Part shown: positions 1 to 40,802 of the stretch, in pieces
How the letters are laid out: each line of letters opens with the position of its first letter
How positions within the stretch are numbered: position 1 is the first letter of the stretch
Virus record (IMG/VR): IMGVR_UViG_3300031624_000004
Coordinates: 1-40,802 of that record
DNA length: 40,802 nucleotides
Strand: one strand, 5' to 3'
Origin: a virus
Notes under the pieces: generated by a model
What the model was told of the DNA's origin: nothing
The model's input: the letters and a program-made list of their open reading frames with translations, nothing else
The model's database searches: none
Translations under genes and position numbers: made by a program

Positions 1-158
1 CTCTATCGGGGTCGTTGTAGGCTATTTCTAAAGTTTTTAAGATGCTTTCAGAGCTTACATCAGGTCTCCACGCCCTGTTAAACCACTCCCACTCTTTGAC
101 TTTTATCAGGTATTGAGTGGGGCAGAGTTCCGGGCCGGTTGAAGCCCCTGTCGTGACT
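1..158. repeat. terminal direct repeat, left copy
   Basis: Bases 1-158 match 40645-40802 with a single difference (A at 32, T at 40676). That difference is synonymous (ACT or ACA, Thr) in the minus-strand frame crossing the join. Either the assembly is circular and was cut with an overlap, or the virion DNA is terminally redundant. The open frame through the join supports a real continuous molecule. Confidence 0.95.
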
Positions 159-994
159 ACGGGGACTTGACACGCCTGAGCTTCGATAAGAGGAATTCCG
201 AACCCTTCACCTTTAGTCGGTAGGCAGAATAAGTCCATTCCCCTGTATCTATTGGCCATCATCTCATCGGAGACTTCACCCTTGAAATAGATGTCTGGCT
301 GTGTCCACTTTACCAACTTATCTAAACCGAGGTCTTTTATCGCCAATGGTAGGTAATTGTTGTTTTCCGTATCTAGGGGTGTAGAGCACAGGAATAACCT
401 GGCTTCTTCGTGCCTTTCGTGGAACTTCTTAAAAGCTACCGCTAAATTAACGAAGTTCTTTCTGTCGTCTGCGTAATTAACTCCTACAGAACCGATGATA
501 AAGTTGTCTTCCCACCCTAGAATTTTCCTCTCTTCAAGTCTTTTGTTTTCATCGGGAGAGAAGATTTTAGTATCTACACCGTGAGGGGCGTATAAACATT
601 CAAAACCAGCGTTCTCAATCTCCTTCTGGCCGTGTTTCGTGAGAGCTATTAGCATTAACGGGTCAGATAATGTTTTCCTGATAGATTCAGGGAGTTTTTC
701 AGTATCAAAAGGTGTGTAGGAAATCCACTTCTTGGGCATAGACGGTAAAGCATGGTTATCTAAAAGAGATATGATATAATCAACCTCTCCAGAGTCAACC
801 ATCCTATTCAAGACTTCGACATCCATACCCTGGATAGTAGGTATTCCTTCCCAGATTACTTTTCCGGTATGGAAGTGTTTACAAGCGACAGTAACCTCAT
901 GTCCTTCGTTTATAAGTCTGGGTACGATTTCCCTTGTTACTAATCCGTAGCCGGTCGGAGCCCAGGGAGCCACGCTGAGCCAAATTAGCTTCAT
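1..994 (-). CDS. glycosyltransferase family 4 domain, N-terminal half of a glycosyltransferase-methyltransferase fusion
   Basis: Translation from ATG at 994 stays open to base 1. It then continues in the same frame from 40644 to a stop at 39671, giving about 655 residues in all. Residues 1-330 look like a GT-B fold enzyme. A nucleotide-sugar-binding part near the C-terminal side carries the EGFGIPLIE element (residues 263-271), the EX7E signature of family 4 glycosyltransferases. The rest of the protein is a SAM methyltransferase (see 39671-40802). The start codon overlaps the stop of the 44-residue gene upstream (TAATG), so translation is probably coupled. A role in modifying a virion protein or the host envelope is plausible, because the gene lies among structural genes. 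The sugar donor and target are unknown. Confidence 0.85.
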   Translation of the reverse strand, partial: MKLIWLSVAPWAPTGYGLVTREIVPRLINEGHEVTVACKHFHTGKVIWEGIPTIQGMDVEVLNRMVDSGEVDYIISLLDNHALPSMPKKWISYTPFDTEKLPESIRKTLSDPLMLIALTKHGQKEIENAGFECLYAPHGVDTKIFSPDENKRLEERKILGWEDNFIIGSVGVNYADDRKNFVNLAVAFKKFHERHEEARLFLCSTPLDTENNNYLPLAIKDLGLDKLVKWTQPDIYFKGEVSDEMMANRYRGMDLFCLPTKGEGFGIPLIEAQACQVPVVTTGASTGPELCPTQYLIKVKEWEWFNRAWRPDVSSESILKTLEIAYNDPDR

Positions 995-1128
995 TACTTA
1001 CCTTTCTTGTGGACTCCGTGTATCTTGCCGGAGTTTATAGATTTATAGAACACCTCTTTGCCCTTTTTCGCCCCATATTCCTTTTTCATTTCCCTGAGTA
1101 TCTTTTCGCCCTTTTTCGTTAGAGGCAT
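994..1128 (-). CDS. small basic phage protein (44 aa)
   Basis: This is a 44-residue lysine-rich product with the core EYGAKKGKEVFYKS and a GKIHG tail. Very short proteins of this kind (MKKEYG, KKG, VFY, GKI) are common in tailed-phage genomes, usually beside structural genes, and have no known function. The site AAGGGGGA precedes the ATG by about 7 bases. The stop codon shares one base with the glycosyltransferase start. No membrane segment or cysteine pair is present. Confidence 0.7.
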   Translation of the reverse strand: MPLTKKGEKILREMKKEYGAKKGKEVFYKSINSGKIHGVHKKGK

Positions 1129-1139
1129 ATCAATCCCCC

Positions 1140-1310
1140 TTAATCCACGTCCACTTCACTCAAATCCACGTCAGCAATAAGCGAAGTACCGAGTGTGATT
1201 TTCTTGAGTTCTACGATGCCCTCTTGAAGGTCTTTTACAGCATCTTCTATTGCATTTAGTTTTTTTATAACGGCAGGGTCTATTTCCACGGGTATTGTAA
1301 AATTCGCCAT
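1140..1310 (-). CDS. small coiled-coil protein (56 aa)
   Basis: A 56-residue acidic product. Residues 13-37 (ending in DAVKDLQEGIVELKK) have heptad spacing of hydrophobic residues and probably form a helix or coiled coil. The GAGGTGA ribosome site is well placed before the ATG at 1310. The gene sits between the hairpin at 1341 and the 44-residue gene, with 11 bases to the latter. I do not recognise the family. A short virion or assembly component is possible from context only. Confidence 0.65.
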   Translation of the reverse strand: MANFTIPVEIDPAVIKKLNAIEDAVKDLQEGIVELKKITLGTSLIADVDLSEVDVD

Positions 1311-1340
1311 GTCATCACCTCATTTCTTTCCGATATAATC

Positions 1341-1367
1341 AAGGGGGTGGGGTTTTCCCACCCCCTT
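1341..1367 (-). terminator. GC-rich hairpin in the late operon
   Basis: AAGGGGGTGGG (1341-1351) and CCCACCCCCTT (1357-1367) form a perfect 11-bp stem with a 5-base loop, in the gap between the 230-residue gene and the 56-residue gene. No clear T-run follows on either strand. It may be a weak terminator, an RNA-processing site or an mRNA stabiliser rather than a full stop. Confidence 0.55.
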
Positions 1368-1448
1368 ATTACGCTTCCACTACAGAAACTATACGTTGAT
1401 TTCCACGCTCAACAATTAAAGGCGCAGTTTATTCAGTTTTTAGGCTAT

Positions 1449-2141
1449 TTAACTAACCGGCATCCATGAACTAGGAACGCACCCCACTACCAGAGAACCC
1501 ATACCACTAACGGCGATAGTGCCGCCCCAGTAGACAGCAATCTGGCAGGGGCCGGCGAGGATGCTAGGGACTGCGGGTTCGTAGACGGCGTTGAAGCGAA
1601 CATGGTCAACCGCAACACCGGCAGCCATCTCCTGTTGGAAGTACAGTATATCTGACATTACAGGGTCAGTGATGTCGGCTGTAACAGCACTAAAGGCTCT
1701 GCCAGGGAAGGCTCCGCCGCCGTCAAGAAGGTTGTCTGGAGTCTCTACGGTCAGGGTGCCTGTGGTAACCGGCGCCTGCGACCTATCACCGATTGCCAGT
1801 AGCTGAATGTCATCGGAAGCAGCATCAGCCAGTGATTGCAGGGATACCTGGAGGGACACCATCATAAGACTATAGCCAGCATCAACGCCTATCAGCATCT
1901 CTGGCATTTCCAGCTCAAGCGTAGTGCCTGCACCACCCCCGACTATCTGGGTAGGTTCGGCATCCGCGCCAAATGTTCCTACAGTTAACCGCCACAGTTT
2001 GCCCGCAAGGAGTAGCCGCTGCCGCCAGTCAGCAGTAAACAGTTGCCCCAAATTGGTCATTCTTGGATTTTCCATACCGGCTTCAAGGACACTTGGCGTT
2101 ACTTGTTCTACCTTTGCTTTTATTTCTTGTAAACTTGACAT
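1449..2141 (-). CDS. putative virion structural protein (230 aa)
   Basis: A 230-residue protein with no signal peptide or membrane segment. The N-terminal 30 residues are helical, and the rest is rich in G, T, V and A with alternating hydrophobic residues, as in beta-sandwich virion proteins. A strong AAAGGAG site precedes the ATG at 2141. It lies four genes downstream of the major capsid gene, in the same direction, and is followed by a GC-rich hairpin. A minor capsid, decoration or tail component is likely by position. I do not recognise the family. Confidence 0.6.
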   Translation of the reverse strand: MSSLQEIKAKVEQVTPSVLEAGMENPRMTNLGQLFTADWRQRLLLAGKLWRLTVGTFGADAEPTQIVGGGAGTTLELEMPEMLIGVDAGYSLMMVSLQVSLQSLADAASDDIQLLAIGDRSQAPVTTGTLTVETPDNLLDGGGAFPGRAFSAVTADITDPVMSDILYFQQEMAAGVAVDHVRFNAVYEPAVPSILAGPCQIAVYWGGTIAVSGMGSLVVGCVPSSWMPVS

Positions 2142-2198
2142 GGTTTTCTCCTTTATTTGATTTATCTACCTTGAGCTAAGTAGGCTTAAAGCCTGGAG

Positions 2199-2264
2199 TT
2201 ACTTGCTCAGGTTAGCTTGACTATCCGAACTCCACAGAAAGCCAAAACTATTCCTTATAGGCAT
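2199..2264 (-). CDS. possible 21-residue leader peptide
   Basis: A short frame from ATG 2264 to TAA 2199 has a good AAAAGGGGGTAA site just upstream. It fills most of the gap between the 105-residue and 230-residue genes. Just after it, the minus strand can fold the small hairpin AGGCT-TTA-AGCCT. Coding status is uncertain because the product is tiny and has no recognisable feature. Confidence 0.3.
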   Translation of the reverse strand: MPIRNSFGFLWSSDSQANLSK

Positions 2265-2278
2265 TTACCCCCTTTTGA

Positions 2279-2596
2279 TTATTCAGTTACGGATATATCT
2301 GGGTCGCCATAGTCACCACCCATCTCCTCAAGAGCCTCAGTGATGGACTCAAGGCTGTATTCCCCATCTTCAAGAAAAGAATCATCGAGAATATCACGGC
2401 TTATCAGAGTCCTTATAAGAACGGCTGTAAGGTTAGCTAGGGCGGTGATGGCTTGTACTTGAACATAGGTGAGACTGGGAATATCCGCAGCCCTTAGAAC
2501 CCTAGCTATGGAATGTTGGGTTTTCTTTCCGTCAATCTCAACGATGATGTATCCAGGCTCTCCATAGACTCTCGTTCCCGTCATTTTTTCGTCCAT
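2279..2596 (-). CDS. uncharacterised late protein (105 aa)
   Basis: An acidic 105-residue product, mainly helical after an N-terminal beta hairpin (RVYGEPGYIIVEIDG). The C-terminal third is strongly acidic (EALEEMGGDYGDPDISVTE). The start at 2596 has a GAGGTAAAC site. It follows the 55-residue gene by about 10 bases in the capsid cluster. Small acidic proteins here are often head-completion or assembly factors, but no family match is visible and the role is open. Confidence 0.6.
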   Translation of the reverse strand: MDEKMTGTRVYGEPGYIIVEIDGKKTQHSIARVLRAADIPSLTYVQVQAITALANLTAVLIRTLISRDILDDSFLEDGEYSLESITEALEEMGGDYGDPDISVTE

Positions 2597-2606
2597 GTTT
2601 ACCTCG

Positions 2607-2774
2607 CTATTTCCTCTTAGCCTTTTTCGCTCTGGGATGCACTGGTTTTCGACACCATATCACCCACCCGTCAACGCCCCATGTGACCGCGAACGGCTCT
2701 CCACTGGAAGGTTTGTAGTCAGCTTCAAGGACTTTCTTAACGTTGTACCGTTCCACTTTAGTAGATTCCGTCAT
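2607..2774 (-). CDS. small basic protein (55 aa)
   Basis: The frame ends in a run of basic residues (RAKKAKRK) and has a Trp-rich middle (TWGVDGWVIWC). I take ATG at 2774. A GTG at 2792 would add six residues, and neither has a convincing ribosome site. The start overlaps the end of the cement-like gene, suggesting coupled translation. The basic tail could contact DNA or another structural protein. Function unknown. Confidence 0.5.
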   Translation of the reverse strand: MTESTKVERYNVKKVLEADYKPSSGEPFAVTWGVDGWVIWCRKPVHPRAKKAKRK

Positions 2775-3201
2775 CGTCAACTTGCCCGACACCTACATTG
2801 ATTGAGTAGAAGCGGCTTATGGAACTGTCGCCGGCCGCCGCCCGTGTGATAACGGAACGTAGATACTTTTTCTGTGTGGCAACCCGTCTTACCATCTTTA
2901 TTGCCGCCTGGTGTGTGGCGTCAGCCTGGGTGATTGTCGGGAAGGTGGCAACCGTTATATACCCGGTAGCTAGAGTGTCCGATGCCTCGATGGTGACTAC
3001 ATGAGTACCTCCACCTGCAGTAGTTCCGGTATCGGCGGTTGCTATTACCTCAATCGGAATACCCTCCATTGGGCACTTGTCAATCTGGACTACTACCTGC
3101 CCGGTTGTGGCGTCCCTGGTCAAAGTAGTCCATCCGGCCTCGGTTGAGGTTACTGCCGTGATTGCAGTCTTTAGTTTCAACAGGTCATCTTTTACAGTCA
3201 T
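2758..3201 (-). CDS. Bbp16-like capsid cement/decoration protein (147 aa)
   Basis: A 147-residue protein with a helical start, then beta-rich sequence: IPIEVIATADTGT, HVVTIEASDTL and YITVATFPTITQ. It then has MVRRVATQKKYLRSVITRA and a Gly-Val tail (SINVGVGQ). The order of G-x-P-I-x-V, a TFPTIT-like strand and a K-K-Y-L-R strand resembles Bbp16-type cement proteins of BPP-1-like podoviruses. It lies directly downstream of the major capsid gene, as that assignment predicts. The match is by pattern only. It could be a different decoration protein. The GGAGAAAAGAAA site supports the start. Confidence 0.5.
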   Translation of the reverse strand: MTVKDDLLKLKTAITAVTSTEAGWTTLTRDATTGQVVVQIDKCPMEGIPIEVIATADTGTTAGGGTHVVTIEASDTLATGYITVATFPTITQADATHQAAIKMVRRVATQKKYLRSVITRAAAGDSSISRFYSINVGVGQVDDDGIY

Positions 3202-3222
3202 TTTCTTTTCTCCTTATTTTAT

Positions 3223-4185
3223 TTAGGTGTGGCGGATACCGTAAAGACGTGCTATCGACCTTTTGTTAATCAGGGCGAGACCTACAGGCCAGTTAACGTT
3301 GGTGCGGTAAGTAACCTGGTCTTCCAACAAACCGGCGTTCTTGACTTCGAGCTTGTGTTTCTGGATGCCCCAGAAGTCCGTGCCTTCACCGACTTTAACG
3401 GCGTAGATTGAGAAGTAGTCGCTACCCGCTACGCCTGCTACGTCTTCGTCTGCCATGACCTTTGTGGACTGGTCGGCATTTACACCCATGTCGTAGATGG
3501 GAATATTACCTCCCCACATGGTTACTAAATTGCCAAACTGGTCTTTCGTTTTATCCAGTACATCGGCAATTCTGAGTGCCTGGTTGATTTTGCGAAGGCC
3601 GATGTCGTTAGTACACATGAAGGTCGGCTTATGCCCGTCAATCGCATAGGTGAGTTTGTCCATCTCGGCCAGGAAGTCCAGGGCGTGCGCCTGGGTATCG
3701 GTGATAAGGTTCCCGGCGGTTGCCGATAGAATTTTCTGGGCAGACATATCACTACGGTTACAACGAACTTTCAACCCGTCAAAGTCGTCTTCATCGGAGA
3801 CGATAGAGCCGTTAATGAAGCTGTCGGTAAACTCGTATGCCATTGCCTTTACCTTCATTATTTGCTGGAGTGTCCGTATGTCCTCGATTGTCTGATTGTC
3901 CTCAACCATCTCCTTGTCTACGTCTATGTTGCCGCCAATGAGAGACAGACCTTCGGAAATGGGTTCGGTCGTACCAGTCGAGGAAGTCCACGCAGCATTC
4001 AGCTTTCTACGGGCTACACTGGGAAGGGTCTGGATACGCACCATCTTCTTATGGAGTGAGCCGATGGTTTCCCAGGGAATGTATTTCATCGGCTGGCTTT
4101 CCTCGTAAAGTGTCCTTGCCACCGATTTCACCCCTGGGTCTTTTGCTATCTTTGCGAACTCTACTAGAGTAAAAGTTCCTGCCAT
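3223..4185 (-). CDS. major capsid protein, HK97-fold type
   Basis: This 320-residue product has the size and layout of an unprocessed HK97-fold coat protein. It has a helical N-terminus, then ARRKLNAAWTSSTGTTEPISEGL, a long spine-like helix (residues about 95-125, DNQTIEDIRTLQQIMKVKA), and the FDGLKVRC segment often seen after the spine helix. A beta-rich C-terminal half follows. A scaffold-like gene lies just upstream and a cement-like gene just downstream, the usual head order. The ribosome site is AGGAGG. There is no delta domain, so a separate scaffold is expected, and the gene at 4201-4878 fits. Confidence 0.8.
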   Translation of the reverse strand: MAGTFTLVEFAKIAKDPGVKSVARTLYEESQPMKYIPWETIGSLHKKMVRIQTLPSVARRKLNAAWTSSTGTTEPISEGLSLIGGNIDVDKEMVEDNQTIEDIRTLQQIMKVKAMAYEFTDSFINGSIVSDEDDFDGLKVRCNRSDMSAQKILSATAGNLITDTQAHALDFLAEMDKLTYAIDGHKPTFMCTNDIGLRKINQALRIADVLDKTKDQFGNLVTMWGGNIPIYDMGVNADQSTKVMADEDVAGVAGSDYFSIYAVKVGEGTDFWGIQKHKLEVKNAGLLEDQVTYRTNVNWPVGLALINKRSIARLYGIRHT

Positions 4186-4200
4186 TTTCTTTGGCCTCCT

Positions 4201-4878
4201 TTATTTCTTTGCATAGAATTTACGTGCTAATTCCTTAGCGGAAAGATTGGAATCATCCTCCACCGCTCCCCCAGTTCCCGGCCCCGCATCGAAAGACTCA
4301 GGTTTTACCTCTCGTTTTTCCTCTCTTGCTGCTTTTATAGCCAGGTCTGCGGCCTTCTGATACATTTCCAAAGGGTTCTTTATGCTGGTATCCGAAAGCA
4401 ATAGTTTGGGGTCAATGCCATACTTCTCACCGAGGTCACTTGCCAGTGTTATACGCCCAAGTTGTTCCGCCTGTTGCCTCTGATTCCGTATAGTCTGTTC
4501 AAGTTGCGCAATCTCCTGACGCTTTTCCCTTTTGCGGTCAGCCTCATCTTGAGTTATGTCACCAGCCGCTACAGCCTCAGCATCCTTAGCTTGAGCCTTT
4601 TCCTCCACAGCCTGTAAACGTGCCAGCTCCTGTTGCATAGTCAGTTGACCCGCCAACTTCTTGTACTGTTCGGTTTCGGCCTGCGCTTTGGACATTACGT
4701 CAGCTTCACGCTTGGCGACCTCTTCCTCGGTGTAAGTCTTGACTGGTTCGGCGGTGGGTTCGGACGGTTCTACCTCTGCCCCAGATTGAGTATCTTCCGG
4801 TTCAACCTTTGGTTGAGTTTCCCCATCCTCTGGTTTTTCTGGAATTAACTCAGCTTGAGACTCTTTGTTTTCGTCCAT
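4201..4878 (-). CDS. capsid scaffolding-like protein (225 aa)
   Basis: A 225-residue, highly charged protein. Residues 1-55 are acidic and low in complexity (EPEDTQSG, EPSEPTAEP). Residues 55-140 are a long coiled coil rich in E, K, Q and A, and the C-terminus is basic and ends KFYAKK. Acidic tail, coiled coil and basic C-terminus directly before the major capsid gene is the typical profile of a phage scaffold, whose C-terminus binds coat protein. No protease motif is visible, so it is probably not a protease-scaffold fusion. The spacing to the capsid gene is 15 bases. Confidence 0.72.
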   Translation of the reverse strand: MDENKESQAELIPEKPEDGETQPKVEPEDTQSGAEVEPSEPTAEPVKTYTEEEVAKREADVMSKAQAETEQYKKLAGQLTMQQELARLQAVEEKAQAKDAEAVAAGDITQDEADRKREKRQEIAQLEQTIRNQRQQAEQLGRITLASDLGEKYGIDPKLLLSDTSIKNPLEMYQKAADLAIKAAREEKREVKPESFDAGPGTGGAVEDDSNLSAKELARKFYAKK

Positions 4879-4911
4879 GATTCACTTCTCCTTTTATTTA
4901 TTACTTTGTTA

Positions 4912-4940
4912 TTGATTTATATACACCAATGGTGTATAGT
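4912..4940 (+). promoter_or_regulatory. moron promoter with 19-bp palindromic operator
   Basis: TTGATT (4912-4917), 17 bases, then TATAGT (4935-4940), on the strand opposite to the surrounding late genes. A 19-bp palindrome, TATACACC-AAT-GGTGTATA (4920-4938), fills the spacer and overlaps the -10 box, as repressor operators do. The predicted start of transcription is about two bases before the ATG at 4949, so the mRNA would be nearly leaderless. Confidence 0.7.
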
Positions 4941-4948
4941 TACATTAG

Positions 4949-5086
4949 ATGTTTACTAAGGACGGCAAGGTTTACAGGATATTCCACTGTTTACGGTGTG
5001 ATAGAGATTTTCAGAGTACCCAGAACCCACCTAAACGATGCGGTAAGTGTAAAAACCCCTACTGGAATAAGGAGAGGAAAAGATGA
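4949..5086 (+). CDS. zinc-ribbon protein of the plus-strand moron (45 aa)
   Basis: A 45-residue protein with CLRCDRDFQ near residue 14 and CGKCKNPYWNKERK near residue 31. The two CxxC knuckles and the C-terminal NPYWNK form a zinc-ribbon type that recurs in this genome (compare 31851-31997). No ribosome site precedes the ATG, in keeping with a leaderless transcript from the promoter at 4912-4940. Its TGA overlaps the ATG of the next gene (ATGA). It probably binds DNA or RNA or mediates protein contacts. The target is unknown. Confidence 0.7.
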   Translation: MFTKDGKVYRIFHCLRCDRDFQSTQNPPKRCGKCKNPYWNKERKR

Positions 5087-5388
5087 TAACTTGCGAGATT
5101 TGTCAAAAAAAAGTATGGGAAAGAAGCCCTTATTCTGAAACACATGACTGGTGTAAAGAATGTGGTATATTAGAAATGGCGAAAGCCACAATATTAGAAG
5201 TGAAATATCTAGCCCGTAAAAGGTTCCGTGATGGATTCTCTGATAACCCATACGGGGAACCTCGTCGTACACAAGACCCCTTACGGAGAGCAAAGGCACT
5301 CACTTATGATGAAGAAATTGACGCACTGGTAAAGGAAAGACTTTGCCCCTATTGTGGTCAATTTATAAGAGGCGATACTGACTGGTAA
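5083..5388 (+). CDS. cysteine-rich zinc-binding protein (101 aa)
   Basis: A 101-residue product with CEIC (4-7), CKEC (24-27) and CPYC (88-91), probably one or two zinc sites, and a basic middle (KYLARKRFRDGF). It is translated from the ATGA overlap with the 45-residue gene, behind the GGAGAGGAAAAG site. It ends one base before the convergent stop of the 1669-residue virion gene. With its partner it forms a two-gene moron transcribed against the late operon. No enzymatic motif is seen, so a regulatory or host-interaction role is an inference. Confidence 0.7.
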   Translation: MITCEICQKKVWERSPYSETHDWCKECGILEMAKATILEVKYLARKRFRDGFSDNPYGEPRRTQDPLRRAKALTYDEEIDALVKERLCPYCGQFIRGDTDW

Positions 5389-8300
5389 CTATTTTTTACT
5401 TTGTTCTGCAACCATCCTTTCAAATAGCTGCCGCATGGTTTGTTTGTACCAGGTGTTAAAGTTCGTCTGCCCTAAAGGGTAACGTTCAAATAGTTTTCGG
5501 AGTGTTTCTATCTCTTGTACTGTCAATGGTTTCTGCTGATTCCAGACTTTATCAAACGCAAGGGCGGCAGGTCTCCCGCCTACATCACTGTTTATTATCT
5601 CATTCCACTGTTGAGTTGATGTTGTAGGTGTGGTCTGAGTAGGTTGCTCAGGTGATGCTATGTTAGTAGTAGATTCCTCCGCAAGCAGGCTCATAATAAA
5701 CCTTTCGGTAAGCGTAATTGACGTATCGGCTACTCCCGTTTCTTCCCTTACTTCCTGCTCTGCCTGCCATTTCTGCACAGCTTTAATTGTCTCAGGGTCT
5801 ATTCCGTTTTCTAGGATTAGTCTTCTGGCGATATTTATACCGGCTTCTGTCCTTATGGTTGTTACCTGCCCTACTATGAATAGCTTGGCATCTATTTCAG
5901 GGTTTTGCTCCCTGTAATCAGCACGGCTTATAACACTCTCGTCTTTCTTTTGTGCTGCCGCTAGTTCAATAGCATTAGACGGTATGTCAAAGTAATCATT
6001 TAACTCATCTCTCCACTTGTCACCATAAAGCCAAGAGGTATCAACAGGATATGCCCTACCGCCTACAAACTCAGTTGCGCTTCGTGTCCCCATCCCCGTT
6101 AAACCTCCACTCTCAGAACCCTCAAGGACAGCACTTTGTACCCAGATAGGGAGAAGGTTATCCGCTATCACCCTTTTGGTCAGACCTAACATTCCTTCCC
6201 CTACTCCTGTGATTCCGCCGTAGCCAGTTACGCCCTTTCCGGGTCTAGTAGGGTCGCCGATATAATCTTTACCCATTAGTATGTCATAGCCGGTACTCAA
6301 AACCGGCGAGAAATTACCTCGCATAAAGTTGTAAGCATGGTCAACAATTCTTTCGGGTTCTTTGACTATTTTCCCTAACAATGCAACCAAAGAACGTATT
6401 TTAGAACCAGGGCCGACTCTCTGCCCTGCTACATCCCATGTCACAAAAGTGCTCGTGTTTCTTATATCAAGATGATTCTTCACGCCTTCCCAACCTTCCC
6501 CTCTCATAAGGGTTATAGCAGTTGTTAAAGCCACTCCACCGGCTATCAAAGCCATGAGAGCCTTTCTCGCTTGGTCGCCCCTGATACCACCTCTCGCTAT
6601 ATCTGAAACCAGCGCAGCGATAGCCCTGTTATATCTCGGAGCTAATATAGCCGACGTTTCCGCGGCTCTCATGTGAGGGCTAACGCCTATCCTGGCACTT
6701 GAGGTTACGCCCCTTATTTCATTAATGAACTGCTCCACTTCGGCAGTCCTTTGCGGGGTTGTCGCCATATAGTCAAAAGACTTCCTTAGTTCAATACCAG
6801 CCGTATCTAATGCGGCTTCAAAGAATCTCTGGAAAGGTTCTAATAGGACATGGCCTATCTTGCCATACAACCTCGGAATATATAATGCAGCCTTTTTAGT
6901 GGCGGACTCGCCAACGTTTCCAGCTAGAGGGCTCTCGCCGGATAATAAACCACTAGTTCCAAAAGCCTCCGTGAACTCCGTCTGGCCGCCTTTGGAAAGT
7001 ATTAAGTTACGGCTTTTCTGGATAATATCGTTGTTGTTTGCTAGGTATTCCGCCTGTGCTTTGGAACCGAATAATGCTTTTACAGCCTCCGATACTGCCT
7101 TGACATATGTAACAGGAAAGCGGAATGGGAAGGTTATAAGCTGAATAGCCAAAGGCGAAAAGTCACCGGCCAGCATGAAATAGCGTCCGATAGAATTTGC
7201 CTTGTTTACTGCGGTTATGATTTTATCTATATCGCCATATTGGGAATTAAACGCCTTACTTAATATCTGCGCGGTCTCTTTTGCTTCCGGCCCGGTGAGT
7301 ATCTTCCCCGAAAAAGCCCCGGCTTGCACAGTAGCTTCTTGATAATGTGGTTTCATTGCCATTTCACGGGCTTGTACCCTGGCTAAAACAGCTTTATTCC
7401 ATGCGATAGTATTCTTGTCTATTAAAGTCTTTATCTTTTGAGTAAACGCCCGTACCCTCGGCCCGGTTTCTACACCAGCCCGTATATCTTTAATCAGGTT
7501 AGAAAGCTCCTGCGCTTCTTTGGGATAGTTACCTTCAAGGGTATTTACTAACTGCTCAGGAATACCACGCTCCCCACGCAATGCCCTATTAAGTGCCGCC
7601 AGCATCTGTTTGCTTTGGTAGAGTTTTACCCTCGCAGCTTGCGCCGCATCAATGAGTTCTTGTGGTGCGCCAGTTGTCCTGTAAGCAATGCGGTCTAGTA
7701 TCCAGTCGGTCATCTGCTTATCGGCAATCCTGTTGTAAGCACCTTTAATATTTAAGAATAGGGCTTCATCAGGGGGTAGGTATCGGAAACCTTGAGCAAC
7801 TGCCTCTCCAATATCTTTGAAATACCGCGACTTTTCCGCCCCCATCTTCGTGCCAGGTCTGCCGGGGCCGGGAGAACCGACATACGCCGACTCCATAATG
7901 TCGCCGGTATTGGGGTCTATCTTCGCCGCGACCCTTCTTCCAACATATTCCCCGCCTTCCTCAAAGAACAATTTATTAATTTCGATGCCGTTTCTTTCAA
8001 GCAAATCCAGCTTGTCAACTTCTAGTTCGTGAAAGCGGTTTGCCCACTCTAATTGTTGCGGGGTCATCTGTGGGGCGTATTTATTGCGATATGTTAAAAC
8101 CTCATCAAGTAAATGCCCTTGTAAATTCCCTTGAGTAATAGCACCATCTCTCAATTTTCCCCACACATTATCACGAGAACCTATTTTCTCAAGGTTAGAA
8201 AAAGCTCCGATGGCTTTATTAGCGCCCTCTTCTCTCAACGCAGCACGAGCTATGATTCCCTTTTGGGGGACTGTGTTCGCTACTCCGGCAGGGTTTAAGT

Positions 8301-10398
8301 AAGACAACACGTTCTTTATCCCCGGCAAGTTGGCTATCTTGCGGTAAACATCGGGGTTGGTCATGGTGGTAACAAGTTCATCAGTATTTTGTAAATCGCC
8401 AAGAAAACCCGGTTCTGGCGCACCAACAGCAGGTTTTTTAGGCGGTAAAACAGGCGGTGTCTTGATTAATTCAGGTTTTGGTACAACACCACTCAGAAGA
8501 TGGCTAATGCCCCCTGTTGGCGGTTGTCGGGCTGCTGGTGGCACTTGTGGAACGGTTGGCGTAACAGGAGCAACCTTAGGGCTTGCTCCCACTAAGTCAG
8601 GAAATTCAGCTAATAATTTCTCAGGGACAGATTCACCACGATTGATTCTAGATTCTAGGATTGCCCTACGCCTATCTTGTGGTGTCATCGGATAAGGTCT
8701 AGCTTCTGCCTGTAGGGATTTACTCAACTCATCTTGCCACATCCGCAGTTCAATCATTTCAATACTGCCTGATGGCCTAACGGCTTTTCTGAAATCCATA
8801 TTAGTGGCAGGTCGCCATCCAGTAGTTATTTGATATTGATGGGGAACTTGTCCCCCTTCTGTTGGTGTTCCAGCAGTCAGTCCTCCGCTTTTCCCTGGAT
8901 AGACTACTGATGGGTTTCCTTCAGCATCCCACGTTATTACTCTGGCTATTTTGCCATCTTGGTCAACAATAAAAGCAGGTTTTGTAGTCTCTAGTGCAAT
9001 AGGTATTTCGGCCGGTACTTGTGGTGCAGCAGCCTGTGGTGCTTGAGAGGGTTGCACATAAGTATCGTAAAATTGTTCGGGTGTGAGTTTAAGAGAACGT
9101 TTTATATAAGCATCTATATTCTGTGCAGTTTCCCTACGAGTTAAATTCTGCTCTGAAAGCCCTGCTTGGTATTGTGTGAGGAATTGTTGCTTAGATAAAC
9201 CGGTTACACTATTAACTAATCCCTTTAATTCTTCGGGTAAGGGTGTTAATTGCCCGACTACACCTTGAAGGGACTGCACCGTAGGTGGGACTGTACCAGT
9301 TATCCCTCGTAATATATTTGCCTGAGATAATGTCTGGCCGGGGACTCCCGTGTTAGTTGTCGTGAATTTAGTAAGATTCTGAGTAATATCACCTGTCAAG
9401 TCGGAAACGACAGATTTATAGTCATTTTGAGTCGGGGTTACGTTAATATCTCTGCCGATTCTTGTAAGATAGTTATTCGTTGCCCTTTCAACCAACCAGT
9501 TACGGTTTCCAACAACATAATTGTATAATTTATTCCTGGTTGCTTCCGGTAGTCTGCTCTGTCTGGCTATCCACTTATCCAGACCCGTATTGAAAGCCGT
9601 CTGTAGTGCCTTTTCCTTCCCCTGTGCATAAACTTGAGGGAGAGCCCTTACACCCTGAACACCACCATAAACAATCGTTGCCAAAGCAGCCGCATCCGAA
9701 ACAGACAGTTGAATATCTGGAACTCCTGCAACTTGAGCCGCAGCCCTAACCCCCGGAGGTAATACAGGAATGGCAGGTGCAGTAGCCGCACCAGTAATTG
9801 TCCTATTTAACTTATTTAGCCATGAATTGGGGTCTCCGGCAAAAGCCTGATTTTCAACAAAGTGGCCTCTGGCCTTAGTAGCGGGGATAATGGCATGAAC
9901 TCTGACACCTTCTATTTCTTTTCCGCCAACGAATTGAGCAGCTTGTTGGATTTCCTCATTGGAGTTTAGTAATTTAGCTTGTTCGTCTGCTGAAAGCGAT
10001 TCCCATTCATTCTTATCAAGACCGACATCAGAGTGAAGACTATCATATCTACGCCTGAAATCCTTATCAGTTATTTCTTGTGAGAGTGGCGAACCCGGTA
10101 ACTGAGCGGCTTGTTGTGTTGAAACTACAGGCGGTGTAAACTTATTTATCTGCGTCCCCGCAACAACACTACCCTGTATCTTAGGTTTCTCAGGTGGCCT
10201 TTCAGGACTTCTCTTAAAGATTTTAGCCAGTAGATCATCAAGAGAAGGTGTCTTTTCCCTCTCCTTTTGCCTCTGGAAATCCAGAAACGGAGTCTCTTGT
10301 TTTGGGATAGTGGACAAGGAGTTCGCCAAGTCTTTATCTATCTTTATGAAAGTATCGGCAATATTACCGTATATGGGGTTATCTTTATTAAGTGGCAT
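5389..10398 (-). CDS. giant virion-associated (internal/ejection-type) protein, 1669 aa
   Basis: The largest gene of the genome. Residues 1-130 are proline-rich and charged. Residues 190-270 contain hydrophobic alanine-rich helices. The middle (about 440-650) is a proline and glutamine-rich linker. Residues about 740-1260 are helical. A hydrophobic segment lies near residues 1275-1300 (LIAGGVALTTAITLM), followed by FVGGRAYPVD and a conserved-looking NPEIDAKLFIVGQV. Phages with short tails often encode one protein of this size that is packaged in the head and injected with the DNA. Position between portal and capsid genes fits. I see no lysozyme or protease active site. A large polyvalent protein with several domains is an alternative description. 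Confidence 0.6.
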   Translation of the reverse strand: MPLNKDNPIYGNIADTFIKIDKDLANSLSTIPKQETPFLDFQRQKEREKTPSLDDLLAKIFKRSPERPPEKPKIQGSVVAGTQINKFTPPVVSTQQAAQLPGSPLSQEITDKDFRRRYDSLHSDVGLDKNEWESLSADEQAKLLNSNEEIQQAAQFVGGKEIEGVRVHAIIPATKARGHFVENQAFAGDPNSWLNKLNRTITGAATAPAIPVLPPGVRAAAQVAGVPDIQLSVSDAAALATIVYGGVQGVRALPQVYAQGKEKALQTAFNTGLDKWIARQSRLPEATRNKLYNYVVGNRNWLVERATNNYLTRIGRDINVTPTQNDYKSVVSDLTGDITQNLTKFTTTNTGVPGQTLSQANILRGITGTVPPTVQSLQGVVGQLTPLPEELKGLVNSVTGLSKQQFLTQYQAGLSEQNLTRRETAQNIDAYIKRSLKLTPEQFYDTYVQPSQAPQAAAPQVPAEIPIALETTKPAFIVDQDGKIARVITWDAEGNPSVVYPGKSGGLTAGTPTEGGQVPHQYQITTGWRPATNMDFRKAVRPSGSIEMIELRMWQDELSKSLQAEARPYPMTPQDRRRAILESRINRGESVPEKLLAEFPDLVGASPKVAPVTPTVPQVPPAARQPPTGGISHLLSGVVPKPELIKTPPVLPPKKPAVGAPEPGFLGDLQNTDELVTTMTNPDVYRKIANLPGIKNVLSYLNPAGVANTVPQKGIIARAALREEGANKAIGAFSNLEKIGSRDNVWGKLRDGAITQGNLQGHLLDEVLTYRNKYAPQMTPQQLEWANRFHELEVDKLDLLERNGIEINKLFFEEGGEYVGRRVAAKIDPNTGDIMESAYVGSPGPGRPGTKMGAEKSRYFKDIGEAVAQGFRYLPPDEALFLNIKGAYNRIADKQMTDWILDRIAYRTTGAPQELIDAAQAARVKLYQSKQMLAALNRALRGERGIPEQLVNTLEGNYPKEAQELSNLIKDIRAGVETGPRVRAFTQKIKTLIDKNTIAWNKAVLARVQAREMAMKPHYQEATVQAGAFSGKILTGPEAKETAQILSKAFNSQYGDIDKIITAVNKANSIGRYFMLAGDFSPLAIQLITFPFRFPVTYVKAVSEAVKALFGSKAQAEYLANNNDIIQKSRNLILSKGGQTEFTEAFGTSGLLSGESPLAGNVGESATKKAALYIPRLYGKIGHVLLEPFQRFFEAALDTAGIELRKSFDYMATTPQRTAEVEQFINEIRGVTSSARIGVSPHMRAAETSAILAPRYNRAIAALVSDIARGGIRGDQARKALMALIAGGVALTTAITLMRGEGWEGVKNHLDIRNTSTFVTWDVAGQRVGPGSKIRSLVALLGKIVKEPERIVDHAYNFMRGNFSPVLSTGYDILMGKDYIGDPTRPGKGVTGYGGITGVGEGMLGLTKRVIADNLLPIWVQSAVLEGSESGGLTGMGTRSATEFVGGRAYPVDTSWLYGDKWRDELNDYFDIPSNAIELAAAQKKDESVISRADYREQNPEIDAKLFIVGQVTTIRTEAGINIARRLILENGIDPETIKAVQKWQAEQEVREETGVADTSITLTERFIMSLLAEESTTNIASPEQPTQTTPTTSTQQWNEIINSDVGGRPAALAFDKVWNQQKPLTVQEIETLRKLFERYPLGQTNFNTWYKQTMRQLFERMVAEQSKK

Positions 10399-10400
10399 CT

Positions 10401-10715
10401 TTACCTACAAAGGTTCCATCTCATCGAGGAGGGCATATACTCTCCTCTTTGTCCAGGGCTGAGATTTCCCCATGCGTTATTAAAGTTAAAATTCCCCAGA
10501 TAATCAGAGAAGTTAGTAGTCGGTGCTTGCCCTTGTAATGCCATCCCGCCAAGCTGACCTAGATATTTGTTGTATTGGTTCCCGTACTGTGAACGCCAGT
10601 AATCGTAGAAGTTCTGCCCCTTGCCTAAGAGGTTATTCAGGAAACCGGAGTACATTATGTCGGGGTTATCTTCTAAAAATCCACCCCAGGGATTATTTAG
10701 CAAATCATAAGCCAT
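10401..10715 (-). CDS. uncharacterised structural-region protein (104 aa)
   Basis: A 104-residue protein rich in N, G, Y, W and L (NPWGGFLEDNPD, YWRSQYGNQYNKYLGQLGGM). Such aromatic and asparagine-rich composition is typical of small virion proteins. It lies immediately before the giant virion gene, and only two bases separate its stop from that gene's start. The AGGAGGAATACG site supports ATG at 10715. No family recognised. Confidence 0.55.
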   Translation of the reverse strand: MAYDLLNNPWGGFLEDNPDIMYSGFLNNLLGKGQNFYDYWRSQYGNQYNKYLGQLGGMALQGQAPTTNFSDYLGNFNFNNAWGNLSPGQRGEYMPSSMRWNLCR

Positions 10716-10725
10716 CGTATTCCTC

Positions 10726-11835
10726 CTACTGTATCAGACTGCCTATAGGGTACTTCTGCATCAACCAGTCGAGAAACGTCCCAGACCCACCCCCGGACTG
10801 ATAATTGCCCCAATTCTGCTGTTCCCAGGGAAGTTTACTTGAAAGGTAATTACCCAATACTCCCCTTAATCCGGTTTTGAGTAGAGACTGTAAATATCCA
10901 ACGCTACCACTACCTACGGTATCCGTTCCTGAATAGGTAGGGTCAAAGGATAACCCCGTTAATCCCTGTTGTTCCTGGTTCATTCCCATTAAATCCGCCA
11001 ATGTTTGACGTGCAAGGGCAGTTGACCCTCCCGTGTTTTGGGAAGCCCATGAACCCAGATAGTTTCCGGGGTCAAAAGATGGGTTCGCCAATGACATTAA
11101 TCTACGCACGTCATAAATATCCTTCAACGGCTCGTATTGGCTTATCGTGTAGCTTTCGGCAGGATTGTAGTAATTTTTATTACCCAACCCCTTTGCTTGC
11201 AAGTAAGCTGTGAAAGGGCTATATGATTCCTCTGTGTTGTATCCCACGTTAGTACCTCCTGAAACACCTGTAGATTGTTCCGGCCACTGCGGTTCACTGA
11301 CTACGTTTCCCTGTGTATCTACTCCATGAACGAGTAATTTATGAGAATCAAGCTCCGCCTGAGAGCTAAAAGTAGCACCGCAGAAAGGGCAGGAAAACAC
11401 GTTAGAGGTAGTATTCGGAGCTGTAGCTTCAGGAAGGATATTCTCAGGAGTCGTATCGGGAACAGTCGTGCCTGGGGTCGTGGTTGACGGGACACCTCCA
11501 CCTATTTCTGAACCTGTCATAAATTGACCGCCGCCGACATTGTAGGTCTGAGTCAATGCTTGTGCTACATAGGGGGCGGCGGAAGCAGCAGCCAGGGCGT
11601 TGGCGGCATCTGCCGCACCAGTCCATGTCTCACTCCCCCCGTAACCTCCGTAAGTATAAGAACCCGGGGTTGAGTTTACGGCGTTAATAGCCGCGTTTCC
11701 AGCAACTAAGTCTCCGGGGTGGGAATTATGATAGGCCCAGAGTTCCATTACACTCAAACCTGATAGTTGCGCGGGAGTTAGTTGTGGTGTCTGAGTCCCA
11801 TAATCTGAATAAGCCTGTATAAATGCATCTGCCAT
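10726..11835 (-). CDS. structural-region protein with a C2H2 zinc finger (369 aa)
   Basis: A 369-residue protein rich in G, T, S, N and Y. Residues about 147-171 read CPFCGATFSSQAELDSH followed by KLLVH. This is a complete C-x2-C-x12-H-x4-H finger with the usual hydrophobic F and L positions. The rest is low in charge and looks like an extended virion protein, with an N-terminal alanine-rich part. The C-terminal half has repeated GN-Y-LGS-like motifs (NPSFDPGNYLGSWA). A good AGGAGGTTAAT site marks the start. The gene sits between the metallopeptidase-like gene and the giant virion gene, so it is probably packaged. The finger could bind DNA during packaging or ejection. Confidence 0.6.
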   Translation of the reverse strand: MADAFIQAYSDYGTQTPQLTPAQLSGLSVMELWAYHNSHPGDLVAGNAAINAVNSTPGSYTYGGYGGSETWTGAADAANALAAASAAPYVAQALTQTYNVGGGQFMTGSEIGGGVPSTTTPGTTVPDTTPENILPEATAPNTTSNVFSCPFCGATFSSQAELDSHKLLVHGVDTQGNVVSEPQWPEQSTGVSGGTNVGYNTEESYSPFTAYLQAKGLGNKNYYNPAESYTISQYEPLKDIYDVRRLMSLANPSFDPGNYLGSWASQNTGGSTALARQTLADLMGMNQEQQGLTGLSFDPTYSGTDTVGSGSVGYLQSLLKTGLRGVLGNYLSSKLPWEQQNWGNYQSGGGSGTFLDWLMQKYPIGSLIQ

Positions 11836-11895
11836 ATTAACCTCCTGATAGTAATGTATTTCCAGTTACCATCTCTTCCTTTCAGCCTGTAGCCG

Positions 11896-11924
11896 GAGGA
11901 CTTTCACCTACCGATGCCGTCCTC
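11896..11924 (-). other. hairpin in the leader of the C2H2 gene
   Basis: The 116-base gap between genes 11952-12263 and 10726-11835 contains a perfect GAGGAC/GTCCTC stem with a 17-base loop on the minus strand. It is followed by a GGCTACAGGCTG segment before the ribosome site. It may be a processing or stabilising element. No T-run follows. Confidence 0.35.
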
Positions 11925-11951
11925 TCCTCCAGCGTCTGTTATTTCTGACTG

Positions 11952-12263
11952 CTACTCATAAACGAATTGTATACCGAGGCTCTTAAGGGCTTGAGCTATC
12001 CCGTGAGCTACGTTTGTCAATTGCTCATGTTTCAGATTGGGAGTTACCAGAACATCGTCAACCGCCTCCATAAGCTCGTGAATGAATGTAGAGTGGAATT
12101 GTTCCTCCCCGAATTCATCAGTTACACGTAGCCTACGTAACGGCTGATTGTGAGTACCGAAGTTAAGGTTAGACTTTAATTCATCATTAGCTTCCTTCCC
12201 CACCTCCACTTTGTAATGGAACTCCCCTACTTCACAACCATCTTTTACAGGTATCTTCAGCAT
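11952..12263 (-). CDS. HExxE-type zinc-metallopeptidase-like protein (103 aa)
   Basis: A 103-residue protein whose second half reads FIHELMEAVDDVL, then H-E-Q-L-T-N-V-A-H and a C-terminal helix (IAQALKSLG). This matches a widespread small phage family in which HEIxE-A and a downstream H-x2-I/L-x2-L occur in the same order. It probably has a minimal gluzincin-like helix pair that binds zinc. The usual second histidine of HExxH is Glu here. The family is common in phages but not biochemically understood. Its place directly after the portal gene makes a role in head maturation possible but unproven. Confidence 0.5.
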   Translation of the reverse strand: MLKIPVKDGCEVGEFHYKVEVGKEANDELKSNLNFGTHNQPLRRLRVTDEFGEEQFHSTFIHELMEAVDDVLVTPNLKHEQLTNVAHGIAQALKSLGIQFVYE

Positions 12264-14042
12264 TTAACCTCCTGCCAGTCTTGCTTTTACTTCTTCTACC
12301 GGCATCTGAGCTAACTGTTCTACCGGAATACCCAACTGTTTACTGGCTTGTTGTAGTATCTCCATAGCCTCCGGTGGAATACCTTGTTGACCACCCTGTT
12401 GCTGTTGCCCCTGCATGGGGGAAGATATTGAAGATAAAAATTCCACTGCACCCTGCTTATCACCCTTATCCAGAAGCTCCTGAGCGACCCTTCTAACCTG
12501 TACATTGGGCATCTGCTCAATCATTCTTCGTATCTGCTGCTCTTCAATCCTTTCGTCTTCCGCATCGGGGTTCGGAATCTTCATATATTTCTCTCTAGCG
12601 GTGTAATCTGAGAGAATGGGTCTACCAAAAGGCTGCCGCGCCTGTGTCGCAGCTAAGGCCATCTGTAACTCACCGGCTTCATCTCTGGGTAACTTGGGTT
12701 CGCACGTCACGTTGATATACCAGTCGTCCTCTATATCGTGTGGGTTGGCCTCCATGACGAAGAACTTACCGCTTGAATCGAATCCTTTTAATTTCATCTT
12801 CTGCCCTTTTGTCTTAAACTGAATCAATATCTCCTCACACAACCACCTGAAAGCGTCAGCCAACATACCACAAAACGGGTCATAAGATGAACGGGTGTTA
12901 TCGTTCATTATTGTCAAAGCTGTTCCTGAATGTGTACCTGGGTCTATACCATACCCGATAGGGTAAGGCACGGTACTTTCCTGCTTGTCTCTATCTAAGA
13001 CTGACAATATAACAGCAGACTCCGAGGGTACTTTCGGCGGGTCAAGGGTCTTTAAGACTTCGCCCTTCTTTAGCCTGATAACCTTCCAATTACCGAAGGG
13101 GTCTCCCTCAATAGACTTTTTCCCATCGTCTGTCTCATAGGTCATCGTACCGGCTACGCTCTTCTCGGCGGTGTCCATTATGAATGACACTTGCTTGTTC
13201 TTGGGTTCGTAAATTCCCCTTGAAGAAGCGTAAACAGAAGCGGCCCTCTGTTTAAGAGTGGGTTCGTTCTCTTTTGTAAATACGGTAGGCATCCCGCTGG
13301 CGAAACCCAGCCAGATTGGGACGTGATTCAAACCATGAGGGGTAGGGTCTTTAACGAACTCACTTTCCTTTTTCCCCTCTGCACTCCCTTTAACTAATAC
13401 GACCGCATTATTCACACGGTCGAAAAAGTCGATGACTATAGCATCCTCACCCTCTTTTAGTGTGATGTCGTACCTTTCCTCGGCCTCAGCTTTTGAGACG
13501 TGATAGAGAAACGCCCCCCAAACTAAACCGTCCTGTCCCTGCTCCCAAGCCATGTGCATAGGGTCTAAAGCTCTAATGTCTACCTGAGTGTCTTTACTAT
13601 CGTCAACGTAGATTAAACATTTTAATCCCGCCATCCCCCTGCCACAGCCATGCCAGCTCAGGCCGTTTCTTAAAGGAGGTTCACCTAAAGTCCGAAGTCT
13701 CCTGTCCGCCCTGTCCAGGATACCTGTTATTAATTGCTCGCCTTTATTAGCGGCGTCCCTTTCTTTTTCAGGTGCGTCTTCCGGTGTTACAATCTGCCAC
13801 ATTAGATTAGCCTTGTTGACACCATGAAAAACCTTTAAGAAGTCATTTTTCGGTGACGGAGAAGTATAAGACTGGTGGTCTTTCTCCGCCTCATAAGGTA
13901 CTAAAGAAAAGAGATTAAAGTCGTTCTCCATCTGTGTAGTTAGCTCATCGAATGAGTCGGAACTCATCTTCTTATCCACCATTTCAAGTATCTGGCCGGC
14001 GGTGTACTTCTTCTCTTTAGGTTTCTTTTCTTTCTTTGCCAT
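12264..14042 (-). CDS. portal protein (592 aa)
   Basis: A 592-residue product directly after the terminase large subunit, the usual place and size for a portal of a short-tailed phage. It begins with a lysine-rich stretch. The body is a mix of helices and beta elements (VDIRALDPMHMAWEQG, VWGAFLYHVSKAEAEERYDI) as in portal wing regions. Residues about 320-380 hold a probable clip and stem region. The C-terminus (from about 530) is glutamine and glycine-rich, then helical (IPPEAMEILQQASKQLG), like the crown or barrel helices of portals. The dodecameric ring would sit at the capsid vertex for packaging and ejection. Confidence 0.82.
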   Translation of the reverse strand: MAKKEKKPKEKKYTAGQILEMVDKKMSSDSFDELTTQMENDFNLFSLVPYEAEKDHQSYTSPSPKNDFLKVFHGVNKANLMWQIVTPEDAPEKERDAANKGEQLITGILDRADRRLRTLGEPPLRNGLSWHGCGRGMAGLKCLIYVDDSKDTQVDIRALDPMHMAWEQGQDGLVWGAFLYHVSKAEAEERYDITLKEGEDAIVIDFFDRVNNAVVLVKGSAEGKKESEFVKDPTPHGLNHVPIWLGFASGMPTVFTKENEPTLKQRAASVYASSRGIYEPKNKQVSFIMDTAEKSVAGTMTYETDDGKKSIEGDPFGNWKVIRLKKGEVLKTLDPPKVPSESAVILSVLDRDKQESTVPYPIGYGIDPGTHSGTALTIMNDNTRSSYDPFCGMLADAFRWLCEEILIQFKTKGQKMKLKGFDSSGKFFVMEANPHDIEDDWYINVTCEPKLPRDEAGELQMALAATQARQPFGRPILSDYTAREKYMKIPNPDAEDERIEEQQIRRMIEQMPNVQVRRVAQELLDKGDKQGAVEFLSSISSPMQGQQQQGGQQGIPPEAMEILQQASKQLGIPVEQLAQMPVEEVKARLAGG

Positions 14043-15422
14043 TTATCCCCTTCTATGTGACGGCCTTAAATCGTCTACTTGAGCCCTGTTCATTATATCT
14101 CTAGTAACGTAGCCGTATTTGTCAATTAGACCGTAGATAACAGCTTTTATAGCATGATTGTTTTTATCGTCTGGTTCGTTCCCGATTACCACCGTACCAG
14201 TTCTGTCCTTTTTCCACATATAAGGGGCGGTCTCTCCAGTAAAAGGATTGGGGCACACCCCGAACTCTGATAATAACCCCTGACATTTAGTACCTACATA
14301 AAACCTCGGTTGGTGGTCTATCGGATTAACATTGATAAACGTATTGAGTCTATCGCGGCCCTGTGCTTCCTCAACCCTGTTTGATGCAAGGTTCAAGCCT
14401 GACTTCTGTAACCACACCTCGGCAACTGCCGGCATTGCCTGGTGTTGTCTGGCTGCTATGTCTACAACACCGCCTTTAACGAGCTTCCACCAGTCCTTTT
14501 GTAAGCAGACATCTATAATCTGCTCAGTTACCAATCCTTGTTCATATATCTCATCTACTACATAGACGGTATCATTGGCTAGCTGGACAACCTCTACCGC
14601 ATAAGCTCCGGCGTATCCTGGGTCTATCCAAAGATATACAGGAGCGTCCTGTATCTCAAGTTCTTTAACATGAATTAGATACTTGAAGTTTGGAAAGACT
14701 AGACCTTTAGGCGGACACGGCACACCGCCGAATCTCTCTAAAAAATAGTCTTCGGTATGATTGGCTTTTAGTCTTTGTATTTCTGGATTATTGTAACCGC
14801 CGGGGAATATCTTCTTATTGCTCCACGACGGCAAAGAAAATGACTTCCCTCTCTGACCTGGTAATTGGTATTGCTTCCAGAGTTCAGGATACCACCCTAT
14901 CGAACCTTCAAACGTTCCAGTACCTACAACCCACCCTCTTTTCTCCGCCGTTCTGTCACATACCCGCTCGTACTCTTGAAGGGATACCTGCGCCACCTCA
15001 GCAATGATTATACCATCGGGAGCTTCCGAGCCTACCTTTAACCAATCCTTGAGAGACCACGTTTTTACAATCGTCCCAGTCTTTAACTTTAGAGACCACT
15101 GGCCGTTTTGCGGGGTGTGTATCTCTGTAGGATTTACAGCCTGGAGTTTTAACATCGCCTGCGCTATATATTCAAACTCAGCATGGCATCTGTCATAGTC
15201 TCTTCCGGCTACCCAGTATAAATCACCCTCCCAGAACCTGGCATTGAAATACTCGGCAGCTACATAACTCTTACCAGCTCGTTCTCCTCCACCTCCTAGT
15301 ATCTCCCGCTCACTACAATAGACGATAGAGCTTTGTTCAGGATTCAACTCATGTTCAAGCTCTTTTAATACCTCGTCTATGTCGTGCTTTACATCTTCCT
15401 TACTGCGTATCTTCGTTATCAT
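14043..15422 (-). CDS. terL: terminase large subunit (packaging ATPase and nuclease)
   Basis: A 459-residue protein. The Walker A motif is GGERAGKS (residues 45-52). A hydrophobic strand ending in acid residues (GIIIAEVAQ, about 137-145) is the likely Walker B. A C-terminal RNase H-like nuclease begins with YLWIDPGYAG (about 263-272), whose Asp is the first catalytic acid. A late D-K-N-N-H-A-I-K-A segment carries the last acid. It pumps DNA into the prohead through the portal encoded next to it. The start overlaps the small subunit gene by 23 bases. Confidence 0.9.
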   Translation of the reverse strand: MITKIRSKEDVKHDIDEVLKELEHELNPEQSSIVYCSEREILGGGGERAGKSYVAAEYFNARFWEGDLYWVAGRDYDRCHAEFEYIAQAMLKLQAVNPTEIHTPQNGQWSLKLKTGTIVKTWSLKDWLKVGSEAPDGIIIAEVAQVSLQEYERVCDRTAEKRGWVVGTGTFEGSIGWYPELWKQYQLPGQRGKSFSLPSWSNKKIFPGGYNNPEIQRLKANHTEDYFLERFGGVPCPPKGLVFPNFKYLIHVKELEIQDAPVYLWIDPGYAGAYAVEVVQLANDTVYVVDEIYEQGLVTEQIIDVCLQKDWWKLVKGGVVDIAARQHQAMPAVAEVWLQKSGLNLASNRVEEAQGRDRLNTFINVNPIDHQPRFYVGTKCQGLLSEFGVCPNPFTGETAPYMWKKDRTGTVVIGNEPDDKNNHAIKAVIYGLIDKYGYVTRDIMNRAQVDDLRPSHRRG

Positions 15423-15750
15423 ATCCCCTCAACTTGGAGAGTAACGAAATGAACACCGGGTTATCTTCGTCCCCTCCCAGTAGAAGCGAATCAGGAGCTT
15501 TGCCCATTAACCTATCAAACAGGTCTTTTCTCGCCGCAGTGTCTTTTAAGGCCATGCGCATCTCGGCTTCAGCAAGAGCTTCCAGCCAAGTCCTCCCAGA
15601 ACTATCATATTCGCAAGTGACTTTTAGTTTCTTTCTGATAAGCTCTAAAATAGACTGGTCTTTTTTTGGCCTACCATTGGGATTGCCCGACTGTCCCTTT
15701 TTCCAAGCCGTTTTAGGTACTTTTCTGTTTCCTTTTTGTTTTACAGACAT
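15400..15750 (-). CDS. terminase small subunit-like protein, DUF5681 type (116 aa)
   Basis: The N-terminus carries WKKGQSGNPNGRPKKDQSI (residues 17-35), the signature of the DUF5681 domain. That domain is found in front of terminase genes and thought to bind DNA. The remainder is helical (LIRKKLKV, LAEAEMRMALKDTAARKDLFDRLMG), as in small terminase subunits. It overlaps the large subunit gene and is the first gene of the late block. About 200 bases upstream lies the divergent promoter region. Role in recognising packaging sites is inferred. Confidence 0.72.
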   Translation of the reverse strand: MSVKQKGNRKVPKTAWKKGQSGNPNGRPKKDQSILELIRKKLKVTCEYDSSGRTWLEALAEAEMRMALKDTAARKDLFDRLMGKAPDSLLLGGDEDNPVFISLLSKLRGYDNEDTQ

Positions 15751-15820
15751 CTTTATCTCTCTTTAAGGCAAGGATACCTTTCTATTTCCTCTGGTGTGGG
15801 GATTTCCTTACCTTTTCACC

Positions 15821-15848
15821 TTTACGTTAACCCTCTGGTAAACGTAAA
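15821..15848. promoter_or_regulatory. 28-bp imperfect palindrome between divergent operons
   Basis: TTTACGTTAACC (15821-15832), CTCT, GGTAAACGTAAA (15837-15848): twelve-base arms with a single mismatch. It lies upstream of the late genes and beside the plus-strand promoter at 15889. It may be a dimeric regulator site controlling late transcription. I could not find a convincing -35/-10 pair for the late strand here, so the late promoter may need an activator. Confidence 0.5.
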
Positions 15849-15888
15849 TCTTTATGAAAACTTTATATTCGTTACGAGTGAGTGCCAC

Positions 15889-15917
15889 TTGACAACTAGC
15901 GGGGGTTGTTGTAATAT
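15889..15917 (+). promoter_or_regulatory. sigma70-type promoter of the plus-strand gene cluster
   Basis: TTGACA (15889-15894), a 17-base spacer and TAATAT (15912-15917). Transcription would begin near 15924, about 33 bases before the first gene, which has a GGAGACAAGGG site. Confidence 0.85.
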
Positions 15918-15956
15918 ATAAAGGCAATAAGGCAGTTAGGAAAGGAGACAAGGGAA

Positions 15957-16190
15957 ATGGGGAAATATGTAATTACAATAGCAAATATTCTCTGTAACAA
16001 CAGTTTCGAGAACTATACTAAAGACCTATTACTAGCAGGAAATGCCGAAGCAGGATTGCCCAACAAAACACTAGTAGCCCGTCTAGACTTATCTGATATG
16101 AGTGTCAAGCTAATCGTTGAATTTGATGGGACTATCCGCTATCGTGGCACTGACCTCACCAGAGCAATCAACGAGTATAATAAATACTAA
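15957..16190 (+). CDS. uncharacterised early protein (77 aa)
   Basis: First gene of the plus-strand cluster. It is 77 residues long, with a beta-strand pattern in the second half (TLVARLDLSDMSVKLIVEFDGTIRYRG) and no cysteine or membrane segment. A strong AAAGGAGACAAGGG site precedes it, the same as before 16492. Transcribed from the consensus promoter at 15889. No family recognised. Position suggests an early host-takeover protein. Confidence 0.6.
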   Translation: MGKYVITIANILCNNSFENYTKDLLLAGNAEAGLPNKTLVARLDLSDMSVKLIVEFDGTIRYRGTDLTRAINEYNKY

Positions 16191-16203
16191 CATGGACTGT
16201 AAT

Positions 16204-16226
16204 CTAGCCCCCTGCGTTCTACCCCT
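16204..16226 (+). repeat. 23-bp intergenic repeat, copy 1
   Basis: This 23-base segment begins CTAGCC and ends TGCGTTCTACCCCT. It recurs at 16423-16445 with two mismatches, each copy beginning near a stop codon and preceding the next ribosome site. It may be the trace of a duplicated gene junction or an RNA regulatory site. Confidence 0.6.
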
Positions 16227-16258
16227 GCACAGAAAAAATAGAGAAGGAGACCAAGACC

Positions 16259-16426
16259 ATGACGATTGACGAAGCTATAGAAGAGCTTGAAGCTATCGGA
16301 CAAAAGGCAAAAAGGGATTGTATGCCTTACGGAGCAAAAGCTATTAGGCTCGGCATCGAAGCCCTGAAACGCCTCCAAGATTATAGGGCATGGCACCGTC
16401 TCCCTGGGGAAAGAATAGAATCCTAG
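16259..16426 (+). CDS. small helical protein (55 aa)
   Basis: A 55-residue product, two helices: TIDEAIEELEAIGQKAK and AIRLGIEALKRLQDYRAW. The AxxLGIEALKRLQ pattern is very common among short early proteins of phages of many hosts, with no assigned function. GGAGACCAAGACC precedes the ATG. It overlaps the second intergenic repeat by its stop codon. Confidence 0.65.
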   Translation: MTIDEAIEELEAIGQKAKRDCMPYGAKAIRLGIEALKRLQDYRAWHRLPGERIES

Positions 16427-16445
16427 CCTCTTGCGTTCTACCCCT
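16423..16445 (+). repeat. 23-bp intergenic repeat, copy 2
   Basis: Second copy of the element at 16204-16226, with two mismatches. It begins at the stop codon of the 55-residue gene and is followed by a GGAGACAAGGGA ribosome site. Confidence 0.6.
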
Positions 16446-16491
16446 TAAAAGGTTAGGGGGTAGAGCAGAAGAGACTAAAGGAGACAAGGGA

Positions 16492-16689
16492 ATGAAAACA
16501 GCTAAAATAGGACTTACTACCGCACCTAATGATGACTTTTATTTTAAGGTTGAGATAGACGATTTACAAGCAATCGGCATGACCATAAACGAATGTGTCC
16601 ATAAAATCATAGGGCATAAACCTTCTGAACCTGAAATGAAGGAGATAGTCAATTTAGCGGTAGACATATATTCTAAGTCTAAGGACTAG
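16492..16689 (+). CDS. uncharacterised early protein (65 aa)
   Basis: I choose ATG 16492 because AAAGGAGACAAGGGA lies directly before it. A longer frame from 16390 would overlap the preceding gene and the repeat. The 65-residue product is mixed alpha and beta (FYFKVEIDDLQAIG, then NECVHKIIGHKPSEPEMKEIVNLAVDIYSKS). No known domain. Part of the plus-strand early cluster. Confidence 0.6.
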   Translation: MKTAKIGLTTAPNDDFYFKVEIDDLQAIGMTINECVHKIIGHKPSEPEMKEIVNLAVDIYSKSKD

Positions 16690-16705
16690 AAAAGGAGGGA
16701 ATGAA

Positions 16706-17119
16706 ATGGATATATATAGCCACACCTTACGCGCCGAATATAAGCCTAATTGCTATGTTCTAATATCCTTTGAACGTGATGAAACAGCCTTTAAGGAGGG
16801 CGATATTAGAGCAAAACCTATAATATCATTCCTCTATGATGCTGGTGACATAGCCGCTGAATGGTGTCCACCTTACGGCCCTTTTCAGATATGGCGGCGT
16901 GGCAAAGAAGGGGTGAAATATCTAAAGCCTACCTTAGCCCCAGGTGCCAAGCCAGAACACATTGATGCACAACCACACTATGCTTATCCCTTAATAATAC
17001 CTGCACTTGCAGAATGGTCACAGCCTTCAGTTGAAAGGCATCAACTAGCCGTTTATGCCATTGATGGGCATTATGATTATATTTTCAACGTTCTAAAAGA
17101 TTGGGCTGTGTCCCGATAG
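16706..17119 (+). CDS. uncharacterised early protein (137 aa)
   Basis: A 137-residue protein rich in aromatic residues and prolines (AEWCPPYGPFQIWRRG, HYAYPLIIPALAEW). It has the look of a compact globular protein and no signal peptide. AAGGAGGGAATGAA is placed before ATG 16706. An ATG at 16701 is out of frame. Largest gene of the plus-strand cluster. No family recognised. Confidence 0.6.
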   Translation: MDIYSHTLRAEYKPNCYVLISFERDETAFKEGDIRAKPIISFLYDAGDIAAEWCPPYGPFQIWRRGKEGVKYLKPTLAPGAKPEHIDAQPHYAYPLIIPALAEWSQPSVERHQLAVYAIDGHYDYIFNVLKDWAVSR

Positions 17120-17150
17120 CCTAGCCCGTCAGGGTGAAAGGAGTCTTAAC

Positions 17151-17243
17151 ATGAACGCCGAACGTGAGGAAATGGAGCAACGAGACCAGGATAACTACGA
17201 GGAGGCAAAGCTCCTAGAGTTAGATACCGAGATTGTAGAATGA
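17151..17243 (+). CDS. very small acidic protein (30 aa)
   Basis: A 30-residue acidic helix (EREEMEQRDQDNYEEAKLLELD). The site AAAGGAGTCTTAAC supports it, and its stop overlaps the next start (ATGA). That overlap and the compact packing argue for a real, coupled gene. Function unknown. Confidence 0.5.
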   Translation: MNAEREEMEQRDQDNYEEAKLLELDTEIVE

Positions 17244-17413
17244 CCAAGATAGATTTAGAACAACTCCGCACGGAAATCCGCGGCATGAAAAGGCATCATG
17301 CCCTATACCGTCTCCTGAGAGACGAGCTTTCTAAACTTGGCTTCTGGAGAGTGAGGCCCAGGGGAGACCCCGCTAAGGGATATAAGGTATCTAAAGGAGG
17401 AAAGGGGAAATAA
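17240..17413 (+). CDS. small basic protein (57 aa)
   Basis: A 57-residue, strongly basic product: MKRHHALYRLLRDELSKLG then WRVRPRGDPAKGYKVSKGG. It overlaps the previous gene by ATGA and the following by TAATG, so the three are translationally coupled. The basic, Gly/Arg tail suggests nucleic acid contact. No family match. Confidence 0.55.
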   Translation: MTKIDLEQLRTEIRGMKRHHALYRLLRDELSKLGFWRVRPRGDPAKGYKVSKGGKGK

Positions 17414-17712
17414 TGGAATATACAAAGGGTGAATGGAAGTATACAAGACCACAAATAGGGACATCAGGCAAGATAATCTGCACTATGGTAGAACCTCATT
17501 ATATGCCCGATTGTGGCGACAACACTTGCTATAATGGGCAAGTTGAAGTTATGAATACTGATGCCCACCTGATAGCCGCCGCACCTGATATGTACGAGGC
17601 ACTAAAGGCAATTCAAAACAACAATATGCTACGCCTTGCCAGGAATTTTACAGAATGCGGGGTATTGCAAATGATTAGCGATGCCTTATCAAAGGCGGAG
17701 AGTAAAAAATGA
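17413..17712 (+). CDS. phage protein with conserved AHLIAAAPDMYEALK motif (99 aa)
   Basis: A 99-residue protein with two parts. An N-terminal beta region starts TKGEWKYTRPQ, and the C-terminal helix carries DAHLIAAAPDMYEALKAIQ, a hallmark found in a great many early phage proteins of unknown function. GGAGGAAAGGGGAAATA precedes the ATG. Cysteines at CGDNTC may form a pair. It closes the plus-strand cluster, apart from a possible 18-residue frame. Confidence 0.75.
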   Translation: MEYTKGEWKYTRPQIGTSGKIICTMVEPHYMPDCGDNTCYNGQVEVMNTDAHLIAAAPDMYEALKAIQNNNMLRLARNFTECGVLQMISDALSKAESKK

Positions 17713-17765
17713 AACACAACAAGTGGCTCATAAAAGAAAACCCCACGAAATACCCTGATTTATAA
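17709..17765 (+). CDS. possible 18-residue peptide at the convergent end
   Basis: An 18-codon frame begins in an ATGA overlap with the preceding stop and ends six bases inside the convergent minus-strand gene. The overlap is the only support. It may be chance. Confidence 0.25.
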   Translation: MKHNKWLIKENPTKYPDL

Positions 17766-17915
17766 ACCTAGTTTCCCGGATTGAACCTCATTTTCCGGCG
17801 GTATAATTGCCTCACCCGTCCCCTTGCACATCGGACATGACTTCCCGTCCTTTACCCTCTCCCCCTCGCAGTACGGGCAAGTGAGGGGCGGGCGGGGTTT
17901 ATTTCCCTTCTCCAT
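17760..17915 (-). CDS. DnaJ-type zinc-finger protein (51 aa)
   Basis: A 51-residue product with CPYCEGERVKDGKSCPMCKG. The two CxxCxG knuckles are spaced like a single DnaJ cysteine-rich module. I choose ATG 17915, with CAGGAGTGCTTCT just upstream, over longer frames. The start overlaps the end of the 89-residue gene. Such modules can bind unfolded protein or nucleic acid. Here the isolated domain may act as an adaptor. Confidence 0.6.
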   Translation of the reverse strand: MEKGNKPRPPLTCPYCEGERVKDGKSCPMCKGTGEAIIPPENEVQSGKLGL

Positions 17916-18168
17916 AGAAGCACTCCTGACAAAGTGGTGTACTGTGATACACCGGGCAGGGAAAGGATAGCTTGCCCCCGCACTGCCCACAGACTAGAAT
18001 ACCCGGCGGTATTTCCCTCTGTTCGGGCCCCTTCCTCCGGTGAACCCTCACGACCTTCCCTTTTAGCTTCCACCTCCTGCCGTAGAAATCATCCCTGCTC
18101 CACCACTCAATCCGGTCATCTTTTCCATCACTCTCTCTATTCTCTATAATCAATCCAACCCCCACCAT
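17899..18168 (-). CDS. zinc-ribbon protein (89 aa)
   Basis: An 89-residue protein. The basic first half (WSRDDFYGRRWKLKGKVVRVHRRKG) is followed by CGQCGGKLSFPC and CQEC near the end, a zinc-ribbon arrangement. Start chosen at ATG 18168, although its ribosome site is weak and it overlaps the 39-residue membrane peptide gene by 19 bases. Likely nucleic acid binding. Part of the block after the leader and terminator at 18281-18453. Confidence 0.5.
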   Translation of the reverse strand: MVGVGLIIENRESDGKDDRIEWWSRDDFYGRRWKLKGKVVRVHRRKGPEQREIPPGILVCGQCGGKLSFPCPVYHSTPLCQECFYGEGK

Positions 18169-18269
18169 TTATCGGGATGTTTTCGCTGAAAACTCTCTAT
18201 CCAAAGACACCACGATATAAAGCCGAGCGTCAGTCCGGCGATGATAATGAATACGATGTAGTCCTGCAT
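18150..18269 (-). CDS. single-span membrane peptide (39 aa)
   Basis: ATG 18269 has the site CGGAGCATC. The 39-residue product is mostly one hydrophobic span (YIVFIIIAGLTLGFISWCLW, residues 4-23) followed by a charged tail (RKHPDKWWGLD). It starts directly after an intrinsic terminator in a promoter-driven leader, so expression likely depends on readthrough. Small membrane peptides of this shape include type I toxins, pinholins and exclusion proteins. No family match lets me choose. Confidence 0.55.
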   Translation of the reverse strand: MQDYIVFIIIAGLTLGFISWCLWIESFQRKHPDKWWGLD

Positions 18270-18280
18270 GATGCTCCGAA

Positions 18281-18308
18281 AGAAAAACCCCCGGCTTCCC
18301 AGGGGTTA
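18281..18308 (-). terminator. intrinsic terminator directly before the membrane peptide gene
   Basis: On the minus strand ACCCCTGG-GAAG-CCGGGGGT (8 bp with one G-U pair) is followed by TTTTC. It lies about 110 nt after a consensus promoter and 18 bases before the ATG at 18269, a layout seen in attenuators and riboswitches. Confidence 0.75.
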
Positions 18309-18418
18309 AGGTTTATCTCCGAGACAGGCTACCTTCATGCGGTCAAGTCTGCCCCGGCTATCTTACGCCGCCCACTGTGCGTCCACTTGGCGGCCCTGCA
18401 CAGGCATATCTCTATCCT
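18287..18418 (-). ncRNA. candidate structured leader RNA or short RNA
   Basis: The transcript from the promoter at 18425-18453 to the terminator at 18287 would be about 130 nt. It contains two interleaved perfect helices: CTGTGC (18398-18403) with GCACAG (18375-18380), and GCCGCC (18389-18394) with GGCGGC (18367-18372). These either form a pseudoknot or exclude each other. A 14-codon frame starts near 18409 and spans them. This and the adjoining bases make up the gap 18270-18573, which holds no other gene. Confidence 0.5.
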
Positions 18419-18424
18419 TCTTTG

Positions 18425-18453
18425 ATATTAGTTTACTTTAGCCTCGTTGTCAA
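18425..18453 (-). promoter_or_regulatory. sigma70-type promoter of the leader and membrane peptide
   Basis: Minus strand TTGACA (18448-18453), exactly 17 bases, TAATAT (18425-18430). The match is as good as the plus-strand promoter at 15889 and has the same -10 sequence. Confidence 0.82.
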
Positions 18454-18573
18454 GTATTTTTCTACCAAAAACATCATATTTGCGGATTCACTCGTTATTT
18501 TCCGGCCGGCTCGGTGAACCCCCGGCCATAACTCAGGTTGCCAGTACGGATTTTGTTCCGTATTCACTGCACA

Positions 18574-19095
18574 TCACCTCCTCTCTAGAACCTTATCCTG
18601 GTCGCGCTTCCACTGGCTGTAGGTCTGCCGGCGGCGCTTGACCCCGCTGATGTAGTTCAGGGCCCGTCGTGCAGGGCGGCTCAGGTATTCGTAAGAATCG
18701 CCACCCCATATTCCAGATAGTTTAAGAGCTTGAGGCACCTCGTCGACCAGAGCCTCACCGGCCTCCCGTGTCGTCCGCAACCTATCCCGTATCTCGGCGG
18801 CGAACATGCGCGGGGACTCAAATGGCGCGTGGCGGCTCTGTGAAGTCTGCACCATGCCGACGTCCTCATAGCTTGACCGCAGCTTCAATACCTCCACCCA
18901 CTCAATCTTTATCTTTTCCTTACCATCTTTACCCTTAATTTTCCTCACTTCAGCTTTGTCCGTCCAGAACTCCTCCGGCATGTCCGGCCAGACGTTCTCG
19001 TCCAGCTCTGCCGCATGAGCGATGCCCCAAATCATCTGGCGGCGGGTGAAGCGGATGACGCGCGGCTCGTACCAGTATTGCTCACCCAAGCTCAT
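18574..19095 (-). CDS. uncharacterised early protein (173 aa)
   Basis: A 173-residue soluble protein, helical and charged (RFTRRQMIWGIAHAAELDENVW, FAAEIRDRLRTTREAGEALV) with a basic C-terminus (GVKRRRQTYSQWKRDQDKVLERR). It overlaps the end of the preceding gene by 14 or more bases. GC content is visibly higher than in the flanking genes, as for 27203-30758. The basic tail could contact nucleic acid. No family recognised. Confidence 0.55.
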   Translation of the reverse strand: MSLGEQYWYEPRVIRFTRRQMIWGIAHAAELDENVWPDMPEEFWTDKAEVRKIKGKDGKEKIKIEWVEVLKLRSSYEDVGMVQTSQSRHAPFESPRMFAAEIRDRLRTTREAGEALVDEVPQALKLSGIWGGDSYEYLSRPARRALNYISGVKRRRQTYSQWKRDQDKVLERR

Positions 19096-19342
19096 GGTAA
19101 CGCTCCCCCTTCGGTGCCCTGGCCACCTCGCGCTCCGCCTCTATCGCCTGCTCCTCGTCGTAATGCTCGGCATCGATTACGCCGGGCCTGTTCTCCAGAG
19201 CCTCCGGCGGGACTCTCCAGTTATGGCCGGGGTGATGCCGCGCCTGATAGTCACCGAGCGCATCCACCAGCTCACCCCACTTTTCCAAGTCGTCATACTG
19301 CTTGAGCAAGCGCAAGAAAGGCACGCCTGTCGGTTCGGTCAT
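19082..19342 (-). CDS. uncharacterised early protein (86 aa)
   Basis: Start at ATG 19342 is preferred because AAAAGGCGAAGCG precedes it. An ATG at 19360 would add six residues but has no ribosome site. The product is charged, with VPFLRLLKQYDDLEKWGELVDALGDYQARHH and a C-terminal acidic helix. It is the first gene after a strong terminator at 19376-19424, so it needs readthrough or an unseen promoter. Function unknown. Confidence 0.5.
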   Translation of the reverse strand: MTEPTGVPFLRLLKQYDDLEKWGELVDALGDYQARHHPGHNWRVPPEALENRPGVIDAEHYDEEQAIEAEREVARAPKGERYHELG

Positions 19343-19375
19343 CGCTTCGCCTTTTCTCATAATTATTTCTCGATA

Positions 19376-19424
19376 AATAAAAACGGCGGACTCTACACCT
19401 TTCCCCTAGTGTAATAAGCCCGCC
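19376..19424 (-). terminator. intrinsic terminator inside the early region
   Basis: Minus strand GGCGGGCT (19417-19424) pairs with AGTCCGCC (19385-19392) with one G-U pair. An inner TACAC/GTGTA stem continues the helix, and GTTTTTATTT follows. This is one of the clearest intrinsic terminators of the genome. It separates the genes from 19477 upward from those below. Confidence 0.8.
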
Positions 19425-19476
19425 TCCGGTTTTCCCTAGTCGGCAGTTGATTATTTAGTTGTTATTCTGATAATCC

Positions 19477-19695
19477 TCATTTCAACAGCCCCGCCTTTCT
19501 CGCTATCTTGTCGAAGAGCACCGTCTCCGTGCCGGTGCCGTCCGGCAGGTACATCTCCGCCCTGACAGGCACGCCGTCCTGGAATTGCAGCTCCCGCAGC
19601 TTGCCGTAGGGGTGTTTCAAGCCCCACTCAATTAGTGCCGCCTGCAGGGGTGTTAGCTGGCAGCTCGCCAGGTGGACGCCGGTCTTATCGGTCAT
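19477..19695 (-). CDS. uncharacterised early protein (72 aa)
   Basis: A 72-residue protein with a helix QLTPLQAALIEWGLKHPYG followed by beta strands (GVPVRAEMYLPDGTGTETVLFD). Its start overlaps the stop of the 178-residue gene (the two share four bases). It is the last gene before the terminator at 19424. No family recognised. Confidence 0.55.
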   Translation of the reverse strand: MTDKTGVHLASCQLTPLQAALIEWGLKHPYGKLRELQFQDGVPVRAEMYLPDGTGTETVLFDKIARKAGLLK

Positions 19696-20228
19696 TTTTT
19701 GTAATCCTCTGGGCAGATATTATCAATCTCATCACAAAGAGAGGCGAGTGTCTGTAGTGCACTTACTGCTCCCCTTCTATTTCCGCCTCCATCCGGTAGA
19801 GCTTCTAAGTATTTACTCCAATGACGAAGCATCTTAGCCATATTATCTAGATTATTTCGCTCAACCAGTACCTCGAAGTAAATATCACCGCTTAACGTAT
19901 CTTCGTTGTATCTTGACTTCGCTCTTTCAATATCATCCCAGAATGCCTTGATAGCATCCTTCTTGAGAAGGTCTAAGGCGTAGGGTAGTCTGTTTCCCAT
20001 TTTAATCTTGTCCTCTTCATTAATTGGTCTACAAACCCTTTTAAGCGCATCGAAAAACTGATTGCGTGACATTCCCGGCTCAATATTTTCAAGTTTCCTT
20101 TCAGGCTTGACCTCAACAGGCTTTGGTTCAATCTGGGTATCATCCTTAATTAATCTGATACCGCAACCATCACACCTCTGGGCAAAGTCATAAAGTTCCT
20201 TTCCGCATTCATGACATTTCTTCATCAA
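19692..20228 (-). CDS. zinc-ribbon protein with helical C-terminal domain (178 aa)
   Basis: Residues 5-22 read CHECGKELYDFAQRCDGC, a zinc ribbon of the type found at the N-terminus of many bacterial regulatory and membrane proteins. A charged linker follows (PKPVEVKPERKLENIEP), then about 120 helical residues (NQFFDALKRVC, AIKAFWDDIERAKSRY, NLDNMAKMLRHWSKYLEALP). GAGGAATGATTG precedes two adjacent ATGs, and I take the first. The helical part has no obvious catalytic residues. Confidence 0.6.
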   Translation of the reverse strand: MMKKCHECGKELYDFAQRCDGCGIRLIKDDTQIEPKPVEVKPERKLENIEPGMSRNQFFDALKRVCRPINEEDKIKMGNRLPYALDLLKKDAIKAFWDDIERAKSRYNEDTLSGDIYFEVLVERNNLDNMAKMLRHWSKYLEALPDGGGNRRGAVSALQTLASLCDEIDNICPEDYKK

Positions 20229-20398
20229 TCATTCCTCTCCCTGCCAACTCGCGCATAGTTTTCAAGAGCCGCCGCCGCCCTTTCGAGACAGCCCACGTAC
20301 TGAAATAGTAACCTCCCGAAGTCTCTAACCTCGCGCCGCATCCTCTCGACCCTGCGCCGGGCCCGCCAGTTTTTAACTTTGAGTATCAGCTTTGTCAC
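20225..20398 (-). CDS. arginine-rich helical protein (57 aa)
   Basis: A GTG-started frame of 57 residues, very basic (NWRARRRVERMRREVRDFGRL) and then a helix (CLERAAAALENYARVG). Its TGA overlaps the ATG of the next gene. The GTG start at 20398 has only a weak purine-rich site, and an internal ATG 19 codons later is possible. Possibly nucleic acid binding. Confidence 0.45.
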   Translation of the reverse strand: MTKLILKVKNWRARRRVERMRREVRDFGRLLFQYVGCLERAAAALENYARVGRERND

Positions 20399-20446
20399 CC
20401 TATAACCCCGTAGCTCCCCATTCTATTGCGTCTCATAGTGGTTCAG

Positions 20447-21085
20447 TTATGGTCTCCGCTTTGCATTATCAGGTGTTTCTTCATCGTTATCCCAAACTAA
20501 GTTCTTGAATCTGGAATACGAACTGAGCCAGGGAGTTGTATAGGTAAAGGTAAAGGTTGCATCGTTGTCCTTCACCTTTTTAAATTCGTACTTTTCGTGC
20601 TCTATCTCTGGGGTAATTTGTTCAACACTTTCATGTGTAAATATTTCTAGAACTTGTTTGTTGTGCTCAATTAAGTTTTGCCCCTCTTTTTTGTACCAGT
20701 TCTTTAGAGAATCTTTAATACTATTCGTCAGGACAATCGGCACATTGTAGAGCATTGAGAGAACTCTAATCTGTTCCTGTGTGGTGGTATCAATCACAAA
20801 CAGTTTCAGGATTTTGCACCACTCCGCCCTTATAATACCGTCTGTGTGTTCTATACACTCCCCGCCGATTTCAACAACTCCCGCCACGTGTCTCCAATCC
20901 TCAAACTTTTTAGAGGCGTTTTCTAGATTATAACAATAAAGGCCATTGTCATTAGAGATTGAGGGTTTCTTATCGGCAAAGTTTGGGTTAATCTCCCAAT
21001 TTACGCTATTACCCGTTCCCTGTAACATTCCACGCCCTGTTAAATCCCACCCCCTAACTGCCACTAATCCATTTACAACATTCAT
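20447..21085 (-). CDS. conserved phage protein with GLYCYN and HTDGIIRAEWC motifs (212 aa)
   Basis: A 212-residue protein. The first 95 residues resemble a family of short phage proteins with GLYCx near the middle, then VAGVVEIGG, then an H-x-D-G-x-I/Y-R-A-E-W segment (residues 79-90). In that family the motifs occur in the same order and function is unknown. The C-terminal part (EQIRVLSMLYNVPIVLTN onward) is specific. Translation is coupled to the 37-residue gene by ATGA. It may act on host or phage RNA or DNA, but I cannot support more. Confidence 0.55.
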   Translation of the reverse strand: MNVVNGLVAVRGWDLTGRGMLQGTGNSVNWEINPNFADKKPSISNDNGLYCYNLENASKKFEDWRHVAGVVEIGGECIEHTDGIIRAEWCKILKLFVIDTTTQEQIRVLSMLYNVPIVLTNSIKDSLKNWYKKEGQNLIEHNKQVLEIFTHESVEQITPEIEHEKYEFKKVKDNDATFTFTYTTPWLSSYSRFKNLVWDNDEETPDNAKRRP

Positions 21086-21195
21086 CTTTTTACCTCCACT
21101 TTGACCGGCTCTGGTTGTTTTTCGGGTAGCTTAATCGGAATCCTTGTAGGTATCGGTATGTTAATTATCCGCCTGATTGGTGCTTTTGTGCTCAT
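21082..21195 (-). CDS. short proline and isoleucine-rich basic peptide (37 aa)
   Basis: A 37-residue product with an unusual (R/N)IIN-IPIPTRIPIKLPEK pattern and no acidic stretch. GGAGGGGGAAT sits directly before ATG 21195, and it overlaps the genes on both sides, the downstream one by ATGA. The pattern resembles an extended, proline-rich binding peptide. Function unknown. Confidence 0.55.
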   Translation of the reverse strand: MSTKAPIRRIINIPIPTRIPIKLPEKQPEPVKVEVKR

Positions 21196-21553
21196 ATTCC
21201 CCCTCCATAGTCTTTAAGATATTCCTTAATTCAGCCTCAATAGCGTGACGGTCAGGCTTTACTATCATCTCCGCACGTATTGATAACCTCTCAAACCGCT
21301 CACTACCTAGTCGCTTCTTAAACCACTCGGTATGAACGTAAGGGTTTTCTCCCAGGTACGAATGACAACTGAAGCATAATCCAGCAGCGTTTTCTATATC
21401 ATACCTGACAGACTTGCGCCGCCGTCCAAAGAAATGACTACACTGTAGACCTTTGAAACCTTTGTATTGCCCACAATGCTCACAGTAACCTCCGGCTCTT
21501 AATCTGACTATCTTGGAGAAAAGGACATCAAGTTTATCAAGTTTGATTTTCAT
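21161..21553 (-). CDS. NinG-like HNH recombination endonuclease (130 aa)
   Basis: A 130-residue protein. CEHCGQYKGFKGLQCSHFF (residues 24-42) and LCFSCHSYLG (about 59-68) form the paired zinc sites and the HNH core seen in NinG/Rap-type proteins. Those assist recombination and resolve branched DNA in lambda-like phages. R44-R46 and the conserved Asn in IENAAGLC fit the family. Lambda NinG is longer, so this is a compact form. The start overlaps the 75-residue gene. It lies near the initiator-like gene, in the replication and recombination block. Confidence 0.72.
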   Translation of the reverse strand: MKIKLDKLDVLFSKIVRLRAGGYCEHCGQYKGFKGLQCSHFFGRRRKSVRYDIENAAGLCFSCHSYLGENPYVHTEWFKKRLGSERFERLSIRAEMIVKPDRHAIEAELRNILKTMEGEYEHKSTNQADN

Positions 21554-21777
21554 TCCGGTAACTCTCCGGCTAGGAGCTTATCAATAAATACTTGCGGTAC
21601 GACATTAAAAGAAGCATCCCTTAATAACTCCCCTATCTTCTTACGGTTAAGCTCTGCCTCTTTGTCGGCTACGGCTCTATACCTCAATAAGTCATAAGGA
21701 ATATGGTTTAAGGCATCTTGCACAGTTCTTTTTATATTGAGTGCTTTTATCTGTTCGTCAGTTATCAACCTTTTCAT
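21550..21777 (-). CDS. uncharacterised helical protein (75 aa)
   Basis: Start ATG 21777 has CAGGAGATGCCGAA upstream. A longer frame from 21807 runs into the preceding gene. The product is helical throughout (TDEQIKALNIKRTVQDALN, KEAELNRKKIGELLRD) and ends LLAGELPE. It overlaps the NinG-like gene by four bases, so it may act with it, for example as a partner in recombination. No family recognised. Confidence 0.55.
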   Translation of the reverse strand: MKRLITDEQIKALNIKRTVQDALNHIPYDLLRYRAVADKEAELNRKKIGELLRDASFNVVPQVFIDKLLAGELPE

Positions 21778-22646
21778 TTCGGCATCTCCTGTCGGATATG
21801 GTAACATCCCCGGTCTACGGCAAAAGCGAATTTATATTCGACCGGCCACTTGAGAAGCGGCTTGAGGTTATCTTTAAGGAAGACGGGGATGCCGGTGGCA
21901 TCGGCGGCGGCGATGATTTCCTGCACCCACTCGATGCGGGGCTGGGCCGTCCACTTCTTGCCGAAGGGCATGAGCGTCAAGGCCGGGTATCGGGCTACCA
22001 GTGCCTCCATGTCCGCCTTGGTGCCGGTGCAGGCGCCGATGATGAGCCAATGAATTTCCTCAAACCACAAAGCCCAAGGTGGATGATGATATTCGCACCA
22101 ACTTAATAAAGGCTCAAGGGACATAAATTTTACTTTAGCTTCTATGTCTCTTAACCAGCCGAGTCCAGCCGCAGACATATGTTCATTCGTCGCCGTCACA
22201 CCGGGCCAGCAGTTATCGGGGAAGGGGCTGAACTTCGGCAGGTTCTGGGGCTGCTTGGTTAGCAGGTAGAAGCGGTCGTCGGGGTGGCGCTGGCACTCGT
22301 CGAGGACGGCCCGCGTCCATTCCTCTGGTATGCCGATGCCGAATAAATCGGACATATCACAGGGGAAAATCCCGCGCGGGGTCTTGCTCCGGGGGATATG
22401 GAGGCGGTTAGGCCAGAGGCGGGGGTAGAAGGGGTTATATTCTGCGTTCGTGGACATATATTCACATGGGCCACCTTCGAGATATAGATTCTTGACCCGC
22501 CCGTTGGCGAGCTTGTGGGCGTAGCAGGGGAAGCCGCCGCCGCGGCAGAGGCCGTCGTCGTGGTTGCGGCAGCCGGTGATGGGGTTCGTGGTGTAGCCCT
22601 GCGTGCCGTTGGGGTTCTTGACCCAGGGTATCGTTGTGTGGTTCAT
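21774..22646 (-). CDS. DUF5131 (Gp37/Gp68 family) protein (290 aa)
   Basis: Start at ATG 22646 with the GGAGGGCAAGG site, not the longer frame from 22745. Residues 1-60 carry TIPWVKNPNGTQGYTTNPITGC, the cysteines C25 and C33 (GLCRGG) and PCYAHKLANG. Then come FPCDMSDLFG and YLLTKQPQNLPKF, PGVTATNE and KFMSLEPLL. These match the phage Gp37/Gp68 family, a TIM barrel distantly related to radical-SAM and photolyase-like lyases. The function of the family is not established; DNA or nucleotide modification has been suggested. Higher GC than neighbours hints at transfer. Confidence 0.78.
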   Translation of the reverse strand: MNHTTIPWVKNPNGTQGYTTNPITGCRNHDDGLCRGGGFPCYAHKLANGRVKNLYLEGGPCEYMSTNAEYNPFYPRLWPNRLHIPRSKTPRGIFPCDMSDLFGIGIPEEWTRAVLDECQRHPDDRFYLLTKQPQNLPKFSPFPDNCWPGVTATNEHMSAAGLGWLRDIEAKVKFMSLEPLLSWCEYHHPPWALWFEEIHWLIIGACTGTKADMEALVARYPALTLMPFGKKWTAQPRIEWVQEIIAAADATGIPVFLKDNLKPLLKWPVEYKFAFAVDRGCYHIRQEMPK

Positions 22647-22759
22647 CCTTGCCCTCCTAAAAATACCTTGATTGTGGCAAGAATAAAGTAGGCTATTACC
22701 AGGCCGGTAGCAATGCCCCCCAGATAAGTAATTAGGTATTTCCATCTATCGCTAATCAT
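22643..22759 (-). CDS. single-span membrane peptide (38 aa)
   Basis: A 38-residue protein, MISDRWKYL then a hydrophobic helix (GIATGLVIAYFILATIKVF). GGGAGGGAATAGGG precedes the ATG and the stop overlaps the DUF5131 start. An upstream in-frame ATG near 22807 would give 54 residues with a poorer site. Small membrane proteins in early operons may block superinfection or host functions. Confidence 0.6.
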   Translation of the reverse strand: MISDRWKYLITYLGGIATGLVIAYFILATIKVFLGGQG

Positions 22760-22866
22760 CCCTATTCCCTCCCTATAATTATCATGGCCGTCCGCCCCTC
22801 TCAACATCCTTACTTGAATCTATATTAAAAAGAGCGTCCAATTTGCTACTATCTCCACGTTGTTAT

Positions 22867-23100
22867 TCATGGTCGGCCTCCCTTTGCCTTGTTAATTAAT
22901 GCGGTCAATTCCCTCGAACACGTAAGACATAGACCCCCGCCGAGCGATGGCGAAGAACAGAAACCGCACTCACCGCAATCATCGGGCAGGAAAGGACTTC
23001 CACCAACTCTGCCACTATTCTTGTCTGCCCTCTCTAATCTCACTAATCTTGAACGCTCCATTGTAGTAAGCCTTGCCCATTCTTCGGATGTAAGTCTCAT
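22867..23100 (-). CDS. zinc-binding early protein (77 aa)
   Basis: A 77-residue protein. An N-terminal helix (SEEWARLTTMERSRLVRLER) precedes a cysteine-rich part with CGECGFC (42-48) and CLTC (58-61). It probably binds one zinc. The start is coupled to the 47-residue gene by ATGA. The residue pattern T-x-E-E-W-x-R-L is frequent in small phage proteins, without a known function. Confidence 0.6.
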   Translation of the reverse strand: MRLTSEEWARLTTMERSRLVRLERADKNSGRVGGSPFLPDDCGECGFCSSPSLGGGLCLTCSRELTALINKAKGGRP

Positions 23101-23240
23101 TCTCCCACCTCCTCAAACTTCTTAATCTTTTTAGCTTGCCCTTCGGCTGTTAGTGTCTCTTTTGGAGTCTTACCAGAAACCACTATATCTATCTGTTGGT
23201 TAGTGTAATCTCTGATTAATTGCCCTATCTCCTTAATCAT
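23097..23240 (-). CDS. uncharacterised small protein (47 aa)
   Basis: A 47-residue helical product (EIGQLIRDYTNQQIDIVVSGKTPKE, then AKKIKKFEEVGE) with the strong site AAGGAGGGGGAGTA. It overlaps the genes on both sides. No recognisable domain. Confidence 0.6.
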   Translation of the reverse strand: MIKEIGQLIRDYTNQQIDIVVSGKTPKETLTAEGQAKKIKKFEEVGE

Positions 23241-23451
23241 TACTCCCCCTCCTTGAGTTTACTGAATTAATCATGCCTTTTCGTAAGGTTAATATATATG
23301 GCTCATGCTCCTGCGGGTTTATTCCGAGTTTTTTGTAAATTACATGGGGAATATATATAGACCAATAATCATCTGTGTCCCTTTCTGTGCGTTGGAAATG
23401 GTCATTACCTATATAGACAAGTTGTATCTTTTTCACCTTATCCTTGTCCAT
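23233..23451 (-). CDS. uncharacterised small protein (72 aa)
   Basis: A 72-residue protein with an alternating pattern (IQLVYIGNDHFQRT, then WSIYIPHVIYKKLGI and EPYILTLRKG). The order of strand, Ile-Pro and KLGI resembles swapped-hairpin AbrB-like domains, but the match is loose. Overlaps the 47-residue gene by 8 bases. Function unknown. Confidence 0.5.
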   Translation of the reverse strand: MDKDKVKKIQLVYIGNDHFQRTERDTDDYWSIYIPHVIYKKLGINPQEHEPYILTLRKGMINSVNSRRGSND

Positions 23452-23454
23452 TGA

Positions 23455-23568
23455 TTACCTCCCCGACTTTCTTATTATCACCCAAGATAAGTCTCCCAAT
23501 ACAGCCTTTGCTACTAATTTCCAGAATCTCCTAATATATCTTTGCTGTTCCTCTGTAGGCTTATCCAT
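23455..23568 (-). CDS. small helical protein (37 aa)
   Basis: A 37-residue frame with a perfect AAGGAGG site seven bases before ATG 23568. It has two short helices (TEEQQRYIRRFWKLVAKAVL). The strong site and the fit between flanking genes argue that it is real. No family. Confidence 0.55.
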   Translation of the reverse strand: MDKPTEEQQRYIRRFWKLVAKAVLGDLSWVIIRKSGR

Positions 23569-23596
23569 TGTTGGCCTCCTTAAGTTATTACTAAAT

Positions 23597-24034
23597 TTAT
23601 TTCACGAAACTAGACCTGCCACCACCAACATCAGGCTCGTCATTCAGGTTTATCTTAGGAACATTGAAGCCTTCTGTAATTCTCTTAAATATCCTCTCCC
23701 GTTCCTTTTTAACAGCCCGTTCTATATAGGGCTGGATAGCAGAAACAAAGATAGAAAGAAATTCATCTACATGCGGTTTTATATTGACATAGGTTTTCTC
23801 GCTACATTCAGATATGGTGTGCGCTAGTAGGGAATCCAGTGCCTCCCTCAACTCCGGTAAAGGCCGCTGCTGGATACGGAGGACTTTTTCTACATAGAGA
23901 TAAACAGAGTTCGCCAAGCCTTCCGCAATATCATCCTCCGACCAACCCTTCGCTGTAATTCCGTGAACATTCAAAAAGGCAAGGAAATCTTTGATTAGTT
24001 CCCCTTTTGGTAGATACTTCTCGTAGTCGCTCAT
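23597..24034 (-). CDS. uncharacterised early protein (145 aa)
   Basis: A 145-residue helical protein starting MSDYEKYLPKGELIKDFLAFL. A middle region holds LANSVYLYVEKVLRIQQRPLPELREALDSLLAH. The C-terminus has IERAVKKERERIFKRITEG followed by a polar tail. Its start overlaps the stop of the initiator-like gene (ATGA), so it may be a replication accessory factor such as a helicase loader. There is no Walker motif, which argues against an ATPase. Confidence 0.55.
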   Translation of the reverse strand: MSDYEKYLPKGELIKDFLAFLNVHGITAKGWSEDDIAEGLANSVYLYVEKVLRIQQRPLPELREALDSLLAHTISECSEKTYVNIKPHVDEFLSIFVSAIQPYIERAVKKERERIFKRITEGFNVPKINLNDEPDVGGGRSSFVK

Positions 24035-24672
24035 TTTGTCTCCTCCTTGCGTGTCCCATCGGCATTGTATTTATCGGGATGCAAGCGGGCTAAGTCATCG
24101 CCGTTCCGCGCTATCATGTGGTCGTATTTGCCTCCATAAAATCTGTTTGGGTCATCTTCCTTCACCTTTTTCCTTCTTCTGTCTCTACGTCCCCCCTTCC
24201 AAGGGGGGACTACAGGGGGGTTATTACCTAATCCTTTTTTCCTATTCCCTACCTCCCTACCCCCTACCCCCCTATTCCCTACTGGTAGAGCTACCCCCTT
24301 GCTGGGGTAGGGCTTGGGTAGAGCTGGGGTACAATCACTAGGGATTGGGGCAAATGTCCACTTACTGGGGTTTTTGATATCTTGGTGAACCAAGAACCTG
24401 ATAACGCATCCGAAGGGCTTGTTTTCAAACTGGAACTTCTTTATTTTCCCGGCGGTCTCTAGTTTATCCAGCCACTCGCCAATATCCTTGCCGGAGATAT
24501 CTTGGTCATAGGGGAAAAGCTGCGCCTTGATTCTAGCCGGTCTCCATTCAAATACCCCCTGGTCATCAGATAAATTCCATAAACCTATGTATAATAAACG
24601 GGCATCACGGGGAAGTTCGCCAAGTTTTTCATCAATCCAGAACTGAGGCTTTATCGTTCTTATTCTTGGCAT
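24031..24672 (-). CDS. replication initiator-like protein with winged-helix N-terminus (213 aa)
   Basis: Residues 1-100 match the start of a large family of phage and Firmicute-type replication proteins: RIRTIKPQFWIDEKLGELP, RLLYIGLWNLSDDQGVFEWRP, IKAQLFPYD, LDKLETAGKIKKF and VIRFLVHQDIKNPSKW. This is a winged-helix DNA-binding module. Residues 120-170 are a low-complexity Gly/Arg/Pro linker, whose DNA is repeat-rich (see 24191-24310). The C-terminus is charged. The family recruits the host helicase at an origin, and no phage polymerase is encoded. An HNH gene overlaps its start. Confidence 0.65.
   Translation of the reverse strand: MPRIRTIKPQFWIDEKLGELPRDARLLYIGLWNLSDDQGVFEWRPARIKAQLFPYDQDISGKDIGEWLDKLETAGKIKKFQFENKPFGCVIRFLVHQDIKNPSKWTFAPIPSDCTPALPKPYPSKGVALPVGNRGVGGREVGNRKKGLGNNPPVVPPWKGGRRDRRRKKVKEDDPNRFYGGKYDHMIARNGDDLARLHPDKYNADGTRKEETK
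24191..24310. other. candidate replication origin inside the initiator-like gene
   Basis: Within 120 bases there are a perfect CCCCCCTT-CC-AAGGGGGG palindrome (24191-24208), two copies of CCTATTCCCTAC 30 bases apart (24241 and 24271), GGTAG-AG-CTACC (24284-24295) and CTACCCC/GGGGTAG arms (24291-24310). An AT-rich stretch lies at 24221-24240. In lambda the origin lies within the initiator gene O, so the placement is suggestive only. Confidence 0.4.
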
Positions 24673-25142
24673 AATAAAATAAATTCCTCTTCTGTTTTAT
24701 CATGCTTCCGTCTATTGCAATTTCTACAAGCGGTTACAAGGTTGTCGTCCTCATTGTTGCCGCCTTTGGATAGAGGGAGTTTATGGTCTATTTCTAATAT
24801 TCCGCCTCTTTTACCGCAATAATGGCAGGTATAATTGTCCCTCTTAAATAATCGCTCTCGCGTTTCAAGCCATAATCTATAGTCTACGTTACACAAACGA
24901 CTATCTATAAATTTAGCCTTGAACTCTTTAACTTCTTCATCTAAATCAGGCTCAAAAGTTATTCTTTCAATAGCACACCAATTTATAAATATTTTTTTAT
25001 ACCGCCCTAGTTTCTCTATCAAATCTGGGCGCTCATTTAATTCTTCCCCCACATCTACTTTCAAGGGGCTTATATACCACCAAAGTCTATTGATTAAACC
25101 CACATTATATTTTGATAAGGTCTGTTTTCTCGGTCTAGCCAT
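24660..25142 (-). CDS. HNH endonuclease (160 aa)
   Basis: A 160-residue protein. The C-terminal half has RDNYTCHYCGKRGGILEIDH (about 98-117), then LPLSKGGNNEDDNLVTACRNCN and RRKHDK. The two CxxC pairs and the DH-N-H elements are a standard HNH nuclease with zinc support. The first 90 residues are helical and unique. It could be a homing-like nuclease, a packaging-associated nuclease or a host-degrading enzyme. Position next to the initiator-like gene, away from terminase, does not support the packaging role. Confidence 0.78.
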   Translation of the reverse strand: MARPRKQTLSKYNVGLINRLWWYISPLKVDVGEELNERPDLIEKLGRYKKIFINWCAIERITFEPDLDEEVKEFKAKFIDSRLCNVDYRLWLETRERLFKRDNYTCHYCGKRGGILEIDHKLPLSKGGNNEDDNLVTACRNCNRRKHDKTEEEFILLCQE

Positions 25143-25358
25143 TTAGCGTAAAGCTCCGTTGCAAATATCATGTTCCTTGCTGCCTATTAGCCTGGCTCCA
25201 AAGTTGCCAGAGCCCCAGAGGTGCTTTTCAGAGACGAAAGGGAATGAGACTTTCTTACAAACGTCCTTTTGCCACCCGCATTGTAGGCAGAAAAGGAACA
25301 CTCCGTAGTGGTCGGAGTCCTGGCTTACTTGGCCGCCGCAGCGGGGGCATTTTTTCAT
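25143..25358 (-). CDS. zinc-ribbon protein (71 aa)
   Basis: A 71-residue product: CPRCGG (residues 4-9), then FLFCLQCGWQKDVC. This is a two-knuckle zinc ribbon of the type found in transcription factors, and a C-terminal segment without features follows. GAGGAAAGA precedes ATG 25358. It runs up to the HNH gene without a gap. Likely nucleic acid binding. Confidence 0.65.
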   Translation of the reverse strand: MKKCPRCGGQVSQDSDHYGVFLFCLQCGWQKDVCKKVSFPFVSEKHLWGSGNFGARLIGSKEHDICNGALR

Positions 25359-25418
25359 TCTTTCCTCAGCTATATCACCTTGAACTCAATCACCCAGACC
25401 CACGGATTGCTTTTTGTT

Positions 25419-25631
25419 TCATTTCCCCTCCGGATAACGGGTTTTGAGTTCATCTAAGGCTTCTCTGTTAGGATAAGCCAGATTAAATTTCTCCTCTATA
25501 AAATCTATTATCTCACGTGCTGTTTGTTGACGGGCTACTCTTGCTGCAATCTTAGCAATCTCTAGCATACCTTCACAAATATCTAAGGGCTTAAACTCCA
25601 CCCCTTGTAGTTCTTTTTTCTCTGCCATCAT
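25419..25631 (-). CDS. small early protein with RQQTAREI motif, paralogue of 30023-30322 (70 aa)
   Basis: Start at one of two adjacent ATGs (25631 or 25628) in the context GGGGGATATGATGG, overlapping the previous stop. The 70-residue product carries ARVARQQTAREIIDFIEE and ends LKTRYPEGK. The same two elements occur in the gene at 30023-30322 (RQQTAREIFKEIE, LKARYLEGK), so the two are paralogues. Many phage genomes carry such proteins. Function unknown. Confidence 0.65.
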   Translation of the reverse strand: MMAEKKELQGVEFKPLDICEGMLEIAKIAARVARQQTAREIIDFIEEKFNLAYPNREALDELKTRYPEGK

Positions 25632-25870
25632 ATCCCCCAATCCTTTAGCTGAGTTTGCCATTTTAGAGTACCGATAGGATAGTTATTGTTTATCCACTCC
25701 ACTACTTCCCTTCTCCCCTCTTGCTTACCTGTCTTGAAAGAGATTTCAGCTTGTTTTGTGGCTACTGCTTTTGGAGTATGAATTAATCCAACCCCCTCTT
25801 CATACCTCACGGCACATTTTAGTAATTCAGTATCATCCATTATTGTATCTTTAGCTTCCTGTGGTATCAT
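25628..25870 (-). CDS. small early protein (80 aa), ends in KDWGI
   Basis: ATG 25870 has AAAAGGAGAAGCCG upstream. A longer frame to 25939 overlaps the 42-residue gene. The 80-residue helical product has AVATKQAEISFKTGKQEGRREVVEWI, a pattern common in early phage proteins, and ends TLKWQTQLKDWGI. Its C-terminus resembles the 28-residue product at 29937-30023 (EWQNLITKWGI). Confidence 0.65.
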   Translation of the reverse strand: MIPQEAKDTIMDDTELLKCAVRYEEGVGLIHTPKAVATKQAEISFKTGKQEGRREVVEWINNNYPIGTLKWQTQLKDWGI

Positions 25871-25899
25871 CGGCTTCTCCTTTTCGGCACTTATGGGTT

Positions 25900-26028
25900 T
25901 TAAGCTGTAATGGGTGCACGTACCCAATAAAACCAGCATTTGTAAGCAGTGCTAGGTATTTCTTTTGGCTCTGGTATTTTCCCAAAGCACCAATATTCCC
26001 AACTTTGGCCAGCATCCTGAGTTATCAC
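25900..26028 (-). CDS. tryptophan-rich small protein, GTG start (42 aa)
   Basis: A GTG-started frame with AAAGGAGAGGGAAATA directly upstream, right after the structured RNA candidate. The 42-residue product is unusually aromatic (QSWEYWCFGK, AYKCWFYWVRAP), with four Trp. It may be a small domain that binds RNA or protein. Coupling to the RNA candidate is a guess based on position. No family recognised. Confidence 0.55.
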   Translation of the reverse strand: MITQDAGQSWEYWCFGKIPEPKEIPSTAYKCWFYWVRAPITA

Positions 26029-26049
26029 TATTTCCCTCTCCTTTCACTG

Positions 26050-26400
26050 GCACTCTTGGGGGGGGCTACTTTCCGTATCAGTTACCCTACCGGCGTCTAG
26101 CCCATGCGAGCTATCCTTCACCCCCCTTGAGTGCTCCGGCCAGTTGAGTTTACGACTCAGATTAAGCGGCATCCAAGTACTCAACGGAGGATGAGTCCCC
26201 CTATTCAGGTGCTTAACCCCCTTTCGGGTGGCCGGTTGCCAGCCATTGGGACAATCTATACCCACTTTTCAGCCCGAAGCTCCTGCACCCATCTGGGTGG
26301 CTGGCACTTGCTAGAGTTTCACGCTTTTCACGCTTACCCGTATGATAGAGGACACTGTGTATACTCAGTTTCCGCCTCCGTTTTCCGACACTCCAGCAAG
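26050..26400 (-). ncRNA. large structured RNA candidate (about 350 nt, four stacked domains)
   Basis: The 412-base gap 26029-26440 has no convincing gene on either strand. On the minus strand it forms four consecutive domains, each closed by a strong helix. These are 26390-26400 with 26307-26317 (11 bp, one G-U), 26298-26306 with 26237-26245 (9 bp), 26229-26235 with 26136-26142 (7 bp), and 26129-26134 with 26050-26055 plus 26121-26126 with 26058-26063. The linkers are 0-1 nt. Inner hairpins include CCC-GAAA-GGG, AGC-TTCGG-GCT, TTAAGC/GCTTAA and TGAGT/ACTCA. The G-U pairs and the GAAA loop favour the minus strand. I know no family with this layout. Confidence 0.75.
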
Positions 26401-26440
26401 CTATTAAGTTATTTCGTAAGTATCCCTTCATCTACAGTAT

Positions 26441-26980
26441 TCACTTCTTAATCAAAATAAAATCAACCATGCTTGTAGGATAATGTATCACAGTTCTACA
26501 TGGCACCCTTTCTAGTATTTCGTCTGTAAGCTTCTCCATGTATGGTATTCGCGGCTTGCGTGGGAAATGCTGATAAACCAGAATGTCCACGTAGGATATA
26601 AATCGGTTTATATCACGGTAGTAAAGATAACGCCTATCATTATCTCCAGCACTTTTTACCTCAATGCCATTATCAGGGTCAAAAAAGAGAATCCCATTAA
26701 TTTCTTCTATCTTTATGTCCTCTATTTGGCGATAGTAATTTTTTACATTTACAAATCCACATCCCTCTATTTCCTCAATGTTCCTCCGCTCACCATCCGT
26801 CAACTCTTGCAGGAATAAGGCTAACTGGTCATATGCTTTAATATTGGTGAACTTAGAATCCTGCCCTGGCACATCATCGTTGAGCATCCAGCATACTTGA
26901 ATGTCACAGTTACGAGACAGTTCATTAAGCGTCTGATACTTATGGTAATCGTTTATATCGCCTACGAATTGATTCCTCAT
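26441..26980 (-). CDS. conserved protein with QFVGDI and FFDPDNG motifs (179 aa)
   Basis: A 179-residue protein. NQFVGDINDYHKYQTLNEL (residues 3-21) and GILFFDPDNGIEV (about 95-107) match a widespread uncharacterised family, usually seen as QFVGDIGDYxKYxLLR and FFDPDNG. Two acidic residues in FDPDNG may bind metal. The base composition is clearly more AT-rich than the SSB-like and 338-residue-class genes nearby, suggesting separate acquisition. It lies directly upstream of the structured RNA candidate in the same direction and next to a cysteine-rich small gene. An enzymatic or defence-related role is possible but unsupported. Confidence 0.55.
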   Translation of the reverse strand: MRNQFVGDINDYHKYQTLNELSRNCDIQVCWMLNDDVPGQDSKFTNIKAYDQLALFLQELTDGERRNIEEIEGCGFVNVKNYYRQIEDIKIEEINGILFFDPDNGIEVKSAGDNDRRYLYYRDINRFISYVDILVYQHFPRKPRIPYMEKLTDEILERVPCRTVIHYPTSMVDFILIKK

Positions 26981-26982
26981 TA

Positions 26983-27153
26983 TTAACGTTTCCTATACTG
27001 CTTACATGAATAAACCACAGCGCAAGCCTTGCATCCCATTAATTTCAGACTTTCAACTTGGGCTATCAAATAATCGCTCGTTGCCGCACAAGTTTCTTGG
27101 AATTTACAAGTTTGACATTTATCATTGGCTTTTAGTTCATCTTCTGTATTCAA
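26983..27153 (-). CDS. cysteine-rich small protein, TTG start (56 aa)
   Basis: A frame from TTG 27153 with GAGGCTGAAATAAA upstream. There is no in-frame ATG before the cysteine region. The 56-residue product has CQTCKFQETC (13-22), CKAC (41-44) and a last Cys at 50. This spacing resembles zinc-binding knuckles or an iron-sulphur site. Its stop lies two bases before the next ATG. No family recognised. Confidence 0.5.
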   Translation of the reverse strand: MNTEDELKANDKCQTCKFQETCAATSDYLIAQVESLKLMGCKACAVVYSCKQYRKR

Positions 27154-27202
27154 TTTATTTCAGCCTCATACCTGTTATCAAGGGATACTTACCAGTTATT
27201 TT

Positions 27203-28015
27203 TCACCTACAAATTTCGTCCAGTATCCCCTGTATCTCGTTCGTAAGGGCCTCCGCCGCCGCTTTGGACAAGTTGGAGGCGGCCTCGGAAACGCTCTTGG
27301 CATCCTTCCCCGTCAGCTTGTTGATGCGCTGGATGACGGCGGTGTTCATCCAGTACGGCAGTTTCCGAGCCTGGAGGGCGGTGAGGGACTCGTGCAGCCA
27401 TTCGAGGTCGACGAAGCCGGCCCGTTTACCAGATGCGGACGCTAGAGCGTCCCAATCCTCATCTGGTGGCCGCTGGCGGGGTGCTGGCGGGGGGGCCGCG
27501 GCAGATTTCGCAGCCTGGCGCGGGGCTGGTTCCGCCAGGAAGTTGTCAAGACTCCTCTCGATGGCCTTCCAGTATTTCACTGTCAAACGGTGAAGGTCTT
27601 CGTCGGGTAGCATGGCTAGTTCAAGGTCGGTCGGGTCGCTGATATAACGTCCGACTTCGGCAATGGCCGTCTGCCCTTCGATAGACCGGCGTTTAACGGC
27701 TTCCAGAGCTAGGTCGTCTTCCAAGGAACGCCGGTATCCCCCGCCCTTGTTGTTAGCCACCCCAGGTGCCGGGCCACCGGCTGGCGCTTCGCTTATGAGC
27801 TTCCACTCTTTAATGTTGATTTTCGTCTTGCCCTGTATGATGACAACCTCCGGCTCTATCCCGATAACGGAACCGGGGGTGAGTTTTTCGAGGGCGGTAT
27901 CGAAGCTGGAAAATTCAGCGCCGTCGTCGCCAACGACGATTACGAGTGTCCAGTGGCCGCTTTTCCCCCCCTCGCCGCTCTTACTTTTTACTTCGGCTAT
28001 CGTGACCTTTTGCAT
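27203..28015 (-). CDS. OB-fold single-stranded DNA-binding-like protein (270 aa)
   Basis: A 270-residue protein. Residues 1-75 have the strand pattern of an OB fold (TIAEVKSKSG, HWTLVIVVGDDGAEFSSF, GSVIGIEPEVVIIQGKTKINIKEWKLI). A linker rich in G, P and A follows, then a helical middle (LEDDLALEAVKRRS), an Ala/Pro-rich linker, and a C-terminal helical domain with KLPYWMNTAVIQRINKLTGKDAKSV. Phage proteins of this kind replace host SSB in replication or recombination. It is GC-rich compared with neighbours, and the next gene downstream is the Cys-rich one. Confidence 0.55.
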   Translation of the reverse strand: MQKVTIAEVKSKSGEGGKSGHWTLVIVVGDDGAEFSSFDTALEKLTPGSVIGIEPEVVIIQGKTKINIKEWKLISEAPAGGPAPGVANNKGGGYRRSLEDDLALEAVKRRSIEGQTAIAEVGRYISDPTDLELAMLPDEDLHRLTVKYWKAIERSLDNFLAEPAPRQAAKSAAAPPPAPRQRPPDEDWDALASASGKRAGFVDLEWLHESLTALQARKLPYWMNTAVIQRINKLTGKDAKSVSEAASNLSKAAAEALTNEIQGILDEICR

Positions 28016-28018
28016 GGC

Positions 28019-28558
28019 TTACTTCCCTTCCGGCTTGAATAACTCTGGGTTTTCGTGGAGATTGCCGATTACTTTAAGACCATATACATTGATTAGCTTT
28101 TGTGTTAAGCTATCCACGCCGTCACGGTTTTCAATATAAAATCCAGTGCCTTCGGCATGGTCAGCATATTCTCGGTCATTACAATATTCGCCAAATTTAA
28201 CCTGCGCTGTCCGAATATCGCCCCCTAGAATATCCCCCTTATCGCCCCCTAGAATATCTCCCTCGTAAATCTCCTTGCCGTTCCACTCTTCCTTTGTTTT
28301 ACCACTATCTAACCATGCTTTTTGCTCGGCGGGTTTTAATTGCCCCCACTTTGTAGCATCATGGAGGCCGGTGTATTGCCTTCTAAAGAGTTTATTCATA
28401 CCTTTTGGCCAGTACGTCCGGCAATTCAAAATGTCATCAGAATCAAGAACATAGTACCAAGCACCACCATCGAAGTAAGGGTCATAGGATTCATAACCGA
28501 TACGCTTACTGGTTTGTTCGCTAGAGCCTTCCCTTAGTTCGAATTTAATCTCTCTCAT
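28019..28558 (-). CDS. YopX-family protein (179 aa)
   Basis: Starts MREIKFELRE and contains YTGLHDATKWGQ (63-74), KEIYEGDILGGD (about 95-106) and VIGNLHENPEL near the C-terminus. That is the order of the YopX family, found in many phages. Its function is unknown. The middle holds a 21-base tandem duplication that repeats GDILGGD, so the copy is somewhat longer than usual. GGGAGGTAGGTAA precedes ATG 28558. Four bases separate it from the SSB-like gene. Confidence 0.8.
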   Translation of the reverse strand: MREIKFELREGSSEQTSKRIGYESYDPYFDGGAWYYVLDSDDILNCRTYWPKGMNKLFRRQYTGLHDATKWGQLKPAEQKAWLDSGKTKEEWNGKEIYEGDILGGDKGDILGGDIRTAQVKFGEYCNDREYADHAEGTGFYIENRDGVDSLTQKLINVYGLKVIGNLHENPELFKPEGK

Positions 28559-28574
28559 TTACCTACCTCCCCCT

Positions 28575-28928
28575 TCACAATCCTCCCTTTTCTCCAAAGC
28601 GTTTATCCCAGTAGTATTGAATTGTCAGTATAAAGGAAATAGCCATTTCGGGGTCGTCGCCGCCATGAGGGTCATGACCACACTCTAAGCCATCCATACG
28701 GCAAGAAGTAGTATGAGGAGAATCTACCCCTAGTATTTTGCCTATCGGGCATAGTTCGCAATTTTGGTCAGTGTACGCACACAATGGGCAAGTGTAGAAG
28801 GTTTCAATCCCTCTTGCAGATAGAATTATATAACTCTCATGGCTGTAATCCGTTCCGTTTTCAAGCGCCCTTATCCTTGATTCAACTGTCAACTCAAGTG
28901 CCTCGGTTGCTGACTTAATCTCTCTCAT
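28575..28928 (-). CDS. cysteine-rich protein (117 aa)
   Basis: I take ATG 28928 (MREIKSATEA) with GGGGGAAATGAAGAA upstream, rather than the frame from 28952. A helical start is followed by FYTCPLCAYTDQNCELCPIG, a four-cysteine cluster that probably binds zinc, then CRMDGLECGHDPHGGDDPE and an aromatic C-terminus. The first five residues match the YopX gene next to it, pointing to a duplicated start segment. No known family. Confidence 0.6.
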   Translation of the reverse strand: MREIKSATEALELTVESRIRALENGTDYSHESYIILSARGIETFYTCPLCAYTDQNCELCPIGKILGVDSPHTTSCRMDGLECGHDPHGGDDPEMAISFILTIQYYWDKRFGEKGGL

Positions 28929-28932
28929 TTCT

Positions 28933-29940
28933 TCATTTCCCCCTGTTGACATATACTGGGTCGTTGTAGAAGCGAACGCCCGGTACTGGCTTTTTATCGT
29001 GGTGATTTTTGGCGATGGCGTTCAGCATGGCCATGTCCACCATCATGTACTCGCGCGGCACATCGTCGGGTTTGACCACTTCGGCCTTCCAGTTATCTCG
29101 CATGGAGCCCGTGGTCAGCCCGGTACGTACTACCCTGGCCGATGCCGGGGCCTCTACGGGCGTGATGTCAACGGAAAACTCCCCAGTGCCGGACTGCTCG
29201 GCCTGTTCACGGGCGACCTCCATTGCCTTCCGGTTCGTTTCCTCGGCCTTCCGGCGGTGCTCCTCGACGGCGGCGTTGTAGTTCTTCATCTTCTGGGTGA
29301 GGATACTGTCGGCCAGCTCCAGCGGCCCCACGAACTCCTTGAAAGCCTTGTTGAAGGCATCCAGGTGGGCACGGAGGGGAGCAACGTATTCCTTACGCCT
29401 GTCCTCCAGGGCCCGGCGCAGGTTGCGGATAACGGCCATGTCGTCGGCGGCCCGCCCCTGCTCCACCCGGTCGAAGATAAGGCGCTCTTCGGCCAGGGCC
29501 AACAGCCTCTTCCCTTCCTCGTAAAGCTCCAGGACGCGGGGGTCGTTCTCCGGGCAGGTGCGCACGATGGATGCGGCACCAGCGTCAAGCAGGGATTTCA
29601 GGTCGTGGGGGTCTGCTTCAGGGGCTTCGGTGTTTGCAAAAGGGCGAGTAACAAGCGTTCCCGCTTCCCTCGCCGCATCCTCCCGAGTCAGCGCCGGTTT
29701 GACTATCTTTGACCCCGCCGGTATCGTTTTTATATCCTTGATGGCCTTGTACTCGGCTTCGGGCACATCGACGGCACTGACGGTTGCCGGGCAGTTCTTG
29801 TCGCGCACCGGAACCCACACCCTGTCGCCCACTGTCAGAGTATCTTCTGAGAGGTAGGTGTATTCCTGATAGCTTGGGCCTCCCTCCCCGAGGTCGTAGC
29901 GCACCTTGACAACCTGGAGAGTTTTTATATCTTCCATCAT
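28933..29940 (-). CDS. coiled-coil recombination/replication-associated protein (335 aa)
   Basis: Start at the first of two ATGs in GGGGGATATGATGG. Residues 1-60 (VVKVRYDLGEG, YTYLSEDTLTVGDRVWVPVRD) resemble the PriA 3'-binding-type beta barrel found in some phage proteins. Residues about 100-240 form a long coiled coil (ALEDRRKEYVAPLRAHLDAFN, VEEHRRKAEETNRKAMEVA). The C-terminus has VPREYMMVD and PGVRFYND, common in phage proteins next to SSB or recombinase genes. GC-rich. It probably acts with the SSB-like protein on single-stranded DNA. Exact role unknown. Confidence 0.55.
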   Translation of the reverse strand: MMEDIKTLQVVKVRYDLGEGGPSYQEYTYLSEDTLTVGDRVWVPVRDKNCPATVSAVDVPEAEYKAIKDIKTIPAGSKIVKPALTREDAAREAGTLVTRPFANTEAPEADPHDLKSLLDAGAASIVRTCPENDPRVLELYEEGKRLLALAEERLIFDRVEQGRAADDMAVIRNLRRALEDRRKEYVAPLRAHLDAFNKAFKEFVGPLELADSILTQKMKNYNAAVEEHRRKAEETNRKAMEVAREQAEQSGTGEFSVDITPVEAPASARVVRTGLTTGSMRDNWKAEVVKPDDVPREYMMVDMAMLNAIAKNHHDKKPVPGVRFYNDPVYVNRGK

Positions 29941-30023
29941 ATCCCCCATTTAGTAATGAGATTTTGCCACTCTACCGTTTCTCCAACAGGAATTTCAGTA
30001 TAACTTTCACCATCACCATCCAT
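29937..30023 (-). CDS. 28-residue peptide, relative of the C-terminus of 25628-25870
   Basis: A frame in a TAATG overlap with the gene before it and an ATGATG overlap with the gene after it. The product ends TVEWQNLITKWGI, close to TLKWQTQLKDWGI of the 80-residue gene. It is either a real small gene or a remnant of a larger duplicated gene. Confidence 0.45.
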   Translation of the reverse strand: MDGDGESYTEIPVGETVEWQNLITKWGI

Positions 30024-30322
30024 TATTTCCCCTCCAGATAACGGGCTTTAAGAGCTTGCCAATCTTCATTATAGACAGCAAAATCACCATCTTCATAGGC
30101 ATCATTGGTTGGTAAACTACCCGCTAAATTATTTTCTATCTCCTTAAATATCTCCCTTGCTGTCTGCTGGCGGGTCTTGGCATCCTGTAATTTTACAAGT
30201 GTCTCAAAATCAAATTCAGCCGTTGTCGTGACATATATTCCCTCTTTTCTTTGGGTGAGTTTAAGTAAATCTAGTTTATCTACTTGGTCATAATTAATTA
30301 ATCTCTCATTCTCTGCCATCAT
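30023..30322 (-). CDS. small early protein with RQQTAREI motif, paralogue of 25419-25631 (99 aa)
   Basis: Start chosen at ATG 30322 in AAGGAATGGGGGTTATGATGG. A frame from 30331 has its site too close. The 99-residue product carries KTRQQTAREIFKEIE and ends LKARYLEGK, as does the shorter paralogue. The N-terminal 45 residues (LINYDQVDKLDLLKLTQ) are specific. It overlaps the DUF6166 gene by 17 bases. Function unknown. Confidence 0.65.
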   Translation of the reverse strand: MMAENERLINYDQVDKLDLLKLTQRKEGIYVTTTAEFDFETLVKLQDAKTRQQTAREIFKEIENNLAGSLPTNDAYEDGDFAVYNEDWQALKARYLEGK

Positions 30323-30752
30323 AACCCCCATTCCTTTTTAGCGTGACGAAAAGCCGCACCTGGTCGGCGTTGATGGAGATACTCGAATTTGTGAGGAAGT
30401 GCTCGGCGTACTCTCGGTAGTAGGCAACGGCATCACGCTTGCTGCCGGTGGCGTCGAGCAGGACGGCCAGGGCGAACTGGAGAGTGCCGCGGCTGCCGCC
30501 ACCATAGCCGCACTCGAATTTATCGGAAAGGTCAAGAAGCCTGCGGCTGCGGGCCGGGTCGAACGGGGATTTCTTGAAATGGCCGTGCCGGTCTATCTTT
30601 ATGCGCTCGGCGGTGAACTTCCACGGCCCCGGATGATGGTATTCCGGGCTGATGTTGTAGTAGACGCCTCCGCCCTCTGCGGCCATCCTTGCCATATCCT
30701 CCACCTCCTTGAAGACGTTGCGGGCCTTACCGGCGATGGCATAGCGGCTCAT
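30306..30752 (-). CDS. DUF6166 domain protein (148 aa)
   Basis: ATG 30752 has GGAGGTGTGGAA and overlaps the preceding stop (ATGA). Residues about 75-100 read DLSDKFECGYGGGSRGTLQFALAVLLDATG, matching the DUF6166 core FEWGYGGSGPAQLALALL. The C-terminus (AEHFLTN, INADQVRLFVT) also fits. The family is common in phages and mobile elements, of unknown function. Here Trp of the core is replaced by Cys. GC-rich like the 335-residue gene. Confidence 0.75.
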   Translation of the reverse strand: MSRYAIAGKARNVFKEVEDMARMAAEGGGVYYNISPEYHHPGPWKFTAERIKIDRHGHFKKSPFDPARSRRLLDLSDKFECGYGGGSRGTLQFALAVLLDATGSKRDAVAYYREYAEHFLTNSSISINADQVRLFVTLKRNGGYDGRE

Positions 30753-31009
30753 TTCCACACCTCCGCATGGTTTTGGGGAGCGTCAAATAAATCCCAGAAG
30801 GCGGCATCTATCGTCTCCTGGTACTCAGCCATGTTCGCCGGGTTTTTCAAGCAGTCAACACAGATGCGCGCCTTTACCGGAAGCCGGCGGCCATCATGTT
30901 GGAATTTCTCCCCGCACTTTCGGCACTTATAATTCCGGCGCCGTACCCCGTAGGCAACCCCCTGAGTCGCCCGGCTGCGGCAACCTCCATATTCCCCAGC
31001 GATACTCAT
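30749..31009 (-). CDS. zinc-ribbon protein (86 aa)
   Basis: An 86-residue protein with a basic N-terminal half (GVRRRNYKCRKCGEKFQHDGR), then ARICVDCLKN: CxxC at 29-32 and CVDC at 50-53. This is a treble-clef or ribbon zinc site. The GGGAGGACTGAT site supports ATG 31009. The C-terminal helix (EYQETIDAAFWDLF) may mediate protein contact. Likely a nucleic acid-binding regulator, by composition only. Confidence 0.65.
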   Translation of the reverse strand: MSIAGEYGGCRSRATQGVAYGVRRRNYKCRKCGEKFQHDGRRLPVKARICVDCLKNPANMAEYQETIDAAFWDLFDAPQNHAEVWK

Positions 31010-31061
31010 ATCAGTCCTCCCTTACCAATTCCATTACTTAAACCCTTAAAGGGTCGCCTCG

Positions 31062-31250
31062 TTAATCCTGTGGCTTCTTAGCTAGTATCTGGCTTACACG
31101 CTGGTACGTCAGGTTATAATGACTGGCTATCTTTTCCTGCGTTTGTTTCAGGACACGGTAGCGGAACTTGATTAAGAAGTCCCTCCAATGGTGATTGCGT
31201 TTCCACTTTTTGTTTTTTACTCTCTGCAAAGTTCTAATACCTCGCATCAT
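31062..31250 (-). CDS. small helix-turn-helix protein (62 aa)
   Basis: A 62-residue, very basic product. Its C-terminal half reads VLKQTQEKIASHYNLTYQRVSQILAK. This is a helix-turn-helix of the sigma-region-4 or Trp-repressor type: Q-E-K-I-A-x6-T-x-x-R-V-S-Q-I. The N-terminus is rich in K, R and W. Two adjacent ATGs (31250, 31247) and a GTG six bases further up are all possible, and no ribosome site is clear. As the only recognisable DNA-binding regulator behind its own promoter, it is the best candidate for a Cro- or repressor-like role. Confidence 0.6.
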   Translation of the reverse strand: MMRGIRTLQRVKNKKWKRNHHWRDFLIKFRYRVLKQTQEKIASHYNLTYQRVSQILAKKPQD

Positions 31251-31315
31251 TGACACTAGGCTAATTTAACGATATATTATGTTATGTTTTTGAGATTAAT
31301 TACATCGTCGCACCC

Positions 31316-31344
31316 ATGTTATATGTTATGTAGGGTTTTGTCAA
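31316..31344 (-). promoter_or_regulatory. promoter upstream of the helix-turn-helix gene
   Basis: Minus strand TTGACA (31339-31344), 17 bases, TAACAT (31316-31321). The region between it and the gene is very AT-rich and repeats GTTATGT-like words (31279-31330), which could be operator half-sites. Confidence 0.6.
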
Positions 31345-31410
31345 GCCCCCCTCAGGCGTGGGAAATGTTAAAATTTCATAAAATTTGCACATAATAAGCT
31401 AATATTTGCA

Positions 31411-31854
31411 TTACCAGCAAATCAGTATCTCTATGATTTCTTGGCCTTGATAAATACCACCCACTAAAGGATGGATAGCAGCATCGGTTTGGGGTTCGAT
31501 ATAAACTAATCCCCTATCGGTGGTCTCGAAGGCAACGACGGCGTGCTGCCCGACCCGATAACAGAGCAGGATGAAGGCACACCTTATCCCTGCGGCCTCG
31601 GCATTATTGTTGACTTCGGTGGCAAAGTGCCGGCACTCGTACTCGTTAAGGATAAACTCATTACGGCTCGTTAGGTCGTCAAGTAGGAAAGTCCGCATCT
31701 CGTCGAAGGTGGGGTTTTCCAGTTTCATCCAATCCTGAGTGACTGCGCCGCTGAGGGGAGGCTTGCCTGGAGTATCAAGGGTTTTAGCAAGAACACTCCC
31801 CGTACTTGTGATTGCAAGTAAAAGCGCTACTGCAAATATGATTATCTTTTTCAT
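31411..31854 (-). CDS. secreted transglutaminase-like cysteine protein (147 aa)
   Basis: Residues 1-23 are a signal peptide (KKIIIFAVALLLAITSTG, then VLA as cleavage site). The mature part has YECRHFATEVNNNAEAAGI (73-90; Cys74), GQHAVVAFET (102-111; His104) and YIEPQTDA (118-125). The Cys, His and Glu/Asp order and spacing fit the transglutaminase-like cysteine protease superfamily. It would act outside the host cytoplasm, so a role in changing the host envelope or blocking other phages is more likely than in replication. It is the third gene of the operon from the promoter at 32455 and overlaps the zinc-ribbon gene by ATGA. Substrate unknown. Confidence 0.62.
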   Translation of the reverse strand: MKKIIIFAVALLLAITSTGSVLAKTLDTPGKPPLSGAVTQDWMKLENPTFDEMRTFLLDDLTSRNEFILNEYECRHFATEVNNNAEAAGIRCAFILLCYRVGQHAVVAFETTDRGLVYIEPQTDAAIHPLVGGIYQGQEIIEILICW

Positions 31855-31997
31855 TTTCGTTCCTTCTTTCTCTGTTTATCCCAGTTGGGCGAGTGGCACC
31901 TGGGGTTAGGACACCATTTCGGTCTTTGCGGTTTGCGTGGCACCCAGGTATGACCGCAGCGCAGGCAGGTAAGGGTTGGTAACTTGATTACAACCAT
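31851..31997 (-). CDS. zinc-ribbon protein (48 aa)
   Basis: A 48-residue protein: CLRCGHTWVPR (11-21) and WCPNPRCHSPNWDKQRK. This is the same design as the 45-residue moron gene product (CLRC at the first site, then NPYW or SPNW), and common in phages. The start overlaps the stop of the 133-residue gene by 10 bases and its stop overlaps the secreted protein gene by ATGA. Probably nucleic acid binding. Confidence 0.7.
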   Translation of the reverse strand: MVVIKLPTLTCLRCGHTWVPRKPQRPKWCPNPRCHSPNWDKQRKKERK

Positions 31998-32389
31998 TTC
32001 TCACCATCCCACGTTTCATTGAAATTCTCCTTCATCACGAAGGACAGCCAGAGTTGCTCCATTGAATCCCCTATTCTAAGCATCTGCTCTTCGATTCCCT
32101 CAGCCATCTGGCAAACATCGTTAGTGATGTAGCGATAAAGAGGCTCAACATAGCCAATAGGGTTTCTATCCCAGCCTAGCATTTCCTGTAGCTGGTCTTG
32201 CTCAAGAAGGGGGAAGGCTCTTTCGCAATTACCGGTGGTTATTGCATCACGGTAATCTACAATTTCCCCATCTAAGACATATCGCATACGTTGTCTGCGA
32301 CTGAAAATTAACACACCTATTGGAAGGTTATCTTTAATATCTAGCCAAGCCGATTCCATCATCTTGATATAAGTTTCGCTGGTATCCAT
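31988..32389 (-). CDS. uncharacterised protein, first gene of the consensus-promoter operon (133 aa)
   Basis: A 133-residue acidic soluble protein with mixed helices and strands: YIKMMESAWLDIKDN, PIGVLIFSRRQRMRYVLDGE, LLEQDQLQEMLGWDRNPIGY. There are no cysteine pairs and no signal peptide. AAGGAGTTAGAG precedes ATG 32389. It is transcribed from the strongest promoter of the genome (32427-32455), some 30 bases after the predicted start. Function unknown. It is co-expressed with a zinc ribbon and a secreted transglutaminase-like protein. Confidence 0.6.
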   Translation of the reverse strand: MDTSETYIKMMESAWLDIKDNLPIGVLIFSRRQRMRYVLDGEIVDYRDAITTGNCERAFPLLEQDQLQEMLGWDRNPIGYVEPLYRYITNDVCQMAEGIEEQMLRIGDSMEQLWLSFVMKENFNETWDGEKWL

Positions 32390-32426
32390 CTCTAACTCCT
32401 TATTATAATCAGTGCTTTACTCTATT

Positions 32427-32455
32427 ATTATAATCATACCGATACGGTTTGTCAA
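32427..32455 (-). promoter_or_regulatory. perfect consensus promoter with operator in its spacer
   Basis: Minus strand TTGACA (32450-32455), 17 bases, TATAAT (32427-32432). The spacer contains ACCG-ATA-CGGT (32438-32448), an 11-bp inverted repeat. A repressor bound there would block the polymerase, the classical arrangement for a tightly controlled strong phage promoter. Confidence 0.88.
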
Positions 32456-32487
32456 CCCCCCCAATTTGGTAGTTAAAAAGAGAAGAG

Positions 32488-32509
32488 CCCCCGCCCTTTC
32501 GGGCGGGGG
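32488..32509 (-). terminator. terminator of the late operon
   Basis: A 9-bp all-G/C stem (CCCCCGCCC and GGGCGGGGG). On the minus strand the loop is GAAA and it is followed by CTCTTCTCTTTTT. It separates the end of the late genes from the promoter at 32455, 33 bases further on. Confidence 0.8.
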
Positions 32510-32539
32510 TTGACAATTAGATATATTGTTTGTTATATT
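32510..32539 (+). promoter_or_regulatory. plus-strand promoter of a small RNA candidate
   Basis: TTGACA (32510-32515), 18 bases, TATATT (32534-32539). It starts directly after the late terminator stem and points against the late genes. There is no plus-strand gene downstream. Confidence 0.65.
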
Positions 32540-32545
32540 ATAGTT

Positions 32546-32620
32546 GTTACGGCGAGTCCTTGTAGGACGGCATAAGTGAAGCCCCCCGCTACCACCATCA
32601 GGGGGGCTTCACGCTTTTAG
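32546..32620 (+). ncRNA. small RNA candidate (about 70-75 nt) ending in an intrinsic terminator
   Basis: From the predicted start (about 32546), the transcript has a short hairpin GTCCT-TGT-AGGAC (32556-32568). It then has a 12-bp perfect stem GTGAAGCCCCCC (32576-32587) with GGGGGGCTTCAC (32601-32612), and GCTTTT. It lies in the gap between late and early blocks, antisense to late readthrough. No open frame of useful size is present. Confidence 0.55.
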
Positions 32621-32648
32621 GAATTTTACGGGGCCACTTTAGCTGGAC

Positions 32649-33041
32649 TTATGTATTCTCAAGCTGATTTTCGGCTTGAACGAGGTCGTCGTCCTCTGTC
32701 TCTCTGGAGAGAACATAATCGGAAATAGACATAAGTTCATTGGCAACTATATCCTTGAGTATGCCTATCCAGCTTTCCTCGTTAAACTTTCCATCATGGA
32801 GGTCGTTTCCCCTGTTCCAGTCCTCGCCGGGTCTAGGCTTCCGAGTATTTGCACCGCAGCCGAGATAGTCTGCAGATGCTCTTATGAAGTATTCGTGTCC
32901 ATCTGTAAAAAGCCTAACCCTTACGGAATCCTCATCATATTCCCAGATAGCCTTATGCTTTTTACCCCACCTGCTCTCAAGTTCGGAAATCCAGTCTCCA
33001 AGTTTCTTTATATATTCGGGTTGTGCTTTATCATTTGCCAT
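32649..33041 (-). CDS. last late gene, uncharacterised (130 aa)
   Basis: A 130-residue protein with a helical N-terminus (YIKKLGDWISELESRWGKK). A beta region (SVRVRLFTDGHEYFIRASADYL) follows, then polar sequence GANTRKPRPGEDWNRGNDLHDG and an acidic tail (SRETEDDDLVQAENQ). AAAGGAGAAAC precedes ATG 33041. It follows the lysis genes and is the last gene before the late terminator. It may be a lysis or late regulatory accessory, but no family is visible. Confidence 0.55.
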   Translation of the reverse strand: MANDKAQPEYIKKLGDWISELESRWGKKHKAIWEYDEDSVRVRLFTDGHEYFIRASADYLGCGANTRKPRPGEDWNRGNDLHDGKFNEESWIGILKDIVANELMSISDYVLSRETEDDDLVQAENQLENT

Positions 33042-33064
33042 GTTTCTCCTTTCCGCAAATTGAT

Positions 33065-33721
33065 TTAGCCCCGTAAATCCTGTTGAAACACTTTTGCTTC
33101 ACTCGTAAGCTGGATATATTGGTTGTATATCTTTAACAAATTATTGAAGTGTCTCCTGAATTGAAGTCTCCCTTCCTCAATGGCCTGTAGGTAGACGGTG
33201 GGTATATCCCATATCTCTAGCTGTCCGGGCGGCTCTATGGGCTTCTCAATGGCTCTCATGGCATACGCAGCCTCTTCCGTGCAGAGGTACTTGTCATTGG
33301 CGGAATATCTTAAATCCTGTGAAGTGTAAGGCGGGAAATGCCAGTGACACATCAGGCGTACGGCATCGGCTATCAGATAAAGGAAATCAATATAGCCGTA
33401 GTCTTTACGTCCTATAAGAGAGGTGGAGAGTACGGCTCTTAAACCCTCTGCCCTTGTAATATTGGATGCCCTGTAAATCTCTATATCCGAGTTCATGTAC
33501 TCATCAAAGAAACGGGCGCAACTTGGCCCCTTTCCCAGAGATTCCCGTGTTTCAAAGTCAACAAAATTACCCTCTTTATCAAATACGGGATGCCCGATAA
33601 TGCCGAAATGGTATCGGTCGGTATGCCGGCCGCTCGGAGACTTGGTTAAAGTCCGGGAAGCCCACCCCGTTATACCTTTGCCCTTAGTTGCGAATATATC
33701 ACCGGGCCAGATTTCAAACAT
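33065..33721 (-). CDS. permuted papain-fold (NlpC/P60-like, YiiX type) cysteine peptidase (218 aa)
   Basis: Start ATG 33721 because GGAGGTTAAG lies directly before it; the longer frame from 33742 lacks a site. Residues 4-12 read IWPGDIFAT, then GWASRTLTKSP, then RYHFGIIGHP (His38) and, much later, KYLCTEEAAYAM (Cys147). In the permuted NlpC/P60 group, His precedes Cys in exactly this way, with GD-I/V at the start and C-S/T-E at the active site. With a holin-like gene immediately upstream it is the best lysin candidate. A tail-borne peptidoglycan peptidase is an alternative. No signal peptide. Confidence 0.65.
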   Translation of the reverse strand: MFEIWPGDIFATKGKGITGWASRTLTKSPSGRHTDRYHFGIIGHPVFDKEGNFVDFETRESLGKGPSCARFFDEYMNSDIEIYRASNITRAEGLRAVLSTSLIGRKDYGYIDFLYLIADAVRLMCHWHFPPYTSQDLRYSANDKYLCTEEAAYAMRAIEKPIEPPGQLEIWDIPTVYLQAIEEGRLQFRRHFNNLLKIYNQYIQLTSEAKVFQQDLRG

Positions 33722-33722
33722 C

Positions 33723-33989
33723 TTAACCTCCGCAAAAGGCATGCCATATTTTAGATAATATTTGGGGATTGTTAGTCAATAAATAAACTATCATCCCGGT
33801 TAAAATAACCAGCCAAGCCCCGCCGAATGAAACAGTTACTGTTCTCCAAATGGTGTTTGACCTTACAGCCCCGTTTATCCTGTCTACCTTTTTAATCAGG
33901 GAAGGCAAATCACCATTATCACCGTCTTTAATTTCCTTTAACCTTTCATCGAGTCTTCCTAGCTTTTCAGAAATTACATCCTGTTTCAT
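33723..33989 (-). CDS. holin-like protein, XhlA type (88 aa)
   Basis: An 88-residue protein: a coiled-coil N-terminus (KLGRLDERLKEIKD, KKVDRINGAVRSN), then one membrane helix (VSFGGAWLVILTGMIVYLL, about 54-72) and a short tail. This layout matches XhlA-type haemolysin/holin accessory proteins. Its stop codon lies inside the ribosome site of the peptidase gene. Together they look like a lysis cassette at the end of the tail genes. Confidence 0.62.
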   Translation of the reverse strand: MKQDVISEKLGRLDERLKEIKDGDNGDLPSLIKKVDRINGAVRSNTIWRTVTVSFGGAWLVILTGMIVYLLTNNPQILSKIWHAFCGG

Positions 33990-33998
33990 TCTGCTCTC

Positions 33999-35960
33999 CT
34001 AATCTATTGCTTCGCTCACTGAAACACTGTATATCCCCTCATTACCAAACTCTGTACCCTTTTCCGTACCAGGCATTGCAGCCATTTCAACAAAGTATTC
34101 CGTGTCGTTTTTGTTTCCGGTAGGATAGAAGCTCATTAAAGTCCCTGTTTCTATCGCTGTCTTTAGGGCGTCTATTATATCTTGCCCTGACTGGTCTCCC
34201 TGAGACATCGCCATGACATTAAAATCAAACCCCCACAATACGGGAGGTGTAACACGATACTCCAAGATAAAAGACTCTATTTTTGGCGAATTGGTAGTGG
34301 TAGACCCTCTAACCAAATCTGCTTTCAACTGGATACTCTCAAAGGAAACCCCTACAGAATCGCCACTGGCGGGGAAACTTAAAGCCGTAGGTCTCGGAGA
34401 GGATTTAAAAGTACCTAATTCAGTCCAGGCCGTATCTTCATCGATTCTGTATGAAACAGTAATATATTCATTAGCGTTGCAGTCTTTAGTAACCGCCCTT
34501 ACTTTATGGGCGACTTTGGACATGGACTCAAAATCAGAGTGAAATTTAGGATAGATGATGTAACCAGTTTCGGCGTAGGTATGACCAGCTATCTTGGTAA
34601 CGTTATCGCTAACGTTGGGGAATGGTAAACTTTTTACATCAGTCCCCTCTCCGAAATATAAAGTACCTGAATCCCACATCAAAGCCCTTATGGGGGTATT
34701 AACCGAACCTATACGTACAGGATGCCAGTGTTTTCCTGTTAAATATCTCTTTAATATACAGGACTTCTTGGTATTCCCCCCGTCTAAAGCTATTACTAAC
34801 CAGAAACCTACTCCAACCATGTCCGTGACGACGCCCTGTAAGTCCTCAGGCATACCATCATCCATGTCGGGGCCGATAGGAGTAACCACACCACTGATAA
34901 TCTGGTAAATCCCCTTGCCTACCGCAACATAAGTTGCGCCCCTCCAATAAAGACCCTTTTTACCGGAGGTTAAGTCCTTTTCCCATGTAACTTCGGTGGG
35001 GCCGAAAACAAAGTTAGTAAAAACATCCAGATAGTACATACCTTGAGGGGTTAAAAAGTATAAAGTAGGGTTGTCCGAAGCATCCCTGCCCACGAACATT
35101 CCGGTAATATTAGAGGGTAAATTGGGGAAATTAGGCTTTGAAGTCCAGTTACTAACAATGTCATTAGCTGCGGAATATGCGAATCCGGCGTTTGCAGAAT
35201 TTAAAGCGCAAAGGTGGTTTTCAAACTGAGCCAGATATGCAGATGGCAAATCCCCCGAAGCATCTTTAGCGCAACTGACCCACGAAGCACCTACGTTACT
35301 GTTTGTTCTTATTGAGTTATTATTTAAAGAACCTATACACAGAAATGAGCCTATACCAGACTCAATCAGGGTGGTGACTTCCCGCCCTAAAGTAACAGAG
35401 GCACTCCTGGCGGTGGTGATAGCCCTGGAAGCAGTTACTGCATGACCGAAAGTGACTTCGGCTGTTATTGTATGATGATGTTCAGTGTAGTAAACTGTTA
35501 TTCGTATGTGGTCAACATATACAGTGCTTGCCTCGGCATAGCGTTCCACCGCAACAATAATCCCATCTATAGTAGCCCCACTTGGGATAGCAAACCCAAA
35601 GTTTGTGGCCTTTAAGTAATGGCTTATTGCGTATTTATAACAAGCATAAACAACACCGAAATTTGAGTTATTTATATCAGATGGAGACCAACTTTCATCC
35701 CATAAATCATCTGCTGCCCCATAAGATATATATTGCTCTACATCAGTAATGGTTACATCATCAGACTTATTTGTGCTACCAATATTACCATCTGATTTCA
35801 CAATTTGAATCGCATAGATTTTCTTTGCAGCTGTGCCAACAACCACTGAGGCATAACTATCATCGCTTGTTTTGGCATTATCTGGATTAGACCACGTTTC
35901 AGTTCCAATGGTGTCGTCATCGGCCATTGTCCCAGGGCTTAAAGCACCAGTATCAGCCAT
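33999..35960 (-). CDS. tail propeller/fibre protein with inserted N-terminal module (653 aa)
   Basis: Residues 1-170 hold WSNPDNAKTSDDSYASV, YLKATNFGFAIPSGATIDGI and VDHIRITVYY, a beta-sandwich module common in phage tail proteins. Residues about 171-205 hold two units of the TASVxxGxxVTASR repeat, also seen in the gene at 37236. From about 212 (SFLCIGSLNNNS) to about 500 the sequence is a beta-propeller with W-x-S-K-P, FLTPQGMYYLDVF and LYFGEGTDVKSLPF blades. The C-terminus is beta-rich. The start overlaps the upstream stop (TAATG). The propeller seems to continue the 146-residue product encoded upstream. Confidence 0.65.
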   Translation of the reverse strand: MADTGALSPGTMADDDTIGTETWSNPDNAKTSDDSYASVVVGTAAKKIYAIQIVKSDGNIGSTNKSDDVTITDVEQYISYGAADDLWDESWSPSDINNSNFGVVYACYKYAISHYLKATNFGFAIPSGATIDGIIVAVERYAEASTVYVDHIRITVYYTEHHHTITAEVTFGHAVTASRAITTARSASVTLGREVTTLIESGIGSFLCIGSLNNNSIRTNSNVGASWVSCAKDASGDLPSAYLAQFENHLCALNSANAGFAYSAANDIVSNWTSKPNFPNLPSNITGMFVGRDASDNPTLYFLTPQGMYYLDVFTNFVFGPTEVTWEKDLTSGKKGLYWRGATYVAVGKGIYQIISGVVTPIGPDMDDGMPEDLQGVVTDMVGVGFWLVIALDGGNTKKSCILKRYLTGKHWHPVRIGSVNTPIRALMWDSGTLYFGEGTDVKSLPFPNVSDNVTKIAGHTYAETGYIIYPKFHSDFESMSKVAHKVRAVTKDCNANEYITVSYRIDEDTAWTELGTFKSSPRPTALSFPASGDSVGVSFESIQLKADLVRGSTTTNSPKIESFILEYRVTPPVLWGFDFNVMAMSQGDQSGQDIIDALKTAIETGTLMSFYPTGNKNDTEYFVEMAAMPGTEKGTEFGNEGIYSVSVSEAID

Positions 35961-36029
35961 TAGACAGTCACCCCATAAAAGACGATGGCATCCGTTGGAA
36001 GCGGGAAATCGGTTTTAACGGAAGTCCAA
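35956..36029. repeat. 74-bp duplicated gene junction, copy A
   Basis: Identical to 38662-38735 except for two bases (35966 and 36011). It encodes the C-terminus TDFPLPTDAIVFYGVTV of the upstream gene, its stop and the overlapping start of the next gene. Confidence 0.95.
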
Positions 36030-36400
36030 CTTGAGCCATCTAAATAGGAAATCTGATTATTCCCTATTGCCCATACTTTATCGGCGTATTTTTTTATGAT
36101 TTCTGGCTCTACCCCGAAAGACCCTAAAGTAGTGACTAAAGGCGGTAGTGTTTGAATGTTTCTACCAGTATCGGCATCGGCTTCCCAGAACCTGTCGTTA
36201 TCTTCAGAACTCCACTTCTCAACACCCATGCCCGATTTTAAGTTGCCCCACTTCTGCTTTCTAGTGGGGGTGTAATCTGATTCTTGCGGGCTAGTGGTCA
36301 TAAATTGCTGTGGGAATGGAGTAATCCGATGTTGCGAAACTCCACCTTTAATCGGAAATTCAAAGTCATTCAAGATAACCGAACGTTGCACTTCACCCAT
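35960..36400 (-). CDS. N-terminal part of a tail beta-propeller protein (146 aa)
   Basis: ATG 36400 has GTGGAGAATTAAA and follows the adaptor gene. A TTG-started frame to 36415 is less likely. The product has PFPQQFMTTSPQESDY, then WGNLKSGMGVEKW and a first blade-like pair (ADKVWAIGNNQISYLDG, SSWTSVKTDFPLPTDAIVFYG). Phage propeller proteins usually continue into SxxCIG-like blades, which here begin only at residue 212 of the next gene. The gene therefore looks like the detached head of a longer protein split by a module insertion. Confidence 0.55.
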   Translation of the reverse strand: MGEVQRSVILNDFEFPIKGGVSQHRITPFPQQFMTTSPQESDYTPTRKQKWGNLKSGMGVEKWSSEDNDRFWEADADTGRNIQTLPPLVTTLGSFGVEPEIIKKYADKVWAIGNNQISYLDGSSWTSVKTDFPLPTDAIVFYGVTV

Positions 36401-36401
36401 T

Positions 36402-37226
36402 TTAATTCTCCACAACGGCTATAGCTGAGCCTAAATTAGCCTGTATAGTTTCTCTAACCTTGTCGGCCATAGTTTGATTTAGTGTCATTTGAGTAGAGTG
36501 TATTTCAGAATCTACATCATGTCCCCTTATTCTTGATTGATGTAAAAGAGCCGCCGCCTGATACGATAGAAAGGTGGGGTTGATAGGACATTCCTCGGTA
36601 TCGGTGTCTAAAATAGAAGGAGAAGCCAAACCTTTTATTCTTAAAGCCCTGCCGTCTGTGATAGTAAACAAGTCCTTTACGAACTCCAATTTGATAGTAG
36701 AGCCTGGTATGATTCTCCAATGCTCATTAGGGATTGGGTCGCTTGAATCGTAAAGACCCGATGTAGATGATTCCATTTCAATAGAATTTATGTAGAGGAA
36801 ACTCGTTGGTAAGTCGTATTGATAAGTGTCGGTTGCTAAAGTTAAAGAAGTGTCTGTCTTGTTTTGTAGGGCTTCTTTAGCCACAATTTCTATCGCTAAG
36901 TTGATAAAGTCGTTATAGGTATCAACCGTGAATACCTGGTGCATCTCCACCAAGTCACCGGCTGTTAAAGTAGCTGCCGGTAAAAAGGTAAGTGCGTGGG
37001 TGGTATTTTCCCAGGCAGTAGGATTTCCCGATGTACCAACACCAGTACCTGAATAGCAGAACATCTCTATCCATTTCTTGAAATAAGTGTCAGGTTTCTC
37101 CCAATCGGTTTCAGCGCAGACAAAAGAACCTGAGGCGGGGGAGGTTACTGTCCCTGTGATTAAATCATTACAAAGTCTGGCCGTTAGGTGTCTGATTTGA
37201 TAGCGTTGATAATTATATATGGCCAT
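36402..37226 (-). CDS. tail/neck adaptor protein, SU10-adaptor-like (274 aa)
   Basis: A 274-residue protein. Residues about 130-220 have YDLPTSFLYINSIEMESS, HWRIIPGSTIKLEFVKDLFTITDGRALRIKGL, CPINPTFLSYQAAALLHQSRI. The order of D-L-P, an I-x-x-V/I strand, W-R, a ligand-poor beta region and a final AA-x-LL helix fits the SU10-type phage adaptor family, which bridges portal and tail (related to T7 gp11). It is followed by the propeller-type tail proteins, as in short-tailed phages. Match by pattern only. Confidence 0.55.
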   Translation of the reverse strand: MAIYNYQRYQIRHLTARLCNDLITGTVTSPASGSFVCAETDWEKPDTYFKKWIEMFCYSGTGVGTSGNPTAWENTTHALTFLPAATLTAGDLVEMHQVFTVDTYNDFINLAIEIVAKEALQNKTDTSLTLATDTYQYDLPTSFLYINSIEMESSTSGLYDSSDPIPNEHWRIIPGSTIKLEFVKDLFTITDGRALRIKGLASPSILDTDTEECPINPTFLSYQAAALLHQSRIRGHDVDSEIHSTQMTLNQTMADKVRETIQANLGSAIAVVEN

Positions 37227-37235
37227 GAAAAACTC

Positions 37236-38666
37236 CTACCATGTTTCTACGTCTCTATTATCTCCTGTTTCACTAATTTCCCTGTTAGTACCCACTTCTG
37301 ATATGCTTCTATTCGTACCTATTTTTTTAACCCGTCTTACCATCCTTGTAACGATGGAAGCCCAGATATGATGACCGTGTGTAACCGATGCCGAACGGAA
37401 GTAACCGGCTAATCTTGAGGCCGTGACCGCACGGCCAAAAGTAACGGAGGCAGTCCTACTTATAGAGATAGTTCTTGATGCCGAAGCTACTAAACCACGA
37501 TTTACAGAGGCACTTCTAAAGAGATTAGCAAGGCGTGAAGCCGTAACCGACAGACCCCAATCTACAGACGCCGACCTTGATACATTGACAGCCCTGGAGG
37601 CAGACACCGCACGACCTAAGATAACGGTGGCAGTTCTTGGATAGTTTGCTAAACGAGAAGCTGTAACGGCGTGTCCAAAATTGGTAGATGCTGTTCTAAA
37701 AAGGTTTAATAAACGACTGGCAGATACGGCACGCCCGAAATCGACTGAGGCAGTCCTACTTATAGAGATAGTTCTTGATGCCGAAGCTACTAAACCACGA
37801 TTTACAGAGGCACTTCTAAAGAGATTAGCAAGGCGTGAAGCCGTAACCGATAGCCCCCAATCTACAGACGCCGACCTTGATACATTGACATTTCTGGAAG
37901 CTGAGACAGCGTATCCTTGAGAAACGGAGGCTAATCTGGGATAATTCGCTAATCTAGAGGCTGTTACTCCGTGTCCAAAGTCTACAGAAGCGGATATGGG
38001 GTAATCGGTAACTCCGGCTGCTGGCGCAATCGCTACAAGCTGACCTGCGTTTCTCGCAGGGCCACCAGTAATGTTCGCCGTTCCGTTCCCAGTAGCAGAC
38101 GTTTCCGGCCTGGTGGCATAACCCAATGACATACCTAAATCAGCGGTCAAGTCAGAGGGTAAATCATAAGCCTCTTCCCAAGATGCGGGATTGTCATTGG
38201 CGATAGCATAACCACTCAAGGTGTAATCATTTGCAACACCACAAAATAGACAAATTTCGCAGTTTGCTACAGAGGGTGTTAAACCGTCCGATGTAACTAC
38301 TGTGTCGTAGTTAACTTGTCCCTCGTCTGCATTTATAGGGGCTGAGGGGTCGTGCCCATACCAGGCAGTGATTACCCCTCTGTTTGAAGCAGCACCAGTA
38401 GCCGTAAAAGTAAAATTTGCAGCGGCCACATCATCGGCATCAGCGATTTTCCAGAATAACTCTGTTGCTATGTAATAAGACGTTCCATCTTGCCTTATAC
38501 TCACCCAATCATCAGGGGCAGTGAAAGACTGCACGGACTCGATGCTAGTCCCAACTACATGGGCAATCATCAGGTCGCCGACTTCTAATCCGGCTGGCTT
38601 CGTGATTACACAGCTTGTTGAGTCCGCACCAGGGCTAGAGCCATAAGAACGAAAGGTTACTGCCAT
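37236..38666 (-). CDS. tail fibre-like protein with eleven 20-residue repeats (476 aa)
   Basis: Residues 1-220 form a lectin-like beta-sandwich (TFRSYGSSPGADSTSC, KPAGLEVGDLMIAHVVG, GVITAWYGHDPSAP). Residues 225-444 are eleven tandem 20-residue units with consensus (S/T)ASVxxGxxVxASRxxxxxR. Units 1-5 and 6-10 form a 100-residue super-repeat. Residues 445-476 are a short polar tail (GTNRSISEVGTNREISETG). Repeats of strictly equal length, without gaps, indicate a fibrous beta structure. It is probably a receptor-binding or tail fibre protein, and the repeat number may vary. The start overlaps the preceding stop within the duplicated 74-bp junction. Confidence 0.65.
   Translation of the reverse strand: MAVTFRSYGSSPGADSTSCVITKPAGLEVGDLMIAHVVGTSIESVQSFTAPDDWVSIRQDGTSYYIATELFWKIADADDVAAANFTFTATGAASNRGVITAWYGHDPSAPINADEGQVNYDTVVTSDGLTPSVANCEICLFCGVANDYTLSGYAIANDNPASWEEAYDLPSDLTADLGMSLGYATRPETSATGNGTANITGGPARNAGQLVAIAPAAGVTDYPISASVDFGHGVTASRLANYPRLASVSQGYAVSASRNVNVSRSASVDWGLSVTASRLANLFRSASVNRGLVASASRTISISRTASVDFGRAVSASRLLNLFRTASTNFGHAVTASRLANYPRTATVILGRAVSASRAVNVSRSASVDWGLSVTASRLANLFRSASVNRGLVASASRTISISRTASVTFGRAVTASRLAGYFRSASVTHGHHIWASIVTRMVRRVKKIGTNRSISEVGTNREISETGDNRDVETW
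37447..37590. repeat. 144-bp repeat in the fibre gene, copy 1 (300-bp period)
   Basis: Matches 37747-37890 with two mismatches (37551, 37554). The offset is exactly 300 bases, five repeat units, so the frame is kept. It shows a recent duplication or unequal recombination in the fibre gene. Confidence 0.95.
37747..37890. repeat. 144-bp repeat in the fibre gene, copy 2
   Basis: Second copy of 37447-37590. The flanking units also match at protein level but have diverged in DNA. Confidence 0.95.
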
Positions 38667-38735
38667 TAGACCGTCACCCCATAAAAGACGATGGCATCCG
38701 TTGGAAGCGGGAAATCAGTTTTAACGGAAGTCCAA
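38662..38735. repeat. 74-bp duplicated gene junction, copy B
   Basis: Matches 35956-36029 with two mismatches (38672, 38717). Contains the end of the 65-residue gene and the start of the fibre gene. Confidence 0.95.
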
Positions 38736-38863
38736 TCCGGGATGACAGGTTTGGAGACATTGTGTAAAGGATAACAAAGACTCCCGATTTCTGGATATAG
38801 AGATACCCCTACCTTTAAGACACCCTTGTGGATATGGGTACTATGGAACTTGAGTTGAGGCAT
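38666..38863 (-). CDS. small chimeric tail-region protein (65 aa)
   Basis: The first 43 residues (QLKFHSTHIHKGVLKVGVSLYPEIG) are specific, and the last 22 (WTSVKTDFPLPTDAIVFYGVTV without gap) equal the end of the propeller fragment at 35960. It overlaps both neighbours by one base (TAATG). It looks like a small gene fused to a copy of the propeller end, rather than a functional propeller piece. Whether it is made is uncertain. Confidence 0.5.
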   Translation of the reverse strand: MPQLKFHSTHIHKGVLKVGVSLYPEIGSLCYPLHNVSKPVIPDWTSVKTDFPLPTDAIVFYGVTV

Positions 38864-39261
38864 TAACCATTTTTCCCTCTGATTTTATGGGTTACGGTCA
38901 CGGTATCATCTACCTGTAAGGCAACATCCCCCGCGTAGCAGCATACCGAAGTCAGGGCGTCTTTGTCGGTGTTGCAGATAAGATGCCCTTTTATGGTGTC
39001 CGTGGCTGCCGCAGTAAACGGGTGGTAGACGTGAATAGTATCACCCGTAAACGATGCGCTGGAAGCGGTTATCGTGGCGATAGCGGTGATTGCACAACCC
39101 GAAGCTGTAGATTGTGTGTAATCCGAATATCCACTTGCTGTCGCTGCCGAACACGCCGTCTTGATTAAAGAGATACTATTAATCTTGGTAGCGGTCAACC
39201 CCATTGCTAACAGGTTTAGTTCTACGACCCCTTCGTTATTTAAGACCTGTTCTTGTGCCAT
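38863..39261 (-). CDS. putative tail structural protein (132 aa)
   Basis: A 132-residue protein rich in T, A, S and V: VVELNLLAMGLTATKINSISLIKTACSA, TASGCAITAIATITASSASF, DTIHVYHPFTAAATDT. The composition is that of a beta-rich virion protein. The C-terminus is TVTHKIRGKNG. It overlaps the zinc-ribbon gene by 22 bases and the 65-residue gene by one. Possibly a minor tail or decoration component. No family recognised. Confidence 0.55.
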   Translation of the reverse strand: MAQEQVLNNEGVVELNLLAMGLTATKINSISLIKTACSAATASGYSDYTQSTASGCAITAIATITASSASFTGDTIHVYHPFTAAATDTIKGHLICNTDKDALTSVCCYAGDVALQVDDTVTVTHKIRGKNG

Positions 39262-39701
39262 GACATTATCCTCCTGGTTTCTTCTTTACATTTGTCTATT
39301 GTTTCCGGGGCGGGTTCCCCGGTTCTGTACTTTTCTTCTATCTCATCATTCCGGTTTTCCTGACAGTAAATACATCTTGCGGAATGGTATTCCCTTATTG
39401 CTTCAAATAAATCTAATATCTTTTTACATTCCTCATTCCAAAGGTCTAACTCATGTCTGTATTCTTTTATATGATTAGGACAGGGCACTTCCGGCATGGG
39501 TGGGAGTTCTGGGCTTAAAACAGTAGTCTCACGATAGATTAAGTTGCCGATATTCCCCCCACAGCCAGGACAGTGCCTTTCGATAATGAGTCCATTCTCC
39601 CAAGTTAGTTCAAACGGAATACGGCACTTCTCGCAAAGACCCCCTCTAAACTCCATTCCGTAAGTCACCTCTATTTCTTTTTCGTTTGTTGCTTCCGGCA
39701 T
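39240..39701 (-). CDS. zinc-binding protein between fibre and glycosyltransferase genes (153 aa)
   Basis: A 153-residue protein. FRGGLCEKCRIPFELTW (18-34) and HCPGCGGNIGN (43-53) form a four-cysteine zinc ribbon. A helical linker (KEYRHELDLWNEECKKILDLFEAIREY) follows, and then RCIYCQENRNDEIEEKYRTG. The start lies inside the end of the methyltransferase gene (31-base overlap), so it is coupled to it. It could be a partner or chaperone of the glycosyltransferase-methyltransferase. This is inferred from position. Confidence 0.6.
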   Translation of the reverse strand: MPEATNEKEIEVTYGMEFRGGLCEKCRIPFELTWENGLIIERHCPGCGGNIGNLIYRETTVLSPELPPMPEVPCPNHIKEYRHELDLWNEECKKILDLFEAIREYHSARCIYCQENRNDEIEEKYRTGEPAPETIDKCKEETRRIMSWHKNRS

Positions 39702-40802
39702 CTTTTCCTCCCTATTAAAGTAAAAGGTTCCAAAATATCAATTATCTCGCCGTATTCGTTAAACTCCCTTTTCCATCTTTCCCTATCCCATTCGACCTTA
39801 TGTGTGGGGTCTTGCCAGAAACTCGAATCCTCGACTGGTGTGATAGATGCGATGACTACATCTCCTGAGACCCTGAAAGCCTCAGATATTGATTTGAGAG
39901 GGTCTGAGAGGTGTTCTAATACGTCTACCGAATAGACAACATCAAACGTATTATCGGGGTAGTCCAGGTTTTCGGCATCCCCTTTAAAAACGAATTCACT
40001 GAAATGTGCGGGGTTGATTTCTATCCCGATTGCATCTATACCTTTTTCTCTTAACTCTTTAACTCTCTTGCCGTCCCCGCAGCCTATTTCAAGGACTTTG
40101 CCCTTCATATAAGCTGATAAATCGGGGATATTCGTGTAGTATTGAGATTGCATAGCCCACTTGTATTCATCGTTAAAATCCTGTTCTATATCGTCTAGGG
40201 GGATGAATCTTATTTCTGTCAAATAAAGGTCTTTAAAGAATCCTCTTACTTCGGGGAATCCCCAGAGATATTCCCATGTCTCTTTGACTTCCCTTTTAAA
40301 CTTCTTTGAAAGCCAATTATATAGTGGGCATTTAACATCTACGGAGAGAGTGCCATCTGATTTTGGGATTACAGGATAACTCCTCGATAGTATCGGTCTA
40401 AAAACCTCTTTTTCATTGGGTAGAAATCCAGTTATATCGGGACATATTTTGCCACACCACTCCCCGCAATCCCCCATCATTATTCGCCCGTCAAATTCCT
40501 CATATAGTTTCCTGTAGTCGGGAATTGTCTGGACTTTTACCTTTAAACCTTCAATTTCCCTTAAAATAGGCTTCCAGTATGTTTCAAATACGTTATCCCA
40601 ATCGTAGGATTGAATAAAATCACGCCCTTTTTTTGCCTTATAAGCTCTATCGGGGTCGTTGTAGGCTATTTCTAATGTTTTTAAGATGCTTTCAGAGCTT
40701 ACATCAGGTCTCCACGCCCTGTTAAACCACTCCCACTCTTTGACTTTTATCAGGTATTGAGTGGGGCAGAGTTCCGGGCCGGTTGAAGCCCCTGTCGTGA
40801 CT
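39671..40802 (-). CDS. SAM-dependent methyltransferase domain, C-terminal half of the fusion
   Basis: Continues the glycosyltransferase gene of 1-994 across the contig join. In the joined protein (about 655 residues) residues 515-523 are LEIGCGDGK, motif I of class I methyltransferases. GIEINPAHF is motif II, and GDAENLDYPDNTFDVVYSVDVLEHL contains the acid and post-motif elements. An ATG at 40480 could give a free methyltransferase, but the frame stays open upstream to and beyond the window end, and no ribosome site precedes that ATG. A C-x3-C-x3-C (CGEWCGKIC) lies between the domains. The protein may methylate the sugar added by the N-terminal domain. Unproven. Confidence 0.85.
   Translation of the reverse strand, partial: VTTGASTGPELCPTQYLIKVKEWEWFNRAWRPDVSSESILKTLEIAYNDPDRAYKAKKGRDFIQSYDWDNVFETYWKPILREIEGLKVKVQTIPDYRKLYEEFDGRIMMGDCGEWCGKICPDITGFLPNEKEVFRPILSRSYPVIPKSDGTLSVDVKCPLYNWLSKKFKREVKETWEYLWGFPEVRGFFKDLYLTEIRFIPLDDIEQDFNDEYKWAMQSQYYTNIPDLSAYMKGKVLEIGCGDGKRVKELREKGIDAIGIEINPAHFSEFVFKGDAENLDYPDNTFDVVYSVDVLEHLSDPLKSISEAFRVSGDVVIASITPVEDSSFWQDPTHKVEWDRERWKREFNEYGEIIDILEPFTLIGRKRCRKQQTKKK
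40645..40802. repeat. terminal direct repeat, right copy
   Basis: Same as 1-158 apart from T at 40676 (A at 32). The repeat lies within the fusion gene and does not contain a separate signal such as an obvious cos or pac site. Confidence 0.95.

Follow-up and report, generated by a model that had tools for sequence, protein, structure and literature searches.

A 412-nt intergenic gap in an uncultivated phage very probably encodes a structured RNA of four domains on the minus strand, as judged from the strand, the fold statistics and the lack of coding, and by comparison with covariance models of known families this putative RNA is an orphan without a match in any catalogued family. The window, i.e., the whole stretch of DNA analysed, comprises all 40,802 bases of an IMG/VR phage record whose minus strand carries most of the genes (Table 1). 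The gap extends between the stop codon of the QFVGDI gene (26441) and the GTG start codon (26028) of a 42-codon Trp-rich open reading frame (ORF), exactly where the original prediction had placed it, and shares the minus strand with both flanking genes. Its G+C content is 0.50-0.57, against approximately 0.42 just downstream and 0.30-0.45 upstream.

Support for a structured RNA comes from single-sequence folding statistics, a kind of evidence that is weaker than covariation. In comparison with dinucleotide shuffles, which keep the composition, the minus strand of the entire gap folds at -144.3 kcal/mol (z -2.68, with none of 100 shuffles as good) and the plus strand reaches a z of -1.05. The minimum free energy (MFE) of the core region (26040-26405) is -139.6, which none of 400 shuffles reaches (-122.2 +/- 5.6). 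When a closed domain is defined by a closing helix of at least 6 bp with a mean pair probability of at least 0.95, the core fold contains four such domains, as had been proposed from the sequence, and three or more are found in 0 of 400 shuffles. A scan of 1,348 segments on both strands of the window, in which domains were counted at any nesting level (a count of outermost domains missed the locus, as an outer helix can enclose it), reached three domains only in the frame on this locus, and by the same count 300 shuffles never exceeded two. Thus, the predicted multi-domain architecture is unique within the window. Folding energy alone is not: the gap at 32.4 kb folds more strongly because of terminator-like hairpins. 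The latter gap (32390-32648) gives a stronger folding signal than any other part of the window. Strong sigma-70-like elements lie on each of its strands, it carries two long G+C hairpins, CCCCCGCCC-TTTC-GGGCGGGGG and GTGAAGCCCCCC...GGGGGGCTTCAC, and it is probably a promoter/terminator hub.

The fold is also strand-specific. Taken separately, domains 1 to 4 have z values of -2.67, -1.12, -3.83, and -3.84 on the minus strand and -1.94, -1.62, -1.42, and -2.02 on the plus strand, and 13 of the 111 predicted pairs are G-U, which bears out the earlier claim that these pairs suit the minus strand only. Such pairing on one strand is difficult to reconcile with an element that works at the DNA level through hairpins of the DNA itself, for example an origin of replication or a packaging site, although the gap contains abundant hairpins and runs of G and lies about 1.4 kb from the replication initiation gene. 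Moreover, 25700-26600 lacks repeats of at least 14 nt, and the iteron-like repeat of this phage lies within the initiator gene rather than in the gap, so that an origin is more likely to be located there. We therefore regard a DNA-level element as quite unlikely. The repeat itself (24247-24282) is a tandem array of a 15-nt unit (CCCTACCCCCCTACC, 2.4 copies) and may mark a possible origin.

Three ORFs cross the gap, and their codon scores (-0.11, -0.18, and -0.26) fall below those of 21 reference phage genes (-0.02 to +0.24). The two on the minus strand have no PHROG family and no relatives in IMG/VR. The poor scores of all three frames and the absence of families and relatives for these two argue against a protein-coding gap. 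On either side of the gap, the QFVGDI protein has no identifiable family and no relatives in IMG/VR, and the Trp-rich ORF, for which relatives were sought in phages and none found, has a codon score resembling that of the genes of this phage (0.15) and a good Shine-Dalgarno sequence.

In the predicted fold, the closing helices of the four domains are 12, 7, 7, and 6+5 bp long (pair probabilities 0.96-1.00), and the linkers between successive domains are 0, 2, and 1 nt; the lengths first proposed (helices of 11, 9, 7, and 6+6 bp with linkers of 0-1 nt) were close and differ in these details. Domain 1 contains a hairpin (26373-26350) with the apical loop AGUAUACA, in which the palindrome GUAUAC (26364-26359) could allow the formation of dimers; it was noticed post hoc, and a palindromic hexamer loop is present in 7% of shuffles too. 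The closing helix of domain 2 has a pair probability of 0.99 when the domain is folded alone, yet the domain as a whole is weak by its z value and its own pairing is lost in some flanking contexts. Both kinds of loop named in the original prediction were found: the GAAA loop is located at 26225-26222 in domain 3, and the UUCG-type loop of domain 2 (approximately 26278-26274) is weak, with a probability of 0.53. What had been read as a possible pseudoknot in domain 3 (26143-26149 with 26179-26185) is actually nested pairing at the base of a 15-bp stem (probability 0.99), in which 26185-26171 pairs with 26162-26155 and 26149-26143 around a bulge, CGUAA; this stem has probabilities of 0.96-0.99 and is kept in all contexts. 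A candidate loop-loop contact within domain 3 would join UAAGC (26215-26211) to GCUUA (26167-26163) and could be extended to 8 bp (GGUUAAGC/GCUUAAUC); the 5-bp match was noticed post hoc, and one of this kind arises in 1% of shuffles of domain 3 and in 2% when the whole RNA is shuffled. In domain 4, a GUAA tetraloop (26085-26082) caps one of the branches, and the helices have probabilities of 0.93-1.00 in all contexts.

Table 1. Coordinates of the predicted RNA, its neighborhood, and selected phage genes in the window
Feature	Position	Strand	Description or basis
Predicted four-domain structured RNA (core)	26050-26401	-	MFE, domain count, helices, scan, contexts
Domain 1	26401-26306	-	12-bp closing helix with 2 G-U pairs, probability 0.96; interior mostly ill-defined in the fold
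Domain 2	26305-26238	-	Closed by 7 bp; holds three small hairpins, with a UUCG-type loop in one
Domain 3	26235-26136	-	7-bp closing helix; GAAA, UAAGC, and GGGGGA/UCCUCC hairpins; 15-bp stem
Candidate loop-loop (kissing) contact, domain 3	26163-26215	-	5 bp, Watson-Crick
Domain 4	26134-26050	-	GCACUC/GAGUGC, 6 bp; 2x2 AA/AA internal loop; GGGGG/CCCCC, 5 bp; two branches
Shine-Dalgarno-like AAAGGAGAGG	26035-26044	-	Immediately 3' of domain 4; left unpaired in the predicted fold (sequence, fold)
Trp-rich ORF, 42 codons, GTG start	25900-26028	-	Directly downstream of the gap
QFVGDI gene, 179 aa	26441-26980	-	ORF; stop 40 nt before domain 1
ORF crossing the gap	26044-26265	-	
ORF crossing the gap	26213-26431	-	
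ORF crossing the gap	26131-26451	+	
Major capsid protein	3223-4185		
Portal-like protein	12264-14042		Weak match
Large terminase subunit	14043-15422		
Replication initiation protein	24031-24672		
HNH protein, 160 aa	24660-25142		Adjoins the replication initiation gene

Domains 3 and 4 are kept in all of eight flanking contexts, and domain 2 opens in two of the eight, when downstream sequence is included. In one further context, with the upstream flank removed and the downstream flank kept, domain 1 opens and domain 2 falls to 0.71. The sensitivity of domain 2 to downstream sequence would suit a switch, and the end of domain 4 (26050) is followed at once by the Shine-Dalgarno-like sequence and the GTG start codon; the RNA might thus be a cis-acting leader that controls translation of the Trp-rich gene and perhaps of later genes, e.g., by hiding and exposing the Shine-Dalgarno sequence. 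It would resemble structured, riboswitch-like mRNA leaders in having a ribosome-binding site directly downstream; however, it is far larger than these, no expression platform was recognised, and no leader family matches. At 350 nt and four domains, such a leader would be of very unusual size among those of phages. In addition, the main fold leaves the Shine-Dalgarno sequence free, a search for terminator-like hairpins found none, and the downstream 42-codon gene is without a known role. We consider a leader to be a real but minority possibility. For the RNA as a whole, no promoter-like site was detected on the minus strand at its 5' edge, nor was a terminator-like site found within 25600-27200, and therefore it probably belongs to a longer transcript.

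No known RNA family could be recognised, in agreement with the initial impression that tmRNA, RNase P RNA, 6S RNA, and group I/II introns do not match. Rfam gave no match at gathering thresholds across the whole window, and with permissive filters and E<=10 the 661 bases around the gap yielded a single match, to an animal miRNA, which lies outside the gap and is meaningless. Covariance models of group I and group II introns, RNase P RNA, 6S RNA, and HEARO likewise gave no match at E<=10, and ARAGORN detected neither tRNA nor tmRNA genes in the window. HEARO, or omega RNA, belongs with IscB-type elements. The predicted RNA shares with it the proximity of an HNH gene; however, the HNH protein of this phage is short, and its gene lies approximately 0.9 kb downstream with several genes in between.

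GOLLD and ROOL, which were the nearest idea at the outset, have recently been solved as RNA-only cages whose function is unknown, ROOL forming a homo-oligomeric cage via conserved kissing loops (PMC12286853). Like ROOL, the RNA proposed here would be a multi-domain large noncoding RNA of phages or prophages with kissing loops, the contact being a candidate here, and like GOLLD it would be an ornate phage-encoded RNA (PMC12286853). However, ROOL env-120 is 659 nt long and many GOLLD RNAs exceed 800 nt and have a conserved 3' region, as compared with approximately 350 nt in a 412-nt gap, and both families often occur near tRNA islands (PMC12286853). Neither covariance model matches at E<=10, and a close relationship is not supported. 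As an ornate multi-domain phage RNA with possible kissing loops, the predicted RNA might still be a divergent member of GOLLD, ROOL, or another Rfam class that is invisible to the models; given the permissive search of the 661 bases, a size about half of that expected, and a window without tRNA genes, we judge this to be extremely unlikely.

Homologues of the RNA were sought by blastn in plasmids and in phages (for the latter also at E<=10), by DNA searches of the records of 12 relatives, with a covariance model of domains 3 and 4 in the records of 50 relatives, with two covariance models in Chloroflexota genomes (301 and 400 genomes), with nhmmer over the collected loci, and in IMG/VR with two DNA words and two translated frames; none of these searches revealed a homologue. 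This absence constitutes weak evidence, because the covariance models, each built from one sequence, are insensitive and the phage lineage is rare. All candidates that came up were checked and dismissed as chance matches. Collinear short matches in one relative, in which the RNA ends lie 459 nt apart, are both in coding DNA without excess structure (z +0.44), and a 14-nt match in another amounts to no more than a brief stretch of identity at a small ORF. In a third, a match to the model of domains 3 and 4 (19 bits; GCCGGUA..GUAA..GA..CGGAAA) is inside a gene and antisense to it, and the model of domains 1 and 2 finds nothing there. Of 400 Chloroflexota genomes, two gave matches to the latter model (E 0.02 per genome), which fall inside oxidoreductase-like and sugar-transporter-like open frames, and the similarity of 15 IMG/VR contigs that share a 16-mer of domain 4 ends with the word. 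The lack of any relatives, together with the small unconserved ORFs that cross the gap, would also fit a degraded remnant of an old gene or mobile RNA element, whose G+C-rich composition folds well by accident. However, shuffles that keep this composition fall short of the fold, and no intron or mobile RNA of Rfam matches, which makes a remnant very unlikely.

The phage lineage itself is rare and poorly sampled. Relatives of its terminase at 68-74% were found only in IMG/VR contigs, and most of its other genes have no relatives among the collected relative loci. The sole cellular relative of the terminase that we found is in a Chloroflexi MAG (39%), which offers a hint, rather than a finding, that the host may belong to Chloroflexota. 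Among the other genes are one for a DUF5131-family protein (21774-22745; 29-30% to proteins of Enterocloster and other phages) and one for a 71-aa zinc-finger-like protein (25143-25358) with a weak match to the restriction alleviation protein Lar (E 0.0017, under the curated cut-off); the products of 37236-38666 and 33999-35960, in which VTASR-type repeats (GHAVTASRLAN...) recur many times, are probably structural. In one relative (G004, IMGVR_UViG_3300005253_000482, loci L056 and L057; terminase 71%), coding density under the standard code is only 0.39-0.70, and reassignment of any one stop codon fails to restore it in full; recoding was therefore rejected, and frame errors or decay are more likely.

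Considering the evidence together, a noncoding RNA that is released from a polycistronic phage transcript and acts in trans has, in our judgment, about an even chance of being the correct reading. An RNA of approximately 350 nt would be made within a long minus-strand transcript of the replication/early gene block and fold into four domains, each autonomous, and the loop-loop contact might make domain 3 more compact. Host RNases might release it, as proposed because the RNA is a compact block between two messages, and the released RNA would then serve a structural or regulatory role. We infer the transcription from an upstream operon, the release from the message, and the function in trans. 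The weak and context-dependent domain 2 and the ill-defined interior of domain 1 count against this reading. A further, rather doubtful extension is that the RNA represents a new class of mid-size ornate phage RNAs with four autonomous domains, a kissing contact within domain 3, and a domain 1 palindrome through which copies could pair; released from a phage operon, it would act in the infected cell as a structure made of RNA alone. Known structured RNAs of very large size are few in phages, and a smaller, unrelated RNA in an uncharted phage lineage would suggest more variety than the catalogue shows; its size would also make probing and cryo-EM convenient.
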